This document shows, one piece after another, positions 1-64,000 of a DNA stretch of 64,000 nt (position 1 is the first letter of the stretch; every line of letters begins with the position of its first letter). Source of the DNA: Thermovorax subterraneus (GTDB taxonomy: Bacteria; Bacillota; Thermosediminibacteria; Thermosediminibacterales; Thermosediminibacteraceae); NCBI GenBank assembly GCA_021608145.1, contig JAKIHM010000002.1:62001-126000 (forward strand), in the 5' to 3' direction. The translations under genes and the position numbers were made by a program. The notes beneath the pieces are model-generated. The model was given only the letters and a program-made list of their open reading frames with translations. It had not been told where the DNA came from and searched no databases.

Positions 1-843
1 TTCAATGCCGGCTTTTTGAATTGCGGTAAATTGCCCCGAGTCTATATTTGTCTTGATAATTCCCAATGCGGATATTATATCCCTGTTTCCAACCGCATAT
101 CCAATTCTCCAGCCGGTCATGCGGTAAGGCTTTGAAAGAGAGCCGAATTCTATCCCAATATCCATTGCTCCTTTTACGGAAAGAAGGCTGGGAGCTTTGT
201 ATCCGTCAAAAGTAATATCAACATAAGCGCTGTCGTGGCAAATTATTATATCGTAAGTTTTTGCAAATTCCACAGCTTCTTCAAAAAATTTCTCATCCGC
301 CACGGCAGCGGTCGGGTTATTCGGATAGCAAAGGAACATCAGCTTTGCCTTCTTTGCCACTTCCGTATCTATCTCTGAAAAATCCGGAAGGAAATTGTTT
401 TCTTTCAGCAAGGGCATTGGATAGGGTATCCCACCAGCGAACAATGTGGCGGTTTTATAAACCGGGTATCCTGGATCTGGAATTAGAGCATAATCTCCGG
501 GGTCGATAAAGGCGAAAAATATATGAGCAATACCTTCTTTTGAACCTATAAGGGCCATTACTTCGGATTGGGGGTCCAGTTCCACGCCGAACCTCCTTTT
601 ATAATATGTAGCCACCGCTTCTCTAAACTCCAGCGACCCCTCGTAAGCCGGATATTTATGGCATTCCGGGTCATTAGCGGCTCTTTCTAGCGCTTTTACG
701 ATATGAGGCGGTGTGGGTAAATCGGGATCGCCCACTCCCAAACTAATTACGTCTACTCCTTTCATCTTGAGTTCGGCTATTTTTTTGTCTATCTGTGCAA
801 AAAGGTAAGGCGGTATTTTTTTTATGCGTTCTGCAATCCTCAA
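1..843 (-). CDS. dapL: LL-diaminopimelate aminotransferase, 3' end cut by window edge
   Basis: This PLP enzyme converts tetrahydrodipicolinate straight to LL-diaminopimelate, the short lysine/peptidoglycan route. The reading frame is open to the window edge, so the C-terminus is missing. Visible fold-type I features are [10 protein letters not shown] near the N-terminus, YPNNPTAA, and [19 protein letters not shown] near positions 90-150, whose Lys should carry PLP. An ATG lies at 849, but GGAGG (856-852) almost touches it; the in-frame TTG at 843 has 8-nt spacing and gives the N-terminus M-RIAERIKK, so it is preferred. It follows dapF by about 41 nt on the same strand, so the two pathway steps are probably co-transcribed. 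Family assignment is firm from the motifs; the start is inferred. Confidence 0.93.
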
Positions 844-884
844 ATTCATCTCCTCCGTTCGTTTAGATTTTATTCATATTTTAT

Positions 885-1727
885 TTATAACATATTTAGG
901 TCTATCTCGCCGGTATATACTTCTTTGGCAGGTCCAGTCATGTAAACCCTTCCATTATCTTCTACCTCTATGTACAGTTCTCCCCCCGGCAGGTTCACCG
1001 TCACTTTAGGACCGGTCAGCCCCTTTTTGTAGGCCGCGACCGCCGATGCACACGCCCCAGTACCACAGGCCATTGTAAGGCCTGCACCTCTTTCCCATAC
1101 TCTCATTTTCAAAAAATCTCGCCCTTTTACCTGAACAAACTCTACGTTTGTTTTTTTTGGGAAAAACGGATGCTTTTCTATTTTAGGCCCCAACTTTTCT
1201 ACCGGAAAACCATCCACATCGTCCACGAAAATCACGCAGTGGGGATTGCCCATCGAAACTCCCGTAAATTTAAACCCTTGGCCGTCCACTTCGATGTCAA
1301 GGTCCACAGCCTCTTCTTTTGCATCTTCTATCAACGGGACATCTTTAGGCTTCAAGCTGTAGTACCCCATATCTACCCTTACACTTTCTACCTGATCGTC
1401 TTTAACTATAACCTGCGGTTTTATGATGCCCGCCAAGGTTTCTACCGTCATATCCGTCTTTTTTACAAGTCCTCTTGAAAATGCGTACCGGGCAAAACAG
1501 CGTATTCCGTTTCCGCACATATCTGCTTCGCTGCCGTCGCTATTTATGATCCTCATCTTGAGGTCCGCTTTTTCAGACGGGAGCACCAGCAGTATACCGT
1601 CGGCTCCTATTCCCCGGTGTCTGTCACATATTTTTGCCGCCTTATCAAATATTATTCTCACATCTTCTATAAAACCATTTACGACAATAAAATCGTTTCC
1701 CAGACCGTGCATCTTAGTAAACTTCAT
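885..1727 (-). CDS. dapF: diaminopimelate epimerase
   Basis: PLP-independent racemase that turns LL-DAP into meso-DAP for lysine and peptidoglycan synthesis. The 280-residue protein has the normal family length. The two catalytic cysteines are visible: C71 in MCGNGIRCFARYA and C221 in MACGTGACAS, each opening one half of the pseudo-symmetric fold. N-terminal MKFTKMHGLGNDF is typical. The ATG at 1727 has a GAGGGTG Shine-Dalgarno about 11 nt upstream. It lies directly upstream of dapL, the enzyme that supplies its substrate, and has its own sigma-A-like promoter in the divergent spacer with rqcH. MurE in the same window carries the meso-DAP motif, so the wall chemistry agrees. Confidence 0.97.
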   Translation of the reverse strand: MKFTKMHGLGNDFIVVNGFIEDVRIIFDKAAKICDRHRGIGADGILLVLPSEKADLKMRIINSDGSEADMCGNGIRCFARYAFSRGLVKKTDMTVETLAGIIKPQVIVKDDQVESVRVDMGYYSLKPKDVPLIEDAKEEAVDLDIEVDGQGFKFTGVSMGNPHCVIFVDDVDGFPVEKLGPKIEKHPFFPKKTNVEFVQVKGRDFLKMRVWERGAGLTMACGTGACASAVAAYKKGLTGPKVTVNLPGGELYIEVEDNGRVYMTGPAKEVYTGEIDLNML

Positions 1728-1772
1728 ATTACGCTATCACCCTCAATCTTTCTTGAAAAATCATTATTAACT

Positions 1773-1801
1773 ATTATACCACCTAATTCCTATTAAAACA
1801 A
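1773..1801 (-). promoter_or_regulatory. sigma-A-type promoter for dapF-dapL
   Basis: On the minus strand TTGTTT (1801-1796), a 17-bp spacer and TATAAT (1778-1773) lie about 46 bp upstream of the dapF ATG. The -10 is a perfect match and the -35 is weak. Inferred from sequence only. Confidence 0.7.
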
Positions 1802-1816
1802 TATATTCATTTATGG

Positions 1817-1822
1817 TATACT
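1817..1822 (+). promoter_or_regulatory. -10 element for rqcH
   Basis: TATACT lies 30 bp before the rqcH ATG in the divergent spacer. The best -35 candidate is TTAAAA with an 18-bp spacer, which is poor, so only the -10 is called. AAGGGGGA just before the ATG is the ribosome binding site. Confidence 0.45.
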
Positions 1823-1852
1823 AAAAGCAGCCTAACATAAAGGGGGACGACC

Positions 1853-3622
1853 ATGCCATTCGACGGAATTGTATTAAACGCAGTTATAGGCGAACTGAAA
1901 AAATGTTTAATCGGAGGAAAAATCGATAAAGTATACCAGCCGGACAAAAGCGAAATCCTGCTTTGTATAAGGCGGTACAAGGAAGAAAAAAAGCTCCTTA
2001 TCTCTGCCCATCCTCAGAATTGCCGGCTTCATTTAACCGAAGTCGAAAAAGAAAATCCCAGCTCACCGCCAATGTTCTGCATGCTGCTCAGGAAGAATCT
2101 TTCTGGCGGGAAAATCGTCGAAATTAAGCAAAAGGACCTGGAAAGGCTGGTAGAAATAGTCGTCGAAAACGAAGATGAATTTGGAAGAACTATATATCGA
2201 ACTCTCATAGTTGAGATAATGGGGAAGCACAGCAATATAATACTCGTTGACGACAGCAACAATTTGATAATCGACTCTATAAAGCGAATACCCTCAGATA
2301 TAAACCGGGTAAGGGAGATTCTGCCAGGAAAAAAATACATCCTTCCACCATTAGGCCAAAGGCTAAACATCCTGAATTGCGAAATCCAATCGGACAAAAT
2401 ATTGTTCGATATTATCTTGCAAGCTTCAGAACCAACCAAGGTCGAACGGTGGATAACTGAAAGATTTATGGGAATAAGCAAAAATGTATCCAGAGAAATT
2501 TTATTCAAGTGCGGAGTTGATGGGGAAAAGCATGTAAACGAATTGACTTTTGTAGAAAAGCAAAAAATAGCTAAAATCATAGCAGAGCTCTCTTGCGATA
2601 TACAAAATTCCCGTTATTCGCCAAAAATTTACTTTGATGAAGATACAGGTAAACCCGTAGAATTCTGGGTCTTCCCTCTCTCACACCTTGAAAGATTCAA
2701 AGTCATCTCCACAAAAAGCATAAACGAAGCAGTCGATTTATTCTTTTCTCTAAAGGAAAGGCACGAAAAGCTCGCCAACATAAAGAAAAATTTGCAGGAC
2801 CAATTAGAAAAGCACATAAAAAAACTTCGCCAAATTCTATCCTTCCAAAGGGAAAAATTAGATGAAACAAGAGATATAGAAAAATTTAAATTGTTCGGCG
2901 AACTTCTTTCAGCCTATCTATATGAAGTTTCACCGGGCATGAAGGAAATCAACCTCCCAAATTTTTACAAAGAAGGCAAAATCGTTTCAATACCGCTGGA
3001 CGAAAAACTCTCGCCATCTCAAAACGTCCAATATTATTTTGAAAAGTACAAAAAACTCCGCGCTACCAAGGAAAAGGTTGAAACCCAAATGGAAAAGACT
3101 TTGAGCGAAATCAAATACTTAGAAAGCGAACTTTACAACATAGAGCAGGCGGAGAACCTGGAAGATATTGAAGAAATCCAAAAGGAACTTTCAAAATACG
3201 GTTACATAAAAGAATCAGGAAAAAAATCGAAGAGCGAGGCTCACCCTTCTTCACCTATCAAATACACGTCTTCCACGGGCTTTACCATCCTAGTCGGAAA
3301 GAACAATATACAAAATGACATGATTACCAGAAAAGCAAAACCTGAAGATATATGGATTCACGTAAAAGACCTACCCGGTTCCCACGTAATCATACAGACG
3401 GGCGGAAGGCCGGTTGATGATGAAACAATTTTTGAAGGGTGTATGCTCGCCGCATATCACAGCAAAGCCCGAAACAGCAGTAACGTCGCCGTTGACTACA
3501 CGTTGAGAAAGCACGTTAGAAAACCACCGGGAGCCAAACCTGGTTTTGTAATTTACGACCATCACAAGACCATTTACGTGACACCGGACGCGGGGATTGT
3601 TGAGAGGTTGAAAAAAATTTAG
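1853..3622 (+). CDS. rqcH: Rqc2-type NFACT protein, ribosome quality control
   Basis: Bacterial Rqc2 homologue, older name fibronectin-binding protein A (FbpA/YloA). In B. subtilis this family binds stalled 50S subunits carrying peptidyl-tRNA and directs C-terminal alanine tailing for degradation. The 589-residue protein starts with the NFACT-N signature MPFDGIVLNAVIGEL, has a charged coiled-coil middle (about residues 290-450), and ends in an NFACT-R domain with GFTILVGKNNIQND and PEDIWIHVKDLPGSHVI. It is one of only three plus-strand genes here, divergent from dapF and convergent with pyrR, the two stop codons being one base apart. A cytosolic role is expected despite the old adhesin name. 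Confidence 0.95.
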   Translation: MPFDGIVLNAVIGELKKCLIGGKIDKVYQPDKSEILLCIRRYKEEKKLLISAHPQNCRLHLTEVEKENPSSPPMFCMLLRKNLSGGKIVEIKQKDLERLVEIVVENEDEFGRTIYRTLIVEIMGKHSNIILVDDSNNLIIDSIKRIPSDINRVREILPGKKYILPPLGQRLNILNCEIQSDKILFDIILQASEPTKVERWITERFMGISKNVSREILFKCGVDGEKHVNELTFVEKQKIAKIIAELSCDIQNSRYSPKIYFDEDTGKPVEFWVFPLSHLERFKVISTKSINEAVDLFFSLKERHEKLANIKKNLQDQLEKHIKKLRQILSFQREKLDETRDIEKFKLFGELLSAYLYEVSPGMKEINLPNFYKEGKIVSIPLDEKLSPSQNVQYYFEKYKKLRATKEKVETQMEKTLSEIKYLESELYNIEQAENLEDIEEIQKELSKYGYIKESGKKSKSEAHPSSPIKYTSSTGFTILVGKNNIQNDMITRKAKPEDIWIHVKDLPGSHVIIQTGGRPVDDETIFEGCMLAAYHSKARNSSNVAVDYTLRKHVRKPPGAKPGFVIYDHHKTIYVTPDAGIVERLKKI

Positions 3623-3623
3623 A

Positions 3624-4160
<537 letters not shown>

Positions 4161-5084
4161 TCACATCACCCTCCTTTTCAAAGTATTTAAGATTTCATTA
4201 AAATCATCGGGAACCGGGGCCTCAAAGGTCATGAACTCACCTTTCCTCGGGTGATAAAGCCCCAACCGAAAGGCGTGAAGGGCCTGCCCCTTAATTTTAA
4301 AAGGATTTTTCTTCCTTGAATAAACAGGGTCTCCTACAATCGGATGGCCTATATAGCTCATATGAACCCTAATTTGGTGAGTCCTTCCCGTCTCTATGCT
4401 GACTTCGACGAAAGTAAAATCTCCGAATCTTTCTAATACTTTAAAATGGGTTATGGCCTCTTTGCCATGTTTTGCATCCACGGCCATCTCTACCCGCTTT
4501 ACCGGATGCCGGCCTATTGGGGCCTCAATCGTGGCCTTATCCTCAAGGATATTTCCCCAAACGATCGCGAGATACGTCTTTTTTACCTTTTTGCTTTTAA
4601 ATTGATTTACTAGCTCTCGATGGGCCTGGTCGTTTTTTGCCACAACGATAACGCCGGAAGTATCTTTGTCCAATCGGTGAACTATCCCGGGGCGCAGAAC
4701 GCCATTTATTCCGGACAAATCTTTCGTATGGTACAAAAGAGCATTTACAAGAGTTCCGCTGTAATTTCCGGGCGCCGGATATACTACCATGCCTCGGGGC
4801 TTGTTGACAACGATTATGTCCTGGTCCTCGTAAATAATGTCGAGAGGAATATTTTCAGGTTCGACCGAAAGGGGTTTAGGAGCGGGTATCTCCGCTTCAA
4901 TTATATCGCCTTTTTTCAACTTGTAATTGGGTTTTACAAATTTTCCGTTTACCTTTACCCACCCTTCTTCGATTCCTTTTTGGATGTAACTCCTCGAAAA
5001 ATCGTTCATTAATCCCGCTAAAAAAACATCTATGCGCTTTTTTACATCTTCTTCCGTCACGTTGATTTTGAAGGTCCTCTCCAA
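4161..5084 (-). CDS. RluA/RluD-family 23S rRNA pseudouridine synthase
   Basis: Isomerises uridine to pseudouridine in large-subunit rRNA. An N-terminal S4 RNA-binding domain covers roughly residues 15-65, and the catalytic motif HRLDKDTSG carries the essential Asp. The longer frame begins at a TTG at 5105 that overlaps the lspA stop and lacks a ribosome binding site; the TTG at 5084 has GGGAGGGG 6-7 nt upstream and is preferred, giving about 307 residues. Order lspA-rluD-like-pyrR matches the B. subtilis lspA-ylyB-pyrR arrangement. Which uridines it modifies cannot be told from sequence. Confidence 0.92.
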   Translation of the reverse strand: MERTFKINVTEEDVKKRIDVFLAGLMNDFSRSYIQKGIEEGWVKVNGKFVKPNYKLKKGDIIEAEIPAPKPLSVEPENIPLDIIYEDQDIIVVNKPRGMVVYPAPGNYSGTLVNALLYHTKDLSGINGVLRPGIVHRLDKDTSGVIVVAKNDQAHRELVNQFKSKKVKKTYLAIVWGNILEDKATIEAPIGRHPVKRVEMAVDAKHGKEAITHFKVLERFGDFTFVEVSIETGRTHQIRVHMSYIGHPIVGDPVYSRKKNPFKIKGQALHAFRLGLYHPRKGEFMTFEAPVPDDFNEILNTLKRRVM

Positions 5085-5101
5085 AAATTGCCCCTCCCGT
5101 T

Positions 5102-5554
5102 TCAATCCAAACTTTTCAGAATATCACTGTCGAACATTACTAAGTATAAAAGCAGAAGCACACCTATCACCACTGCAGAATCAGCCACATTAAAAACGGG
5201 CCAGATTCTGAAATCTATAAAATCCACCACATAGCCAAATCGCAAACGGTCTACCAGGTTTCCTAAAGCTCCGCCCAGAACAAGGGCAAGTGGTAATTTA
5301 AAAAAATCCTTTTCTTTGGGCAGTCTTATCATACAATAGACAATAGCTGCTATAACCGCAAAAGATACTACTACGAAAAAAAATACCCTGCCTTTAAAGA
5401 GGCTGAAAGCTGCCCCCGTATTCTGCACGTACGTCAAATGTAAGATATTATCTATAATTGGAATTGACTGGTTGGGGGTCATCCGTGCTTTGACCATGGC
5501 TTTTGTCAGCTGATCTACTGCAAAAATAAATGCTGAAAGAATCAACACTGCCAA
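5102..5554 (-). CDS. lspA: lipoprotein signal peptidase II
   Basis: Membrane aspartyl peptidase that cleaves prolipoproteins ahead of the lipidated cysteine. Four hydrophobic segments are visible. The two catalytic aspartates lie in GNLVDRLRFG and FNVADSAVV. An upstream GTG at 5605 opens the frame, but a good promoter (TTGATG, 17 bp, TATAAT at 5622-5594) overlaps that stretch, so the transcript would start downstream of it. The TTG at 5554 has GGAGG 10 nt upstream and gives 150 residues, the normal LspA size. It is the first gene of the lspA-pseudouridine synthase-pyrR unit. Confidence 0.94.
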   Translation of the reverse strand: MAVLILSAFIFAVDQLTKAMVKARMTPNQSIPIIDNILHLTYVQNTGAAFSLFKGRVFFFVVVSFAVIAAIVYCMIRLPKEKDFFKLPLALVLGGALGNLVDRLRFGYVVDFIDFRIWPVFNVADSAVVIGVLLLLYLVMFDSDILKSLD

Positions 5555-5593
5555 CTTGCCAAAACCTCCAAATCTTTTTATTTCCACATAGAA

Positions 5594-5622
5594 ATTATAT
5601 ACCACCGCCTTCCGAACATCAA
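5594..5622 (-). promoter_or_regulatory. sigma-A-type promoter for the lspA unit
   Basis: Minus strand: TTGATG (5622-5617), 17-bp spacer, TATAAT (5599-5594). Transcription would begin near 5587, inside the longest lspA reading frame, which argues for the TTG start at 5554. Confidence 0.7.
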
Positions 5623-5661
5623 TGAAATCTTTAATGGCGGGTAAATAAAGGGAGATAAAAA

Positions 5662-5686
5662 ATAAATACCCACTAAGGGTATTTAT
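5662..5686 (-). terminator. rho-independent terminator after the yteA-type gene
   Basis: Ten-bp stem (5662-5671 with 5677-5686), 5-nt loop, then a T-rich run on the minus strand. It overlaps the stop codon of the upstream gene and separates it from lspA. Confidence 0.8.
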
Positions 5687-6309
5687 CTTCCCATTTCTCC
5701 TGGTTTGTCTTCATAAATTACCTTATCCAATTTATCGGCTATCCCTCTTTCCTCGCTTCCATCGGTATAAGCCTCTTCGTATTCAACCGCACCCGGCTCA
5801 TCCTGGGGAGTGTTGGCCGTTCCGTACCTTGCCACATCCTGCCACGCATCCTCTCCATCATAACCCACACTATCAGAATCATCTCGAAAACTTCTTCCGA
5901 AGGGATACTTTAACACTTTTTCCTCTACCGGCCTTGCCCCCTTTGCAAAAACTTCTCCCTCTTTTTTGCTGCATTTTGCACACAAGGTGGTGTACGGGAC
6001 TAAATCTAAACGCTCCTTTTCTATAGGACTGCCGCATTTCTCACAAAACCCATAACTTCCTTCCTCAATTTTACCAAGGGCCATTTCCACTTTTGCCAGC
6101 ATCCTTTTCGTATTATCCCGCAGTCCCAGGTCCTTTTCTCTCTCGAAAGTTTCAGCTGCCAGGTCCGCCGTATGGTTATCGTACGACGAAAGTTCCCCAA
6201 CCGATTCTTTTAAAGGTTCCGAACCTCTACTGGTTATTGTAGACATCTGGTTCTCTAGTTCTCGTTTCAAGTCCTCAAGTTTACGCCGGTAGTATTCCTT
6301 GTTTTCCAA
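5683..6309 (-). CDS. TraR/DksA-type zinc-finger protein, YteA-like
   Basis: Cytosolic protein of the DksA/TraR C4 zinc-finger superfamily, long (208 residue) YteA-like form found in spore formers. A helical, charged N-terminal half is followed by the zinc finger with C89, C92, C110 and C113 (YGFCEKCGSPI and TLCAKCSKK). The C-terminal third is acidic and low in conserved motifs. The start is a TTG at 6309 with AGGAGG six nt upstream. It follows the DUF5665 gene by 18 nt and ends in a terminator. By family it may act on RNA polymerase secondary-channel functions, but no specific role can be assigned. Confidence 0.9.
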   Translation of the reverse strand: MENKEYYRRKLEDLKRELENQMSTITSRGSEPLKESVGELSSYDNHTADLAAETFEREKDLGLRDNTKRMLAKVEMALGKIEEGSYGFCEKCGSPIEKERLDLVPYTTLCAKCSKKEGEVFAKGARPVEEKVLKYPFGRSFRDDSDSVGYDGEDAWQDVARYGTANTPQDEPGAVEYEEAYTDGSEERGIADKLDKVIYEDKPGEMGR

Positions 6310-6327
6310 ATCTATCCTCCTTATCCA

Positions 6328-6630
6328 TTATTTTGCAGAAAGTTCATCCTGCACTATCCTAACCAATTCAGCTATGAAATCGCCTATGAGGGGGAGGTTT
6401 AGTATGACGACGCGTTGGAGGATGTAAAGTGCCAAAGCACCGAGCAAAGTAAATCCCACTGCCATTCCAAAACCTCTTGCGACCCCTGCCAAAAAATTAA
6501 GATAAAGCAGCCTTCTAGGATTTCTGAAAAGCTCTAAGTATTCCGAAAGGTTTAGCTTCTCAATCTTGACCGAAAGATCGTCGATCTTGAAGCTCAAATC
6601 TCGCAAGATGTCTTCCTTGTCTATATACAT
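6328..6630 (-). CDS. DUF5665 small membrane protein
   Basis: A 100-residue protein with a charged, coiled-coil-like N-terminus (about 1-45) and a hydrophobic hairpin (about 48-85), followed by a short amphipathic tail. This pattern with FRNPRRLLYLNFLAG matches the DUF5665 family as I remember it. Function is unknown. ATG at 6630 has GAGGGGG seven nt upstream, better than the TTG three bases earlier. It is probably co-transcribed with the YteA-like gene. Confidence 0.8.
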   Translation of the reverse strand: MYIDKEDILRDLSFKIDDLSVKIEKLNLSEYLELFRNPRRLLYLNFLAGVARGFGMAVGFTLLGALALYILQRVVILNLPLIGDFIAELVRIVQDELSAK

Positions 6631-6676
6631 CAAAGTACCCCCTCTTCTAATTTAACCAACTCCTCTTTTTTTATGC

Positions 6677-7381
6677 CTACTTCAAATTATCCAGGATCCC
6701 TAGAATTATATTCGAAGAATTTTTGGCCGCTACTTCTGAGAATTCTTCGTACACCACCACAGCCTTATCGTCAGCTCTATCCGATATGGATCTTATCACG
6801 ACAAAAGGTACATCATTTACATAGCATACATGTCCGATGGCCCCTCCCTCCATCTCCACACAGGAGCCGTCGAAATATTCTCTTAAATATCTCACCCTAT
6901 CCGCGCTACTTATAAACTGGTCACCGGTCAATATCCTCCCCTTTACCGCTTTTTTCCCTTTTAAAGTCCGGCAAGCAACTTCCCAGGCAATTTCCACCAG
7001 GTTCTCGTCAGCCTTGAAAAATTTTACCCCTAGATTCGGTATTTCACCGGGTTCGTGACCAAAAACCGTACCATCCACATCGTGTTGAGCTACATCGGTG
7101 GATATTACTACATCTCCAATATCCAGTTCTTCCCTCAAAGCTCCCGCAACACCGGTGCAGAAAATTGAATCCGTTTTAAAATAATCTATTAAAATCTGAG
7201 TGCACAAGGCCGCATTTACCTTTCCGACACCGCTTTTTACCACGACAACCTCTTTCCCTTTCAGAATGCCTTGATGGAAAGTTAAATAGGCCTTTTTCAT
7301 AGTCTTTATTTTTTCTAGCTTTTCACACAAAAAAGTTACTTCTTTATCCAACGCACCTATTATCCCTATTATACGAATCAT
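6677..7381 (-). CDS. mtnN: 5'-methylthioadenosine/S-adenosylhomocysteine nucleosidase
   Basis: Hydrolyses the glycosidic bond of methylthioadenosine and S-adenosylhomocysteine, recycling products of SAM-dependent reactions. N-terminal IRIIGIIGALDKEV is the family signature; FCTGVAGAL and the substrate-binding stretch VEMEGGAIGHVCY followed by IRSISDRAD with its catalytic Asp are all present. Length about 234 residues is normal. A TTG at 7390 is possible, but the ATG at 7381 gives the usual family N-terminus. It stands between the DUF5665 gene and the TM1266-type gene, with about 37 nt to the latter's stop. Confidence 0.95.
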   Translation of the reverse strand: MIRIIGIIGALDKEVTFLCEKLEKIKTMKKAYLTFHQGILKGKEVVVVKSGVGKVNAALCTQILIDYFKTDSIFCTGVAGALREELDIGDVVISTDVAQHDVDGTVFGHEPGEIPNLGVKFFKADENLVEIAWEVACRTLKGKKAVKGRILTGDQFISSADRVRYLREYFDGSCVEMEGGAIGHVCYVNDVPFVVIRSISDRADDKAVVVYEEFSEVAAKNSSNIILGILDNLK

Positions 7382-7418
7382 CCTTCCCAATCAATCCTAA
7401 TTAATTTAACATAAAACT

Positions 7419-7670
7419 TTAAGCCGTCACCGCAGATTTTACCTTTACTCCCGGAATCTGACCCAACTTTCCGGTGAGTGCGCCCAGCTCATCGGTAGTG
7501 GCATCGACGATAAGCGCTATGACCGAAATTCCCCTTTCCCTGTAGGGTATGCCCATTCGGCCTACTATCATGTCGCCGAATTTCGACAATATCTCGTTCA
7601 CCTTCGCGGCGGATTTTTCCCTCTCATAAACTATTATCCCCACCACCGACAGCCTCTTTTCCTCCGCCAT
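7419..7670 (-). CDS. TM1266-family putative iron-hydrogenase regulator
   Basis: Small ACT-like regulator of the TM1266 family, annotated in many anaerobes as an iron-only hydrogenase system putative regulator. Sequence MAEEKRLSVVGIIVYERE, then GDMIVGRMGIPYRERG and a C-terminal beta strand GVKVKSAVTA, about 83 residues. The frame is open ten codons further, but AAGGAGGGG lies nine nt before the ATG at 7670. The gene overlaps the 3' end of divIVA by 47 nt in another frame. No hydrogenase genes are nearby, so the role implied by the name is not supported by context. Confidence 0.82.
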   Translation of the reverse strand: MAEEKRLSVVGIIVYEREKSAAKVNEILSKFGDMIVGRMGIPYRERGISVIALIVDATTDELGALTGKLGQIPGVKVKSAVTA

Positions 7671-8187
7671 CGCCGTTTTCCCCTCCTTCTTCTCCTTCAA
7701 AATCCTGCCCGGCTGCTGCTTCTTTTATGCAATCTTCGCCATCCAACCCCGTAGAATTGATGAGGTCTATTTGCGACTGTAAAAAATTTAAAAACCTCGT
7801 CTTGAAGAGTTGAAATTGAGCCTTTATTTCTTCGTAACGTTCACTTAACACGTCGCACCGCATTTTAGCTTTCGCAAGCATTTCCTCTGCCTTAACTTTA
7901 GCGTCCTTTATAATCAATTCCTTTTCCCTTTCCGCGTTCTTTTTTAGATCCTCGGCAGCTTTTTCTGCGAGGATAATAGCTTTTTTAAGCGTGGTTTCCA
8001 GCTCTTGATATTCTTTGAGTTTTTCCCTCAAAAACTTTATTTCTTCTTTTAACTCTTGATTTTCCCTATATAATTTCTCATAACTTTGAGTTACCTTCTC
8101 CAGAAAGTCTTTAACCTCTTCCTCGCTATACCCTCTGAAAGATTTTCTGAATTCCTTTTTTTGAATGTCCAGTGGAGTCAAAGTCAT
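7624..8187 (-). CDS. divIVA: DivIVA-domain protein
   Basis: Coiled-coil polar/septal scaffold. The N-terminal membrane-binding motif is MTLTPLDIQKKEFRKSFRGY, followed by a long heptad coiled coil (about residues 25-140). The last 25 residues are a Gly/Glu/Asp-rich tail that coincides with the overlapping start of the next gene, so its composition may be shaped by that overlap. Length 187. ATG at 8187 has AAGGGAG upstream. Order sepF-yggT-divIVA is the classic Firmicute arrangement and supports a role in division-site or pole organisation. Confidence 0.93.
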   Translation of the reverse strand: MTLTPLDIQKKEFRKSFRGYSEEEVKDFLEKVTQSYEKLYRENQELKEEIKFLREKLKEYQELETTLKKAIILAEKAAEDLKKNAEREKELIIKDAKVKAEEMLAKAKMRCDVLSERYEEIKAQFQLFKTRFLNFLQSQIDLINSTGLDGEDCIKEAAAGQDFEGEEGGENGDGGGKEAVGGGDNSL

Positions 8188-8208
8188 TTTTATCCACTCC
8201 CTTGTGAT

Positions 8209-8490
8209 TTAATATATCACTCTCAACAAAAGCGCCACTGCCACATTTTTTACAATATCCATGGTAATGAGAGCAAAAACGGGTGAAAAATCTATATAAA
8301 AACCTCCCGTGGGGGGTAAAAATCTATAAAATAAATGCCTGAAAGGAGCAAGCAGAGGTTCAGTAACTTGATATACGAATCTATATATCGGCCAGTACTC
8401 CGCTCCAGGCAGCCAGCTCATGAACATTCTTACGATGATTAAAAATTCCATCAATCTGAAAAACAAGTCTATCGTTCTGATTAGCAACAA
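8209..8490 (-). CDS. YggT family membrane protein
   Basis: A 93-residue two-helix membrane protein (about residues 5-25 and 65-90) with the family turn YWPIYRFVYQVTEPLLAPFR between the helices. YggT/YlmG proteins are linked to division, and the sepF-yggT-divIVA order here agrees. The start is a TTG with GAGGAGG upstream. Biochemical function is unknown. Confidence 0.92.
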   Translation of the reverse strand: MLLIRTIDLFFRLMEFLIIVRMFMSWLPGAEYWPIYRFVYQVTEPLLAPFRHLFYRFLPPTGGFYIDFSPVFALITMDIVKNVAVALLLRVIY

Positions 8491-8509
8491 AGGCTTTTCC
8501 TCCTCGGCA

Positions 8510-8938
8510 TCAAACTTTAAAAATAGGCTTTTCTTTTCCGGATTCTATCTCGTCGATGTTAAAACCTGTTATATCCACGTTGTTTGGCGCAAAGACAAAA
8601 GTGCCGCTTCCGACTTTCTTCACTGTTCCGTCCAGTACAAAGACGCTGCCGCTCAAAAAATCCAATATGCGCCTTCCTGTCTCTTTATCTAGTCCCTCGA
8701 GGTTAACTATGACCGCCCTGCGATTTTTCAACTCCTCCGAAATCTCTCTTACTTCATCGAAACAGATGGGTTTGAAAACCGTCACCCTGTTTTTCGGTAT
8801 CTGATGAATATTTATAACCCTCCCTCTTTCGGGTCTTGCATGAATGCTAAGGGGGTCTTCATACTGGTGCACAGGCGGCTCCTCGTCTTCTATTCCCAGG
8901 AAATAAAGTATCTTACTCCATAATTTGTTGCCGGCCAT
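8510..8938 (-). CDS. sepF: cell division protein SepF
   Basis: FtsZ-bundling protein that helps tether the Z ring to the membrane. The N-terminus MAGNKLWSKILYFLGI is an amphipathic membrane-targeting helix; a linker follows, then the SepF domain with RAVIVNLEGLDKETGRRILDF and a C-terminal strand region. Length 142 is typical. The ATG at 8938 has GAGGAGG upstream. It sits between ylmE and yggT as in other Firmicutes. Confidence 0.96.
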   Translation of the reverse strand: MAGNKLWSKILYFLGIEDEEPPVHQYEDPLSIHARPERGRVINIHQIPKNRVTVFKPICFDEVREISEELKNRRAVIVNLEGLDKETGRRILDFLSGSVFVLDGTVKKVGSGTFVFAPNNVDITGFNIDEIESGKEKPIFKV

Positions 8939-8955
8939 TTTTATACCTCCTCATC

Positions 8956-9645
8956 CTAGATTCTCGGTCCGAAAATACCGCTCCCTATTCTTATCATGTT
9001 TGCCCCCTCTTCTATGGCCACATGAAAATCATGGGTCATACCCATCGATAAAATTTCCATTTCTACATTTTTTAGGCGTAAATTTTTCAATTCCAAAAAT
9101 AATTCCCGCATTTTTCTGAAAAACGGCCTTACGTCCTCAGGGTCCTCTTTAAAAGGTGCTATGGCCATCAAACCTTTTACCCTGATGTTCTCTAGCTCTG
9201 ATATCTTCTTTATCAACTCCGGCGTTTCCTCGTATTCCGCTCCAAATTTGGTTTCCTCTTTGCCGATGTTTACCTGAACCAGCACATCCATGACCTTCCC
9301 GAACTTACCCGCCCTTTTATCGATCTCAACTGCAAGTTCGTAGCTGTCCACCGACTGAATCATGGAGAAAAGTCTTACCGCATACTTAACTTTATTTTTT
9401 TGCAAATGCCCTATCATATGCCAGCTGACGTCGCCTTTTACCAGTTCTATTTTCCGTTGAGCTTCCTGCACGCGGTTTTCCCCTAAAATTGTAAGTCCAC
9501 AATCGACAGCCACCTGGATTGTTTCAGGCATAACTGTCTTAGTCACAGCAACAATTTTTATATCTTCCTCCCGTCGGCCCGATTTTTCAGCCGCCTCCTT
9601 AACCCTCAACCTCAACGTTTCTATGTTTTTCCTAATAAATTCCAT
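8956..9645 (-). CDS. YggS/YlmE family PLP-binding protein
   Basis: PLP homeostasis protein of the alanine-racemase-like TIM-barrel family, without known catalytic turnover. The PLP lysine is in IKIVAVTKT near residue 36; GENRVQEAQ and SMGMTHDF followed by EEGANMIRIGSGIFG are family hallmarks. Length 229. The ATG at 9645 has GAGGGG six nt upstream and overlaps the end of the HlyD-like gene by 25 nt, implying coupling. It heads directly into sepF. Confidence 0.94.
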   Translation of the reverse strand: MEFIRKNIETLRLRVKEAAEKSGRREEDIKIVAVTKTVMPETIQVAVDCGLTILGENRVQEAQRKIELVKGDVSWHMIGHLQKNKVKYAVRLFSMIQSVDSYELAVEIDKRAGKFGKVMDVLVQVNIGKEETKFGAEYEETPELIKKISELENIRVKGLMAIAPFKEDPEDVRPFFRKMRELFLELKNLRLKNVEMEILSMGMTHDFHVAIEEGANMIRIGSGIFGPRI

Positions 9646-10703
9646 ATCAATCCCCTCTTTACTATAACCCTATCTCCAAGTTTTACGCCTTCCACTATTG
9701 CAATCTTATCATCGCGCGCCACTACCTTTACTGGTTTAAAAATCAGCCTCCCATCAAAAAACAAAAGTACACCTTCCTGCCCATTATCATTTATTATAGC
9801 TGAAACTGGAACGCCGATGCCTTTATAAGTCCGCGCCACGATTTCAACCGGGACTTTTCTCTCATCGAGAAGTTCAAACGGCACTTCCTTGGCGGAAAAT
9901 ACGGCTGTCTTTCCACTTTCGCAAAGTTCTTTTAGTTCCGCCTTGACCTCGAGGCCAAACTGAGGAAATTTCAGGGTATATTTCCAGCCCAACTTTAAAC
10001 TTTCGCCGTTCCATTGAGTTACGATGTTCAGCGACAAATTATCGACAATTTTGAGCACCGCCTGATTTACCTTTACTATTTCTGGAAATATCCGATTTTC
10101 CCCGTTGTCCTTTATATCTTCTATGTCCTCATAATCCAGGCAGCTTATCTTATCCGGTACCAAAAGGTTTTCGTAACCGTCTATGTTGAAACTTACCATT
10201 CCCGCCATCGGCGAAAAAACCGTGGATTCAATTTCCTGCAGTTTCTTTTCCTGAAGTTCTATGCTTTTTTCTATCACCTCTACGGCCGCTTCGCTTTGCA
10301 ACCTAGAATCTTTTTCAAGCGGCCAGGCCTTTTTCACATTTTCCAATTTCATTCTAAGTTCATCCATCTCTTTTTCGAGCACCTGCTTTTTATCTACATC
10401 GGCGACCACTTTAAAAAGTGGGGCATTCACCCTCACTCTCTGTCCCGCTTTGACCAGAAGCTCCAGCTTGCCTTCGGCCGGCGCGTTTATCACCCTTTCG
10501 TTTTTAACAATAACAGCTTCACTGGAAATAATTTCTTTCACAGTGCTTTCCTTGGCTATATATATGTCATCACGGGCATACCCTAAAATACATAAAACTG
10601 CAAGGCACAAGAACAACACCTTCAGCGGTAAAGAAATCTGGCGCTTTTTTCGAATTTTCCTCGACCTCAAGTCCACGACTTTCGAATAGGTCTTCCTCTT
10701 CAT
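9621..10703 (-). CDS. HlyD-family membrane-fusion-like protein
   Basis: About 360 residues. A basic cytoplasmic N-terminus (to about residue 28) is followed by one transmembrane helix (PLKVLFLCLAVLCILGY), a lipoyl/barrel-sandwich segment (AEGKLELLVKAGQRVRV), a helical hairpin (about 115-165), the second lipoyl half (SPMAGMVSFNIDG), and beta-barrel segments. This is the HlyD adaptor plan, but no ABC transporter or outer channel is nearby. It heads the ylmE-sepF-yggT-divIVA block, so it may relate to division or envelope assembly. ATG at 10703 with AAAGG eight nt upstream is preferred to the GTG at 10712. Confidence 0.85.
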   Translation of the reverse strand: MKRKTYSKVVDLRSRKIRKKRQISLPLKVLFLCLAVLCILGYARDDIYIAKESTVKEIISSEAVIVKNERVINAPAEGKLELLVKAGQRVRVNAPLFKVVADVDKKQVLEKEMDELRMKLENVKKAWPLEKDSRLQSEAAVEVIEKSIELQEKKLQEIESTVFSPMAGMVSFNIDGYENLLVPDKISCLDYEDIEDIKDNGENRIFPEIVKVNQAVLKIVDNLSLNIVTQWNGESLKLGWKYTLKFPQFGLEVKAELKELCESGKTAVFSAKEVPFELLDERKVPVEIVARTYKGIGVPVSAIINDNGQEGVLLFFDGRLIFKPVKVVARDDKIAIVEGVKLGDRVIVKRGLIWNLLGKT

Positions 10704-10746
10704 CCTCTTCACCTTTATTTTTTATCTTCTCCATAAAATAGAAGAA

Positions 10747-10777
10747 TCCTTCCATTTTTATAAGAAAAATGGAAGGA
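10747..10777 (-). repeat. 13-bp perfect inverted repeat upstream of the HlyD-like gene
   Basis: Arms 10747-10759 and 10765-10777 pair perfectly around a 5-nt loop. It lies 44 nt before the HlyD-like start on the minus strand. It lacks a strong T-run on the minus strand, so it is not an obvious terminator and may be a leader hairpin or operator. Confidence 0.6.
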
Positions 10778-10861
10778 GAAATCCCTAAACTTCTTTTAAT
10801 GAATAGCCGTTCATATTTTTAGTCTCCATCCGCGATAGACAATAATCGGTATTTCATATAT

Positions 10862-10894
10862 AAAAAAATAACGCAGAGCTTATGCCGCTCCACG
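10862..10894 (-). terminator. terminator of tRNA-Pro(GGG)
   Basis: Minus-strand stem of 8 bp (10894-10887 with 10879-10872, two G-T pairs), 7-nt loop, then TTATTTTTTT. It begins 14 nt past the encoded CCA. Confidence 0.75.
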
Positions 10895-10907
10895 TTTACT
10901 TCCTTAA

Positions 10908-10984
10908 TGGTCTGAGTGGGGGGACTTGAACCCCCGACCTCTAGAACCCCATTCTAGCGCGCTACCAAGCTGCGCCACACCCAG
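10908..10984 (-). tRNA. tRNA-Pro (GGG), CCA encoded
   Basis: Full cloverleaf on the minus strand: acceptor CTGGGTG with CACTCAG (one G-T pair), D-arm GCGC-AGCTTGGTA-GCGC, anticodon stem CTAGA/TCTAG with loop ATGGGGT, so anticodon GGG, T-arm GGGGG-TTCAAGT-CCCCC, discriminator A and an encoded CCA (10910-10908). It reads proline codons CCC and CCU. It has its own promoter and terminator, so it is a single-gene unit between spoIVA and the division block. Confidence 0.96.
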
Positions 10985-11006
10985 ACGCTGTCCGATTTCA
11001 CTTTAT

Positions 11007-11035
11007 ATTATAAAGCATGAGGTAGATATTTTCAA
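11007..11035 (-). promoter_or_regulatory. promoter of tRNA-Pro(GGG)
   Basis: Minus strand TTGAAA (11035-11030), 17-bp spacer, TATAAT (11012-11007), with the tRNA 5' end 22 bp downstream of the -10. The same boxes and spacing occur before the other tRNA-Pro. Confidence 0.85.
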
Positions 11036-11054
11036 CCCCCGCATAGAAAATTTT

Positions 11055-12533
11055 TTAAAGGATTATGCATATAAGGCTTCCGCTCCCCTCGTTTACGATG
11101 CGCTGCAATGTTTCCTGTAATTTGGCCTGGGCCGATTCGGGCATATGAATGAGTTTATTTTGTATGCCTTCCCGCACCAAATCTCGCAATGATTTACCAA
11201 AAATATTTGTCTGCCAAATTTTTGCTGGATCGTTCTCAAATTCGCTCATCAAATAATTGATGAGTTCTTCACTTTGCTTTTCAGTTCCAATAATAGGTGA
11301 GAGCTCTGTTTGAATATCCGCTCTTATCATGTGGATTGAAGGGGCAATGGCCCTTATTCTTACCCCGAATTTGGAACCTTGCCTTATAACTTCAGGTTCT
11401 TCCAACGTCAGCTCATCTAATTGAGGCGGAACTATTCCGTACCCTACCCGTTTTACGTCATCCAATGCTTTTGCTACTTTGTCGTATTCTCTTTTTGCAT
11501 CCACTAAATCTTTCATCAGCGGTATAAGATGGTGTTCTCCTTCTATGGTTAGCCCTGAAATTTCACTTAATACTTTGTAAAATAGTTCTCTTTTCGCTTC
11601 CAGTAATACTTCGGCCATTCCAGTTCCCAAATTCATCTCTTTTATCTTTACTTGCTCAAGAAAATCGCTTTCCTTCAAGGACGAAGCAACTTTATTGATA
11701 TCCCTGACTCTATTTATACCTTTAATTTTTTCTTTTACGGTTTCTTCAAACTTCTTCCTCAGGTAATGTTCCTTTTCCAAAACCTCTATCCATTTCGGTA
11801 AGTGTATGTTAATTTCCACCAGTGGGAACTCCAAGAGGATTTCCTCTAGGAGGCTGAAAATATCCTCCTGATTCATTTCCAGGCAGTTGAGGGGGATTAC
11901 CGGCACGTCGTATTTTGCTTCGAGCATTTCTTTTAGCTCGAGAGTTTTTTTATTAGTCGGTTCGGCAGAATTCAGAACAATTACAAATGGTTTCCCAATT
12001 TCCTTCAGCTCGCTTACCACTCTTTCTTCAGCCTGAACGTAATTTTCCCTAGGGATTTCGGTTATGCTCCCGTCGGTGGTTACAACCACACCTATTGTGG
12101 AGTGTTCCTCAATAACTTTTCGGGTGCCGATTTCCGCAGCTTCCTGAAAAGGTATCTCTTCGTCGAACCACGGCGTGGACACCATCCTCGGACCGTTTTC
12201 ATCCTCGTAGCCAATAGCACCCCTTACGGAATATCCAACATTGTCCACCAGTCGCACCCGAAACTTGATGTTATCTTTAAAAGTTATCTCCACAGCCTGG
12301 CTTGGAATGAATTTAGGCTCTGCTGTGGTTATCATCCTTCCGGCTCCACTTTGGGGCAGCTCATCTTTCGTCCTACTTTTTGAATTAGGGTCCTGGATGT
12401 TAGGAATTACGAGCAACTCCATGAACCTTTTGACGAAAGTAGACTTACCCGCCCGAACAGGTCCTACAACACCTATATAGATATCACCGCCGGTTCTTTC
12501 TGCGATGTCTTTAAATAAGTCAAATCTTTCCAC
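11055..12533 (-). CDS. spoIVA: stage IV sporulation protein A, coat basement ATPase
   Basis: Cytoskeletal ATPase that polymerises on the outer forespore membrane in the mother cell and founds the spore coat. Residues 24-31 GPVRAGKS form the Walker A P-loop; VRLVDNVGYSVRGAIGY follows as the switch/Walker B region. The C-terminus GSGSLICIIL is the conserved membrane-proximal end needed for localisation with SpoVM in B. subtilis. Length 492 is normal. ATG at 12533 has AAGGAGGGG upstream. A sigma-E-like promoter candidate lies about 100 bp upstream. Neighbour gpsA is also next to spoIVA in B. subtilis and many clostridia. Confidence 0.98.
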   Translation of the reverse strand: MERFDLFKDIAERTGGDIYIGVVGPVRAGKSTFVKRFMELLVIPNIQDPNSKSRTKDELPQSGAGRMITTAEPKFIPSQAVEITFKDNIKFRVRLVDNVGYSVRGAIGYEDENGPRMVSTPWFDEEIPFQEAAEIGTRKVIEEHSTIGVVVTTDGSITEIPRENYVQAEERVVSELKEIGKPFVIVLNSAEPTNKKTLELKEMLEAKYDVPVIPLNCLEMNQEDIFSLLEEILLEFPLVEINIHLPKWIEVLEKEHYLRKKFEETVKEKIKGINRVRDINKVASSLKESDFLEQVKIKEMNLGTGMAEVLLEAKRELFYKVLSEISGLTIEGEHHLIPLMKDLVDAKREYDKVAKALDDVKRVGYGIVPPQLDELTLEEPEVIRQGSKFGVRIRAIAPSIHMIRADIQTELSPIIGTEKQSEELINYLMSEFENDPAKIWQTNIFGKSLRDLVREGIQNKLIHMPESAQAKLQETLQRIVNEGSGSLICIIL

Positions 12534-12632
12534 ATTTTCCCCTCCTTGTAAACTTATCTACCCCCTTCCTATTCATAGTTTTAAGTCAGGGTTTTCCTTA
12601 GGAAGGGTAGTTTTTTCGCTTTTTTTCAATAT

Positions 12633-12661
12633 ATATATATGACGCCGTGTCCCGAATATTA
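12633..12661 (-). promoter_or_regulatory. candidate sigma-E promoter of spoIVA
   Basis: Minus strand TAATATT (12661-12655), 13-bp spacer, CATATATAT (12641-12633), close to the B. subtilis sigma-E pattern of an ATATT-type -35 and CATACAAT-type -10. spoIVA is a sigma-E gene in B. subtilis. The AT repeat makes a chance match possible. Confidence 0.45.
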
Positions 12662-12670
12662 CTCCAAAAT

Positions 12671-12697
12671 AAAAAAACGTGGACTTGCCACGTTTTT
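12671..12697 (-). terminator. terminator after gpsA
   Basis: Stem of 10 bp (12673-12682 with 12688-12697), 5-nt loop, T-run on the minus strand. It starts inside the gpsA stop codon and closes the der-gpsA unit before spoIVA. Confidence 0.85.
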
Positions 12698-13721
12698 AAA
12701 GCCATTCCTTATTTATCAATTCTTCCATTTCGTACTTGCCCCTTCTGCCCATGAGTTCCTTGACAGCATCCAGCGGGTCTTTGCCCTCATAAAGCACCTC
12801 GTAGGCCTTTTCAGTTATTGGCATTTCTATTTTGTGCTTTCGAGCCAGGTCATAAGCAGCTTTGGTGGTATATATGCCTTCTATGACCATATTAGTCGAA
12901 CCCACAACCTCTTTTACGGATTTTCCCCGGCCTATTTCTATACCTGCCCTTCGATTACGGCTGAACATGCTATTGCACGTAACTATAACATCGCCGACGC
13001 CAGAGAGCCCAAAAAAAGTGGACGGTTGCCCTCCCATTTTTACACCCAGCCTGATAATCTCCATTATTCCCCTAGTTATCAAAGCCGCTCTTGTGTTGTC
13101 TCCGAAACCCAATCCTTCTGCTATCCCCGCACAAATTGCTATTATGTTCTTCAAAGCACCTCCCATTTCCACTCCAATAATATCCAAATTGGTATAAACC
13201 CTGAAGTAAGAATTCATGAAAAGATCCTGGACTTTTTCAGCCACATCCTTTTTTTCAGCCGCAGCCACCACTGCAGTCGGAAGCCGCCTTGCTACTTCTT
13301 CCGCATGACTGGGACCTGAAATTACGGCAATTTCTACCTCCAAATCCTCGGGTAGTTGTTCTCTTATGACCTGCGACATCCTAAGGAGAGTCCCCACTTC
13401 TATGCCTTTTGCGGCACTTATGACAATACTTTTATTTTCTATGTATTTTCCTGCTGCTCCTGCTATTTCTCGCATAGCCTGGGAGGGAACAGCCATCACC
13501 ACAAATTCGGCCCCTTCAAGGGCTTCCTCTAACTCGCATGTGATTATAATTTCATCCGGAATTCTAACACCAGGCAAATATTCGCTATTTTCGCGAGTGA
13601 TTTTAATCTGTTCGGCAAGCTCCTTCCTTCTTACCCATAATCTTATTTCGGTCCCATTGTCCGCAAGTATTTGGGAAATCGCTGTACCCCAACTCCCTGC
13701 GCCGATAACCGCCGCTTTCAT
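12696..13721 (-). CDS. gpsA: NAD(P)H-dependent glycerol-3-phosphate dehydrogenase
   Basis: Makes sn-glycerol-3-phosphate from dihydroxyacetone phosphate for phospholipid synthesis. Rossmann motif VIGAGSWGTAISQ is at the N-terminus; SAAKGIE, SGPSHAEEVAR and GVEMGGALKNIIAI carry the catalytic lysines and substrate-binding residues. About 341 residues. The frame runs seven codons further up, but AGGGGG sits eight nt before the ATG at 13721, leaving 13 nt after the der stop. plsY, which often lies between der and gpsA in Firmicutes, is absent here. Confidence 0.97.
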   Translation of the reverse strand: MKAAVIGAGSWGTAISQILADNGTEIRLWVRRKELAEQIKITRENSEYLPGVRIPDEIIITCELEEALEGAEFVVMAVPSQAMREIAGAAGKYIENKSIVISAAKGIEVGTLLRMSQVIREQLPEDLEVEIAVISGPSHAEEVARRLPTAVVAAAEKKDVAEKVQDLFMNSYFRVYTNLDIIGVEMGGALKNIIAICAGIAEGLGFGDNTRAALITRGIMEIIRLGVKMGGQPSTFFGLSGVGDVIVTCNSMFSRNRRAGIEIGRGKSVKEVVGSTNMVIEGIYTTKAAYDLARKHKIEMPITEKAYEVLYEGKDPLDAVKELMGRRGKYEMEELINKEWL

Positions 13722-13734
13722 CAAAAATGACCCC

Positions 13735-15054
13735 CTAATCATTTCCTTTTTTGTTCCGGCCTTTTAATACAACTGGAGTCCCTTCAAGACCGTATCTTTC
13801 TCTCAATTTATTTTCGATATACCTAACATAAGAGAAATGTAAAAGCTCCGTATCGTTTACTGTAAGCACAAAAGTTGGCGGTTTGATGCCGGTTTGCTCC
13901 AATGAATATATCCTTAACCTTCGTCCCTTTATAGTTGGCGGAGCAACCATTGATGTAGCATCTTCCAGCAGTTCATTTAACGCAGCTTTATCTATTCTGA
14001 AGGTATACTGGTCCATGACAAATCGTATTAATTCCAAAATTTTGTTAACCCTTTTTTTCGTTCTGGCAGAAACGAATATGACAGGGGCATACTGAATAAA
14101 CGCCAATTCCTCCCGGATATTATCGGTATACCTGTAGATGGTCTTGTCATCTTTTTCTACTAAATCCCATTTATTTACTACTATTATAATGCCCCTTCCA
14201 CTTTCATGGGCTATTCCGGCGATTTTTTTATCCTGCTCGGTAATTTCCTCCGTAGCATCAAGAACAACCAAGGCTATATCAGCTCTTTCTACCGCCTGAA
14301 GTGCCCTTAAGTGACTGTAAAATTCTATATCTTCTTTTATTCTACTTTTTCTCCTAAGACCGGCCGTATCTATCAGTACCATTTGCTGCCCTTCATATTC
14401 AAAAGGTGTATCGATGGCATCCCTAGTTGTACCCGGAACGTCGCTCACTATCACCCTTTCCTCGCCGAGCAGAGCGTTTACTAAAGAGGATTTCCCTACG
14501 TTAGGCCTTCCAATTACAGCTACCTTTATTACGCTTTCATCGTAGTCAGGTTCTTTATTTTTCCCTATAAACTCCACTATCCTATCTAACAAATCCCCTA
14601 CATTAGAACCATGAAGGGCGGAAATAAAAACGGGCTCACCTAACCCTACCCGGTAAAATTCGTAAAGCCCTGTTTTCATGGAGTAATCATCTACTTTATT
14701 TACCACGGCAATTATGGGCTTCCTGCTTTTTCTGAGAATATTCGCTACTTCTTCGTCTGCAGGCAAAAGTCCTTCCCTTGAGTCCATTAAAAAAATAATG
14801 AGATTTGCGCTCTCTATAGCAAATTCCACTTGCCGCCTCACCTGGGTTGCCATCAAATCCGTTCCTTCCGGTTCTATCCCCCCAGTGTCAACGATGGTGA
14901 ATTTCTTCCCCCTCCATTCGACCACCGCGTAAATTCTATCCCGAGTTACCCCAGGTTTGTCATCGACAATAGAAATTCTTTTCCCTACTATTCTATTGAA
15001 CAATGTGGATTTCCCCACATTCGGCCTGCCTACAATCGCTACAGTAAAACTCAT
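13735..15054 (-). CDS. der: ribosome-assembly GTPase Der (EngA)
   Basis: Essential double-GTPase needed for 50S subunit maturation. Two G domains with P-loops GRPNVGKSTL (near residue 8) and GRPNVGKSSL (near residue 181), G3 motifs DTGG and DTAG, G4 NKVD and NKWD, and a C-terminal KH-like domain (about 355-439). The length of 439 is typical. The start overlaps the end of the DUF512 gene by 4 nt, consistent with coupling, and gpsA follows 13 nt later. Confidence 0.98.
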   Translation of the reverse strand: MSFTVAIVGRPNVGKSTLFNRIVGKRISIVDDKPGVTRDRIYAVVEWRGKKFTIVDTGGIEPEGTDLMATQVRRQVEFAIESANLIIFLMDSREGLLPADEEVANILRKSRKPIIAVVNKVDDYSMKTGLYEFYRVGLGEPVFISALHGSNVGDLLDRIVEFIGKNKEPDYDESVIKVAVIGRPNVGKSSLVNALLGEERVIVSDVPGTTRDAIDTPFEYEGQQMVLIDTAGLRRKSRIKEDIEFYSHLRALQAVERADIALVVLDATEEITEQDKKIAGIAHESGRGIIIVVNKWDLVEKDDKTIYRYTDNIREELAFIQYAPVIFVSARTKKRVNKILELIRFVMDQYTFRIDKAALNELLEDATSMVAPPTIKGRRLRIYSLEQTGIKPPTFVLTVNDTELLHFSYVRYIENKLRERYGLEGTPVVLKGRNKKGND

Positions 15055-16385
15055 AACTCTACCCCCAAACTTATTCCCAAAATTTTTTCGAGAAAATCTT
15101 TGCCGTCAATTTTCACCACAGCTACTTTAACGTGCAGGTTTTGTTCCACATCCTGCACAGAAAGTCCGTCCAGGAAAACCTCACCATCTTTTAGCATGAC
15201 TTCAGGCACGAGCAGATGACACAGATGTTCTTCATCAGCCAACCTCTTTTTTAATTGATCTACCAAATCCCTTCCCGTAACCAATCCAGCTACAGTAACT
15301 GACTCTCCGAAAAAGTCATTCCTTATCGGGCAAATTTCAAATTCAAGATTCTCAACCCTTTTTAGAGGCGATAGAACCTTCTCCAGAAAGCGGAAAGCTG
15401 AAACGCCGGTGGCTATCTTAACCCGCCTTTTTTCGGGCAGGGAAGGGGGCACCGCATTCATCAGCTCAGTTAACTGGTCCCTTAGCAGCGAAACCATCCC
15501 GACACCGTTTTCCCATTGAGGAAAATCTTCATAAGCTTCGGAAGGGGGAAATTCTTTTTTTGCTATTTCGTAAAATTCATCGGCTGCAAAGACGAGCCTT
15601 GTACCAAAGCGCTTAAGATTTTCACTCTGCAACTCTTCTATCCTATCAGTAATTTCTTGTGCCTCCATTTGGGTAAAGCGCCTAAGAGGATAAAGTCCCT
15701 TGCGGTATTTAGTTATCCCCACCGGCACTACTGCAATTGATTGTACTGTCGGATAAAGAGAAAAAAGGTCTTCTAAAGTCCTTTCAAGCACATCTTTGTC
15801 ATTTACTCCCGGGCAAAGTACGATCTGGGTATGAAAAAAAACTCCGTTTTCCTTCAAGAATTTTAAGTGATCCATTATCTTCTCTGCAGCTTTATTTCTC
15901 AGCATTGTCTTTCTTACATTGCCGTCGGTAGCGTGGACCGAAATGTAAAGGGGAGATAACCTCATCGAAACAATTCTATCTAAATCTTTATCTTGAAGAT
16001 TTGTAAGTGTTATATAAGTTCCTTCGAGAATCGAAAGCCGGTAATCATCATCCTTAATATATAAAGAAGGCCTCAAACCCTTCGGCATCTGATCGACGAA
16101 ACAGAAAATGCATTTATTTTTACATCGCATAATTCCATCTATAAGGGGATTTTCAAACTCAATTCCTAGATCTTCATCAAAATCCTTTTCGATTGTCAAT
16201 ACCCGCTCCTGTCCATCTTTAGTTTTGACCCGGATATTTAATATTTCATCAGCAATAAGAAACCTATAATCGATTATATCCTTTATCTCCCTACCGTTTA
16301 TCTGTAAAATTTCGTCGCCTTTTTGAAGACCCGCTTTTTGCGCCAAACTTCCTCTTTTTACCTGACTTATTACTGCTTTTTTCAA
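15051..16385 (-). CDS. DUF512 protein: PDZ plus radical SAM-like
   Basis: A 444-residue protein with an N-terminal PDZ-like domain (about 1-65, KAGLQKGDEILQINGREI), then a CxxxCxxC cluster motif (C88, C92, C95 in RCKNKCIFCFVDQMP) and a TIM-barrel-like core, ending in the DUF512 region. The family is widespread in clostridia, usually directly before der as here. The cysteine motif suggests a [4Fe-4S] radical SAM enzyme; the substrate is not known. It may be tied to ribosome or translation biology only by its steady link with der. Confidence 0.92.
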   Translation of the reverse strand: MKKAVISQVKRGSLAQKAGLQKGDEILQINGREIKDIIDYRFLIADEILNIRVKTKDGQERVLTIEKDFDEDLGIEFENPLIDGIMRCKNKCIFCFVDQMPKGLRPSLYIKDDDYRLSILEGTYITLTNLQDKDLDRIVSMRLSPLYISVHATDGNVRKTMLRNKAAEKIMDHLKFLKENGVFFHTQIVLCPGVNDKDVLERTLEDLFSLYPTVQSIAVVPVGITKYRKGLYPLRRFTQMEAQEITDRIEELQSENLKRFGTRLVFAADEFYEIAKKEFPPSEAYEDFPQWENGVGMVSLLRDQLTELMNAVPPSLPEKRRVKIATGVSAFRFLEKVLSPLKRVENLEFEICPIRNDFFGESVTVAGLVTGRDLVDQLKKRLADEEHLCHLLVPEVMLKDGEVFLDGLSVQDVEQNLHVKVAVVKIDGKDFLEKILGISLGVEL

Positions 16386-16475
16386 CTTTGTCTGCCCCTT
16401 TTTTCAAAATGTTATCTGCTTTTATTACCTGCTGTCAATTATATTATCGCGGAATCAGAAGGGCAAGTCAAGGTA

Positions 16476-16937
16476 TTATAATAGACCCAATGACTTTTTC
16501 ACCTCGTTTACCAATTTTACAAACTCAAAATATTTCTCCTGAATTCCTATTACAGTAAGTGGCCTGCCGACTGCTACAAGGCCTATTCTCCGAGAAAGAA
16601 TTCCCCCTATTTTTGTTTTTAAATTCACCAAAGGAATCGTGTCCACAAAGAAAATATATTTTGTCTTTATATTGTTGTATTTTAGAAAACTCAATATGGC
16701 GTTTTTTACAAGCTGCCGCTGGCCAGTCATTCCGATTATGTAAACTTCGGATCCTTTTTCATCTTTCCCCATAAAAAAAGGAGTTCCAATTTCTAAAGAA
16801 TCGGTCTTATCGTAGTGCGGCAGATTTTCAATCTCGTGAAAACCAGGAACCCTGTCTTCAGGAAGCCAGCCAAGATGTATGGCTGCTGCAACCACTGACG
16901 AGTGTGCACTTCCGTAACAACAGTAAAATATTTTCAT
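16476..16937 (-). CDS. DUF3189 family protein, copy 2
   Basis: A 153-residue protein starting MKIFYCCYGSAHSSVVAAAIHLG, with a central GTPFFMGKDEKGSEVYIIGM and a C-terminal conserved IFVDTIPLVNLKTKIGGILSR. It is clearly related along its whole length to the upstream neighbour, so the pair is a tandem duplication. DUF3189 proteins are found mainly in spore formers; function unknown. The small, alpha/beta look with an N-terminal CCYGS-x-H loop could suggest a nucleotide or phosphate binding fold, but this is speculation. Confidence 0.85.
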   Translation of the reverse strand: MKIFYCCYGSAHSSVVAAAIHLGWLPEDRVPGFHEIENLPHYDKTDSLEIGTPFFMGKDEKGSEVYIIGMTGQRQLVKNAILSFLKYNNIKTKYIFFVDTIPLVNLKTKIGGILSRRIGLVAVGRPLTVIGIQEKYFEFVKLVNEVKKSLGLL

Positions 16938-16949
16938 CCCATCACCTTT

Positions 16950-17396
16950 TTAAACCGACTTTTTTATGTTTTCCACCTTTTCTTTTAGTTTTTTAAAACT
17001 CTTTTTGATTCCCATCATAATCAAAAAAGTCCCTATCCGTTTAAGATTCAACTTCTGGAAAATAAAGCATCCTACGGCAAAAAAGATATTTCCGAAGGGC
17101 AGCAAATCAACAAAAATCACTGAGTCTTCTCCCATATTATAAATCCTCGCAATGCCTTTTAGCGCCTTTTCTACAACTCTTCCCGTTTTTTTTGAACTCA
17201 TTATGTAAATTCTGCCCCTAGATTCATCTTCACCAACAAAGTAAAGTTTTCCCCATTGGCATTTGCCTAATTTCCCAAAATATGGCAGGTTTATGATTTT
17301 CCCAAAATCAAATTCATCTATAAGGCCAAGATGCAAGGCGGCAGCCACTGCCGCAAGATAGCTGCCGTAATAACAAGAATATATCACACTTTTCAA
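16950..17396 (-). CDS. DUF3189 family protein, copy 1
   Basis: A 148-residue paralogue of the next gene downstream: MKSVIYSCYYGSYLAAVAAALHLG lines up with the other copy's N-terminus, and IFVDLLPFGNIFFAVGCFIF with its C-terminal motif. The His that follows YGS-x in copy 2 is Leu here (YGSYL against YGSAH), so the two may differ in activity. It lies between the capping-subunit gene and copy 2, with 12-15 nt gaps, in one apparent sporulation-linked operon. Confidence 0.84.
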   Translation of the reverse strand: MKSVIYSCYYGSYLAAVAAALHLGLIDEFDFGKIINLPYFGKLGKCQWGKLYFVGEDESRGRIYIMSSKKTGRVVEKALKGIARIYNMGEDSVIFVDLLPFGNIFFAVGCFIFQKLNLKRIGTFLIMMGIKKSFKKLKEKVENIKKSV

Positions 17397-17411
17397 AGTT
17401 TATTCCTCCAA

Positions 17412-17606
17412 TTAGTGTCGAACTATAACGTAAGTACCGTTTTCCAGGTCATGCACCATGCCTGAAAGTATGCGTGCAAGATTAAGCGCTATTTTTTCCC
17501 TTTCCTCTTCGTCTTTTGCGTAAAAGACAGGCACTCCTGAAGCAGGTTGAGTTCCATCGATCGTCACTATCGCCAGTATAATTTCCGATAAACCTATATT
17601 TTCCAT
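17412..17606 (-). CDS. capping complex subunit for YIEGIA
   Basis: A 64-residue protein, MENIGLSEIILAIVTIDGTQPASGVPVF then FYAKDEEEREKIALNLARIL and a short C-terminal strand. It matches the small family annotated as capping complex subunit for YIEGIA, and lies next to the YIEGIA gene as expected. The ATG at 17606 is seven nt after AGAGG; a TTG three bases earlier is too close. Its ribosome binding site overlaps the stop of the interrupted YIEGIA frame, so the two would normally be translationally coupled, and the internal stop there may lower its expression. Confidence 0.78.
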   Translation of the reverse strand: MENIGLSEIILAIVTIDGTQPASGVPVFYAKDEEEREKIALNLARILSGMVHDLENGTYVIVRH

Positions 17607-17616
17607 CAAACCACCT

Positions 17617-17793
17617 CTAATCAGCCGCTTTCCTTCCGGCTTTTGATTTAAGGGGTTTTCTTCTCGTACTTTCGAGGACTGGTACCATTTTTACTGCATC
17701 AAGTAGCGCTTCAATATCCTTTTCCATTGGGACTATTACAAGGCCAACTCTACCGGTTTTTAAATCAATTCTTACAAGGGGAGTGAAATCTAT
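17617..17793 (-). pseudogene. detached C-terminal part of the YIEGIA gene
   Basis: Directly after the TAA at 17796-17794, the same frame stays open for 58 codons to a TAG at 17619-17617. It encodes FTPLVRIDLKTGRVGLVIVP, then EKDIEALLDAVK, then LKSKAGRKAAD, which reads as a normal domain end. There is no start codon with a ribosome binding site; the first ATG in frame is at 17727. It is best seen as the 3' end of the upstream gene cut off by one nonsense codon or a base error. Confidence 0.75.
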
Positions 17794-18510
17794 TTAGTTA
17801 ACATCCCTTTTCACTCCTAAAAGAGCTGCTACATCATGGGCTATTGCTTGCCTTTGGCCAATGTTAAAAAGCGAAGCCCTTGCATTGTCATCTTTCGGTT
17901 CTATTATCACACCGAGCCCTTGTTCCAGAAAAATCCTTCTCGAATCGGGGTGACCCACGTTCATAAACTGTATGTTTTCGATGCATAAAATTGAACCATC
18001 GAAAAAAATTTCAGCAGGCCTTACAACAGCAATATCTCCGAGTCTTTTTCTTTTTGTAAAGAAGCTCAAAATAAAAATCACCGCTAACCCAGCAAAAATA
18101 CCCCACAAAGGTTTTTTGAAAAATTCCACTACTGCACTTGTAATCAAAGAAGTCAGCATCGCAAGGTAGTTCCTCGATTCAAAGGCCTTTGCTATGTCCT
18201 CTATATAAGCAGCTCCCCTCGGAACCAGTTCAGTAACTTCTATATTCCTTAAACTTTCCCTTTCCATATCCCTAATTTCTCTGAACTGCTGGGCAGCAAG
18301 GGCAAGGAAAGTAACCGCAGTATACTCCTTTGCTAAAATAGCTGGAATGGCTACGGATCCGAGGAAAGCTGCGATGAACCCTAAAGCCAGGTGGACCATA
18401 TAGCCCTGCGGATAACTGGGGTATTGCCTGTAGTCGACTCGCAAAAGGTATAATCTACCTATAGTCCCTATCGCAAGACCGGTTATTATTACGGCTACAT
18501 ATCCACCCAT
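17794..18510 (-). CDS. YIEGIA family membrane protein, cut short by in-frame stop
   Basis: The 238-residue product has a first helix (VAVIITGLAIGTIGRLYLL), two more hydrophobic segments (about 40-65 and 135-150), and the name-giving motif as YIEDIA at residues 102-107, with Asp in place of Gly. It then runs through a soluble C-terminal region and stops at TAA, while coding continues in frame for 58 codons. Without that stop it would be about 297 residues, near the family length I recall. The family is sporulation linked. Neighbours spoIIP and the capping subunit agree. Either a real truncation or a sequence error. Confidence 0.8.
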   Translation of the reverse strand: MGGYVAVIITGLAIGTIGRLYLLRVDYRQYPSYPQGYMVHLALGFIAAFLGSVAIPAILAKEYTAVTFLALAAQQFREIRDMERESLRNIEVTELVPRGAAYIEDIAKAFESRNYLAMLTSLITSAVVEFFKKPLWGIFAGLAVIFILSFFTKRKRLGDIAVVRPAEIFFDGSILCIENIQFMNVGHPDSRRIFLEQGLGVIIEPKDDNARASLFNIGQRQAIAHDVAALLGVKRDVN

Positions 18511-18513
18511 ATA

Positions 18514-19677
18514 TCAGCTTTCGTCCCTCTTACTACTATTGTCATTATCTTTTTTGTCGCGCCTTATGTTTCCCAAGAAGTTAGCAAATTCAGTACCCAT
18601 AAACCGCCCTATTTTGCTGGAAAGCTCTTTCCATCCACCGGTGCTGATTAGCATATAGCCTATAAAGCCTAAAGCTCCGACAACTACAATACCGAGCATA
18701 CTCCTCAAAGCGCTCCCTCTTTCTCTTGGAACCTGGGTGGTACTTCCGCCTCCCGGCGCGGCTTTTTTCTGATAATCAGTACCATATAGAGTCGTGGCTA
18801 TAACATCGGCAAGTATTTGCACTCCATCCTGGGCTTTTTCCCTGTAATTTGTGTAAGTACCCGCTTCGATAAGGATGGTCCGTGGAAAGAGGTCCTGATT
18901 GTAGTTCCCTTTTCCGTAAAAAATGCCTTTTATCAAACCGGGATATTTTTTATCGGCTACAGCCTTTATCTGCCACGCAAAATTGTTTATGGTCTTCATC
19001 TGAGGATTCTGCCGCCCCACCACCAGTTGGACTTTGGCCACTGGCTGGCCGTTTACTTGGCCTGTATATTCCTCTGCAGGCACGGCATCCCTGTGTATAT
19101 CTAAAATAGCGTCAGGGTTTTGCTTTAAAAGTTCCATTGCAGTTCGGCGAGACCTCTCATAGGCGGCAGCATCGTGGGGATCGTGCGGACGTTCGGAATG
19201 CAATACGGTAATTCCTCTCTCTTCTAGGGCCTTCTTTAACGCCTTGCCTACCTTAAATATTCCACCATTGTAAGGTATACTGGCCTTTCCATCAGTAGGC
19301 ACGTAGGATTCGTCGCTGTGGGTATGGTAAATAGCCACTGTCCTTTTTTGTTCGGCGTAGTAGGATGTAGACATAGCGCTTTGGTGGTTTGACAGTTGTA
19401 ATTCTTTCAAAACTCTTCCAAGGTCAATTTTTTCCTTAAGTACAGCATATCCCTTGTCCCCTTCAACCCTTACGATTTCGTAAAGATTGTTTTTTTCATC
19501 CAAATATTGGTCTCCGATGTGGATCATCCTTGCTGTGGCAAAAATCTTCTTGTTAGTTTTTTCATCGTATATTGTAAAGTAGCCGTCCGTCCTTTCGTCA
19601 TTTGCAAGACAAAATTGTGGAAATACTCCAGACAACAGCAAAACCAAAAGAAAAGCACAAAGTCCGCGAAATTTCAT
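18514..19677 (-). CDS. spoIIP: stage II sporulation protein P
   Basis: Peptidoglycan amidase/endopeptidase that, with SpoIID and SpoIIM, drives engulfment of the forespore. A signal-anchor helix is at residues 5-25, the catalytic domain starts at VAIYHTHSDESYVP and continues with DIHRDAVP, VVGRQNP and ILIEAGTYTN, which hold the expected zinc-binding His and Glu residues. A second hydrophobic segment lies near the C-terminus (about 330-350), and the tail is charged. Length 387. The start overlaps the DUF1614 stop by 4 nt. No spoIID or spoIIM is in the window. Confidence 0.96.
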   Translation of the reverse strand: MKFRGLCAFLLVLLLSGVFPQFCLANDERTDGYFTIYDEKTNKKIFATARMIHIGDQYLDEKNNLYEIVRVEGDKGYAVLKEKIDLGRVLKELQLSNHQSAMSTSYYAEQKRTVAIYHTHSDESYVPTDGKASIPYNGGIFKVGKALKKALEERGITVLHSERPHDPHDAAAYERSRRTAMELLKQNPDAILDIHRDAVPAEEYTGQVNGQPVAKVQLVVGRQNPQMKTINNFAWQIKAVADKKYPGLIKGIFYGKGNYNQDLFPRTILIEAGTYTNYREKAQDGVQILADVIATTLYGTDYQKKAAPGGGSTTQVPRERGSALRSMLGIVVVGALGFIGYMLISTGGWKELSSKIGRFMGTEFANFLGNIRRDKKDNDNSSKRDES

Positions 19678-20309
19678 TTTTCATCACCTTCTTTTTCTTT
19701 GTCGGCTTTTGATGTCCCTCCCTGGAGTCTTTCTCTTGTTTCTCCAACTAATTCGCACAGTGCAACTCCTATAACTCCTGCAATAACTGCTGCATCGAAT
19801 ACTCCTGCTCCTCCTATAGAGGTCTTTACGGGCTGTCCGGTAAGGCCAAGAGCGTAAATAATGTCGGAAATCAATATACCCATTACTCCTGCTACGAAAG
19901 CTCCCCGCCTGGACCTACCGAAAATATACGCTATCAATCCCGCAAGAATTGAAAAAACAATCAAAGGGTCCATTAACATGGTTTCCGGCTCAGCAGGTAA
20001 TAACCGCCCTCCTATATATACCGCAAGCCCTGTTAACAAGGCTGCTATTATTGCTCTCACTTTTTCCTCATTTTCATCGCAAGTAGCTATAAGGTAGACA
20101 CAAAGGCCGATCGGCACAAGACCGCCCCCAATGTTTATTGAAAACCCCGTTCCTAGCGGTATATTGGGCAAAAAAGTTCCTACGGCCATAGCCCCTATGA
20201 AAAAGAGGGCGGTTCTATCAGATATACGCATTCTGTCCAGGATTCTTTGCAGGAGCCCGAAATATATCAGCACTGCCAGTACCAGCAGCAAAGTGACCCC
20301 TAACGACAT
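19674..20309 (-). CDS. DUF1614 membrane protein
   Basis: About 211 residues with six or so hydrophobic segments and the family-like stretch NIGGGLVPIGLCVYLIAT; GVFDAAVIAGVIGVALCELVGE is the last helix. The protein ends in a charged tail. DUF1614 is widespread in spore-forming Firmicutes and has no defined function. ATG at 20309 has AGAGGTG six nt upstream, better than the TTG at 20327. It overlaps spoIIP by 4 nt, so it is probably made together with it. Confidence 0.85.
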   Translation of the reverse strand: MSLGVTLLLVLAVLIYFGLLQRILDRMRISDRTALFFIGAMAVGTFLPNIPLGTGFSINIGGGLVPIGLCVYLIATCDENEEKVRAIIAALLTGLAVYIGGRLLPAEPETMLMDPLIVFSILAGLIAYIFGRSRRGAFVAGVMGILISDIIYALGLTGQPVKTSIGGAGVFDAAVIAGVIGVALCELVGETRERLQGGTSKADKEKEGDEK

Positions 20310-20378
20310 CCGTTTCACCTCTTTCAAAATTTTTCTTTTTTATCTTACCCAAGCTTTCTTCATTTATTCTGAAGCAAA

Positions 20379-20404
20379 TAAAAAAAGCAGCCTGCCCGGC
20401 TGCT
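20379..20404 (-). terminator. terminator after phoU
   Basis: Minus strand 7-bp GC-rich stem (20404-20398 with 20392-20386), 5-nt loop, followed by a run of T. It ends the two-component/phoU unit. Confidence 0.85.
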
Positions 20405-20409
20405 CAAAT

Positions 20410-21072
20410 TTAATCGTTTAATTCTTTTTTTTCACCTGTAACAACATATATTATCCATTCTCCCAAATTTGTAGCGTGGTCTGCAATTCGCTCCAAATAC
20501 CTGCCTACGAACAGAAGTTGGGTTGCCTGCAAAATCGTATTCGGATCTTCCATCATAATAACTAAAAGTTCTCTGAAAATTCTAGAGTAAAGTCCATCTA
20601 TTTCGTCATCGGCATCGCACACTTTCTGGGCTGCCACTACATCTTGATTAATATAAGCATCCAAGGCATTTTTAACCATCTCGCAAGTAAGCTGAGCCAT
20701 CTTTGGTATATCAATCAACGGCTTGATGTACTGCTGGTTTAATAGTCGTATCGTTGTTCTGGCAATATCAACGGCATTGTCCGACATTCTCTCCAAATCC
20801 GTAGCTATTTTTACTCCCGTAAAGACAAATCTGAGGTCCTTTGCAAGCGGATGCTGCCTTGCAATTAACTTGACACACTTATCTTCAATCATATACTCCA
20901 TGTTATCCACTATATCGTCGTCTTCAATCACTTTCTGAGCCAACTTTTCATCCTTCTTTACAAGGGACTCTACAGCATTGTAAATCTGCTGTTCCACCAT
21001 ACTCCCCATTTTCAGGATATCTTGCTGGAGTTCCTCTAACTCCCGGTCAAAGCCGGGCCTCATCGTCGCCAT
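20410..21072 (-). CDS. phoU: phosphate signalling protein PhoU
   Basis: Two three-helix bundles of the PhoU family: the first has MVEQQIYNAVESLVKKD and the second LYSRIFRELLVIMMEDP, with acidic metal-binding patches such as VIEDDDIVDNMEY and VCDADDEIDGLYS. It links the Pst phosphate transporter to PhoR-type kinases. Length 220. It lies 23 nt after the histidine kinase gene, whose likely role is Pi sensing, but no pst genes are present. ATG at 21072 with GAGGGGG eight nt upstream. Confidence 0.95.
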   Translation of the reverse strand: MATMRPGFDRELEELQQDILKMGSMVEQQIYNAVESLVKKDEKLAQKVIEDDDIVDNMEYMIEDKCVKLIARQHPLAKDLRFVFTGVKIATDLERMSDNAVDIARTTIRLLNQQYIKPLIDIPKMAQLTCEMVKNALDAYINQDVVAAQKVCDADDEIDGLYSRIFRELLVIMMEDPNTILQATQLLFVGRYLERIADHATNLGEWIIYVVTGEKKELND

Positions 21073-21095
21073 TCGTCCTTCCCCCTCAGCCTTAG

Positions 21096-22829
21096 TTAAG
21101 CTTTTTTTAAAGTAAAGATAAACTTGCTCCCTTGATTTACCTTGCTTTCGACCCTTATATCCCCACCCAAAGCTTTCACAAGATGTTTTACGATAGCAAG
21201 CCCCAAACCGCTTCCTCCACTTCCGGCCGCGCGGTGTTTATCCACTCTGTAAAACCTTTCAAATATTCTCGGGATGTCTTCCTCAGGTATACCCCTACCA
21301 GTGTCGCAAACCCTGAACTCTACCACATCCCCTTTTGATTCTGCTTCAATCCAAACCTTTCCACCATTTGGCGTGTATTTTACCGCGTTATCCATAAGAT
21401 TGACGAAAATTTGTCTTAGCCAATCGGGGTCTGCTTTAACTTTCGGAAGGTTTTCCTGGAATTTTTCGTAATAGGTCAAATCCTTTTCTCTCAACCTGTT
21501 TTCAAAAATCACTTCGACTTCCTTTATAATCTCCTGTGCACAAACATCTTTAATATTAAGCCTTATTTGATTCGTTTCTATCATAGAAAGGTCTAACATG
21601 TTATCTATCAACCTGCAAAGCCTTCCCACCTCTTTCTCTATTATTTTCAAAAACCTTTTTGCTAAAGCCGGATCCTGATAAGCACCGTCATTTAGTGTTT
21701 CTACAAAACCTCTTATCGACGTGAGTGGAGTTTTGAGTTCATGAGAGATATTACCTACAAAATCAGTGCGCATCTTCTCAATACGTTTTACTTCCGTCAT
21801 GTCTTTCATTACAACTATGCAGCCTGTAGTTTTCTCTTTTTTGTCTTTAAAAGGTATTATACTTGCTTTTAGGATCTTATTGCTGGGAAGTAAAGTTATC
21901 TCTTTATAAACAGGTATCCCTAGATTTATGGCTTTATTTACTGCTTCATCGAGTTCGTAGTGGCGGATCACACTGATAAGTTTTTTCCCAATCGCTTTTT
22001 TTGCATCCATATTTACGATTTTGCTGGCTGAGGCATTAATGAATATTATCTTGTTTTCATCATCGACCAATAAAACCCCATCTTCCAAGCTTTCTAACAA
22101 TTCATTCATCAGTATTTTGTTTTCCTCGTTCTCTTCCATGGTCATTCTGAGTTTTTTAGCAAGCAGATTTAGCTCCCTGCTTAACTTACCTATTTCGTTT
22201 TGTGAATTAACGTGGACCGTCCGGGTAAAATCTCCATTGGTGAAATTTCTGGTTACATCAACCATGGTTTCAAGGGGTTTTATCAAGGAGGTGACCCTTT
22301 TCCACATAAGAGTAGAAAGTAACACTCCTGAAAAAATAAAAACAAAAAATAGCAGATTTACTTTTACTATATTAGCAATATCTTCGGGCAATAGACCTAC
22401 TATCACAGCCCAAGCCGTTTTGTTTTCTAATACTACAGGCACTGCCGCACGAAATTGTCGTAATACTACTATCCGAACCACACCTTTATCCACATACTTT
22501 TTGCCATTAAAAACAGCTTCTAAAGGTAAATCCTCAAGCTTGATTTCTCCCGATGAAGCTATTACGTTTCCTCGACCATCTACAATTGCCAGAGCTTTTG
22601 AAAACCGGGAGCGAAACGTCGCCGCCATTTCTTGCACTTCCTGATATCTAGCAGAATTCAGGGCTACCTCTATGGATGAAGAGATAAAATCTGCCTCATC
22701 AATTAGATTACGCCCTATATTTTCAATGTAAAAGCTGTTTAAAGCCCAAAAGACTAAAGACAACAAAGCTAAAACCAGCATAGTTAAAAGCCAGTTCCAG
22801 CTGAAGTGACTTTTTAACAAAAAAATCAC
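21096..22829 (-). CDS. PhoR-type sensor histidine kinase
   Basis: Membrane kinase of 577 residues. Transmembrane helix 1 is at about 12-34, an extracytoplasmic sensor domain at 35-155, helix 2 at 157-176, HAMP at 177-230, PAS at 240-350, then HisKA with the phosphoacceptor H363 in NISHELKTPLT, and HATPase with the N box VNLMDNAVKYTPNG, G1 DTGRGIP and G2 GSGLGLAIVK. The layout and the adjacent phoU and OmpR-type regulator match the PhoPR system of Firmicutes. Start overlaps the regulator stop by 4 nt. The signal is inferred only from phoU. Confidence 0.93.
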   Translation of the reverse strand: MIFLLKSHFSWNWLLTMLVLALLSLVFWALNSFYIENIGRNLIDEADFISSSIEVALNSARYQEVQEMAATFRSRFSKALAIVDGRGNVIASSGEIKLEDLPLEAVFNGKKYVDKGVVRIVVLRQFRAAVPVVLENKTAWAVIVGLLPEDIANIVKVNLLFFVFIFSGVLLSTLMWKRVTSLIKPLETMVDVTRNFTNGDFTRTVHVNSQNEIGKLSRELNLLAKKLRMTMEENEENKILMNELLESLEDGVLLVDDENKIIFINASASKIVNMDAKKAIGKKLISVIRHYELDEAVNKAINLGIPVYKEITLLPSNKILKASIIPFKDKKEKTTGCIVVMKDMTEVKRIEKMRTDFVGNISHELKTPLTSIRGFVETLNDGAYQDPALAKRFLKIIEKEVGRLCRLIDNMLDLSMIETNQIRLNIKDVCAQEIIKEVEVIFENRLREKDLTYYEKFQENLPKVKADPDWLRQIFVNLMDNAVKYTPNGGKVWIEAESKGDVVEFRVCDTGRGIPEEDIPRIFERFYRVDKHRAAGSGGSGLGLAIVKHLVKALGGDIRVESKVNQGSKFIFTLKKA

Positions 22830-23524
22830 TCCAGTTCATCAAATTTATAGCCGACGCCCCTTACTGTTTTGATGTATCTAGGATCTTCAGAATTTTTCTC
22901 TATTTTCTGCCTAAGATGTCTTATATGCACATCAACAGTTCTCGTATCTCCTAAATAGTCGTAACCCCATACGTTTTCAAGGAGATATTCTCTAGAAAAG
23001 ACTTTGCCCGGATTGGAGGCTAAAAGCTTCAACAACTCAAATTCCTTAGGCGTAAAATCCTTTTTCTCCCCGTCTACAAACACTTCGTGTCTATCGACAT
23101 CTATTACCACAGGGCCAGCTTTTATTAATTCTCTAGATCCATCTCTCTTATCGGTTCTCCTAAGTACTGCTTTCACTCTTGCCACCAGTTCTCGCGGGCT
23201 GAAAGGTTTGGTTATATAGTCGTCAGCCCCCATTTCAAGACCTAAAACCTTGTCGATTTCGCCTGTCTTGGCTGTAAGCAGTATTACAGGTATATCTTTG
23301 GTTTGCATCTTAAATCTTAAAGCGCGGCAGATTTCCATTCCATCTATACCCGGCAGCATTATATCCAAAATTATAAGGTTCGGATGCTCCTTTTCGATAA
23401 GTTTCAATGCCTCATGGCCATCCGATGCAGTAATTACTTCATATCCCGCACTTTCGAGGTTGAACTTCACAAGTTCTACTATAAACGGTTCATCGTCGAC
23501 GACCAGTATCTTTGCTCCTGCCAT
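22826..23524 (-). CDS. OmpR/PhoB-family response regulator
   Basis: Receiver domain with the acidic pocket VVDDE, the phosphoacceptor D54 in LIILDIMLPG, T in LLTAKTG and K in ITKPFSPREL, followed by a winged-helix DNA-binding domain (about 135-232, VWGYDYLGDTRTVDVHI). Length 232. The ATG at 23524 has GAGGGG seven nt upstream and is preferred to an ATG five codons earlier. It is encoded with its kinase and phoU, so a phosphate-starvation regulator is the best guess; direct targets are not seen here. Confidence 0.94.
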   Translation of the reverse strand: MAGAKILVVDDEPFIVELVKFNLESAGYEVITASDGHEALKLIEKEHPNLIILDIMLPGIDGMEICRALRFKMQTKDIPVILLTAKTGEIDKVLGLEMGADDYITKPFSPRELVARVKAVLRRTDKRDGSRELIKAGPVVIDVDRHEVFVDGEKKDFTPKEFELLKLLASNPGKVFSREYLLENVWGYDYLGDTRTVDVHIRHLRQKIEKNSEDPRYIKTVRGVGYKFDELE

Positions 23525-23535
23525 ATAAACACCCC

Positions 23536-24348
23536 TCATTTTAATTCGATTACTGCCGCAAGGCTTCCTATCATACCCCTATCCCGCCTGTATGAATAAA
23601 AAAGGTCGGGCCGGCAATGGGTACAAAGTCCGCTCACCGTAATGTTTTCGGGCTCCACTCCTATATCCTCCAGCTGCATTTTATTGGCTTTTACCAGGTC
23701 CAGCAGCCAGCGGCCGTTTCCTTTATATTTCACCAAGGTCTTCCAGTATTCAAAAGCATCTTTAAATTTTTCCACTACGTTGTCATCTACTTCATAACAA
23801 CTGCCGGCAATACATGGGCCTATACCGCAAAGCAATTTTCCCACCGGGGTATTAAAAACTTCTATCATCTTCTTAACAGTCTTCATGCCTATCTTTTTGG
23901 CCGTCCCGCGCCATCCCGCGTGAGCGAGTCCCACCGCAGGAGTCATCGGATCCAGGAAGAAAAGCGGAACACAATCCGCATAGTAAGTCACAAGAGCAAC
24001 TTCTTTTTCTCTTGTTATAAGTGCATCTTTACCAGTAATATCGGATTTCTTCAGAATTCCCTTACCTCTGTCCTCTTTTCCTGCTACATAAATCTCGCTC
24101 TCGTGGACCTGATGGGACGCCACCAGATTTTCCATTTCAATACCTATCGCATCGCAGAAAACTTCATAGTTTTTAAGGACAATTTCCCTGTCATCGCCTT
24201 TGTTGAATCCCAAATTTAGACTCTCACGATGGCCTACGCTAAATCCACCCTTTCGGGTAGAGAAAGCGTGCCTTACAAGACCTGTTTCTTCAAATGAAGG
24301 AATTATTAAATATTCCACGTCACCTTTTTTCCTCAATTCAAAACCCAT
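23536..24348 (-). CDS. pgeF: peptidoglycan editing factor PgeF (YlmD, laccase domain)
   Basis: Purine nucleoside/peptidoglycan-editing enzyme formerly called polyphenol oxidase or laccase domain protein. Copper/zinc-type ligands are recognisable: FSTRKGGFS near the start, ASHQVHESE, TYYADCVPLFFLD and HAGWRGTAKK, plus CGIGPCIAGSCYEVD. Length about 270. The ATG at 24348 is five nt after AAGGTGG. In B. subtilis it sits next to ylmE-sepF; here that block has been moved about 14 kb away while pgeF stays near ylmC and sigG. Confidence 0.94.
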   Translation of the reverse strand: MGFELRKKGDVEYLIIPSFEETGLVRHAFSTRKGGFSVGHRESLNLGFNKGDDREIVLKNYEVFCDAIGIEMENLVASHQVHESEIYVAGKEDRGKGILKKSDITGKDALITREKEVALVTYYADCVPLFFLDPMTPAVGLAHAGWRGTAKKIGMKTVKKMIEVFNTPVGKLLCGIGPCIAGSCYEVDDNVVEKFKDAFEYWKTLVKYKGNGRWLLDLVKANKMQLEDIGVEPENITVSGLCTHCRPDLFYSYRRDRGMIGSLAAVIELK

Positions 24349-24358
24349 TTCAACCACC

Positions 24359-26059
24359 TTACTTTTCACATATCCTGCATACCCTGCATACTTCCTCTGT
24401 ACACCTTCGCGTAGTTCTCCCTTCTATTGCTTTTTGGTATTCTTTTATAAAATATTCCTTTGAAAGCCCTATATCTATATGGTCCCAAGGGAGCACCGCA
24501 TCAAGGGGAAATTCCCTGTGAGCGTAATATTCTACGGTTTTCCCATCGACTTCGAAGCGTTTCAATGCTGTTAAATTTCCGCCCGACCGATGAACCCGGT
24601 AGAGTAACGTGGCGGTGTCACGGTCCCCCCGTGATAGCGCTGCCTGTACCTGGGAAATTCGCGGGCTTTCGTATAATATCCTTATTCCCTTGGGTTTTAG
24701 ATTGCTCTGTAGCTTTTTTATTTTACTTTCCAATGAAGCAAGGTCCTCCATCCCGAGCCATTGAAACGGGGTAAATGGCTTTGGAATAAAGGGATTTACG
24801 CTTACAGTAAGAATGCCATCTTTATTCTTCCCTTCTGCCATTCTTTCCTTGACCTTTATCAAAAACTCAATCATTTCTTTAATATCTTCCTCGGTCTCTG
24901 TGGGCAATCCTATTATATAGTAAAGCTTTATATTTTTTATTCCATAAATTTCAGCCAATTTTACGGCATCAAGTACATGCTCTTCAGTTATGCCTTTATT
25001 GATAACGTTTCGTAGCCTCTGAGAACCTGCTTCTGGTGCTATTGTAAGAGTTTTATGGCCGCTTGAAGAAAGCCCTTCTACGAGCGTTCCGCTCAAAGAA
25101 TCGGCGCGCAAAGATGAAACGGAAAATTTAATGTTATTTCTCACAAACTCTTTTATTAATTCATCTATTCGGGGATAATCAGATACGGCAGCGCCTACCA
25201 ATCCTACTTTTTTGCCAAGTTGTGCCGCAAATTTCGCCCTCTCCATTATCCTTTCCAACTTCCTTGCTCTGGGGATACGATAACAATATCCCGCCATACA
25301 AAATCTGCAATTTCGACCGCATCCTCTTGAAAGTTCGATGAGAAACATATCCTTAAACTCGGTATTAGGAGTAATTACAGCCGTCTCGGTAGTAAAAGCA
25401 TCAAGGTCTTTTACCCATCTTCTTTTTATTTTTAGGGGGGCAGGAGGTACGGCCTTAAATTCTTCCACGTCTCCTTTATTGCCGTATTTAACCTCGTAAA
25501 AGGACGGAACGTAAACACCGTCAATTTGGGCCATCTTTTCGAGAATGTACTCCTTCGACCTTCCCGTGTTCTCTCTAAAGGTGTCCAATATCTCGTGTAT
25601 AACTTCTTCCCCTTCCCCTATAACGAAAAAGTCGACAAAAGGGGAAAGGGGCTCGGGGTTGAATGTAATCGCAGGTCCTCCGGCTATGACAATCGGATTA
25701 TCTCTTTCGCATGCAAATAGGGGAATGCCGGCATCGTCCAAAATTTTTAACAGATTGAGGTAATCCATCTCAAAGGACACCGAAAACCCCACTATATCAT
25801 AGCCGGATAGCGGTTTTAAAGCTTCCATGGTGTATGGCGGGAAACCTTTAAATAAAAACGCCCTGTGACACAGTGAATCCGTCCTGGAATTGATCTCGCG
25901 GTAAATGGCCTGAAATCCAAGGTTGGTCATCCCAAGTTCGTAGGCATTGGGAAAGACCAATGCCACGTTTACCGGCACCGAACCGAAGCTTTTTTCCGGA
26001 ACGAAGTTGGTCTCCTGCTCTTTTAACTTTTCCATCTTGAGGCGCAATTTCCAGTTCAT
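24359..26059 (-). CDS. B12-binding-type radical SAM protein
   Basis: A 566-residue enzyme with an N-terminal cobalamin-binding-like Rossmann region (VNVALVFPNAYELGMTNLG, IVIAGGPAITFNPEPL) and a radical SAM core with C247, C251 and C254 in SRGCGRNCRFCMAGY. The C-terminus ends with two Cys pairs (EEVCRVCRICEK), perhaps another cluster. It resembles the TIGR03960 family but lacks the usual N-terminal extension. Substrate unknown. It lies between ylmC and pgeF, 11 nt ahead of pgeF. Confidence 0.88.
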   Translation of the reverse strand: MNWKLRLKMEKLKEQETNFVPEKSFGSVPVNVALVFPNAYELGMTNLGFQAIYREINSRTDSLCHRAFLFKGFPPYTMEALKPLSGYDIVGFSVSFEMDYLNLLKILDDAGIPLFACERDNPIVIAGGPAITFNPEPLSPFVDFFVIGEGEEVIHEILDTFRENTGRSKEYILEKMAQIDGVYVPSFYEVKYGNKGDVEEFKAVPPAPLKIKRRWVKDLDAFTTETAVITPNTEFKDMFLIELSRGCGRNCRFCMAGYCYRIPRARKLERIMERAKFAAQLGKKVGLVGAAVSDYPRIDELIKEFVRNNIKFSVSSLRADSLSGTLVEGLSSSGHKTLTIAPEAGSQRLRNVINKGITEEHVLDAVKLAEIYGIKNIKLYYIIGLPTETEEDIKEMIEFLIKVKERMAEGKNKDGILTVSVNPFIPKPFTPFQWLGMEDLASLESKIKKLQSNLKPKGIRILYESPRISQVQAALSRGDRDTATLLYRVHRSGGNLTALKRFEVDGKTVEYYAHREFPLDAVLPWDHIDIGLSKEYFIKEYQKAIEGRTTRRCTEEVCRVCRICEK

Positions 26060-26111
26060 ATCGTCCTTTTTTCCTCCCTCTACCCAAAATTATAATGTTT
26101 TTTGAAAAAAA

Positions 26112-26133
26112 TAAAAAGGCTTGTAAAAGCCTT
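26112..26133 (-). terminator. terminator after ylmC
   Basis: Minus strand stem of 7 bp (26133-26127 with 26122-26116), short loop, T-rich tail, 15 nt past the ylmC stop. Confidence 0.75.
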
Positions 26134-26147
26134 ACTCAAAATTCTTC

Positions 26148-26414
26148 TCAGATCCCCTTTTTCGGTTCGGTAAACTCCGAAAGCTCTATCAGTATCACGT
26201 CACTTCCGATCTTTTTTATTTTTTCCCACGGAATCACGTAATCTCCGCCCTTGCCGAAAACGCTGAAGATTTTAACCGGAGCCGGCACGATGATCGCCCG
26301 TATGCGACCTTCTTCCACGTCTATGTCCAGGTCGTTGATGAAGCCCAGTCTTTTCCCGTCGGCTATGTTTATTATTTCTCTCTGCCTGAGGTCCGAAGCT
26401 TTTATCACCGCCAT
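26148..26414 (-). CDS. YlmC/YmxH family sporulation protein
   Basis: PRC-barrel protein of about 88 residues: ASDLRQREIINIADGKRLGFINDLDIDVEEG, then GGDYVIPWEKIKKIGSDVILIE. The family is conserved in spore formers (B. subtilis YlmC, YmxH) and of unclear function. An ATG at 26414 is only two nt after AGAGGGG; a GTG two codons later has 8-nt spacing, so the true start may be 26408. It follows the sigG unit, as ylmC does in B. subtilis. Confidence 0.88.
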   Translation of the reverse strand: MAVIKASDLRQREIINIADGKRLGFINDLDIDVEEGRIRAIIVPAPVKIFSVFGKGGDYVIPWEKIKKIGSDVILIELSEFTEPKKGI

Positions 26415-26462
26415 CACCCCTCTCACATTATATAATTTATATTCATCAGTATTAAAAAATGT

Positions 26463-26491
26463 AAAAAAAAACAGGGCCTAAGAAAAGCCCT
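26463..26491 (-). terminator. terminator after the sigG unit
   Basis: Minus strand stem AGGGC/GCCCT (26491-26487 with 26477-26473), 9-nt loop, then eight T. It follows the 63-residue gene directly. Confidence 0.75.
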
Positions 26492-26492
26492 A

Positions 26493-26684
26493 TCAGTTTA
26501 CTTTCATTATCATTTTCCTGACCCGTTCTTCTTCCATCACGAGTTTCAGAGGTTCTTCATGATTAACGTAAACAAGGTTTTTCATATTATAAGCCACAAC
26601 GGCTTTGGTGCCCAAGAAATAGTAAAAACAGAAGAGGAACGCTACTGTCAATATCACTATAAATATCTTCTTTACCGTTTCCAT
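26493..26684 (-). CDS. unrecognised 63-residue single-helix membrane protein
   Basis: Not recognised. MKK-like basic start followed by one transmembrane helix (about residues 5-24, IFIVILTVAFLFCFYYFLG), then a soluble tail rich in charged residues (EEPLKLVMEEERVRKMIMKVN). GGGGTG lies seven nt before the ATG at 26684, so translation is likely. It is 16 nt after the sigG stop with a terminator after it, so it should be made with sigG, probably in the forespore. It could be a forespore membrane peptide or regulator; no function is claimed. Confidence 0.72.
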   Translation of the reverse strand: METVKKIFIVILTVAFLFCFYYFLGTKAVVAYNMKNLVYVNHEEPLKLVMEEERVRKMIMKVN

Positions 26685-26700
26685 AAAAATTCACCCCAAA

Positions 26701-27474
26701 CTAAATATATTTTTTCAGATGTTTTAAAGCAGCCTTCTCAAGCCTCGAGACCTGTGCCTGAGAAATTCCTATCTCTTGGGCTACTTCCATTTGGGTTTTC
26801 CCTTCAAAAAATCTGAGGGTCAGTATCATCTTTTCCCTTTCATTCAATTTCTGCATGGCTTCTTTTATTGCAATGCTGCTTATCCAATTTTCATCATTAT
26901 TCTTGTCGTCGCTTATCTGGTCCATGACGAATATAGGGTCCCCGCCATCATGATAGATTGGCTCGAACAGCGATATGGGCTCCTGAATCGCATCCAATGC
27001 CATAACTATTTCCTCCGTGGGCATGTTCATCTCTTTCGCTATTTCATCAATGGAAGGTTCTCGAGAATTTTTGTTTACCAGCGAATCCCTGACCTGCAGA
27101 GCTTTATACGCCACATCCCTTAAAGATCTGCTGACCCTTATGGGATTGTTATCCCTGAGATACCGCCGTATTTCTCCTATAATCATCGGAACGGCGTAAG
27201 TGGAAAACTTTACGTTTTGACTTAAGTCAAAATTATCTATGGCTTTCATCAAACCGATGCACCCGACCTGAAAAAGGTCGTCGACGTATTCGCCTCTATT
27301 GTTGAATCTCTGAATAACGCTCAGCACCAATCGCAAGTTTCCGTGTATGAGCTTTTCCCTAGCTTCCTTATCTCCCTGTTTGACTTTTATAAAAAGTTCT
27401 TTCATCTTGCTGTTGGATAGAATAGGCAGTTTGGAGGTATTAACACCACATATCTCTACTTTGTTCAAATTCAT
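26701..27474 (-). CDS. sigG: sporulation sigma factor G
   Basis: Late forespore sigma factor. N-terminal MNLNKVEICGVNTSKLPILS is typical of SigG. Region 2 has DLFQVGCIGLMKAIDNFDLS and FSTYAVPMIIGEIRRYLRD; region 4 ends with EVAQEIGISQAQVSRLEKAALKHL. Length 257. It is third in spoIIGA-sigE-sigG as in B. subtilis. Its ribosome binding site AGGGGG is inside a hairpin arm (see the regulatory feature at 27475-27527), which could keep read-through RNA from being translated early. Confidence 0.98.
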   Translation of the reverse strand: MNLNKVEICGVNTSKLPILSNSKMKELFIKVKQGDKEAREKLIHGNLRLVLSVIQRFNNRGEYVDDLFQVGCIGLMKAIDNFDLSQNVKFSTYAVPMIIGEIRRYLRDNNPIRVSRSLRDVAYKALQVRDSLVNKNSREPSIDEIAKEMNMPTEEIVMALDAIQEPISLFEPIYHDGGDPIFVMDQISDDKNNDENWISSIAIKEAMQKLNEREKMILTLRFFEGKTQMEVAQEIGISQAQVSRLEKAALKHLKKYI

Positions 27475-27527
27475 AAAATATCCCCCTGTCTTTCCACTAC
27501 CTCATTTAAATTTTTGCCACAGGGGGA
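27475..27527 (-). promoter_or_regulatory. hairpin hiding the sigG ribosome binding site
   Basis: Minus strand: 5' arm TCCCCCTGT (27527-27519), 29-nt loop, 3' arm ACAGGGGGA (27489-27481), nine perfect pairs. The Shine-Dalgarno AGGGGG is wholly within the 3' arm, seven nt before the ATG at 27474. The sequence shows the pairing; a role in delaying sigma-G is inferred by analogy with the B. subtilis sigG leader. Confidence 0.7.
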
Positions 27528-27549
27528 AGTTTTTATTCGCTTTTTTAAA

Positions 27550-28269
27550 TTACATCATGCGAATTATTTCCTTTTTTAACCTTTTAATAATCCTTTTTTC
27601 TAATCTGGAAATATATGACTGTGAAATCCCCAGGAGTTCGGCCACTTCCTTTTGAGTTTTTTCTTTTCCATCGTTCAAGCCGAACCTGAGTTCCATTATA
27701 CATCTTTCCCTCTTAGATAGACGCTTTATGGCTGCATCCAAAAGCTCTTTCTCCACCTCCTCTTCGATGCACCTGTAAATCATATCGCTATCAGTTCCTA
27801 AAATATCCGAAAGCAGAAGCTCATTCCCATCCCAATCGACATTTAACGGTTCGTCGAAAGATATCTCACTGCGGTTTTTATTATTCCTTCTTAAATACAT
27901 TAATATCTCATTTTCTATGCACCTGGAGGCATAAGTCGCAAGTTTAATCTTTTTTCGAGGATCAAAGGTATTAATTGCTTTTATTAGTCCGATTGTCCCA
28001 ATCGATATGAGGTCTTCTATGCCTGCACCGGTGTTCTCAAACTTGCGGGCAATGTAAACCACCAGCCTTAAGTTCCTCTCTATTAATACATTTTTTACCG
28101 ACTCTTCCCCCATTTCCAATCTACTTAACAAAATTGCTTCTTCCTCGCTGGAAAGAGGAGGCGGGAGTGTTTCACTTCCACCTATGTAATAAATGACTCC
28201 TTTCTCAAGTATACCTAATTTTACTAATATTTTTATAATCATTACCTTAAAATTGAATCTTCCCCACAT
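27550..28269 (-). CDS. sigE: sporulation sigma factor E precursor
   Basis: Early mother-cell sigma factor made as inactive pro-sigma-E. The N-terminal membrane-associated pro-sequence (about 25 residues) precedes the cleavage region [18 protein letters not shown], which matches pro-SigE. Region 2 [19 protein letters not shown] and region 4 [20 protein letters not shown] follow. About 239 residues. The ATG at 28269 has GGAGGG seven nt upstream and is preferred to an ATG five codons earlier. The protease gene spoIIGA precedes it by 23 nt. Confidence 0.98.
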
Positions 28270-28292
28270 TGACTCTCCCTCCATTTAAATTT

Positions 28293-29192
28293 CTATGCAA
28301 TTAAAGATTCAGGACTCAATAAGGCTTCATAATTACCCCAGGGTGAAAGTGTAAAGTTACATACTCCGAGCACTACATTATCAGCTTCATAAACCCTTTC
28401 GTCCAACAAAATACAAATTCTATCCACTTTTAATCCCATCATTATACCTTTATTTTTTCCGATAGAAGTAAAAGGAATGATTTTAATGCGCTTCGCCCAC
28501 GAGGAATGTAAAATTGATTTCTCCAACTCTTGGATGCTCTCTAAAATATCGCCTTTCAGACACCGTCTTATTTCTTCGGGCAAGAATCGTTCCACAGCTG
28601 AATATTCCACTATCATCACTGGATTACCGGAAAGTGGATCTTTTAGATCATTGCCCGTATCGAGTAAGGCTCTTATTTTTAACTGTTCCCCGGCAATATA
28701 AATTGTTACTGGCACAATTAAGGAACTAATCAATAACCTTTTATAAATCATTGACCATACCAATCTAAAGAATATAAATAAAAAGGCAAAAGAAACGAGT
28801 AATATCCACCATGGCACGGAAATATTATTTACTAGAAGGTCCTGCGAAAATGCATTGTTATTTTTTATTAGGTAGAATAAGGCAAAGGCGCCACCTCCTA
28901 CCATGAAAGAAACAAAATAAAGAAGGCTTAATGCTCTTAAAAACTCTGGTAAGGTCAAAGGATAAAATGCAGCCAAAACCATCAAAATAGATGCAAAAAT
29001 TTTGCCGGGTATGGTGTTTGAAAACTTACTGTTTATAAAAAACATATCTAAAAGGAAAAGGTTTCCTAAAAGAGCTGCTATAGCCAACCTAAACCTTTTG
29101 GACCTAAATTTTAGTATTAATTTTACCAGATAGAGTATTGCAAGATTCATTATAAAATTTATTGCGAATACTACATCCAAATATATTACCAT
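28293..29192 (-). CDS. spoIIGA: pro-sigma-E processing peptidase SpoIIGA
   Basis: Membrane aspartyl protease that cleaves pro-sigma-E after a signal from SpoIIR. Five hydrophobic helices in the first half (about 1-150) and a cytoplasmic protease domain with the active-site motif ALLDTGNDL (Asp near residue 178), then GNPVMIVEYSAVE. Length 299. ATG at 29192 has GGAGG seven nt upstream, better than the ATG six codons earlier. It leads the spoIIGA-sigE-sigG set; the spacer to ftsZ should hold its promoter, but no clear boxes were found. Confidence 0.94.
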   Translation of the reverse strand: MVIYLDVVFAINFIMNLAILYLVKLILKFRSKRFRLAIAALLGNLFLLDMFFINSKFSNTIPGKIFASILMVLAAFYPLTLPEFLRALSLLYFVSFMVGGGAFALFYLIKNNNAFSQDLLVNNISVPWWILLVSFAFLFIFFRLVWSMIYKRLLISSLIVPVTIYIAGEQLKIRALLDTGNDLKDPLSGNPVMIVEYSAVERFLPEEIRRCLKGDILESIQELEKSILHSSWAKRIKIIPFTSIGKNKGIMMGLKVDRICILLDERVYEADNVVLGVCNFTLSPWGNYEALLSPESLIA

Positions 29193-29310
29193 TATGATTC
29201 CTCCAGCCATCTTCAGCCTAAATAAATTTATATTCAGATTATCCTCTTTTTATGATTTAATGATAACACAAGCCCTTACAAAAAATTGTCACTTTCTGAT
29301 CTGCCCATAA

Positions 29311-29334
29311 AAAAAGAGCGCCATTTTGCGCTCT
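29311..29334 (-). terminator. terminator after ftsZ
   Basis: Stem AGAGCGC/GCGCTCT (29315-29321 with 29328-29334), 6-nt loop, and T-run on the minus strand. It overlaps the ftsZ stop and divides the division cluster from spoIIGA. Confidence 0.85.
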
Positions 29335-30386
29335 CATTTTTTCCTGCTTTTCCTAAGAAATGCAGGTATGTCAAAATCTTCGTCGTCAAAAGGTTCAATT
29401 CCAAAGTCATCTTCCTGCTTTGACGGTTTTTCCTTTTGTTCAAATCCTGTAGCTATTACAGTTATCCTTATCTCATCCTGTAGCTTTTCGTCGATAACCG
29501 CACCAAATATTATATTGGCATCTGGGTCAGCCGCCGACGCTATGAATTCGGCAGCTTCATTTACTTCTAAAAGCCCTAGGTTGGAACTGCCAGTTATATT
29601 TAATAGGACGCCTTTTGCTCCTTCTATAGATGTCTCTAAAAGCGGACTTGAAACTGCTTGTTTTGCAGCCTCAATAGCCCTGTTTTCACCACTTCCTCTG
29701 CCAATCCCCATATGAGCCAAGCCAGTATCCATCATAATTGTTCTCACATCTGCAAAGTCCAAGTTGATGAGGCCAGGAACAGCTATTAGATCCGAAATAC
29801 CCTGCACACCCTGCCTCAGGACGTCATCGGCAATGCGAAAAGCTTCTATAATCGAAGTTTTCTTTTCTGCAATGGTAAGCAACCTGTCGTTAGGAATCGT
29901 TATGAGAGTATCAACACAATTTTTGAGATTGGCTATACCCATTTCCGCGTGGGCCATTCGCTTTTTTCCTTCGAAGCTAAAGGGCTTTGTCACGACGCCA
30001 ACGGTTAATATTCCCAAGTTTTTGGAGATTTCTGCCACCACTGGGGCTGCTCCCGTTCCCGTACCGCCTCCCATACCGGCGGTTATGAATATCATATCAG
30101 CTCCTTTTAGAGCCTCTTCTATCTCGGTTCGGCTTTCTTCTGCTGCTTTTTTCCCGATCTCAGGGTTAGCACCTGCACCAAGACCCTTTGTCAATTTTTC
30201 CCCTATTTGAATCTTTTTATCGGCCTTTGACAAGAAAAGGGCTTGGGCATCGGTATTCACAGCTATAAACTCTACTCCCTTTAATCCCGCTTCTATCATG
30301 CGATTTACGGCATTGTTTCCTCCGCCACCGATTCCGATCACTTTTATGTTGGCGAATTGTTCCATTGCCACATCAATATCTAGCAC
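29334..30386 (-). CDS. ftsZ: cell division protein FtsZ
   Basis: Tubulin-like GTPase that forms the Z ring. GTP-binding motif GGGTGTG at residues 106-112, preceded by [16 protein letters not shown], and T7-loop region [11 protein letters not shown]. The C-terminal tail ends [14 protein letters not shown], the conserved FtsA/SepF-binding peptide. Length 350. GTG at 30386 is preferred: GGGGGTC lies about 6 nt upstream, and [18 protein letters not shown] is the usual beginning. The preceding ATG at 30404 overlaps the ftsA stop. Confidence 0.98.
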
Positions 30387-30403
30387 CTTATGACCCCCTT
30401 CCA

Positions 30404-31627
30404 TTATCCTAAAAAGTATTCGCGCAATATACGCTTCGCCCTTTCGATAAAACTCAACGCTCTCTTATCCTTCACTTCATCCCTATCCGCGAAAGACCTG
30501 CTTTTTGAACCGTAATAAAGAAGTCCTAGTGCTACCGTAAACGTATGGTCAAAGCCGTACATGTCAGTCCTTGCAGCCCTTACTGGGATCCCCAACATCT
30601 TCTGCGCTATTTCAAGAGCCCCCCTCAAGTGTAAAAGACCACCGCCACATAGGACTACTCCGGCAGCCAGCATTTCCCTGTAATTTACTGTTTTCAGTTC
30701 TTTGTGAATTAGCGATATGATCTCCTGAACCCTGGGCTCAATAATCAAAGCTAAGTCTCTCTGAGAAATTCTTCTTGGAGAAGCTTCCCCGATGCTGTGT
30801 ATCTCTATTTCTGGTTTATCTGACGCAAGGCTTGCTGCAGCGCAGGCGTATTTTCTCTTTATCGCTTCCGCTTGAGAATAAGGCAAGCGAAGTCCAATGG
30901 CAATATCATTGGTGACATAATCACCTCCAAGCGGGATGAGATTGTAAAGTTCAATATTTTCTCCTCTAAAAACCGTAATTTCAGTAGTCCCTGCACCTAT
31001 ATCGACTAAAGCTACTCCCATATCAACTTCGTCCTCGCTGAGAAGAATCTCCTTCGCAGCCAATGATTTTAATATCAAACCTTCTACTTCTAATCCCGAT
31101 TTTTGCACACATCTTATTACGTTTTGAATGGTCGTGAGCTGCCCTGTTATTATACTAACTTCAACTTCAAGGCGGGTTCCAATCATGCCGACAGGATCCC
31201 TTATCCCATCGCAACCATCTACTATAAACTGCTTTGGTATTACCTCTATAATTTCCCTATCAGGAGGTATAGCAATAATTCTTGAAGCCTGAATTACCCG
31301 TTCCACATCGTGAGGAGTGATTTCTCTGTCGCTTCGCGGTATGGCAACAATGCCCCTGTTATTCACTAAAGTCACGTTTGGCCCCGAAATCCCAACTAAA
31401 ACGCTATCGATTTTAGTGTTTGACATCTGCTGCGCTTGCAGGACAGCTTCACTTATACTTCGAACCATTGCTTCAATATTTACTATGTTTCCCTTCTTTA
31501 TCCCTGTACTAGGCGCCACACCATAACCTATAATATCTATTTCACCATTTCGGGAAATTTCACCAATCATACAGCATACTTTGGAACTGCCCAAGTCAAG
31601 ACTAGCCACTACGCTGCTCCTCGCCAA
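30404..31627 (-). CDS. ftsA: cell division protein FtsA
   Basis: Actin-like ATPase that anchors FtsZ to the membrane. [16 protein letters not shown] is phosphate-1, [16 protein letters not shown] phosphate-2, and [14 protein letters not shown] the adenosine site. The C-terminus [13 protein letters not shown] is an amphipathic membrane-binding helix. About 407 residues from the TTG at 31627, which has GGAGG seven nt upstream; the open frame extends 15 codons further with no ribosome binding site. Followed by ftsZ with overlap. Confidence 0.97.
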
Positions 31628-31708
31628 AGCTCCACCTCCCTCCCACGGGCAGGTTCCAATAATAAATTCCACATTAAATCGTAAGATTCCTTTTTTTTCT
31701 ACAAATTT

Positions 31709-32065
31709 CTATTCATTCTTTCTAAAGAGCCTATCAATCATGTGACGCCTGATAATAGCCAAGTTCTGGAATATTCTTACGCCGAACGCGAATATAGCCG
31801 CCATGTATATAGGAATACCCAATTTATCGCCAAGAAAGGCAAGGAATCCTGCAAGAAGGGCATTAATAAAAAATCCAGTTATAAAAATATTTACGTCAAA
31901 GTGCCCTTCACTTAAAGCCCTCAAGCCTCCAAATACAGAGTCTAACGCTGCAAGGATGGCAATTGAAGCATAAGGAGCATAACTTATCGGTATATCTATA
32001 GGAACCAATAATCCCACCAAAATACCTAATATGAGTCCGATAATTGGTATGAGCAATTCATTCAC
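31709..32065 (-). CDS. sbp: DUF1290 small basic protein
   Basis: A 118-residue polytopic protein with three or four helices (IPIIGLILGILVGLLVPI, ASIAILAALDSVFGGLRA, FINALLAGFLAFLGDKLGI) and a basic C-terminus RRHMIDRLFRK. Matches the small basic protein family next to ftsA in Firmicutes. It overlaps the preceding DUF881 gene by 8 nt. Function unknown, likely envelope or division related by context. Confidence 0.88.
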   Translation of the reverse strand: MNELLIPIIGLILGILVGLLVPIDIPISYAPYASIAILAALDSVFGGLRALSEGHFDVNIFITGFFINALLAGFLAFLGDKLGIPIYMAAIFAFGVRIFQNLAIIRRHMIDRLFRKNE

Positions 32066-32786
32066 CTGCCTTTACAGGCTTAAAGTACTCAAATTTGATA
32101 GGCCCAGTATAGGCCGGCATTATAATCTTATCCTGTTTTTTTATACTCACTTGAATGCCGAAGACTTGTAAAGACTCTATTATTCCACCCCTCATTCTCA
32201 GCGAACTTTCTAAGTTTTCAGGATTTCCTATTGCCTGTATCACAAAAGGTGGAGCCATTCTGACTGAGTTTATCATTATAGTCGGTCCCACACATCTTAT
32301 CTCCGAGGTTGCAATAATCCTTTGATTGTTAACAGATACAGCTTCAGCACCAGCCGCAAAAAGCTCATTTACAACTTTTAAAATATCCTCATCATGGATT
32401 AAAAACAAATTGGGGTCCTCACCCGGCTGTTTGGGCAGATTGCTGTCGTTAAGCGTTATTACTATTCCCGGCCCTGTTCCTTCCACAAGTCCAGCAGCTA
32501 TGCGTGCTTTTTCCAGCTCCCTTTTCATCGCTTCGGTAACCTGACTCACATTCGCAGCCGAATTTTCATATTCTTCAAGTCTCTTCCTCATTTCCGCAAG
32601 CTCTTCCCTCAATTTTTCCCTCTCGTCCATTACAGTTTTCAGCTCTGTCGTAAGTTCTTGTATTCTTTGTAAAGATGTCAACGCACTTCCGCTTTTTTGA
32701 GTGCTTCTAAACTGAGCCACCAGCATTAGTCCTAATAAAAAACATACAAGCGCGATAAGAATATGGCCTTTTAACTTATAGCTCAT
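32058..32786 (-). CDS. DUF881 protein (YlxW/YlxX type)
   Basis: One N-terminal transmembrane helix (about residues 8-25) is followed by a coiled coil (about 40-90) and the DUF881 domain with GLVEGTGPGIVITLNDSN and AGAEAVSVNNQRI. About 242 residues from ATG 32786, which has AAAGGGGG seven nt upstream. The family lies between ftsQ and ftsA in many Firmicutes and faces outside the cell. No activity is known. Confidence 0.92.
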   Translation of the reverse strand: MSYKLKGHILIALVCFLLGLMLVAQFRSTQKSGSALTSLQRIQELTTELKTVMDEREKLREELAEMRKRLEEYENSAANVSQVTEAMKRELEKARIAAGLVEGTGPGIVITLNDSNLPKQPGEDPNLFLIHDEDILKVVNELFAAGAEAVSVNNQRIIATSEIRCVGPTIMINSVRMAPPFVIQAIGNPENLESSLRMRGGIIESLQVFGIQVSIKKQDKIIMPAYTGPIKFEYFKPVKAGE

Positions 32787-32806
32787 GAGATTTCCCCCTT
32801 TTAACA

Positions 32807-33583
32807 TCAAAAGGCTTTAAACACAGGTGCCTCCTTGCTTAAATCTATTTGTCCTTTACCCATATCCCTTTCCCTCAAATCTTTCAGCACAGATTCCATA
32901 AGCAAGAACTTTTCTTCCTCTAAATCTTTTTCTTTTAAGTATATTTGAAATCCGTCAAGAGTATAAATAAAAAAAGTTATTTCACCTTCCTTGTAATCCA
33001 GATGGATTTCGGAGAGCTCTGCTCTCATAGGTGACAGGTATTTTAAAGCTTTTCTTAGGCCTTCCAATATATCTTGTCTCTGATTAACTATAATGGGTTT
33101 TGCCTTTTCAGGCTTGGTTATCTCTATACCCGTTACAATTGGAATTCTAAGGCCATCTAAATCAGCCTGCATTTTTACTACATAACATGCCGGGTCAATT
33201 AAGACAAATCCTCCAAGATAGGGTATGGCAGCCATAACTTCCCTTTCCTTGACTCTCACGATAATCGTCCCCGGCAGCCTTAGTTTCACTTTAGCTTCCT
33301 CGACAGGGAGCACTTGTTTTATTTCATCGCTTATTAATGCCGGTTTAATCATAAAAGTATTTTTGCCCAAATAGCGATTTAGCAGCTTCAGGACCTCTCC
33401 ATCCGGTATGCTGCTGTTGCCTTCTACCACAACCTCTTTTATTTTAAAAAAAGAACTTGTTATTGCCAGCATTATTGTAATTATACATAAAAATATAGCC
33501 AACCTCAATAGTGCTTTATTATCAATTTGCCTTTTTCTTCCATAGTCAATTCGCATTCTTTCTTTCCGCCTATAAACCGACAT
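32807..33583 (-). CDS. ftsQ: cell division protein FtsQ/DivIB
   Basis: Bitopic divisome protein: basic N-terminus, helix at about 26-48 (LLRLAIFLCIITIMLAITSSFF), then POTRA-like FKIKEVVVEGNSSIPDGEVLKLL and the beta domain with LPGTIIVRVKEREVMAAI. About 258 residues. Start ATG 33583 is chosen on the GGAG ten nt upstream; a TTG two codons earlier is possible. It partners FtsL (also in this cluster) and DivIC. Confidence 0.92.
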   Translation of the reverse strand: MSVYRRKERMRIDYGRKRQIDNKALLRLAIFLCIITIMLAITSSFFKIKEVVVEGNSSIPDGEVLKLLNRYLGKNTFMIKPALISDEIKQVLPVEEAKVKLRLPGTIIVRVKEREVMAAIPYLGGFVLIDPACYVVKMQADLDGLRIPIVTGIEITKPEKAKPIIVNQRQDILEGLRKALKYLSPMRAELSEIHLDYKEGEITFFIYTLDGFQIYLKEKDLEEEKFLLMESVLKDLRERDMGKGQIDLSKEAPVFKAF

Positions 33584-33612
33584 GTCCAATCTTCTCCGAC
33601 AAAAAAAGGATT

Positions 33613-34875
33613 TTAATTTAACCGTTCTATATTCGCGCCCAATGTCATGAGATTTTCAGAAAATTTTTCGTACCCTCTATCGATAAAGGACGTCCCTTCA
33701 ACTACGGTCTTACCAACAGCCGCAAGACCTGCTATTACAAGTGCTGCACCCGCTCTTAAATCTTTTGCTTCCACCACTGCCCCGGTCAATTTTTTAACGC
33801 CCCTTATTATTGCCGTATTGCCGTTTAATTTGATGTCTGCTCCCATACGTCTGAGCTCTTCTGCATGTTTAAAACGATTTTCAAAAACAGTTTCCGTTAT
33901 TATTGATGTCCCTTCTACCGTAGAAAGCAAAGCCATCATGGGAGCCTGCATATCGGTTGGAAAACCCGGATATGGGAGTGTCCTTAGGCTATCAAGCGCC
34001 TTTAAAGGTTTATCTACCCAAAGTTGAACTCTATCCTCCAAAGTCCTAACATTACATCCCATCTCTCTGAGTTTTGCAAGAACGGGTTCAATGTGTTCAA
34101 TTATGACGTTTTCCAGAACTATATTTCCCCGGGTGGCAGCAGTAGCAACAAGGTACGTCCCTGCTGCTATTCTGTCTGGGATTACCGAATAATCATCTAC
34201 TTCATTTAAATCTTCTATCGCACAACCTTCTATCTTTATGGTATCAGTCCCCGCACCTTTTACATTGCATCCCATTTTATTCAAATAATTTTGAAGGTCC
34301 ACTATTTCGGGCTCTTTTGCCGCATTCCTTATTGTAGTCCGGCCTTCCGCCAAAACTGCCGCCAGCATCAGATTTTCCGTTGCGCCCACACTCGGAAAAT
34401 CCAGGTGTATATTTGTACCTTTTAATTTATCAGCTTCTGCGTAAATAAAACCGTGGCTTTCGCTTATATTCGCTCCTAATGCCGCAAACCCTTTTAAATG
34501 AAGGTCGATAGGCCTAGGACCTATCTCGCAGCCTCCCGGGTATGACACTTTAACCTTTTTGTATCTCCCAAGAAGCGAACCCATTAAAATGATAGAAGAT
34601 CTCATTTTCCTCATTAAATTTTCGGGCACTTCCCAAATATTTACATTGCTGGAATCTACAGTCAGCTCATTTCCGGTAAACGAAACTTTCGCCCCTAAGA
34701 CCTTCAATATGTCTATCATAACGTGGACATCTTTTATATCCGGTACATTTCTGATGCGATTTTTGCTTCGATTTAGTATTGTGGCCGCCATGATTGGGAG
34801 ACTCGCATTTTTAGAACCCTGAACTTTAAGGCGGCCAGAAAGCTTTGACCCCCCTACAATTACACAAGCCCCCAC
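33613..34875 (-). CDS. murA: UDP-N-acetylglucosamine 1-carboxyvinyltransferase
   Basis: First committed step of peptidoglycan precursor synthesis: transfers enolpyruvate to UDP-GlcNAc. EPSP-synthase-like fold; KLSGRLKVQGSKNASLPIMAA at the N-terminus has the substrate-binding Lys-Asn, and the active-site Cys is in SYPGGCEIGPRPID (fosfomycin target). Length 420. Start is GTG with GGAGGTG eight nt upstream. It sits between murC and ftsQ. Confidence 0.97.
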   Translation of the reverse strand: MGACVIVGGSKLSGRLKVQGSKNASLPIMAATILNRSKNRIRNVPDIKDVHVMIDILKVLGAKVSFTGNELTVDSSNVNIWEVPENLMRKMRSSIILMGSLLGRYKKVKVSYPGGCEIGPRPIDLHLKGFAALGANISESHGFIYAEADKLKGTNIHLDFPSVGATENLMLAAVLAEGRTTIRNAAKEPEIVDLQNYLNKMGCNVKGAGTDTIKIEGCAIEDLNEVDDYSVIPDRIAAGTYLVATAATRGNIVLENVIIEHIEPVLAKLREMGCNVRTLEDRVQLWVDKPLKALDSLRTLPYPGFPTDMQAPMMALLSTVEGTSIITETVFENRFKHAEELRRMGADIKLNGNTAIIRGVKKLTGAVVEAKDLRAGAALVIAGLAAVGKTVVEGTSFIDRGYEKFSENLMTLGANIERLN

Positions 34876-34922
34876 AAAAAATTCACCTCCGGTAGTTTAA
34901 CCGGCTTTGTTGTCCTTGGTCT

Positions 34923-36299
34923 TTAACTTTCCTTAGTCTTTAGCTTTTTTACTATCTCGTACGCCACCTGGTATATATCACCTGCTCCAATCGTCAGAAC
35001 ATAGTCGCCTGGTGAAACTTTTTGGATTATAAAGTCCGGTATTTCATCTTTATCATGGATGTAAGTAACTTTCTTTCCCCTGTCTTTTAAAGCATCGACT
35101 ATAAGCAAAGATGAAACCCCTTCTATCGGCCTTTCTCCGGCACTGTATATGTTCGTTACCACCACTTCATCGGCATTGTCAAAGGCCAATCCAAATTCCT
35201 CTGCAAGAATCTTTGTCCTGGTATAGCGGTGAGGCTGAAATATGGCGTAAATCCTCTTGGGGTTTTGCAATTTTGCAGCCTTGAGGGTGGCTTTAATTTC
35301 TGTAGGGTGGTGGGCGTAGTCATCAATAACCTTTACACCATCCACCTCTCCAATAATCTGAAACCGGCGCTTTGCCCCGCGAAAGACTTTCAACGCTCTT
35401 GCTACACCTTCCATCTCCAACCCGAGCCTGTGAGCTACGGCAACGGCTGCTGTCGCATTAAATATATTATGCATTCCGGGGACATTGAGTTCCAGCTCAA
35501 TCAATGGGTCATTATTGTAGTGAACCTCAAATGAGGAAGTTAACCCATTTATGCGTATATTTTTAGGCATGTAATCTGCAGGATAATCTATCCCATAAGT
35601 GAAGTAAGTAACCTTTAAGCCATCCAATATATCCCTTACGTTTTCATTGTCGGTCCCCAACAAAGCAAAACCGTCTTTTCTAATGCCGTTTACAAAGGTT
35701 TTGTAAGCTTCTTTCATAGTATTCATGTCCTTGTAGTAATCTAGATGGTCATTTTCTATATTTGTTACCACTGCTATATAGGGCTTGAGCTTCAAGAAAG
35801 AACCATCACTTTCATCAGCTTCAGCTACCAGATATTCCCCTTTACCGAGGGTCGCGTTACCTCCTATGTCGTTCAGCTCTCCTCCTATCACGACTGTGGG
35901 CTCAAGACCACTCTTTTCGAGAACCAGCGAAATCATCGAGGTCGTGGTGGTCTTCCCATGGGCACCTGTCACCGCTATTCCTTTCTTACCGGCCATCAAC
36001 AAGCTCAACACATCGGCCCTGTGGATAATGGGTATTTTTTCTTTCAGGGCCTGCAAGTATTCAGGATTATCCTGCGGAATAGCGGATGACACAACCACAA
36101 GATCAGCTCCCTTTACATTTTCTGCACTGTGACCCAGGAAGACCATGGCGCCAATCTTCTTCAGCCTATTTATGGTTTCTGAAGGCTTCAGGTCCGAACC
36201 GCTCACATCATATCCCAATTCTCTTGCTATCCTTGCTATCCCGCTCATTCCGGTGCCGCCAATGCCTATAAAATGAATGCGTTTATAATCGCCTAGCAA
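34923..36299 (-). CDS. murC: UDP-N-acetylmuramate-L-alanine ligase
   Basis: Adds L-Ala to UDP-MurNAc. Mur-ligase layout: N-terminal Rossmann domain IHFIGIGGTGMSGIA, central P-loop TGAHGKTTTTSM, and a C-terminal binding domain with VIDDYAHHPTEI. Length 458. Start is TTG at 36299 with AAGGAGAG seven nt upstream. The usual partner murB is not in this cluster. Confidence 0.97.
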   Translation of the reverse strand: MLGDYKRIHFIGIGGTGMSGIARIARELGYDVSGSDLKPSETINRLKKIGAMVFLGHSAENVKGADLVVVSSAIPQDNPEYLQALKEKIPIIHRADVLSLLMAGKKGIAVTGAHGKTTTTSMISLVLEKSGLEPTVVIGGELNDIGGNATLGKGEYLVAEADESDGSFLKLKPYIAVVTNIENDHLDYYKDMNTMKEAYKTFVNGIRKDGFALLGTDNENVRDILDGLKVTYFTYGIDYPADYMPKNIRINGLTSSFEVHYNNDPLIELELNVPGMHNIFNATAAVAVAHRLGLEMEGVARALKVFRGAKRRFQIIGEVDGVKVIDDYAHHPTEIKATLKAAKLQNPKRIYAIFQPHRYTRTKILAEEFGLAFDNADEVVVTNIYSAGERPIEGVSSLLIVDALKDRGKKVTYIHDKDEIPDFIIQKVSPGDYVLTIGAGDIYQVAYEIVKKLKTKES

Positions 36300-36442
36300 G
36301 TTCGGTCTCTCCTTCCGATATTCCTAAATCGCTCTTTATCAGGAATACTATATATTATGCGTAGAAATTACAAAGTGCTACTTCAACATCTATATTACCA
36401 TAGCCCCCATGTCAGAAAAAATAGATTTATTAAAGGATAATT

Positions 36443-37555
36443 TTAGTCTATTAGGGAAATAATTTCTTTTAATATTCTCTCCAGGGCATCAGGCCTCCCT
36501 AACTTTTTGCTGGCTTTAGACATCTCGACAAGGGTATTTCTGTCGGATAGCAAATTTCTTATCGTATCATACAACTTTTTTCCCGATAGTTCTCTATCTT
36601 TAATGATAACGGCTGCACCATTTTTTCTCATAAAACCAGCGTTATAGTCCTGATGTTGACCCGCCGCGGTAGGCAGCGGTATCAGAATTGCCGGTTTACC
36701 AGCAGCTGTAAGTTCTGCTATTGTAATGGCACCAGCCCTGGAGACCACAAGGTCTGCAGCGGCTATAGCATAGTGCATTTCGTAAACATAAGGCCTTACT
36801 TTAATATGTCCTAGACCCGATGGATTTATTCCTTTATATTCCAGCTTTCTCACGAAATCATCGTAATTCCTTTTGCCTGTTATATGAAAAAGCTGAAAAG
36901 TGCCATCATCTTTTATCAAATCGATGAGCTCTAATATCGCTTCGTTAATTCTCAAAGCACCCTGACTTCCACCAAAGGATAAGACCAACGGTTTTTCCTT
37001 GTCCACACCAAGCTCCTTCAGCGCCCTGGATTTTTCTGTTAATACAATTTCCCGCCTTATCGGATTGCCGGTTACTACAACCTTGTCTTTCGGGAAGTAC
37101 TTTACAGAATCCGGAAAACTCACCGCCACTTTATCCACAAAGCGCGATAGGATTCTATTGGTAATACCGGGTTTAACGTTTTGTTCGTGAATTAAAGTTG
37201 GAATTTTCAGCATAGATGCAAAAAAAACTACGGGGCCTGCTACATAACCGCCAGTTCCGATAACCAAATCCGGCTTTTCTTTTTTTAACAAAGCCAGGGA
37301 TTGGAATCCACCCAGGGCTACCTCTTTCAGAGTTGAAAGGTTTTCCAGCGATAACTTTCTTTTAAAGCCTCTTGCTCTGATTTTCTTGAGTTCAAAACCG
37401 GCTTTCGGCACGAGGTCGTTTTCCAGTCCCTTTTCCGTGCCCACGAAAAGTATTTTTATATCCGGAAATTTCATCTTCAACCCCTGAGCTATTGCGATGG
37501 CAGGGTATATGTGTCCACCCGTTCCGCCTCCTGTGATTATAACCTTTTTGGGCAT
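36443..37555 (-). CDS. murG: MurG, lipid II-forming GlcNAc transferase
   Basis: GT-B transferase that adds GlcNAc to lipid I on the inner face of the membrane. Gly-rich loop GGGTGGHIYPAIAIA at the start, second G-loop SFGGSQGALRINE, and the C-terminal UDP-GlcNAc site SRAGAITIAELTAAGKPAILIPLP with AAGQHQDYNA. Length 370. ATG 37555 has GGAGG upstream. Only one base separates it from the spoVE/ftsW gene. Confidence 0.97.
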   Translation of the reverse strand: MPKKVIITGGGTGGHIYPAIAIAQGLKMKFPDIKILFVGTEKGLENDLVPKAGFELKKIRARGFKRKLSLENLSTLKEVALGGFQSLALLKKEKPDLVIGTGGYVAGPVVFFASMLKIPTLIHEQNVKPGITNRILSRFVDKVAVSFPDSVKYFPKDKVVVTGNPIRREIVLTEKSRALKELGVDKEKPLVLSFGGSQGALRINEAILELIDLIKDDGTFQLFHITGKRNYDDFVRKLEYKGINPSGLGHIKVRPYVYEMHYAIAAADLVVSRAGAITIAELTAAGKPAILIPLPTAAGQHQDYNAGFMRKNGAAVIIKDRELSGKKLYDTIRNLLSDRNTLVEMSKASKKLGRPDALERILKEIISLID

Positions 37556-37556
37556 A

Positions 37557-38657
37557 TCATTTAGCCTCCAAGTATCTGCTTATATTTAACAAAATGCCAA
37601 CTTCGGCCAGCGTTATCGTCAGCGAAGAACCCCCATAGCTTATAAAAGGCAGCGGCATCCCCGTAACTGGCATGGATGCTGTTACCACCGCTACGTGAAT
37701 TAGAAATTGAAGGGCGATAAGGCTCGTTATGCCTGTAGCCATGAATTTCCCGAATAAATCAGGAGCATGCAAAGCCGCCCTGTACCCTCGCCAGATAAAA
37801 ACGGTGAACATAAAAATGACGAATAGCGCCCCTAAAAAACCTAATTCCTCTCCTATTATAGCAAAAATAAAGTCCGTCTGAGGTTCAGGGAGGTAGAAAA
37901 ATTTTTGCCGGCTCTGCCCTAAGCCAACCCCCAAAAGTCCTCCGGCCCCCAGGGCATAAAGCGACTGAACTATATTGTAACCGCTTCCGCGGATATCTTT
38001 CCAGGGATTCATAAAAGACAACAACCTTACCATCCTGTATGGTTCCACAATTATAAGCACTACCACTAAAAAAAGCCCTGCCCCTCCCAGCGATAGCATC
38101 TGTGGAATACTAGCTCCTGCCACGAATAGCATTACCATTGAGAGCATTCCTATAAGAACAGCCGCGCTGAGGTGCGGTTCTATCACGATTAGCCCGCATG
38201 TGACGGCAGTCACCAGCAATACGGGAAGCAGTCCTTTGAAAAAACTTTTTATATCCTCCTGCTTTCGTTCAAGAGTACAAGAAAGGTATACAACCATTCC
38301 AAGCTTTGCAATTTCTGAAGGCTGTACTGTAAAAGAACCTACTCCAATCCATCGCCTTGCCTCATTTATCTTTAATCCAATCCCAGGAATTAATACCGCA
38401 ACAAGAAGGACGTACATTAAAATTAAGATGTTTTTTTCGTACTTTTTTACCTGCCAATAGTCGTAATTCATGAAATATATCATTGCTGCAAGTCCCAAAA
38501 AAGCCGCTACCAGTTGCCTTTTCAAAAAGTAAAGGCTATCCTTATGAACGTAATACGCCCATACGCTGCTGGAACTGAAGACCATTATTATTCCAAAGCA
38601 CAAAAGCACCAGAACGACAAACATAATGATAAAGTCTGGGGGATTTCTGTATCTCAT
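37557..38657 (-). CDS. spoVE: SEDS glycosyltransferase FtsW/SpoVE
   Basis: Polytopic SEDS protein of 366 residues with about ten helices. Signature stretches are NEARRWIGVGSFTVQPSEIAKL with its conserved polar residues, and PVTGMPLPFISYGGSSL near the end. It should polymerise glycan with the PBP in this cluster. Position between murD and murG matches spoVE in B. subtilis, but it is the only SEDS gene here, so it may serve vegetative division as FtsW too. Symbol is by context. Confidence 0.88.
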   Translation of the reverse strand: MRYRNPPDFIIMFVVLVLLCFGIIMVFSSSSVWAYYVHKDSLYFLKRQLVAAFLGLAAMIYFMNYDYWQVKKYEKNILILMYVLLVAVLIPGIGLKINEARRWIGVGSFTVQPSEIAKLGMVVYLSCTLERKQEDIKSFFKGLLPVLLVTAVTCGLIVIEPHLSAAVLIGMLSMVMLFVAGASIPQMLSLGGAGLFLVVVLIIVEPYRMVRLLSFMNPWKDIRGSGYNIVQSLYALGAGGLLGVGLGQSRQKFFYLPEPQTDFIFAIIGEELGFLGALFVIFMFTVFIWRGYRAALHAPDLFGKFMATGITSLIALQFLIHVAVVTASMPVTGMPLPFISYGGSSLTITLAEVGILLNISRYLEAK

Positions 38658-38671
38658 GATTAACGCCCCCT

Positions 38672-40030
38672 CTAAATTTTAAGCGAACGCACTGCTTCTT
38701 TGAATACCCTTCCGCGTTCTTCGAAATTTGAAAACATATCCCAGCTGGCACATGCTGGTGAAAGAAGTACTGTATCTCCCGGCTCCGCAGATTCTTTTGC
38801 AATCTTAACTGCTTCGTGCATTGACGAGGCCTTTTCTACTTCGTAAAAACCCTCTTCCCTTGCGGCCTTTTCAATCTGATCGGCCGTAGCCCCAATCAAC
38901 ACGGCTTTTTTAACTTTACCAAAAAACGCCCTGACAAAAGGTCGAAAGTCCACCTTTTTGTCGTAACCCCCGGCTATCAAAATTATCGGACCTTCCACCG
39001 TCTCTAAAGCCTTCAGAGCAGCATCCGGATTAGTACCTTTCGAATCGTTGATAAACTTCACGCCATCGATAGTATCTACGTATTCCAGCCTGTGCTCGAC
39101 TCCTTTGAAATCTTTCAGGGTTTCGGCCAGGTTATTCAGATTCGTCTTGGTGATCCATGCCACTGCCACTGCGGCAAGGGCGTTTTCAAGATTATGGGCA
39201 CCTTTTATACCTAGATCCTTTGCCTCCAAAATCGGATAAATAAATCCATTTTCCCTTATCAATATAACGCCATTTTTGACGAAAACGCCTTTGGAAAGCT
39301 CCTGCTTTCTGCTGAAAAACACCACCCTGCTCCTTGCTCTTTTTGCCAGACCTGCTACAACAGGATCGTCATAATTTAGCACAGCAAAATCGTTTTCATC
39401 TTGATTTTCCAAAATCCTTGCTTTAGCTTCAATGTAATTTTCGAAAGTCTTGTGCCGGTTAAGGTGATCTTCGGTTATGTTCAGTATTACGCTCACCTTC
39501 GGTTTGAAGTAGAGTATATTTTCTAGTTGGAAACTACTCACTTCCACGACGACGTAGTCTTTTTGGCCCTTTTTGTCAGCCTCTTGAATCAATGGCGTTC
39601 CTATATTCCCTGCAACGGATATATTTTTCCCGTCATTTTTGAGTATCTCGCCTATAAGAGTAGTGGTGGTGGTCTTTCCGTTTGTCCCCGTAACCGCAAT
39701 TATTGGAGCTTTGGTGTACCAGTATCCGAGTTCCAGCTCGCTTACTACAGGGATACCTCTTTTCCTGGCTTCTTCGATGAGGGGAATATCGCTTGGAACC
39801 CCCGGACTTATTACAATTAGATTCGTACCTTCCAAAAGCGTCAACGGATGGCCGCCGAAAAATAATTCGATTCCTCTATTGCTTAATTTGTCCACAACTT
39901 CTTTCATCTCTTCCTTTTTCCTTATGTCGTTGGCTATAACCTTCGCCCCCATGCTCGAGAGTTCAATGGCAGCGGCCACACCGCTTCTCGCAAGCCCCAC
40001 TACCAAAACCTTTTTGCCCCCTAATTCCAT
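38672..40030 (-). CDS. murD: UDP-N-acetylmuramoyl-L-alanine-D-glutamate ligase
   Basis: Adds D-Glu to UDP-MurNAc-L-Ala. N-terminal VLVVGLARSGVAAAIEL, P-loop VTGTNGKTTTTTLI, and C-terminal KFINDSKGTNPDAA with DTVLLSPACASWDMF. Length 452. ATG 40030 has GGAAGGAGG upstream. It is followed by spoVE/ftsW and preceded by mraY. Confidence 0.97.
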   Translation of the reverse strand: MELGGKKVLVVGLARSGVAAAIELSSMGAKVIANDIRKKEEMKEVVDKLSNRGIELFFGGHPLTLLEGTNLIVISPGVPSDIPLIEEARKRGIPVVSELELGYWYTKAPIIAVTGTNGKTTTTTLIGEILKNDGKNISVAGNIGTPLIQEADKKGQKDYVVVEVSSFQLENILYFKPKVSVILNITEDHLNRHKTFENYIEAKARILENQDENDFAVLNYDDPVVAGLAKRARSRVVFFSRKQELSKGVFVKNGVILIRENGFIYPILEAKDLGIKGAHNLENALAAVAVAWITKTNLNNLAETLKDFKGVEHRLEYVDTIDGVKFINDSKGTNPDAALKALETVEGPIILIAGGYDKKVDFRPFVRAFFGKVKKAVLIGATADQIEKAAREEGFYEVEKASSMHEAVKIAKESAEPGDTVLLSPACASWDMFSNFEERGRVFKEAVRSLKI

Positions 40031-40048
40031 TGCTTGCCCTCCTTCCTC

Positions 40049-41017
40049 TCAGAAGATCTCTGTTGACAAAAATACTATAATGCCGGTTAAAGCCGAAACG
40101 GCCGCAATCACCCAGAAAACCAGAACCACTTTGAATTCGCTCCAGCCACCTAGCTCAAAGTGATGGTGCAGGGGACTCATCCTGAAAATTCTCTTACCCG
40201 TGAGCCTGAAATAAATTACCTGCAAAATTACGGAGAGAGTTTCCACTATGAAAATAAAGCCGATGAGCGCCAGATAAAATTGAGTTCCTCCCAGCACAGC
40301 CAGGGCGGATATAGCCCCTCCAAGTCCCAGGGAGCCCGTATCGCCCATGAACACTTTAGCCGGATGGCGATTATAAAGCAGAAAACCGAGGCAGGCGCCG
40401 CTGAGGGCTGAACTGAACAGGGCCAGGTCCTGCAGGCCCAGAAAAAAATAAATTACTGTATATGCGAACCCTACTATTACTGAAATGCCCGAAACCAAAC
40501 CGTCCAATCCATCGGTAAGATTAACACTGTTTACCGTTCCGAGTATGACAAAGATTGTAAACGGGATGTAAATCAGCCCGAGGTCGATGCCGTTTCTTAT
40601 GAAAGGAAAGAATACCGTCGTTGTGCCGGGATAGACTCCCGAGCCAAAAAAAGCAAGTAAAATGGAAAGTATAATTTGGAAAAGCAACTTTTGACTGGCT
40701 CTCAACCCCAAAGGCCTTTTTTTGACCACCTTTATGTAATCATCCACAAAACCTACGAGGCCAAATCCTGCGGTGGATAAAACGGCTGCCAGCGCATAGG
40801 GGCTCCCTTTGTAAAAAAGCAGTGTGGAAAATACTACGGCTGGTATTATCATTATTCCACCCATTGTGGGTGTTCCCATTTTTTTTAGGTGCCTCTTTGG
40901 GCCGTCGTCCCTCACCGTTTGACCAAACTTCAATATTTGTAAAATAGGTATTACCCCGATTCCGGATAATGCCACTATCGCAAATGCGGTCGTTGCTGCA
41001 AGAAATGCGGTTTTCAT
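40049..41017 (-). CDS. mraY: phospho-N-acetylmuramoyl-pentapeptide transferase
   Basis: Membrane enzyme making lipid I from UDP-MurNAc-pentapeptide and undecaprenyl phosphate. Ten-helix protein of 322 residues. Family motifs KKMGTPTMGGIMII, the catalytic FVDDYIKV, NLTDGLDGL and the late FMGDTGSLGLGGAI with HHHFE are all present. ATG 41017 has GGGAGG upstream. Two bases separate it from murF. Confidence 0.97.
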   Translation of the reverse strand: MKTAFLAATTAFAIVALSGIGVIPILQILKFGQTVRDDGPKRHLKKMGTPTMGGIMIIPAVVFSTLLFYKGSPYALAAVLSTAGFGLVGFVDDYIKVVKKRPLGLRASQKLLFQIILSILLAFFGSGVYPGTTTVFFPFIRNGIDLGLIYIPFTIFVILGTVNSVNLTDGLDGLVSGISVIVGFAYTVIYFFLGLQDLALFSSALSGACLGFLLYNRHPAKVFMGDTGSLGLGGAISALAVLGGTQFYLALIGFIFIVETLSVILQVIYFRLTGKRIFRMSPLHHHFELGGWSEFKVVLVFWVIAAVSALTGIIVFLSTEIF

Positions 41018-41019
41018 TG

Positions 41020-42405
41020 TTACGACCTCCCAACTAAAAAATCAACTATCTCCTCCATCTTCATGCCTCTTGATGCCTTAACCAAAATTATATCACAATC
41101 TCCCACGAGCTTTTCCATGCAAGCTATAGCTTCATCCTTCTTTGAGAAAGTATAAATAAAGCGGCTACTCAATCCCCCTTCTAGGGCTCCTCTTGCCAGA
41201 TCTTCAGCGTGATTTCCTATACAAATGAGTTTATCTGTCAGAGAAGCTGCATATCTACCCACTTCGCGGTGGGCATCGGCAGCATAATCACCTAATTCCA
41301 ACATATCGCCGAGGACAGCTGCTTTTTTCTTACCTTTTCCGAGCTCGCTCAAGACCTTCAAGGCCGCCTTCATGGAATCAGGGCTTGCATTATATGAGTC
41401 ATCGATAATTGTAGCACCAGTGCGTGATTTTTTAAATTCCAACCTCATTTTGCATGGTTTTGCATCAAGCAAACCTCTTTGTATCTCTTCGACGCTTAAT
41501 CCAAATTCCAACCCTACCGCTACGGCAGCCAATGCGTTATATACCTGATGTATTCCTACAAAGGGAATTTTCACAGGAAAATCAACTCCACCGCCGATAA
41601 CCCTGAACATCATCCCGTCCTGTCCAAGAGATACTATATCCTCAGCCTTGAGGTCTCCTTTTTCGATGCCGAAAAACAAGGTCCGGGGGAGCAGCTTCCC
41701 CTTTCTAGCAAAAAGTTCAGGGCTATCTGCGTTCAATACGATTAGGTCTTCTCTAGTCAATACCTCAGCAAGCTCAAGTTTTGCCTTTGCTATGTTCTCC
41801 TTACTTCCTAATTTTTCAATATGAGAAATCCCAATATTGGTTATCACTCCCACCTTTGGCCGCACCAAAATGGAAAGTCGCCTTATCTCGCCGAATCCGC
41901 TCATCCCCATTTCCACGACACCTATCTCGTGGTCGCCCAACTTAAAAAGTGTAAGGGGCAATCCTATATCGTTGTTAAAATTCCCCTCATTTTTCAGCAC
42001 CTTGTACTTTTTCCCGAGAACTGACGCTACCATTTCTTTAGTTGAAGTTTTTCCCACGCTGCCTGTAATCGCCACAAACGGTATGTCAAAAAGCGAGCGG
42101 TAATATTCGGCAAGTTTAAGAAGGGCTTCTTTTGTATCTTTTACCAAAATCAAGGGTTTTTCAAATTCTAAATTCGACACTTTGTATTTCCTATTTTCCG
42201 AACAGAGAGACGCCTCAGCCCCCCTTTCGAAAGCTTCCTTTATAAAATCATGGCCGTCGAATTTTTCCCCTTGCAGCGGAACAAAAAGCTCGGCTGGCTT
42301 TATCGTCCTTGAATCTGTAGAAACACCAAAAATCAAGCCATCAATCTTTTTTTCCATCCGTCCTTTAGTAGCATTGATAATCTCTTCAAAAGAGAGAGGT
42401 TTCAC
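41020..42405 (-). CDS. murF: UDP-MurNAc-tripeptide D-alanyl-D-alanine ligase
   Basis: Adds D-Ala-D-Ala to complete the cytoplasmic pentapeptide. P-loop ITGSVGKTSTKEM, then GNFNNDIGLPLTL, VEMGMSGFGEI and IIDDSYNASPDSM. Length 461. Start is GTG at 42405, with AAGGAGAG six nt upstream. It overlaps the murE stop by four bases (GTGA), the usual coupling signature. Confidence 0.97.
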   Translation of the reverse strand: MKPLSFEEIINATKGRMEKKIDGLIFGVSTDSRTIKPAELFVPLQGEKFDGHDFIKEAFERGAEASLCSENRKYKVSNLEFEKPLILVKDTKEALLKLAEYYRSLFDIPFVAITGSVGKTSTKEMVASVLGKKYKVLKNEGNFNNDIGLPLTLFKLGDHEIGVVEMGMSGFGEIRRLSILVRPKVGVITNIGISHIEKLGSKENIAKAKLELAEVLTREDLIVLNADSPELFARKGKLLPRTLFFGIEKGDLKAEDIVSLGQDGMMFRVIGGGVDFPVKIPFVGIHQVYNALAAVAVGLEFGLSVEEIQRGLLDAKPCKMRLEFKKSRTGATIIDDSYNASPDSMKAALKVLSELGKGKKKAAVLGDMLELGDYAADAHREVGRYAASLTDKLICIGNHAEDLARGALEGGLSSRFIYTFSKKDEAIACMEKLVGDCDIILVKASRGMKMEEIVDFLVGRS

Positions 42406-43859
42406 CTTATTCTCTCCTTTTCTTTCAAGAATTCACGAGCTACTTCCCTGTCGTCAAACGGGATAATCTCGTCCTTTATTATCTGATAATTTTCGTGTCC
42501 TTTTCCCGCTATTAAAACTACATCTCCTTTTGATGCTATTTCGATAGCTCTCTTAATCGCTGCTCTTCTGTCGACTATTTTTTCGTAATTGTCCTTTTCC
42601 CCCACACCCTTTTCTATATCGCTTATGATTGCTTCCGGGTCTTCGCTCCTGGGGTTGTCGGAAGTTATTATGAAGTAATCCGAGTATTCAGAAACGACCC
42701 TTCCCATAAGTGGCCTTTTGGACCGGTCTCTGTCTCCACCCGCGCCAAACACAGTTATAATTTTACCTTTTGCAAAAGATTTTATAGTCATTAACACGTT
42801 CTCAAGACCATCTGGAGTATGGGCGTAATCAACTATCACTGTGAAATCTTGTCCTTCATCCACTGGCTCAAACCTTCCGGGCACACCCCTTACCTTTTCT
42901 AGCGCCTTTGCTATCGTATCAAGTTCGATTCCAAGAAAAAGACATGCAGATATGGCGGCAAGTGAATTATATACGCTAAATTTTCCTGGCACTCTATAGA
43001 CTATATTTTTTTGTTTTCCATTAAAACTTAAATTAAAGGTCACTCCACTTGAATCAATTCTTACATCTTCAGCTTTTACATCGGCCTTTCCTTCAATAGC
43101 GTAAGTTAAAATAGGTAAATCCAATTCCCTGCACAGACGCCTCCCGCTTGGATCGTCGATATTTATGGCTGCCCTTCTGGAGAGATAAAACAATTTCTTC
43201 TTGGAAGAATAGTAGTCATCAAAGCTTTCATGGAAATCCAGGTGATCCTGCGTTAAATTTGTGAAAACTCCCACCTCAAACCTTACGTCATCTACCCTGT
43301 GAAGTTTAAGGGAGTGTGAAGAAACTTCCATAGAGACGTATTCTACCCCTTCATCCAGCATTTCCACAAAGATACGGTTTAAATCCAGCGATTCGGGAGT
43401 AGTGCGTTCGGATGGCAAAACTCTGTCTTTGATGCATAAACCTACAGTTCCTATTACCCCAGTTGGAAGGCCTGCCTCGTCTAGTATGGCTTTTATGAGA
43501 TAAGTGGTCGTCGTCTTTCCGTTAGTCCCAGTTACGCCTACAATTTTCAATTTTTCAGCCGGTTTCCCGAAAAATATTGAAGACGCTTGTGACAGTGCCT
43601 TTCTGCTGTTTTTTACCCTCAAGTAGAGAACCCCATCAGGCAAATCAATTTCCTTTTCTCCTATTACTCCAATTGCTCCCTTTTTTATGGCGTCTTCTAT
43701 GAAATCGTGCCCATCTAATTTAAATCCACGAATCGCCACAAATAGGCTTCCCTTTTCTACCTTTCTTGAATCATAGGCAATACTTTCTATGTTTATGTCC
43801 TTCGGCCCTTTTACACTTAAAATTTCACTTAAATTTTCCAATATATGTATGGCTTTCAT
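42402..43859 (-). CDS. murE: UDP-MurNAc-L-Ala-D-Glu:meso-DAP ligase
   Basis: Adds the third stem residue. P-loop VTGTNGKTTTTYL; the specificity motif DNPR is seen in IITSDNPRSEDPEAI and means meso-diaminopimelate is used, in line with dapL and dapF here. GKGHENYQII near the end is the ATP-domain close. Length 485. ATG 43859 with AAGGGA upstream. Next to spoVD. Confidence 0.97.
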   Translation of the reverse strand: MKAIHILENLSEILSVKGPKDINIESIAYDSRKVEKGSLFVAIRGFKLDGHDFIEDAIKKGAIGVIGEKEIDLPDGVLYLRVKNSRKALSQASSIFFGKPAEKLKIVGVTGTNGKTTTTYLIKAILDEAGLPTGVIGTVGLCIKDRVLPSERTTPESLDLNRIFVEMLDEGVEYVSMEVSSHSLKLHRVDDVRFEVGVFTNLTQDHLDFHESFDDYYSSKKKLFYLSRRAAINIDDPSGRRLCRELDLPILTYAIEGKADVKAEDVRIDSSGVTFNLSFNGKQKNIVYRVPGKFSVYNSLAAISACLFLGIELDTIAKALEKVRGVPGRFEPVDEGQDFTVIVDYAHTPDGLENVLMTIKSFAKGKIITVFGAGGDRDRSKRPLMGRVVSEYSDYFIITSDNPRSEDPEAIISDIEKGVGEKDNYEKIVDRRAAIKRAIEIASKGDVVLIAGKGHENYQIIKDEIIPFDDREVAREFLKEKERIR

Positions 43860-43909
43860 GGCTTAATTTCCCTTCCTTACAGACTTTGAAGTTCCTTGGA
43901 TGTCAGCTT

Positions 43910-46003
43910 CTATTCACTGCTACCTATAGAACTAGGCGGTTCAAAAAACACTTGCACAACTGTACCAATCTCCACTTCCGCTCCCGGCGGAGGATTCTGA
44001 CGAACAGCAAAGCCGCTGCCCTTGATATCTATTTTTAACCCTACGGCGTTTAAAATTTCGCTGGCCTCTCTCATGGTCCTCCCCATCAGGTCCGGGACAG
44101 TAGCGGGATTCTTATCGGTTTTTGCATCGGAAACCTTGAGCAGAACGGTAGAACCAACCGGGACTTCCGAATCCGGCGCCGGCACCTGTTCGTAGACCAC
44201 AAGTCCCTGACCCTCTACCCGCACCGACAGCTTATGATTCATGAGAACCTCCTTGGCATCTTCCACGTATAGATTTCTGACATCCGGTACTTTTACAGCC
44301 TCTTTTGGCTCGCTGTCGGAAAGTCGCGGTTTTACACCCTTGTACTTTAAAATATCGGCCATTACCTTTTGAAATATTGGAGCGGCTATTTGCCCGCCGT
44401 AGTATATTCCGGTGGACGGTTCATCTATGATAACCAAAACGACAAACTGCGGGTCGTCGGCCGGTGCAAACCCCACGAACGACGCCACATATTTACCGTC
44501 CGCGTATTTTTCCGCAGTGCCGGTCTTTCCGGCCACTTTATATCCTTCGATTTTTGCTCTGCCACCTGTTCCGTTTTCCACTACACTTTCCAAAAGATTC
44601 CTAAGTTCTTTAGCAGTATCTTCAGATATTACCTGCCTTATGACTTTAGGTTTGAACTCTTGAACTATTTTGCCTTCCTTGTCCACCAAAGCCTTTGCTA
44701 TGTGGGGTGCTGTCATCTTTCCGTCATTGGCAACCGCAGCTACGGCCGAGATTAATTGAATCGGAGTCACCGAAATTCCCTGACCGAAAGAAATGGTGGC
44801 AAGCTCTACGGGTCCTACCTTATCGGGATTAAAAATACCTTTCGCTTCTCCTGGAAGGTCAACGCCGGTGGGCTCTCCGAAACCGAAACCTTTTATGTAT
44901 TTAATAAATTTTTCTTTCCCCAATCTTGATGCAACCTCCACAAAACCAGGGTTGCAGGAATTCTGTATAACCTGGGCGAAAGTCTGGCTGCCGTGGCCTC
45001 CAGCTCTCCAGCATTTTATCCTGACACCTGACACAACTACGTAGCCGGGGTCGTAAAATCTATCATCAGGGTCGACAACACCTTCTTCAAGGGCAGCTGC
45101 TGCTGTCACTATCTTGAAAGTCGAACCTGGTTCGTATACATCAGATATGGCGCTATTTCTCCATACCGAAGAAGAATAGTTTTTATAATTGTTAGGGTCA
45201 TAATCCGGTTTGTTTGCCAGAGCTAGAATTTCTCCTGTTTTGGGATCCATTACTATTATTGTACCCTTCTTAGCGTTATTTTCTGCAATGGCTTTTTCCA
45301 GTTCCCTTTCAGCTATGTATTGTATCACTTTGTCAATAGTGAGCACTAAACCCAATCCTTCTTCGGGTGGGATATATTTCTCCAAGCCAAAGGGTAGCTC
45401 CCGGCTCAAAGCATCCTTTTCTGATATAATCCTTCCCGGAATGCCTCTCAAATATTTGTCGTAAATCAACTCCACACCGTCTAGTCCCTGACTGTCAATT
45501 CCGGTAAACCCTAACACGTGAGACGCCAAATTTTTTTCAGGATAGAACCTTTTGCTTTCTTCGGTAAAATAAATCCCCTTTAATTTAAGTTTTCTGACGG
45601 CCTCTGCCTCTTCATCGGTAATTTTTCTCTTTATGAATATAGAGCCTCTTTTCTTTTTTTTCGCTTCTTCGAGGGTTTTAATTAACACTTCTTTTTCTAT
45701 GTTCAAAACGGGAGAAAGCAGAGAAGCAGTTTTTTCCACATCCTCGATATCGGGGGGACTTGCCATAACCGACTTCACGCTAGCGCTAATAGCGAGCGGA
45801 TTCATATTTCTATCGTAAATAGTGCCTCTTTTCGGTTCCACCGGAGAATCTCTTGTCCACTGCTCCTTCGCTTTAGACCTTAACTCGTCACCTCGGACAA
45901 ATTGAATATAAAAAACTCTTCCTACGATAGCAATGTTCAGCGCAAAGCATATCAAAAGCAAAAAGACAAGTCGTTTTTTAACAGTTTTGCTGCTGTGGGC
46001 CAT
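43910..46003 (-). CDS. spoVD: SpoVD-type class B PBP with two PASTA domains
   Basis: Transpeptidase of about 697 residues. One N-terminal helix, a PBP dimerisation domain (RGTIYDRNMNPLAIS), then the catalytic SxxK at STFK (near residue 294), SxN in QNSCNPG, and KTG in VAGKTGTAEKY. Two C-terminal PASTA domains follow (VPDVRNLYVEDAKEVL, VPDLMGRTMREASEIL). This layout matches SpoVD. It is the only class B PBP in the cluster, so it may also act as FtsI. ATG 46003 with AGGGGGA upstream is preferred over an earlier codon overlapping ftsL. Confidence 0.93.
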   Translation of the reverse strand: MAHSSKTVKKRLVFLLLICFALNIAIVGRVFYIQFVRGDELRSKAKEQWTRDSPVEPKRGTIYDRNMNPLAISASVKSVMASPPDIEDVEKTASLLSPVLNIEKEVLIKTLEEAKKKKRGSIFIKRKITDEEAEAVRKLKLKGIYFTEESKRFYPEKNLASHVLGFTGIDSQGLDGVELIYDKYLRGIPGRIISEKDALSRELPFGLEKYIPPEEGLGLVLTIDKVIQYIAERELEKAIAENNAKKGTIIVMDPKTGEILALANKPDYDPNNYKNYSSSVWRNSAISDVYEPGSTFKIVTAAAALEEGVVDPDDRFYDPGYVVVSGVRIKCWRAGGHGSQTFAQVIQNSCNPGFVEVASRLGKEKFIKYIKGFGFGEPTGVDLPGEAKGIFNPDKVGPVELATISFGQGISVTPIQLISAVAAVANDGKMTAPHIAKALVDKEGKIVQEFKPKVIRQVISEDTAKELRNLLESVVENGTGGRAKIEGYKVAGKTGTAEKYADGKYVASFVGFAPADDPQFVVLVIIDEPSTGIYYGGQIAAPIFQKVMADILKYKGVKPRLSDSEPKEAVKVPDVRNLYVEDAKEVLMNHKLSVRVEGQGLVVYEQVPAPDSEVPVGSTVLLKVSDAKTDKNPATVPDLMGRTMREASEILNAVGLKIDIKGSGFAVRQNPPPGAEVEIGTVVQVFFEPPSSIGSSE

Positions 46004-46025
46004 GGAAAATCCCCCTGCAAATGGC

Positions 46026-46382
46026 TTACCTCTCAAGGTATCTTATCTGTTCGTTGTCAGGTTCCTGCATCTTCAAATTGGCTTTTGCAATCTTCTCTAT
46101 CCTCTCAGTAGACTTTAAGTCGGCTATTTTTACTTTTAAGCTTTCATTTTCACTGGCTATCTTGGCAACTTCAGCTTTTAATTTTTCAACTTTATATTGA
46201 GTTTCAATTATGAATGCGTACCTTGTAAGAAGCAGCAAGGTTGCTAGGGTTACCACAATAACACTTAGGATGTAACGAGCTTTTTCTCTAGCTCTAGTTT
46301 TCGTCCTGGTTTTTGTCTGTTCAAACTGGCGAGGTATATATTGCTGCATTCCCCGATAAGAGGTTTTTGGAGCTACTACCAC
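46026..46382 (-). CDS. ftsL: cell division protein FtsL
   Basis: Short bitopic divisome protein: basic cytoplasmic N-terminus (KTRTKTRAREKARY), one helix (ILSVIVVTLATLLLLTRY), then an extracytoplasmic leucine-zipper coiled coil (VEKLKAEVAKIASENESLKV) and ERIEKIAKANLKMQEP. Position between rsmH and the PBP gene is diagnostic. GTG 46382 has AAGGGG ten nt upstream; the GTG at 46391 is adjacent to the same site. Confidence 0.93.
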   Translation of the reverse strand: MVVAPKTSYRGMQQYIPRQFEQTKTRTKTRAREKARYILSVIVVTLATLLLLTRYAFIIETQYKVEKLKAEVAKIASENESLKVKIADLKSTERIEKIAKANLKMQEPDNEQIRYLER

Positions 46383-46399
46383 TTTATTCACTCCCCTTG

Positions 46400-47341
46400 C
46401 TATTTAGAACTTAGCTTCTCGCCGGCTCTTAATTTAGCACTTCTCGCTCTCGGATTATTCTCTAACTCATCTTGAGACGGCAATATTGGCTTCGGAGTGA
46501 GTATTTTCAGATTTTCTTGCCTATTGCACCCGCACAAAGGACCGTCTTTTGGACACGTACAACCCCTCGCTAGTTCTTTAAAAGTATGCTTTACTATCCT
46601 ATCTTCCAGCGAGTGAAACGAAATAACGCATATTCTGCCCCCCGGTTTTAAGAGGTCAACGGCATCTTTTAAACTTTGGGACAAAATCTCAAGTTCGTCA
46701 TTTACGAAAATCCTCAAGGCCTGAAAAGTCCTCTTCGCTGGATGAGGGCCTTGTCTTCTTGCCCTTGCAGGAATGGCAGCTTTTATAATGTCCACCAACT
46801 CTCCCGTTCTTTCGATGGGCTTAATTTTTCTTCTCTCGCATATGAACTCGGCTATTCTATCAGCCCATCTCTCCTCTCCATATTCTTTTAGTATCCTCGC
46901 TAGCTCCTTTTTCTCTACGTTGTTCACCACATCTTTTGCGGTGAGCTTCTGGCTCTTGTCCATCCTCATATCTAGGGGTGCATCCTGCATGTAGGAAAAG
47001 CCCCGGCTTTTTTCTTCCAATTGATATGAAGAAACCCCCAGGTCAAATATAACGCCGTCCACAGTCTGAAAACCAAGGCTTTCAATTATGCGTTTTATAT
47101 TCTTGAAATTACCGTGGATTATAAAAACGTTGGGGAAAACCGAGAACTTATCCCTCGCATTTTTAATCGCATCTTCGTCCCGGTCTATTCCTATGGCTTT
47201 TCCGTCAGGCCCTATTCTCTTTAGTATCTCTGAAAAATGACCGCCTCCCCCAAGGGTAGCGTCTACATAGACTCCTCCCCACTTGGGGTTGAGCAATTCT
47301 ATGGCCTCTTTTAACAAAACCGGTTGATGAAGATAATCCAT
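46400..47341 (-). CDS. rsmH: 16S rRNA (cytosine(1402)-N(4))-methyltransferase
   Basis: SAM-dependent methyltransferase MraW acting on C1402 of 16S rRNA. SAM motif [40 protein letters not shown], and C-terminal [19 protein letters not shown] are family hallmarks. Length 313. ATG 47341 with AGGTG upstream. It follows mraZ by 10 nt. Confidence 0.97.
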
Positions 47342-47351
47342 TTTGCATCAC

Positions 47352-47783
47352 CTATATGCCCAACTCTACCATGTTTTCGGCTATCTCTTCATAAGAATCC
47401 TCAGCTTCTTTGCTGTAAGCTTCCCATTCTGACGCGCTCCATATTTCCGCTCTGTTGGAAACTCCTATTATCACCACTTCCTTTTCTATCCGCGCATATT
47501 CCCTCAGCACAGGAGGGATTAATATTCTGCCCTGTTTGTCTAATTCAACTTCCACAGCTCCTGAAAAGAAAAGCCTGATAAATGCCCTGGCTTCCTTTTT
47601 TGTCAGGGGAAGCGCTTTTAATTTCTGTTCCAGCATTACCCATTCACTTTTAGGGTACACGAACAAGCAGCGGTCTAAACCCTTCGTGAGGATAAAACTT
47701 TCCCCCAGCTGTTCGCGGAACTTAGATGGAATTATTAACCTTCCCTTCGGGTCCAGCGAATGCTGGAACTGTCCCATCAGCAT
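47352..47783 (-). CDS. mraZ: transcriptional regulator MraZ
   Basis: AbrB-like DNA-binding protein; two swapped-hairpin repeats, each with a DxKGR motif ([14 protein letters not shown] and [15 protein letters not shown]). In other bacteria it represses or tunes its own division cluster by binding direct repeats before mraZ. Length about 143 from ATG 47783, with GGGGAG nine nt upstream; the frame opens 15 codons further up. Three AAGTGG boxes lie just upstream, so self-control is likely. Confidence 0.96.
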
Positions 47784-47814
47784 TTTCCCGCGCTCCCCTT
47801 TAGAGACTTTCCCT

Positions 47815-47841
47815 CCACTTTCCACCACTTCATACCACTTT
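47815..47841 (-). promoter_or_regulatory. MraZ-type operator: three direct repeats
   Basis: Minus strand boxes AAAGTGG (47841-47835), GAAGTGG (47831-47825) and AAAGTGG (47821-47815), each 7 nt with 3-nt spacers. This is the repeat and spacing reported for MraZ in Mollicutes. They lie 32-58 nt before the mraZ ATG, next to a possible TAGAAT -10. Confidence 0.75.
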
Positions 47842-47892
47842 AACTATTCTACGGAACGCTTTTAAATTCCTCCCTTGCGACAAAAAAAAACA

Positions 47893-47921
47893 ATAAAAAT
47901 AAGTGAGGCTTTTGCCCCACT
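47893..47921 (-). terminator. terminator after the YfmH-type M16 gene
   Basis: Minus strand stem AGTGGGGC/GCCTCACT (47921-47914 with 47909-47902, one G-T pair), AAAA loop and T-rich tail, 33 nt after the stop. Confidence 0.75.
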
Positions 47922-47953
47922 TTTTTCGTCAAAAAGTGCTATTTTTTTACGCA

Positions 47954-49222
47954 TCATTTTGGATACACCGTAGAAACCGCCATTCGGTCAAAATCAAAAA
48001 ATTCGCGTAGCCTTCTTTCTGCCTCTTCGAAGGTTATCCGTTTTAATACCTTGGGATAGTCGAATATATTTACATTTCGGTGGTAATATGATACGAACGA
48101 ATTAGCGATGAATTCCAGAGAATTAAATCCCTGGATATAGTCACCCAAGTATTTTTTCCTTACCCTTTCAAAGTCCTCCTCTTTCAGACCTCCTTCCTTC
48201 GCCTCATCTATACTGGTTACCAACATATCCTTCAGTTTCTCCGGATCTTTGGTCTCTCCACCGATGGTGCAAAAGCCGTACCCTTTTTGTCCTTCGTATC
48301 CGAAACTGAACCGGTCATCTATAAGCCCTTCTTCATAAAGCTTTTCGTAGGTGAGAGAGCTCTTCCCGAAAATAATTTCTAGCAATATGTTCGTAATAAT
48401 TTCTTTTTGCAGGAGCTCTATTCCGTCATAACCCACATCGTTATCTTTAAATCCCATCAGAAAAAGCGGACGGCTTACCGACATTTTCACATCAATGCGG
48501 GGCTTATTTACTGTATCGGGTTCTTCCGGATAAGTTCTTATTATTTCACCTTGCGGAAGTTTGCCCCTTTTATTTTCCCATTCCCCAATGATCTCAAAAA
48601 CTCTATCGGCATCTACGGCACCGGCCACAAAAATCACCATATTGCTCGGATGATAGAAGGTATCATAACACTTGTACAGGGCATCGACATCTATGTTTTG
48701 AATTGACTCAACGGTACCTCCTATATCATCTCTCACTGGATGCCGGTGGTACATAGCTCTGAGCAGATTAAGCATTACCTGCCATTCCGGGTCATCTTCA
48801 TACATCCTGAGTTCCTGCGTTATTATCCCCTTTTCCTTCTCCACACTTTCTTCCGTAAAGTAAGGGGTTTCGACAAATTCCAGCAAAAGCCTCATGCACT
48901 CTTCAAAGGATGAAGTTGTAGAAAAAAGATAGGTGGTATTGGTATAGTTCGTATATGCATTAGAAGAAGCTCCAAGTTCGGCATATTTATCAAAGACATT
49001 TCCATAGGGCATCTCGAACATTTTATGTTCAAGGAAGTGCGCTATTCCTTCAGGCACTTTTAACCTCTCTCCCGTCGTCGGAACTACGAATTCATTGTCT
49101 ATTGAACCGTATTTTGTGGAATAAACGGCATATACTTTATTAAAATTCTTCTTAGGAATCACGTAAGCTTTAAGTCCATTGTCAAATTCTCTAGACAGAA
49201 GATTTTCTCCTATATAATTCAT
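47954..49222 (-). CDS. M16 peptidase, YfmH/YmfH type (active half)
   Basis: Zinc metallopeptidase of the insulinase family, 422 residues. The inverted zinc motif HxxEH is present in AHFLEHKMFEM, with a downstream Glu in EKGIITQELRMYED. In PGAP naming this is the EF-P 5-aminopentanol modification-associated protein YfmH; B. subtilis ymfF-ymfH mutants affect EF-P modification. It lies five nt downstream of the partner below. ATG 49222 has GGGGTG six nt upstream and is preferred over a GTG at 49231. Confidence 0.9.
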   Translation of the reverse strand: MNYIGENLLSREFDNGLKAYVIPKKNFNKVYAVYSTKYGSIDNEFVVPTTGERLKVPEGIAHFLEHKMFEMPYGNVFDKYAELGASSNAYTNYTNTTYLFSTTSSFEECMRLLLEFVETPYFTEESVEKEKGIITQELRMYEDDPEWQVMLNLLRAMYHRHPVRDDIGGTVESIQNIDVDALYKCYDTFYHPSNMVIFVAGAVDADRVFEIIGEWENKRGKLPQGEIIRTYPEEPDTVNKPRIDVKMSVSRPLFLMGFKDNDVGYDGIELLQKEIITNILLEIIFGKSSLTYEKLYEEGLIDDRFSFGYEGQKGYGFCTIGGETKDPEKLKDMLVTSIDEAKEGGLKEEDFERVRKKYLGDYIQGFNSLEFIANSFVSYYHRNVNIFDYPKVLKRITFEEAERRLREFFDFDRMAVSTVYPK

Positions 49223-49236
49223 AACTCTCACCCCGA

Positions 49237-50505
49237 CTACATTTTGTTGAGAAAATATATGGTATCCAGCTTTACTTTTTGAGCCACCTTCACCACATCT
49301 TCCTTCGTGACATTCCGGATTTTTTCAATGATTTCCTGTATCGACTCTTCTACGCCGTTTATGATGCCATCCAGGTAAAGGCTTATAATCATGGCCGGGC
49401 TATCCTCTGCCTCTTTATAAGAGTTAATAATGGACTTCTTCGAGCTTTCGAACTCATAATCGGAAATACGCCCTTCTTTTATATCATCCAATTGCTCTTT
49501 TATTATTTCTATAGTCTTTTCCAGCTTATCAAAATCAATGCCGCAGCTTGCCAACATCAAGCCTTTGCTTTTTTCCAGGCGCGAAAAAGCATAATAAGCC
49601 AGGCTTTCTTTCTCTCTTACATTTTGAAAGAGCTTAGAATGCGGGCCCCCGCCGAAGACGCTGTTGAACACCATCAAGGCGTAAAAGTCTTCGTCGCCGT
49701 ACCGCGTGCCGGTTCTGAAACCTAAAGAAAGCTTGCCTTGATTCACATCTTGCTTTTCCTCTACGAATTTTTCCCTTTCAACCTCTTTTACTACAACAGT
49801 ACCGGCAATTTTCTCCTCACGGCGCTCGTTTGAAAAAAGGTTGTTTAACTTCTCATAAATTTGCCCTTCATCCACCTCTCCCAGAACGAAGATGTCCATC
49901 GGCCTGCTTTTTATGATCATTTTATAAAAATCGTAAAGGTCTTCGCTTTTTATTTCCGGCAAATCCGAAACGCTGCCGTACTTGTACACGCTGAAGGGCT
50001 CCCCCTTGCACATTTCCTGAAAGCATCTTTCTATGGCGTAGTTAAATTTGTCATTAAATAGAGCCTCAATGTTCCTCTTTAAGACATCTTTCTCCTGTTC
50101 CACGAAATCCTTTTTAAAGGCGGGCCCTTCGGTCAGCGGATTTAAGATAACATCCTTAAAGAGCGCAAGACCTTCATCTAAAATTTTATCCTCAGAAGCG
50201 GTATATCTGGAATTTACCATCTCTATGAAAAATTGAATTATTTGCCTTTCACCTTTTTTTATTATATCGGCTCCGAAATCGGCGCCGTAGAGTTCTTCAA
50301 GGCAAAGGCTGATATACCTCGAACTTGGAAATTTATGGCTGCCTCGTTTTAATACAAAAGGTAACAGTGCGGTTCTCGTGGCTGTGTTCTTATCCAAATT
50401 CTGGTGTATAAAAGCACAAACTGTTACAGTTTTAAATTTGTCGGTGGAATGGATATAAAGATTTATCCCGTTGTCTAAAGTTTTGCGTTTAAAGAGTCTG
50501 TCCAA
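49237..50505 (-). CDS. M16 peptidase-like, YfmF/YmfF type (degenerate half)
   Basis: A 422-residue insulinase-family protein. The place where HxxEH should be reads ALLPFVLKRGS, so the zinc site is lost. C-terminal GFRTGTRYGDEDFYALMVFNSVFGGGPHSKLFQNVRE is the conserved R/Y-containing half that helps substrate binding in M16 pairs. It should form a heterodimer with the active partner encoded next. Start is TTG with GGAGG eight nt upstream. Confidence 0.9.
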   Translation of the reverse strand: MDRLFKRKTLDNGINLYIHSTDKFKTVTVCAFIHQNLDKNTATRTALLPFVLKRGSHKFPSSRYISLCLEELYGADFGADIIKKGERQIIQFFIEMVNSRYTASEDKILDEGLALFKDVILNPLTEGPAFKKDFVEQEKDVLKRNIEALFNDKFNYAIERCFQEMCKGEPFSVYKYGSVSDLPEIKSEDLYDFYKMIIKSRPMDIFVLGEVDEGQIYEKLNNLFSNERREEKIAGTVVVKEVEREKFVEEKQDVNQGKLSLGFRTGTRYGDEDFYALMVFNSVFGGGPHSKLFQNVREKESLAYYAFSRLEKSKGLMLASCGIDFDKLEKTIEIIKEQLDDIKEGRISDYEFESSKKSIINSYKEAEDSPAMIISLYLDGIINGVEESIQEIIEKIRNVTKEDVVKVAQKVKLDTIYFLNKM

Positions 50506-50646
50506 ACTCCCTACCTCCTCCAGTAAAAATAAACTTACTTCCTTTTATTTCTCCTTTTATTAAAAAAATCCTCTTACGCATTACAATTCAGGATCTACTT
50601 TTAGTTTGTGCCATATCTTGATGAGTTAGTTGATTGAAAAAAAGGT

Positions 50647-50675
50647 TTGAAAAAAATCTAGGTTTATAGTATAAT
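50647..50675 (+). promoter_or_regulatory. promoter of tRNA-Pro(CGG)
   Basis: TTGAAA (50647-50652), 17-bp spacer, TATAAT (50670-50675); the tRNA begins nine bases after the -10. Confidence 0.88.
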
Positions 50676-50684
50676 AATTGTCGT

Positions 50685-50761
50685 CGGGACGTAGCGCAGT
50701 TTGGTAGCGCGTTCGGTTCGGGTCCGAAAGGTCGTGGGTTCAAGTCCCGCCGTCCCGACCA
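50685..50761 (+). tRNA. tRNA-Pro (CGG), CCA encoded
   Basis: Acceptor CGGGACG/CGTCCCG is perfect; D-arm GCGC-AGTTTGGTA-GCGC, anticodon stem TTCGG/CCGAA with loop TTCGGGT, so anticodon CGG, T-arm GTGGG-TTCAAGT-CCCGC, discriminator A, CCA at 50759-50761. It reads CCG. It is a single-gene unit with the same promoter boxes as the other tRNA-Pro at 10908-10984 and a shared terminator hairpin downstream. Confidence 0.97.
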
Positions 50762-50792
50762 TTTTTATTTTACGCAATAACTTCAGAAAAAA

Positions 50793-50826
50793 AGGTAAGC
50801 AACAAAACCGGGTTGCTTACCTTTTT
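50793..50826. terminator. two-way terminator between tRNA-Pro and the aminotransferase gene
   Basis: Eleven-bp stem (50793-50803 with 50812-50822), 8-nt loop, T-run on plus and a matching A-run before it, so it can serve both the plus-strand tRNA and the minus-strand gene. Confidence 0.85.
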
Positions 50827-50855
50827 GTCTTTATCGCTCATGTTTATTCAAAAAG

Positions 50856-52238
50856 CTACTTCGACAGTATGGAACTCGCAGCCGATTTTATGGCGTTCAG
50901 AGTCATACCCATAAATCCTCTGTATCTAGTAAAGATATCCTCCAAGGCGTCAATCACCTGGTCAATATCCTCTTTCGTCACGATAAGCGGCGGCTCCAAC
51001 CTTATAACATTGGGATTATTAAGGGTGTATGCGGTGATTATCCTGTGCTTGTTGAGCAGCTCTCCAGCCACCAGTGCTCCCGTGAATTCTTCGTACAGCT
51101 TATTTATGACTCCGCCCGTTATCCTGTTTATGAACCCCTTTACCGGAGGCTCGAACTCGATACCTATCATAAGTCCCCTTCCGCGAACTTCCTTTATTAT
51201 GCCAAACTTTTCCTTAAGGCCTTTCAATCTGTTTAGGAAATAGTCTCCCAGTTCTGCAGCCCTTTCGGCCAGTCTTTTTTCTTTTATAGCATTGATGGAG
51301 GCTATACCCGCAGCACACGCTAAAGTGTTTCCACCAAAAGTCGATGTGTGCAGCAGGCATCTTTCCATCCCGGAATAAGCTCTTTCCCAAACTTCATCGG
51401 TGGCGATGAATGCTCCAATAGGCATCACTCCGCCCCCTAACGATTTTGCAACGCACATTATATCCGGTGCCACATCTTCGTGTTCGCACGCAAACATGCT
51501 TCCCGTCCTGCCTAAACCTGTTTGTATTTCATCGACTATCAGCAAGGCTCCATATTTTGTGCAAAGATCTCTTGCCCCTTTCAAATATCCTTTCGGAGGT
51601 ACGATAATCCCTGCTTCCCCTTGTATCGGCTCCACTATGAACGCGGCCACGTTGCCTCCTTTTAATTTTGCTTCAAGCGCATCCAAATCTCCGAACGGTA
51701 TGGTCTCAAATTCCGGCACCAGGGGCAAAAAGGGGCCCTTGTATTTATCCCGTCCGGTAGCCGATAACGCACCTAAAGTCTTTCCGTGAAAAGCGCCATC
51801 GCAAGATATTATCTTTTGCTTTCGCGTAGCCGCCCTTGCCGTTTTTAAAGCTCCTTCCACGGCCTCTGCTCCGCTGTTGCAAAAAAAGCTGTGTTTTAAA
51901 TTTCCGGGTGCCACTTTTGAAAGATTGTGCGCCAGGGCTGCCGCATACGGATTCATAGTCGCCTGCAGTAAATTGGGCTTTTGGCTCACCTTTTTTATAG
52001 CTTCCAACACTTCAGGTGGATTATGTCCCAAATTCAGCGCGCCGTAAGCCCCCAAAAAATCCAGGTATTTCTGGCCCTCGGCATCCCAAACATAACACCC
52101 CTCTGCCTTAACGTAGACCCTATCGAAATTTAAAAGCCCCATCATCGAAGCAAGTCCGGGATTTACGTGCTCGGAGTAAATTTTCTTTATGTCAGCCCGG
52201 CTCAAGTTTTCCACATCATCGATGGTAAAAAGCTCCAT
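50856..52238 (-). CDS. class III PLP aminotransferase (putrescine/ornithine-type)
   Basis: Subgroup II/class III aminotransferase of 460 residues. YLDFLGAYGALNLGHN, FFCNSGAEAVEGALK (phosphate-binding), IVDEIQTGLGRTG (D236 to the pyridine nitrogen) and AKSLGGG (PLP Lys, K265) are present. The length and N-terminus look more like putrescine or acetyl-lysine-type enzymes than ArgD. Neighbours do not show a pathway. ATG 52238. Substrate uncertain: ornithine, putrescine or another omega-amine. Confidence 0.85.
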   Translation of the reverse strand: MELFTIDDVENLSRADIKKIYSEHVNPGLASMMGLLNFDRVYVKAEGCYVWDAEGQKYLDFLGAYGALNLGHNPPEVLEAIKKVSQKPNLLQATMNPYAAALAHNLSKVAPGNLKHSFFCNSGAEAVEGALKTARAATRKQKIISCDGAFHGKTLGALSATGRDKYKGPFLPLVPEFETIPFGDLDALEAKLKGGNVAAFIVEPIQGEAGIIVPPKGYLKGARDLCTKYGALLIVDEIQTGLGRTGSMFACEHEDVAPDIMCVAKSLGGGVMPIGAFIATDEVWERAYSGMERCLLHTSTFGGNTLACAAGIASINAIKEKRLAERAAELGDYFLNRLKGLKEKFGIIKEVRGRGLMIGIEFEPPVKGFINRITGGVINKLYEEFTGALVAGELLNKHRIITAYTLNNPNVIRLEPPLIVTKEDIDQVIDALEDIFTRYRGFMGMTLNAIKSAASSILSK

Positions 52239-52304
52239 ATAAGATCACACCTCGCAAAATAATTCTTAGAGTCAATTATATAAAACCTGAAAAAATAAGT
52301 CAAA

Positions 52305-52333
52305 AAATAAAAATGCTGCAAAAAGCAGCATTT
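52305..52333 (-). terminator. terminator after the Spo0E-like gene
   Basis: Stem of 9 bp (52311-52319 with 52325-52333), 5-nt loop and T-rich tail on the minus strand. Confidence 0.8.
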
Positions 52334-52343
52334 AAAAGAACAC

Positions 52344-52511
52344 CTATTCAGCTTTAATGGATGCTCTGTGATAAGCCAAAATGAGCTTATCAAGCTGCAA
52401 GCTCAAAGCGTAGACTTCGTTGGCCAAAAGGTTTTTTTTCTCCAGCTTTTCGTTAAGCTCCCTTTTTAGCCTTGCAATCTCCTGGTTGAGCTTAGTCAAT
52501 GCAGCTGCCAT
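52344..52511 (-). CDS. Spo0E-like aspartyl-phosphate phosphatase
   Basis: A 55-residue protein: MAAALTKLNQEIARLKREL, then a two-helix hairpin with EKKNLLANEVYALSLQLDKL. The SLQLDKLI stretch fits the S-x-x-x-D motif of Spo0E-family phosphatases that dephosphorylate Spo0A and so delay sporulation. It has its own sigma-A-like promoter 35-60 bp upstream and a terminator behind, so it is a monocistronic unit. GAGGGGAAATAATC-ATG gives the start. It lies in the gap between the aminotransferase and the SCIFF maturase. Confidence 0.85.
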   Translation of the reverse strand: MAAALTKLNQEIARLKRELNEKLEKKNLLANEVYALSLQLDKLILAYHRASIKAE

Positions 52512-52544
52512 GATTATTTCCCCTCTGTATCGATTTACTAGGCC

Positions 52545-52573
52545 ATTTTATCACAGTTTAAGGGCATTATCAA
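52545..52573 (-). promoter_or_regulatory. promoter of the Spo0E-like gene
   Basis: Minus strand TTGATA (52573-52568), 17-bp spacer, TAAAAT (52550-52545), 34 bp before the ATG. Confidence 0.7.
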
Positions 52574-52715
52574 CGACCGTATTTTCCGATTATGTCCGCA
52601 TTTTTTTCAGCAGTTATATTTTGCTTCCATTTTTTATCTCTTCTTACACGAATCACCATATTTTGCGATTTGGTATTATTGTAATTGCTAGAAAATTGTC
52701 GCTTTTTGCACTTCA

Positions 52716-54098
52716 TCAACATAACAATCTGTTTTTTTCACTTTGCATTCCAGCCTTTACAGCAAGGTAAATCGCGTACTCGATTCTTTTTTTCTGCAAA
52801 CTGCAGGATATTTTATTGGGTAAATTTAAATCCCCGTTCACCTCGTAATTGTTGGCGCTGCAGCCACCGCTGCAGAAAAACTTGGCCCAGCACGATACGC
52901 AATCAGGTTTTGCAAGGACGTGGGTATTCTTCAGCTTCTTTATAACATCCTCATCAAGAGTTTTTTCAAAAACGTCCCCTAGAACAAACTCCCTCTTGCC
53001 TATGAACTGGTGACACGGGTATATCTCTCCGTCCGGAGTAACTGCGAGGTATTCCCTGCCGGCACCGCACGCCGAAAGCCTCTTTTGCAAGCATGGACCT
53101 TTATAAATGTCTATATTGAAGTGATAAAATCTAAACGGATTTTCCCCCGATGTTTTTCTTTTGATGTATTCTCTTGCAATTTCATCGTACTGTCGGTATA
53201 CGGTTTCCAAATCCCCTTCATCGATCAGAAAATCCCCTTCTTTTCCAACAACCGGCTCGACGGAAATCTCCTCAAAACCGAGGTCAGCCATGTGAATGAC
53301 ATCTTTTGCGAAGTCCAGGTTGTACTTTGTGAATGTGCCCCTGACGTAGTAATCCTTGCCGTCCCTTTTTCTCAAGGCCACCAGTTTTTTTATATTCGAA
53401 ACAACCCTGTCGTAGCTTCCCGAGCCGTCGGCCCGCACCCGCATCCTGTCGTTTACCATCTTTCTCCCGTCCAAACTCATCACTATATTGTCCATGTTTT
53501 TATGCAAATAATCCATTATTTCATCGTCGAGCAAAAGACAATTGGTGGTAACCGTGAAATGGAATTTTTTGTTATATTTGTCTTCTAAACTTCTCGCGTA
53601 GGAAACCACATATTTTATGGTATCAAAAGCCATCAAAGGTTCTCCACCAAAAAAATCCACCTCCAAATTTTTTAGTCCCCCCGAACGTTGTAAAAGGAAA
53701 TCTATAGCATTTTTTGCCACCTCTTCGCTCATCAACTGCCGCGCTCCATCGTAATGTCCTTTCGATGCAAAACAATACCTGCACCTCAAATTGCAATCGT
53801 GAGCCACGTTGAGGCAAAGAGCTTTTACGTATTTTTTTTCGTTTAAAAGTTCTACGGCCGGATCAAGGTTCGCTCCGGAAAAAAGGAGGCCCTGAGCTTT
53901 TAAAATCTCCAGTTCTTCTATGGCCTCTTCGATTTCCGATTCCGCATATTTCTCCTTTAATTTAGCGATGACATCCTCCGGGGAAAGTTCTTCGTAAAAT
54001 TTAAGTACATCGTATACCAGGTCGTCTACTTCGAACACGGAACCGCTGTTTACGTCGAGCACCATTTTCGTGCCCCATATCTGGAACGCATGGATCAT
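52716..54098 (-). CDS. scfB: SCIFF peptide maturase (thioether-forming radical SAM)
   Basis: Radical SAM enzyme that makes Cys thioether links in the SCIFF peptide of clostridia. RiPP-recognition-like N-terminus with the family stretch LDVNSGSVFEVDD, radical SAM CxxxCxxC in HDCNLRCRYCFASKG, and a C-terminal SPASM region with many Cys (ACGAGREYLAV, YPCHQF, DCVSCWAKFFCSGGCSANNY). About 460 residues. ATG 54098 gives the family N-terminus; a TTG at 54110 has the better ribosome binding site. The small SCIFF precursor gene that normally precedes it is not here. Confidence 0.92.
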   Translation of the reverse strand: MIHAFQIWGTKMVLDVNSGSVFEVDDLVYDVLKFYEELSPEDVIAKLKEKYAESEIEEAIEELEILKAQGLLFSGANLDPAVELLNEKKYVKALCLNVAHDCNLRCRYCFASKGHYDGARQLMSEEVAKNAIDFLLQRSGGLKNLEVDFFGGEPLMAFDTIKYVVSYARSLEDKYNKKFHFTVTTNCLLLDDEIMDYLHKNMDNIVMSLDGRKMVNDRMRVRADGSGSYDRVVSNIKKLVALRKRDGKDYYVRGTFTKYNLDFAKDVIHMADLGFEEISVEPVVGKEGDFLIDEGDLETVYRQYDEIAREYIKRKTSGENPFRFYHFNIDIYKGPCLQKRLSACGAGREYLAVTPDGEIYPCHQFIGKREFVLGDVFEKTLDEDVIKKLKNTHVLAKPDCVSCWAKFFCSGGCSANNYEVNGDLNLPNKISCSLQKKRIEYAIYLAVKAGMQSEKNRLLC

Positions 54099-54149
54099 TG
54101 GCCTTACCAACACTATACCTCTCCCTTCAGAAATTTATTTTATTACGAC

Positions 54150-54180
54150 TTGACAAAGGGAAAAAACCATTGTATATAAT
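54150..54180 (+). promoter_or_regulatory. promoter of the fmdB-type gene
   Basis: TTGACA (54150-54155) with TATATA 17 bp on, or TATAAT 19 bp on (54175-54180). It lies 46 bp before the ATG. Confidence 0.65.
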
Positions 54181-54225
54181 CTCTTGTGAACTCGTGTAAA
54201 TGTTGCTATAGAGGAGGTGCTACCA

Positions 54226-54471
54226 ATGCCACTTTACGAATACAGGTGTGAAAGGTGCGGCGATTTTGAGCAGGAACAGGCTATAACTGAATCCCCGTTA
54301 GAAAAATGTCCGACCTGCGGAAATCCGGTTAAGCGTCTGATTAGCCGAAACGTGGGTCTGGTTTTTAAAGGGTCAGGCTTCCATATAACCGATTACGTCC
54401 GAAAGGGTTCTGGTGAAACTTCATTGGAAAGCAAGTCCTCCGGTGAATCTTCGGAAAAAAAGGCCGAGTAA
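54226..54471 (+). CDS. FmdB-type zinc ribbon protein
   Basis: Small zinc ribbon of 81 residues: MPLYEYRCERCGDFEQ and KCPTCGNPVKRL supply four cysteines, then a Ser/Gly/Glu-rich disordered tail. The family, first seen next to formate dehydrogenase and formamide genes, lacks a proven function and may bind nucleic acid or regulate. ATG 54226 has AGGAGGTG six nt upstream; the longer frame of three more codons has none. Plus strand, followed by a two-way terminator shared with rnpB. Confidence 0.92.
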   Translation: MPLYEYRCERCGDFEQEQAITESPLEKCPTCGNPVKRLISRNVGLVFKGSGFHITDYVRKGSGETSLESKSSGESSEKKAE

Positions 54472-54476
54472 AACTT

Positions 54477-54507
54477 AAAAACTCAAGGCTCAACGCCTTG
54501 AGTTTTT
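54477..54507. terminator. two-way terminator between fmdB-type gene and rnpB
   Basis: Stem of 11 bp (54479-54489 with 54495-54505), 5-nt loop, T-run on both strands' 3' sides. It closes the plus-strand zinc ribbon gene and the minus-strand RNase P RNA. Confidence 0.88.
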
Positions 54508-54521
54508 CATTTTTATTCAAG

Positions 54522-54865
54522 GATGAGTAGGTCTGTAAGCCGAGTTCTGTCGAGGATGGTCATCTATCTTGGGTGACAGTTGCCTGACACCTCTAGCGAC
54601 CACACCCGGGAGCGCGGCGGGCCACCGCATATGCTCCCCTATTTGGTCTTGCTCCAGGTGGGGTTTACATAGCCGGCCAGTCGCCTGACCGCTGGTGAGC
54701 TCTTACCTCACCTTTCCACCCTTACCCGGCAAAAGCTTTTACCGGGCGGTATATTTCTGTTGCACTTTCCTTGAGGTCGCCCTCACTGGGTGTTACCCAG
54801 CACCCTGCCCTGTGGAGCTCGGACTTTCCTCGGGCACAAACCCGCGACCATCCGACCTACTCATC
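54522..54865 (-). ncRNA. rnpB: RNase P RNA, class A
   Basis: Catalytic RNA of tRNA 5' processing, about 344 nt. The ends pair over P1 (GATGAGTAGGTC with GACCTACTCATC). The core shows AGGAAAGTCCGAGCTCC, GGAAAGTGCAACAG, and CGACAGAACTCGGCTTAC near the 3' end, all conserved. AGAGCTCACCAGCGGTCAGG points to the ancestral class A layout, not the Bacillus class B. It lies between fmdB and the RNase H-like gene, with its own strong promoter. Confidence 0.96.
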
Positions 54866-54884
54866 ACCTTTTTGCCGGAAGGAC

Positions 54885-54913
54885 ATTATAACATGACTTC
54901 GTTTAAATGTCAA
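54885..54913 (-). promoter_or_regulatory. strong promoter of rnpB
   Basis: Minus strand TTGACA (54913-54908), 17-bp spacer, TATAAT (54890-54885), both perfect. The -35 lies in the last codons of the RNase H-like gene. Confidence 0.9.
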
Positions 54914-55331
54914 TAACCTCTTCATCGCCAAGGGCCATGTCAATGCCTTCGTTGGCGAGCTCATCAGCCCTTTTATTGTATTCTCTCCTCACGTGATTTA
55001 TGCTGAAACTCCTGAACTCTTTCATCAACTGGACCACCTGGGAATAAAGGCGCTTTATCCCTTCATTTTTAATCTGGTACTGTCCGTTTATTTGTTTTAC
55101 CATGAGCTCGCTGTCGGAAAATACTTCGATTTCTTCGCAGCCCATCTCGAGCGCCTCTTTCAGGGCAATGATAAGAGCCGTGTACTCAGCTATGTTGTTC
55201 GTTGTTTGCCCGATGTAGTCGCTCATTTCTTTCACCACGTTACCGTTTTCATCCAACATCACTATGCCAATCCCTGCATCTCCCGGATTTCCCCGGGAAG
55301 CTCCGTCTACGTATACTTTTAACCTCTCCAT
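54903..55331 (-). CDS. RNase HI-family protein
   Basis: A 142-residue RNase H fold. Acidic active site residues are recognisable: D9 in YVDGASRGNPG, E49 in NNIAEYTAL, D73 in VFSDSELMVKQING, and D125 in NKRADELAN. It resembles the short RNase HI-type proteins of Firmicutes (B. subtilis YpdQ/YpeP-like), which may be less active than E. coli RnhA. ATG 55331 with AGGAGG upstream. A 220-nt spacer separates it from the Nif3 gene. Confidence 0.92.
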   Translation of the reverse strand: MERLKVYVDGASRGNPGDAGIGIVMLDENGNVVKEMSDYIGQTTNNIAEYTALIIALKEALEMGCEEIEVFSDSELMVKQINGQYQIKNEGIKRLYSQVVQLMKEFRSFSINHVRREYNKRADELANEGIDMALGDEEVIDI

Positions 55332-55551
55332 AATACCTCCTGTTACTTAATTACTTATATTGATATGTATTTTACCGCAAATCTCACGATATACTATGCA
55401 CCTATGGGCGCTCACCCCCTGAAAGCATTGACACAACCTTGTTGGCGGTTCTTTTTTTATTTTATCAATTTCGGCTATATTTTTCAATCTCTAGGGATTG
55501 TATTGTTTTTATATTTTTCTGATTAAAAGATGATTTTCTAGCTTTTATCAT

Positions 55552-56664
55552 TTAAACAATTTTTATTGGATCGCCTTCATCATAAACCTCTACAGAAACG
55601 TCACTTTCTAGCTCCGCCAGTTCCTTCTTCAAATACTCGGCCAGGAAATTCAATATTATCTTTTCCGTAGAGTAATGCCCGGCATCTATCAAGGCTATAC
55701 CGGAAGCTTTCGCTTCTTCAGCTTCGTGGTACTTTATATCTCCCGTTATGTAAGCATCGGCCCCCGCAAAAACTGCTTTCGATATAAGACTTCCTCCTGC
55801 TCCGCCGCATAAGGCAATTTTAGAAACCTTCCTATCGGGCTCCCCTACCACCCGCAAGAACTTTACTTCTAGTTTTTGTTTGACAATACGGCAGAGTTCC
55901 CCTAAGGTCACGGGAGTTTTAAGGTAGCCTATTCGGCCTAATCCGAAAGCACATCCTTCATTTTCCACAGGATAAATATCATAAGCCACTTCTTCATACG
56001 GATGAACTTTTAACATTGCATTTAATATTTTTTTGACCCGGGATGCGGGAGCAATGGTCTCGACCCTAACTTCTTCCACCCTTTCCAACTCGCCTTGCCG
56101 CCCCAAAAAAGGACTCGAACCCTCTAGAGGTTTGAAAGTCCCGATACCCGAAATATTGAAACTGCAATGGCTGTAATTTCCTATATGTCCGGCACCGGCA
56201 TCACCCATAGAGTCCCTTACCACTTCCTCGTATCCTTTAGGAACGTATACCACAATCTTTTTTAACGGTTCCTCGAAGGTCTTTTCCAGCACCTCTACCT
56301 TTTCAAGTCCTAATTTTTGCGCCAAAAGGTCGTTAATCCCTCCTTTTGCCACATCCAGATTCGTATGGGCAGAATAAATCGCTATATCGTGCTTTATTGC
56401 CTCTATAATCATTTTCCCTACTGGTAAATCCTGCCTTATGGAATTCAAAGGTCTGAAAATGAAAGGATGGTGTGAAATAATCAGGTCCACGCCGCTTGAG
56501 GCGGCGTATTCTACCACCCCGGGCGTCACTGTAAGTACAACGAGAATCTTTTTTACTTTTGCCGAGCTTGCTCCCACCATCAAACCTACGTTGTCCCATT
56601 CTAAAGAAAGCTTTTTGGGAGCGAACTTTTCTATCAAATTAATCACAGTCTGAATACTGATCAT
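55552..56664 (-). CDS. Nif3-like dinuclear metal-centre protein
   Basis: GTP cyclohydrolase 1 type 2/NIF3 family of 370 residues, with the dinuclear metal ligands in LIISHHPFIFRP, and IYSAHTNLDVAKGGIND near the start, GGAGGSLISKA, and IDAGHYSTE near the end. A PII-like insertion (about 130-230) with HPYEEVAYDIYPVEN makes it longer than E. coli YbgI, as is usual in Firmicutes. Overlaps the trmK stop by four bases, the usual trmK-nif3 pair. Activity unclear; it forms a toroid hexamer in known cases. Confidence 0.94.
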   Translation of the reverse strand: MISIQTVINLIEKFAPKKLSLEWDNVGLMVGASSAKVKKILVVLTVTPGVVEYAASSGVDLIISHHPFIFRPLNSIRQDLPVGKMIIEAIKHDIAIYSAHTNLDVAKGGINDLLAQKLGLEKVEVLEKTFEEPLKKIVVYVPKGYEEVVRDSMGDAGAGHIGNYSHCSFNISGIGTFKPLEGSSPFLGRQGELERVEEVRVETIAPASRVKKILNAMLKVHPYEEVAYDIYPVENEGCAFGLGRIGYLKTPVTLGELCRIVKQKLEVKFLRVVGEPDRKVSKIALCGGAGGSLISKAVFAGADAYITGDIKYHEAEEAKASGIALIDAGHYSTEKIILNFLAEYLKKELAELESDVSVEVYDEGDPIKIV

Positions 56665-57347
56665 TCTTCCAACACCCCTTTTAACAATTCCATCTCCCTA
56701 AGCATGGATTCTCTTGCCTTTTTGGCATGCTCGCTGTTTTGACCTTCCAGTTCCCTCAATTTAATAAAAAGTCGATTGAGGCGCGCTTCAATATATTCAA
56801 GCACTTCCGGAGTTCGCTTTTGCTTCAATACGGGACCCAGTATTACATCCTCTTCGCTGAAAAAGCAGGAAGTCCCCTTTTTTACCACCATTATTTCGAA
56901 GTACCTTCCCTTGCTGCATACCACGCGTTCTTCCGTTATTTCAAAACAACTCTCAAAAAGGGCCTTCCTCAATCTGTGCGCATTTTTCATGGGCTGAAGT
57001 ATAATTGCGTAAAGAGAATTCACGATGTCAGGAGATTTTTCCATTATGCTCCATATGGTTTCACCCCCTAAGCCGGCTATAATTGCCACATCAACCTCGC
57101 CTGGCTTTAAAGGTTCAAAGCCATCCCCCAGCCGGACATCTATAAAATCGGAAAAACCTGCCTTCTTAACATTTTCTCTAGCCCTCATCCAAGGCCCGTA
57201 TCTTGCCTCAACTGCAATAACCCTTTGAGAAATACCGTTTTTGACCAGATATATGGGCAAAAGCGCATGGTCGGTTCCAACATCCGAAACACAACTGCCC
57301 CGAGGCACCAATCCGGCTATTTCCAGCAATCTCTCGCTCAACTTCAT
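56661..57347 (-). CDS. trmK: tRNA (adenine(22)-N(1))-methyltransferase
   Basis: SAM-dependent methyltransferase on A22 of tRNA. Motif CVSDVGTDHALLPIYLV with SAM-binding acidic residues, GDGFEPLKPGEVDVAIIAGLGGETI and a C-terminal coiled coil. About 228 residues. ATG 57347 has AAAGGTG six nt upstream and is preferred over a start seven codons earlier. rpoD-trmK-nif3 order is typical of Firmicutes. Confidence 0.94.
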   Translation of the reverse strand: MKLSERLLEIAGLVPRGSCVSDVGTDHALLPIYLVKNGISQRVIAVEARYGPWMRARENVKKAGFSDFIDVRLGDGFEPLKPGEVDVAIIAGLGGETIWSIMEKSPDIVNSLYAIILQPMKNAHRLRKALFESCFEITEERVVCSKGRYFEIMVVKKGTSCFFSEEDVILGPVLKQKRTPEVLEYIEARLNRLFIKLRELEGQNSEHAKKARESMLREMELLKGVLEE

Positions 57348-57375
57348 TTTTTTCACCTTTAAGAGCAAATAGTAG

Positions 57376-57400
57376 AAAAAAGCGGGATTACCCCGCTTTT
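57376..57400 (-). terminator. terminator after rpoD
   Basis: Minus strand stem AAAAGCGGG/CCCGCTTTT (9 bp, 57400-57392 with 57386-57378), short loop. It overlaps the rpoD stop. The T-tract is short, so partial read-through into trmK is possible. Confidence 0.7.
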
Positions 57401-58601
57401 ACTCAAGGAAGTCCTTTAATTTTTTGCTTCTGCTCGGATGGCGCAGTTTTCTCAAAGCTTTGGCTTCAATCTGCCGTATCCTCTCGCGAGTAACGCCGAA
57501 AACCTGCCCCACTTCTTCGAGGGTTCTGGGCTTTCCATCGTCGAGTCCGAACCGCAGCCGCAGTACCTTTTCTTCCCGCGGAGTCAAGGTTTCCAAGACA
57601 TCTTCCAATTGTTCCCGCAACAGCCTGTAAGCCGCGGCATCAGCCGGTGCCTGGGCTTCTTCATCGGGGATAAAGTCACCAAGATGGCTGTCTTCCTCTT
57701 CTCCTATAGGCGTTTCGAGGGACACGGGTTCCTGGGCTATCTTCATTATCTCCCTCACCTTTTCGACAGGCATTTCCATTTCTTCGGCAATTTCCTCCGG
57801 GGTCGGGTCCCTACCGAGTTCCTGCAGGAGCTGGCGCGATACCCTTATCAGCTTATTAATCGTCTCCACCATGTGAACCGGAATTCTGATGGTTCTTGCC
57901 TGATCTGCAATGGCTCGGGTTATAGCTTGTCTGATCCACCAAGTCGCATACGTGCTGAATTTATATCCTTTGCGGTAGTCGAACTTTTCCACGGCTTTTA
58001 TGAGGCCCAGGTTTCCTTCCTGGATGAGGTCCAGAAAAAGCATGCCCCTTCCTACGTATCTTTTTGCTATGCTGACAACAAGCCTGAGGTTTGCTTCTGC
58101 AAGACGCCTTTTGGCCTCCTTGTCGCCCTTTTCTATGCGTTTTGCCAGCTCAATCTCTTCTTCCGGCGTGAGGAGCGGTATTTTGCCGATTTCCTTTAAA
58201 TACATCCTGACAGGGTCATCTATAGCCACACCTTCGGGAACAGACAGGTCCAACTCTTCTGGGGGAATATCTTCAAGCAAAGATTCCGGTATATCATCGT
58301 TATCGTTTATAATCTCGATTCCCATTTCCTCGAAGGACTCATATATCTTATCTATTTGATCGGCATCTAGATCTTCAAAATCCGCCAAGGTGTCCATTAT
58401 TTCCTTGTAAGTTAACGCTCCCGTCTTTTTACCTTTTTCAATGAGTTCCTTTACAGCTTTCATCTTATCGGCCTTTTTACTCTGCTTCGTCTTTTTTTCT
58501 TTTTCTTTCTCTTTTTCTTTTTGCTGCTCCTTATCCTGTTCCTTTGCCTGGTCCTTTTCCTCTTCGACCTTAACCTTTTCGGTTTCCTTTTCCGTTGCCA
58601 T
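57399..58601 (-). CDS. rpoD: housekeeping sigma factor RpoD (SigA)
   Basis: Primary sigma-70 factor, 400 residues. Charged N-terminus with a KEKEKE-type stretch (about 25-45), then region 1.1-like sequence, region 1.2 [20 protein letters not shown], 2.x [23 protein letters not shown] and [17 protein letters not shown], 3 and 4.2 [32 protein letters not shown] 58601 overlaps the dnaG stop. dnaG-rpoD is the conserved primase-sigma operon. Confidence 0.98.
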
Positions 58602-60433
58602 CAGATTCCCCCCTTCCTAGTAAGGTAAGACTTAAGTTGTTCTATTTCGTGTTTTAACCTGCGATAGGTTGAAAGAAGGTTAAGAGCTTTTTTTATTTCT
58701 CCCACTTTCTCCGCCCGTTGGATTTCACTCCTTATCTTCTTTATCGCTAATTTTAAGTAATTTTCCTTTACCCGGTTGATCAAGTCGTCTACCATCTCTT
58801 CATCCTGCTTTTCGTTCGCCATTAGTATGTTGGCCAGTTCTGCCGCAGCGTCAGGATCATCTTTCAACTTCACGGCTACATCTTTAGGTGTTACGGATTC
58901 GTTTTTCTGGACCATTTCGAACACCGCGGCAGCAATTTTTCTGTGCCTCAAATCTATGAAATTGTAAGCTGACAATTTCTCCATAACCTTCTCCCTTACT
59001 CCATCATCCTCTATCATCATTTTTAAAAGATTTCTTTCTACCTTGTAAAAACCCGAGATAATTTTTATTTTTGTCAATTCTTTATTATTATCCCTTAATT
59101 GGCTGTTTTTATACTTTGAGCCAATGTTTGGCATAAGCGATTGAGCTCTTATTTTGTTTATATCCTCTTTGAATGTATTCTTTGGGATATTTAGCTCATC
59201 CGAAAGCTTTTGAATATAAAGCTCTCTTTCCACACCATCTTCTATTTCCGCCAAAATTAATACAGCCCTCTTTATAAATTTTAGTTTTCCATCTTGAGAT
59301 TTTAAGTCAAGGCCTTTTTTTGCCGAATTGAGTTTGTAATCGATAAAATTTTGTGCTGATTTGACTAACTCTTCGAAAGCCTCTTTCCCTCGTGCTTTTA
59401 TAAACTCGTCTGGGTCTTTGCCTTCTGGTAAGGATATCACTTTTACCCGTAATCCCTCTTTCACAAGAACTCCAATACCCCTAAGCGTCGCAGTTTGACC
59501 CGCCACGTCTGAATCGTAAGCAATAGCAACTTCTTCGGTATATCGTTTTAGTGTTTTCGCCTGCTGTTCGGTGAGAGACGTTCCAAGGGACGCTACCGCC
59601 TGCGTAAATCCATGCTGGTGTAAGGCTATACAGTCCATATATCCCTCTACTAAAATGATAGGTGACTCTCCTTTTTTAATCAGAGGCAATCCGTAAAGAT
59701 GTTCCCGTTTGTTAAAAACAGGAGTCTCAGGTGAATTTAAGTACTTTGGTTCCCCTTTATCTAAAATTCGTCCCCCGAATCCTATTATACTTCCTGTCAC
59801 ATCTTTAATAGGAAAAATAATCCTATCCCTAAATCTATCGTAAAAGCCCTTCCCGGAACTTTTAGGAATAACTAATCCGGCTCTTAAAAGCGCATCCTCT
59901 TCTATTCCCTTTGAGCGCATGAAATTTATTAGCCCATCCCAAGCCGGTAGGGCATAACCCAGATTGAACTTCTCTATTGTACCAGCTAGAATTCCTCGAC
60001 TCGACAGATAATATCTTGCCCTTTCTGCCTCCTTTGTCCTCAAGAGGTTATTATGGTAGAATTCTGCGGCTAATTCGTTTATCTTCAAAATCTCCCTTTT
60101 TAGCTTGAAAGCTTCTGATACTTCCCCTAACGTTTCCTCCTCAGGTAGCTTTACCCCTACTCTTTCCGCCAGCCACCTCAAAGCCTCCGGAAAGGTCCAA
60201 TTTTCTTTTTTCATCAAAAATGTAAAAACATTACCTCCTATTCCACACCCAAAACAGTAAAAAAGCTGTTTCTTAGGGCTTATATTAAACGAGGGCGTCT
60301 TCTCTGAATGAAAAGGGCACAGCCCCACGTAATTTTCGCCGCGCTTTTTAAGCGAAACATAATTCGACACTATTTCGACAATATCAGCCCTATCTTGAAC
60401 TTCTTTTATAATTTCATCGGAGTAGAGGCCCAT
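58601..60433 (-). CDS. dnaG: DNA primase
   Basis: Makes RNA primers for replication. CHC2 zinc site (C39, H42, C60, C63: [13 protein letters not shown] and [10 protein letters not shown]), then TOPRIM core with [14 protein letters not shown] and YDSDVAGQ, and a C-terminal helicase-binding domain. Length about 610. ATG 60433 is better than the GTG three codons earlier, which abuts the AGG of the ribosome binding site. The 181-nt spacer toward dgt should hold its promoter; no clean pair of boxes was found. Confidence 0.97.
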
Positions 60434-60623
60434 CGTGCCCACCTGCCTAATTCAAAAAAAATCTCCCCTTGTCTTTATTTGAAAAACAGTATACTCCGGG
60501 GTAAGGCCCAACTAAATGTTTTTTTAAGAAAAAAAATATTACGAGCTCGGCTTTCGCATAAAGATTATTCTACATCAATAGGAGATATTCCTTCTTTTTA
60601 ATCAAAAATTAATTTCTTCTATG

Positions 60624-61634
60624 TCATTTACTAGCATTTATAGGCCAGGATGAAGGTACAAAAATGTCTCTAAACTTGTGAACAGCAAAGCTGTCGGTCA
60701 TCCCAGCAATATAATCGCAAACTCCTCGCTCAATCCCCTCTTTTTTAGCAATTGCGACGAATTCTTCCGGCATCGATTCGACATTTTTTGAAAAGTACTC
60801 GAAAAGCAACTCCAGCATTTTTTGAGCCTTTATTTCCTGGGATTTGGCACTGGACCCTACGTATACCCTTTCAAAAAGAAAGCTCCTCAACTCCACCGTC
60901 GCCTCGTAAACTTCCTCGCTCATTTTGACAAAAGGTTTCCCATAACTTTCTTTAATTATATCCTTTATCATCGTATCTATGCGCAGAGCATGACTCTTCC
61001 CGAGAACATCTATCGGTTCTCTGGGCAAGTCGGTTTCTCTGAGTATCCCCGCCCTTATCGCATCATCAATATCGTGATTTATATAGGCTATCCAATCGGC
61101 TATTTTTACCACCTGTCCTTCCAGCGTCGCGGGATTTCCCCGGCTGTTGTGATTTCTTATGCCGTCCCTCACCTCCCAGGTCAGATTCAGTCCGCTTCCG
61201 CGCTCAAGAACATCCACCACCCTCAGGCTCTGTTCTTCGTGCCTGAAGCCGTCTTTCATGAGCCTGTTTAACACGTATTCCCCCGAATGACCGAAAGGGG
61301 TATGGCCCAGGTCATGCCCCAAAGCAATTGCCTCGGTTAGATCTTCGTTCAACCTCAGCGCCCTCGATATAGTTCTGGCTATCTGTGCAACTTCCAGAGT
61401 ATGGGTTAATCTGGTTCTGTAATGGTCTCCTTCTGGGGATATGAAAACCTGGGTCTTGTGTTTCATTCGCCTGAAAGCCTTGGAATGGAGAATCCTGTCC
61501 CTATCCCTCTGGAACTCGGTTCTGATGCTGCACTTTTCCTCTGGCACTAGCCTCCCCTTGCTTTTGCTGCTCAAGGCTGCATAAGGAGAAAGAGTTTTAA
61601 TTTCTTGCTCTTCCATCATTTCTCTTATATTCAT
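60624..61634 (-). CDS. dgt: HD-domain dGTP triphosphohydrolase-like protein
   Basis: HD-domain phosphohydrolase of about 336 residues. RTRLTHTLEVAQIARTI then GHDLGHTPFGHSGEYVLN give the H..HD..D metal site, and NHDIDDAIRAGIL the distal one. Matches the Dgt family type 2 found before dnaG in Firmicutes. ATG 61634 has GGAGG eight nt upstream. Activity on dGTP is by family only. Confidence 0.92.
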   Translation of the reverse strand: MNIREMMEEQEIKTLSPYAALSSKSKGRLVPEEKCSIRTEFQRDRDRILHSKAFRRMKHKTQVFISPEGDHYRTRLTHTLEVAQIARTISRALRLNEDLTEAIALGHDLGHTPFGHSGEYVLNRLMKDGFRHEEQSLRVVDVLERGSGLNLTWEVRDGIRNHNSRGNPATLEGQVVKIADWIAYINHDIDDAIRAGILRETDLPREPIDVLGKSHALRIDTMIKDIIKESYGKPFVKMSEEVYEATVELRSFLFERVYVGSSAKSQEIKAQKMLELLFEYFSKNVESMPEEFVAIAKKEGIERGVCDYIAGMTDSFAVHKFRDIFVPSSWPINASK

Positions 61635-61684
61635 AAAAGAGCCCTCCGTCTTCAAAATAAATCCTTTATAAACATTATTTTATT

Positions 61685-61711
61685 AAAAAAAGAGGAGCTT
61701 TAAAGCCCCTC
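61685..61711 (-). terminator. terminator after ppdK
   Basis: Minus strand ten-bp inverted repeat (61711-61702 with 61701-61692, one G-T pair) with the loop formed from its centre, followed by seven T. Confidence 0.75.
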
Positions 61712-61720
61712 GTAAAGGTT

Positions 61721-64000
61721 TCATTTTTTCTTGAGCACCGCGTGCGCCGCAGCCAACCTTGCTATCGGCACCCTGTAAGGCGAGCAGCTCACATAATCTA
61801 AACCTATCTCGTGACAGAATTCTATGGAATTGGGCTCCCCTCCGTGTTCTCCACATATTCCCACCGCAAGGTTTTCCTTCGCTTTCCTCCCCAGTTCCAC
61901 TGCTGTCTTCATAAGGGTTCCGACCCCTTTCCGATCGAGGACGATAAATGGATCTTCCTGCAAAATTTTCTGGTTTATATACTGAGGGAGGAATTTGGCT
62001 TCTGCATCGTCTCGGCTGAAACCGTAAGTTGTTTGAGTCAAGTCGTTAGTTCCGAAGGAGAAAAAGTCTGCGTATTCTGCTATTTCATCGGCAGTAATGC
62101 AAGCCCTTGGTATTTCGATCATGGTCCCTATGCTGTACTTTACCTTTACTCCCTCTTCGTCCATTACTTTAGAAGCTACGTTTTCCACGAGCTTCCTCAA
62201 CTGCTTTAATTCGTTGGCATTGCTGACCAACGGTATTTCAACTTCGGGTATAACCTTGACGCCTTTTTTGGCCAGATTGCACGCCGCCTGGAAAATCGCT
62301 CGAACCTGCATTTCGTAAATTTCCGGATATAAAATCCCCAGCCGGCAACCCCTCAAGCCCAGCATGGGATTGAATTCCCTGAGCGCTTTTACCTTTTTCA
62401 ACATTTCCTGCTTTTCCTTAAGGCCATCCATATCGCCCTTAGCCTTCAGCTGTGCAATTTCATCGACAAGTTCTTCGGCATCCGGCAAAAACTCATGAAG
62501 TGGCGGATCCAAAAGTCTTATCGTCACCGGCAAATCGTGCATAGCTTCGAGGATGCCTTCGAAATCCTGCCGCTGGAAAACGAGAAGTTTTTCTAATGCT
62601 CTTTCCCTTTCTTCCCTAGTAGTTGCCATAATCATTTGCTGAACAATGGGCAGGCGATCCTGCCCCATAAACATATGCTCGGTCCTGCAAAGGCCGATGC
62701 CTTCAGCACCGAAATCCCGGGCGAGCTTTGCATCTTGCGGCGTATCGGCATTGGCCCTAACGGAAAGCCTTCTTATTTCATCGGCCCATTTTAATAGTTC
62801 TCTAAACTCTCCCGAAAGCACAGGGTCAATCATGGGCACCTCTCCGAGCATAACTTTACCCGTAGAACCGTCTATCGAAATTATATCGCCCTTCTTTACA
62901 ACCAGCTCGCCTACCCTGAATTCCTCTTTTTTGTAATCTATCGAAAGCGCCTCGCAACCGCATACGCACGGCTTACCCATGCCGCGCGCAACCACCGCCG
63001 CATGGCTGGTCATGCCTCCGCGGCTTGTCAATACTCCTTGAGCCATGACTATACCGTGGATGTCGTCGGGAGTGGTCTCCGTCCTGACCAGAATCACCCT
63101 ATGACCTTGCTGTCCTAAAGTTTCGGCTTCGTCGGGGGAAAAAACCACCTGACCTGACGCTGCTCCCGGTGAGGCGGGCAGCCCTTTGGCAATAACTTCC
63201 ACCTTGGCATTTGGGTCTATACGCCTGTGCAAAAGCGACGTTACATGGTCTGGAGACACCCTAAGTACAGCTTCTTCTTTGGAAATGAGCCCCTCTTTTA
63301 CCATGTCCACGGCAATTTTTACCGCCGCCTCTGCCGTTCTCTTGCCACTGCGGGTTTGAAGAAGGTAGAGTTTGCCTTTTTCCACGGTGAACTCAATATC
63401 CTGCATATCCCTGTAGTGCCTTTCGAGGAGACTGCAAACATCTTCCAACTGCTTGTAAACATCGGGCATGATGCTTCGTAGTTCTTTTATATTTTTAGGC
63501 GTCCTAATCCCGGCCACCACATCTTCTCCCTGTGCGTTCAGCAAAAACTCCCCGTAAATTTCTCTTTCCCCGGTGGAAGGGTTTCTGGTAAAAGCCACGC
63601 CGGTCCCCGAATCTTCGCCCATGTTTCCGAAAACCATTGCCTGGACGTTGACTGCAGTTCCGAGATCGTCCGGTATTTTGTTTATTTTCCTGTAAACAAT
63701 AGCCCTCTGGTTGTTCCAGGAACGAAACACCGCTTCAATGGCCATCACTAGCTGCTCTTTTGGGTCTTGAGGAAATTGACGGCCTGTATGTTTTAATACC
63801 AAATTCTTGTATGATTCCAAAACTTCTTGCCAGTCTTCGGCCGTAAGGTCGGTATCGTAATTGATGCCCTTTTTATTCTTGACAGAACTTATAATTTCCT
63901 CGAATCTCTCATGTTCTACATTGAGAACCACATCGGCGAACATCTGTATGAACCTCCGGTAACAGTCGTAGGCAAAGCGCCTGTCACCGGTTGAACGGGC
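61721..64000 (-). CDS. ppdK: pyruvate, phosphate dikinase, 5' end cut by window edge
   Basis: Reversibly converts pyruvate, ATP and Pi to PEP, AMP and PPi, important in anaerobe glycolysis. The frame is open to the edge: upstream of the Met at 63943 it reads SGDRRF-like TGDRRFAYDCYRRFIQ, typical mid-N-terminal sequence. Visible parts: the ATP-grasp end, the phosphohistidine domain (GGMTSHAAVVARGMGKPCVCG, His being phosphorylated), and the PEP/pyruvate TIM barrel ending IPLVSNANELKQL, FGTNDLTQTTYGF and GICGEHGG. At least 760 residues seen; the first 110 or so are missing. Followed by its own terminator. Confidence 0.97.
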   Translation of the reverse strand, partial: ARSTGDRRFAYDCYRRFIQMFADVVLNVEHERFEEIISSVKNKKGINYDTDLTAEDWQEVLESYKNLVLKHTGRQFPQDPKEQLVMAIEAVFRSWNNQRAIVYRKINKIPDDLGTAVNVQAMVFGNMGEDSGTGVAFTRNPSTGEREIYGEFLLNAQGEDVVAGIRTPKNIKELRSIMPDVYKQLEDVCSLLERHYRDMQDIEFTVEKGKLYLLQTRSGKRTAEAAVKIAVDMVKEGLISKEEAVLRVSPDHVTSLLHRRIDPNAKVEVIAKGLPASPGAASGQVVFSPDEAETLGQQGHRVILVRTETTPDDIHGIVMAQGVLTSRGGMTSHAAVVARGMGKPCVCGCEALSIDYKKEEFRVGELVVKKGDIISIDGSTGKVMLGEVPMIDPVLSGEFRELLKWADEIRRLSVRANADTPQDAKLARDFGAEGIGLCRTEHMFMGQDRLPIVQQMIMATTREERERALEKLLVFQRQDFEGILEAMHDLPVTIRLLDPPLHEFLPDAEELVDEIAQLKAKGDMDGLKEKQEMLKKVKALREFNPMLGLRGCRLGILYPEIYEMQVRAIFQAACNLAKKGVKVIPEVEIPLVSNANELKQLRKLVENVASKVMDEEGVKVKYSIGTMIEIPRACITADEIAEYADFFSFGTNDLTQTTYGFSRDDAEAKFLPQYINQKILQEDPFIVLDRKGVGTLMKTAVELGRKAKENLAVGICGEHGGEPNSIEFCHEIGLDYVSCSPYRVPIARLAAAHAVLKKK

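Follow-up and report, generated by a model that had tools for sequence, protein, structure and literature searches.

A probable recent nonsense mutation in the YIEGIA gene downstream of spoIIP in Thermovorax subterraneus

The interrupted reading frame and its neighbourhood

Why should a YIEGIA gene, which encodes a membrane protein of sporulation, be split by one in-frame stop codon in a heat-loving bacterium, beyond which the frame stays open and still reads as natural protein? This question is raised by a locus in a stretch of 64,000 nucleotides from Thermovorax subterraneus (contig JAKIHM010000002.1, positions 62,001 to 126,000), which is termed the window here. A preliminary description of the locus left three options, that is, a fresh nonsense mutation, a consensus error or programmed read-through. 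Among them, the first is best supported, whereas a consensus error is unlikely at the presumed sequencing depth of 445x and read-through is unsupported. We consider it probable (roughly 0.8) that YIEGIA of the window strain has been inactivated or severely impaired by a nonsense mutation that is real and recent, based on the glutamate found in relatives, the collinear frame, the absence of relaxed selection and the deletion of the gene in some relatives.

In the assembled consensus, the YIEGIA frame begins on the minus strand with the ATG at 18510 and runs for 238 codons to the TAA at 17796-17794, beyond which 58 codons without stop follow up to the TAG at 17619-17617. The open reading frames thus agree with the positions given in the preliminary description. 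The features of the locus are as follows.

19674..20327, minus strand: DUF1614 / YphA-like membrane protein, operon neighbour
18514..19677, minus strand: spoIIP, intact, operon gene upstream of YIEGIA
17797..18510, minus strand: YIEGIA (PF14045, YphB-like) part 1, codons 1-238, with the membrane helices and the first half of the C-terminal alpha/beta domain; 349 bits, profile positions 1-231 of 282
17794..17796, minus strand: premature in-frame TAA, codon 239; Glu (GAA/GAG) in 5 of 5 intact genus/family relatives
17620..17793, minus strand: conserved remainder of YIEGIA, codons 240-297, predicted to be untranslated; 49 bits, profile positions 234-281
17617..17619, minus strand: original stop TAG, at the same codon position as in congeners
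17611..17618, minus strand: ribosome-binding site of cap, AGAGGTGG, overlapping the original YIEGIA TAG
17412..17606, minus strand: YIEGIA_cap (PF21835), intact, ATG at 17606
16950..17396, minus strand: DUF3189 gene a, intact operon neighbour
16476..16937, minus strand: DUF3189 gene b, intact operon neighbour

Taken as a whole, with its one internal TAA, the gene matches PF14045 with 413.9 bits (cut-off 27 bits) over positions 1-281 of 282, and its two pieces match the profile separately and end to end. For comparison, several relatives were used, of which we strongly infer G003, G004 and G005 to be F. ferrireducens, C. acetigignens (Caldanaerovirga) and T. gondwanense, and G006 and G008 to be T. 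oceani and T. litoriperuensis, respectively. The restored length of 297 residues is exactly that of the protein in G001, G003, G006 and G008, so both the family and the length proposed at the outset hold, and the collinear 49-bit match of the downstream part confirms that it is natural protein. An uninterrupted frame of about 297 codons is present in the other homologues, whereas that of the window copy is broken by the TAA at codon 239. The downstream part had also been said to lack a start of its own, and indeed its sole in-frame ATG sits in VPMEKD, with no ribosome-binding site found in the sequence upstream of it. Downstream re-initiation is consequently ruled out.

Compared with relatives, no other mid-gene in-frame stop occurs among the recognised protein genes of the window (about 60 kb covered), and the interruption of YIEGIA is therefore not a matter of chance. 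The other stops flagged in the first gene-integrity scan were mostly in antisense frames. The hits at 54574 and 54670 are false protein hits that are explained by the RNase P RNA (class A), which is located at 54520-54863 on the minus strand.

The family keeps the order DUF1614/YphA - spoIIP - YIEGIA - cap - DUF3189 - DUF3189 - radical SAM - der, which agrees with the published co-location of the YIEGIA family with SpoIIP (PMC5898192). As had been described, the ribosome-binding site of the cap gene lies over the TAG of YIEGIA. The cap start lies 10 nt downstream of the original stop, compared with about 187 nt for the premature one, and, judging from this arrangement, it is plausible that the premature stop hurts translational coupling to cap. 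Since ribosomes would end that much farther upstream, cap translation may now rely on the ribosome-binding site of cap itself, which remains a good one.

Codon 239 in homologues and the age of the stop

About 100 homologous loci were aligned, a few of which represent the same genome twice. The position of codon 239 is occupied by Glu in 69 of them, mostly by Thr or Asp in the others, and by Glu in all of the five genus or family relatives that keep the gene. A stop at this position is found in the window copy only. It had been considered that relatives might also end at residue 238, but no homologue in the alignment does so, and, when aligned with the 297-residue translation, the homologues run through the position without stop. 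Of the PF14045 copies in the 28 genomes with YIEGIA (61 searched), only that of the window has an internal stop. The codons flanking the stop align without gaps in the genus and family, which indicates that the TAA arose by substitution and not by an insertion or deletion. That is, a single substitution would have turned codon 239, Glu in the relatives, into TAA.

Comparison of the window with G003 gives a dN/dS of 0.077 for the part upstream of the stop and of 0.13 for the part downstream. Among the codons that changed in the window lineage only, synonymous changes outnumber nonsynonymous ones by 35 to 11 in the upstream part and by 4 to 1 in the downstream part, and the amino-acid changes are mostly conservative. 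This pattern is similar in kind to that of the G003 lineage, for which the ratios are 17 to 3 before the stop position and 2 to 0 after it. Since purifying selection persists on both sides of the stop, the mutation is considered to be recent, and long neutral decay is ruled out by the low dN/dS and the mostly synonymous changes of the window lineage. G004 is the sister species of the window genome (support 1.000 in a tree built from five operon proteins), and many more amino-acid replacements would be expected if YIEGIA had been free of selection ever since the two diverged. An old pseudogene common to the two species is thus ruled out by the low dN/dS. From these comparisons, the stop appears to be recent and to lie on the tip branch, an error being the less likely alternative.

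Effect of the truncation and rival explanations

The structure of the intact YIEGIA of F. ferrireducens was modelled (pLDDT 86, pTM 0.81, 29 sequences), and five long helices up to residue 151 are followed by an alpha/beta domain. The truncated product would lack the strands 245-248 and 255-259 and the helix 266-274, which are modelled at high confidence. The lost stretch is conserved like the rest (mean majority fraction 0.66 vs. 0.65), and the invariant residues P244 and E280 fall within it. According to the model, the alpha/beta domain is unlikely to fold and work normally without these parts. With translation ending at residue 238, the product, whose C-terminal domain would be incomplete without these strands and this helix, would probably not work with cap. 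No fold in the PDB matched that of the model (best E 0.37), and a PDB sequence search for YIEGIA gave nothing significant.

Could the stop be an artefact, then, or be harmless? The window genome assembly consists of 44 contigs and 2,451,452 bases, while the published genome of T. subterraneus 70B(T), obtained from DSMZ DNA by Illumina NovaSeq sequencing at 445x and assembled with three assemblers merged by CISA, has 44 contigs and 2,451,552 bp (PMC9679718). Despite the 100-base difference in length, the window genome is almost certainly that of this strain, which its relatives also suggest, and, if this identity holds, substitution errors are very rare at such depth. Because of this inferred origin, it is unlikely that an error of consensus or assembly hides a sense codon and an intact YIEGIA gene, although purifying selection without decay on both sides is the pattern of an intact gene and mistakes may be introduced locally when three assemblies are merged by CISA. 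Small errors are also hinted at by a yicC homologue, 18 kb away, that is frameshifted at a homopolymer, but none of the 82 reading frames shared with G004 has a mid-gene stop (YIEGIA, deleted in G004, is not among them), and 45 of the 46 ABC ATPase matches are free of internal stops. It is likewise improbable that the stop is tolerated, with a 238-residue protein that still works, perhaps with less activity, its membrane part being complete. Such a protein would indeed keep the long helices (1-151) together with the initial portion of the soluble domain, and the coding sequence shows no decay. However, the lost stretch equals the rest in conservation, with two invariant residues, it contributes two strands and one helix to the C-terminal domain in the model, and no homologue stops at residue 238.

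With programmed read-through, a little full-length YIEGIA would still be produced despite the UAA. There is very little chance of this, or of read-through at a rate useful to the sporulating cell, in which case the selection beyond the stop would be current and not inherited. The frame downstream of the UAA is conserved, and a 9-bp hairpin without mismatches (GGAGTGAAA/TTTCACTCC, 17776-17822) carries the TAA in its loop. Its stem pairs fully in G003 as well, where one base pair differs by compensatory synonymous changes. However, the hairpin pairs too in relatives with a sense codon, and it is mostly dictated by the encoded Gly-Val-Lys / Phe-Thr-Pro. Since most of its pairs follow from the encoded residues, it is judged to be a coincidence; common to the relatives with a sense codon, and with the stretch around the TAA folding no better than shuffles (z +1.06), it was rejected as a read-through signal. 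Moreover, UAA is an ordinary terminal stop in the window, where it ends 18 of the 52 long frames, and all relatives lack a stop at the position of codon 239. None of the 49 tRNA genes found in the genome has a stop-reading anticodon, and a suppressor tRNA was rejected on this ground; one tRNA gene may be unseen, because the published count for T. subterraneus 70B(T) is 50 (PMC9679718). The search for a suppressor tRNA or a recoding context, suggested in the preliminary description, thus speaks against programmed read-through.

Besides the YIEGIA stop, the frameshift of the yicC homologue is the only other disruption, compared with relatives, in about 91 kb. It is located about 480 bases left of the window (G000:C22, about 61520) and consists of one additional base in a T9 run, where the sister species reads TTTTTTCT; either the gene is another genuine pseudogene or the additional base is a homopolymer error. 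On another contig, an ABC-transporter ATPase gene (G000:C3:4152-4569) is apparently broken, being covered by two partial matches that overlap in different frames, one of them with two internal stops.

Gene loss in relatives and comparison with known systems

Is YIEGIA a gene that a spore-former can lose? Over the 61 genomes, YIEGIA is found in 28, cap in 29 and SpoIVA in 54. The cap gene accompanies YIEGIA in all 28 genomes with the latter, and occurs without it in G002 only. The presence of YIEGIA in 28 of the 61 genomes, against 54 for SpoIVA, suggests that it is dispensable in spore-formers (see also the B. subtilis paper, PMC12017682). In G004 (L159:9697-9804), spoIIP is followed by the last few YIEGIA codons, the ribosome-binding site of cap and a cap remnant, which is a pseudogene with its first part gone and one further base missing (frameshifted). 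In G002 (L161:7524-7877), about 170 bases of YIEGIA scraps with stops precede an intact cap. Between this cap and that of G003 there are 26 synonymous changes but only 2 nonsynonymous ones, which suggests that selection on the orphan cap continues in the absence of YIEGIA, or did so until recently. G005 has neither YIEGIA nor cap. Since the extents of the deletions in G002 and G004 differ, they are most likely independent events.

SpoIVA, the small acid-soluble spore proteins (SASP) and SpoVA are kept in the window genome as well as in G002, G004 and G005. The loss of YIEGIA therefore appears to be tolerable and recurrent, the latter three having lost it while keeping their spore genes. General loss of sporulation is ruled out, as SpoIVA, SASP, SpoVA and SpoIIP are present and uninterrupted. 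YIEGIA being an accessory gene, the window strain may still be able to make spores. Besides, 46 pseudogenes are annotated in the T. subterraneus genome (PMC9679718), so that one more is unremarkable.

The genus thus offers a natural series, from the intact gene (G001 and G003) through a single nonsense codon (the window) and scraps with an intact cap (G002) to deletion with a decaying cap (G004). The best explanation for the nonsense codon in the window is that it represents an early stage of recurrent gene loss, the later stages of which are found in close relatives. The series speaks for an accessory role of the YIEGIA-cap pair in sporulation, and raises the question why cap alone remains constrained in G002.

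How does the locus compare with known systems? Similar to cases of stop-codon read-through or recoding, it has an open and conserved frame beyond the stop, but it differs from them in that no conserved stop, stop-reading tRNA or specific context was found. Like YIEGIA of PF14045 (YphB in B. subtilis), the window gene matches the full profile and lies in the same operon with spoIIP and cap; the difference is the one TAA at codon 239. No difference was found from an ordinary recent nonsense pseudogene. Consequently, the allele is most likely ordinary in kind rather than a novel use of the genetic code: like such pseudogenes, it carries a single substitution with no further decay, in a gene that is dispensable and has been deleted in the sister species.
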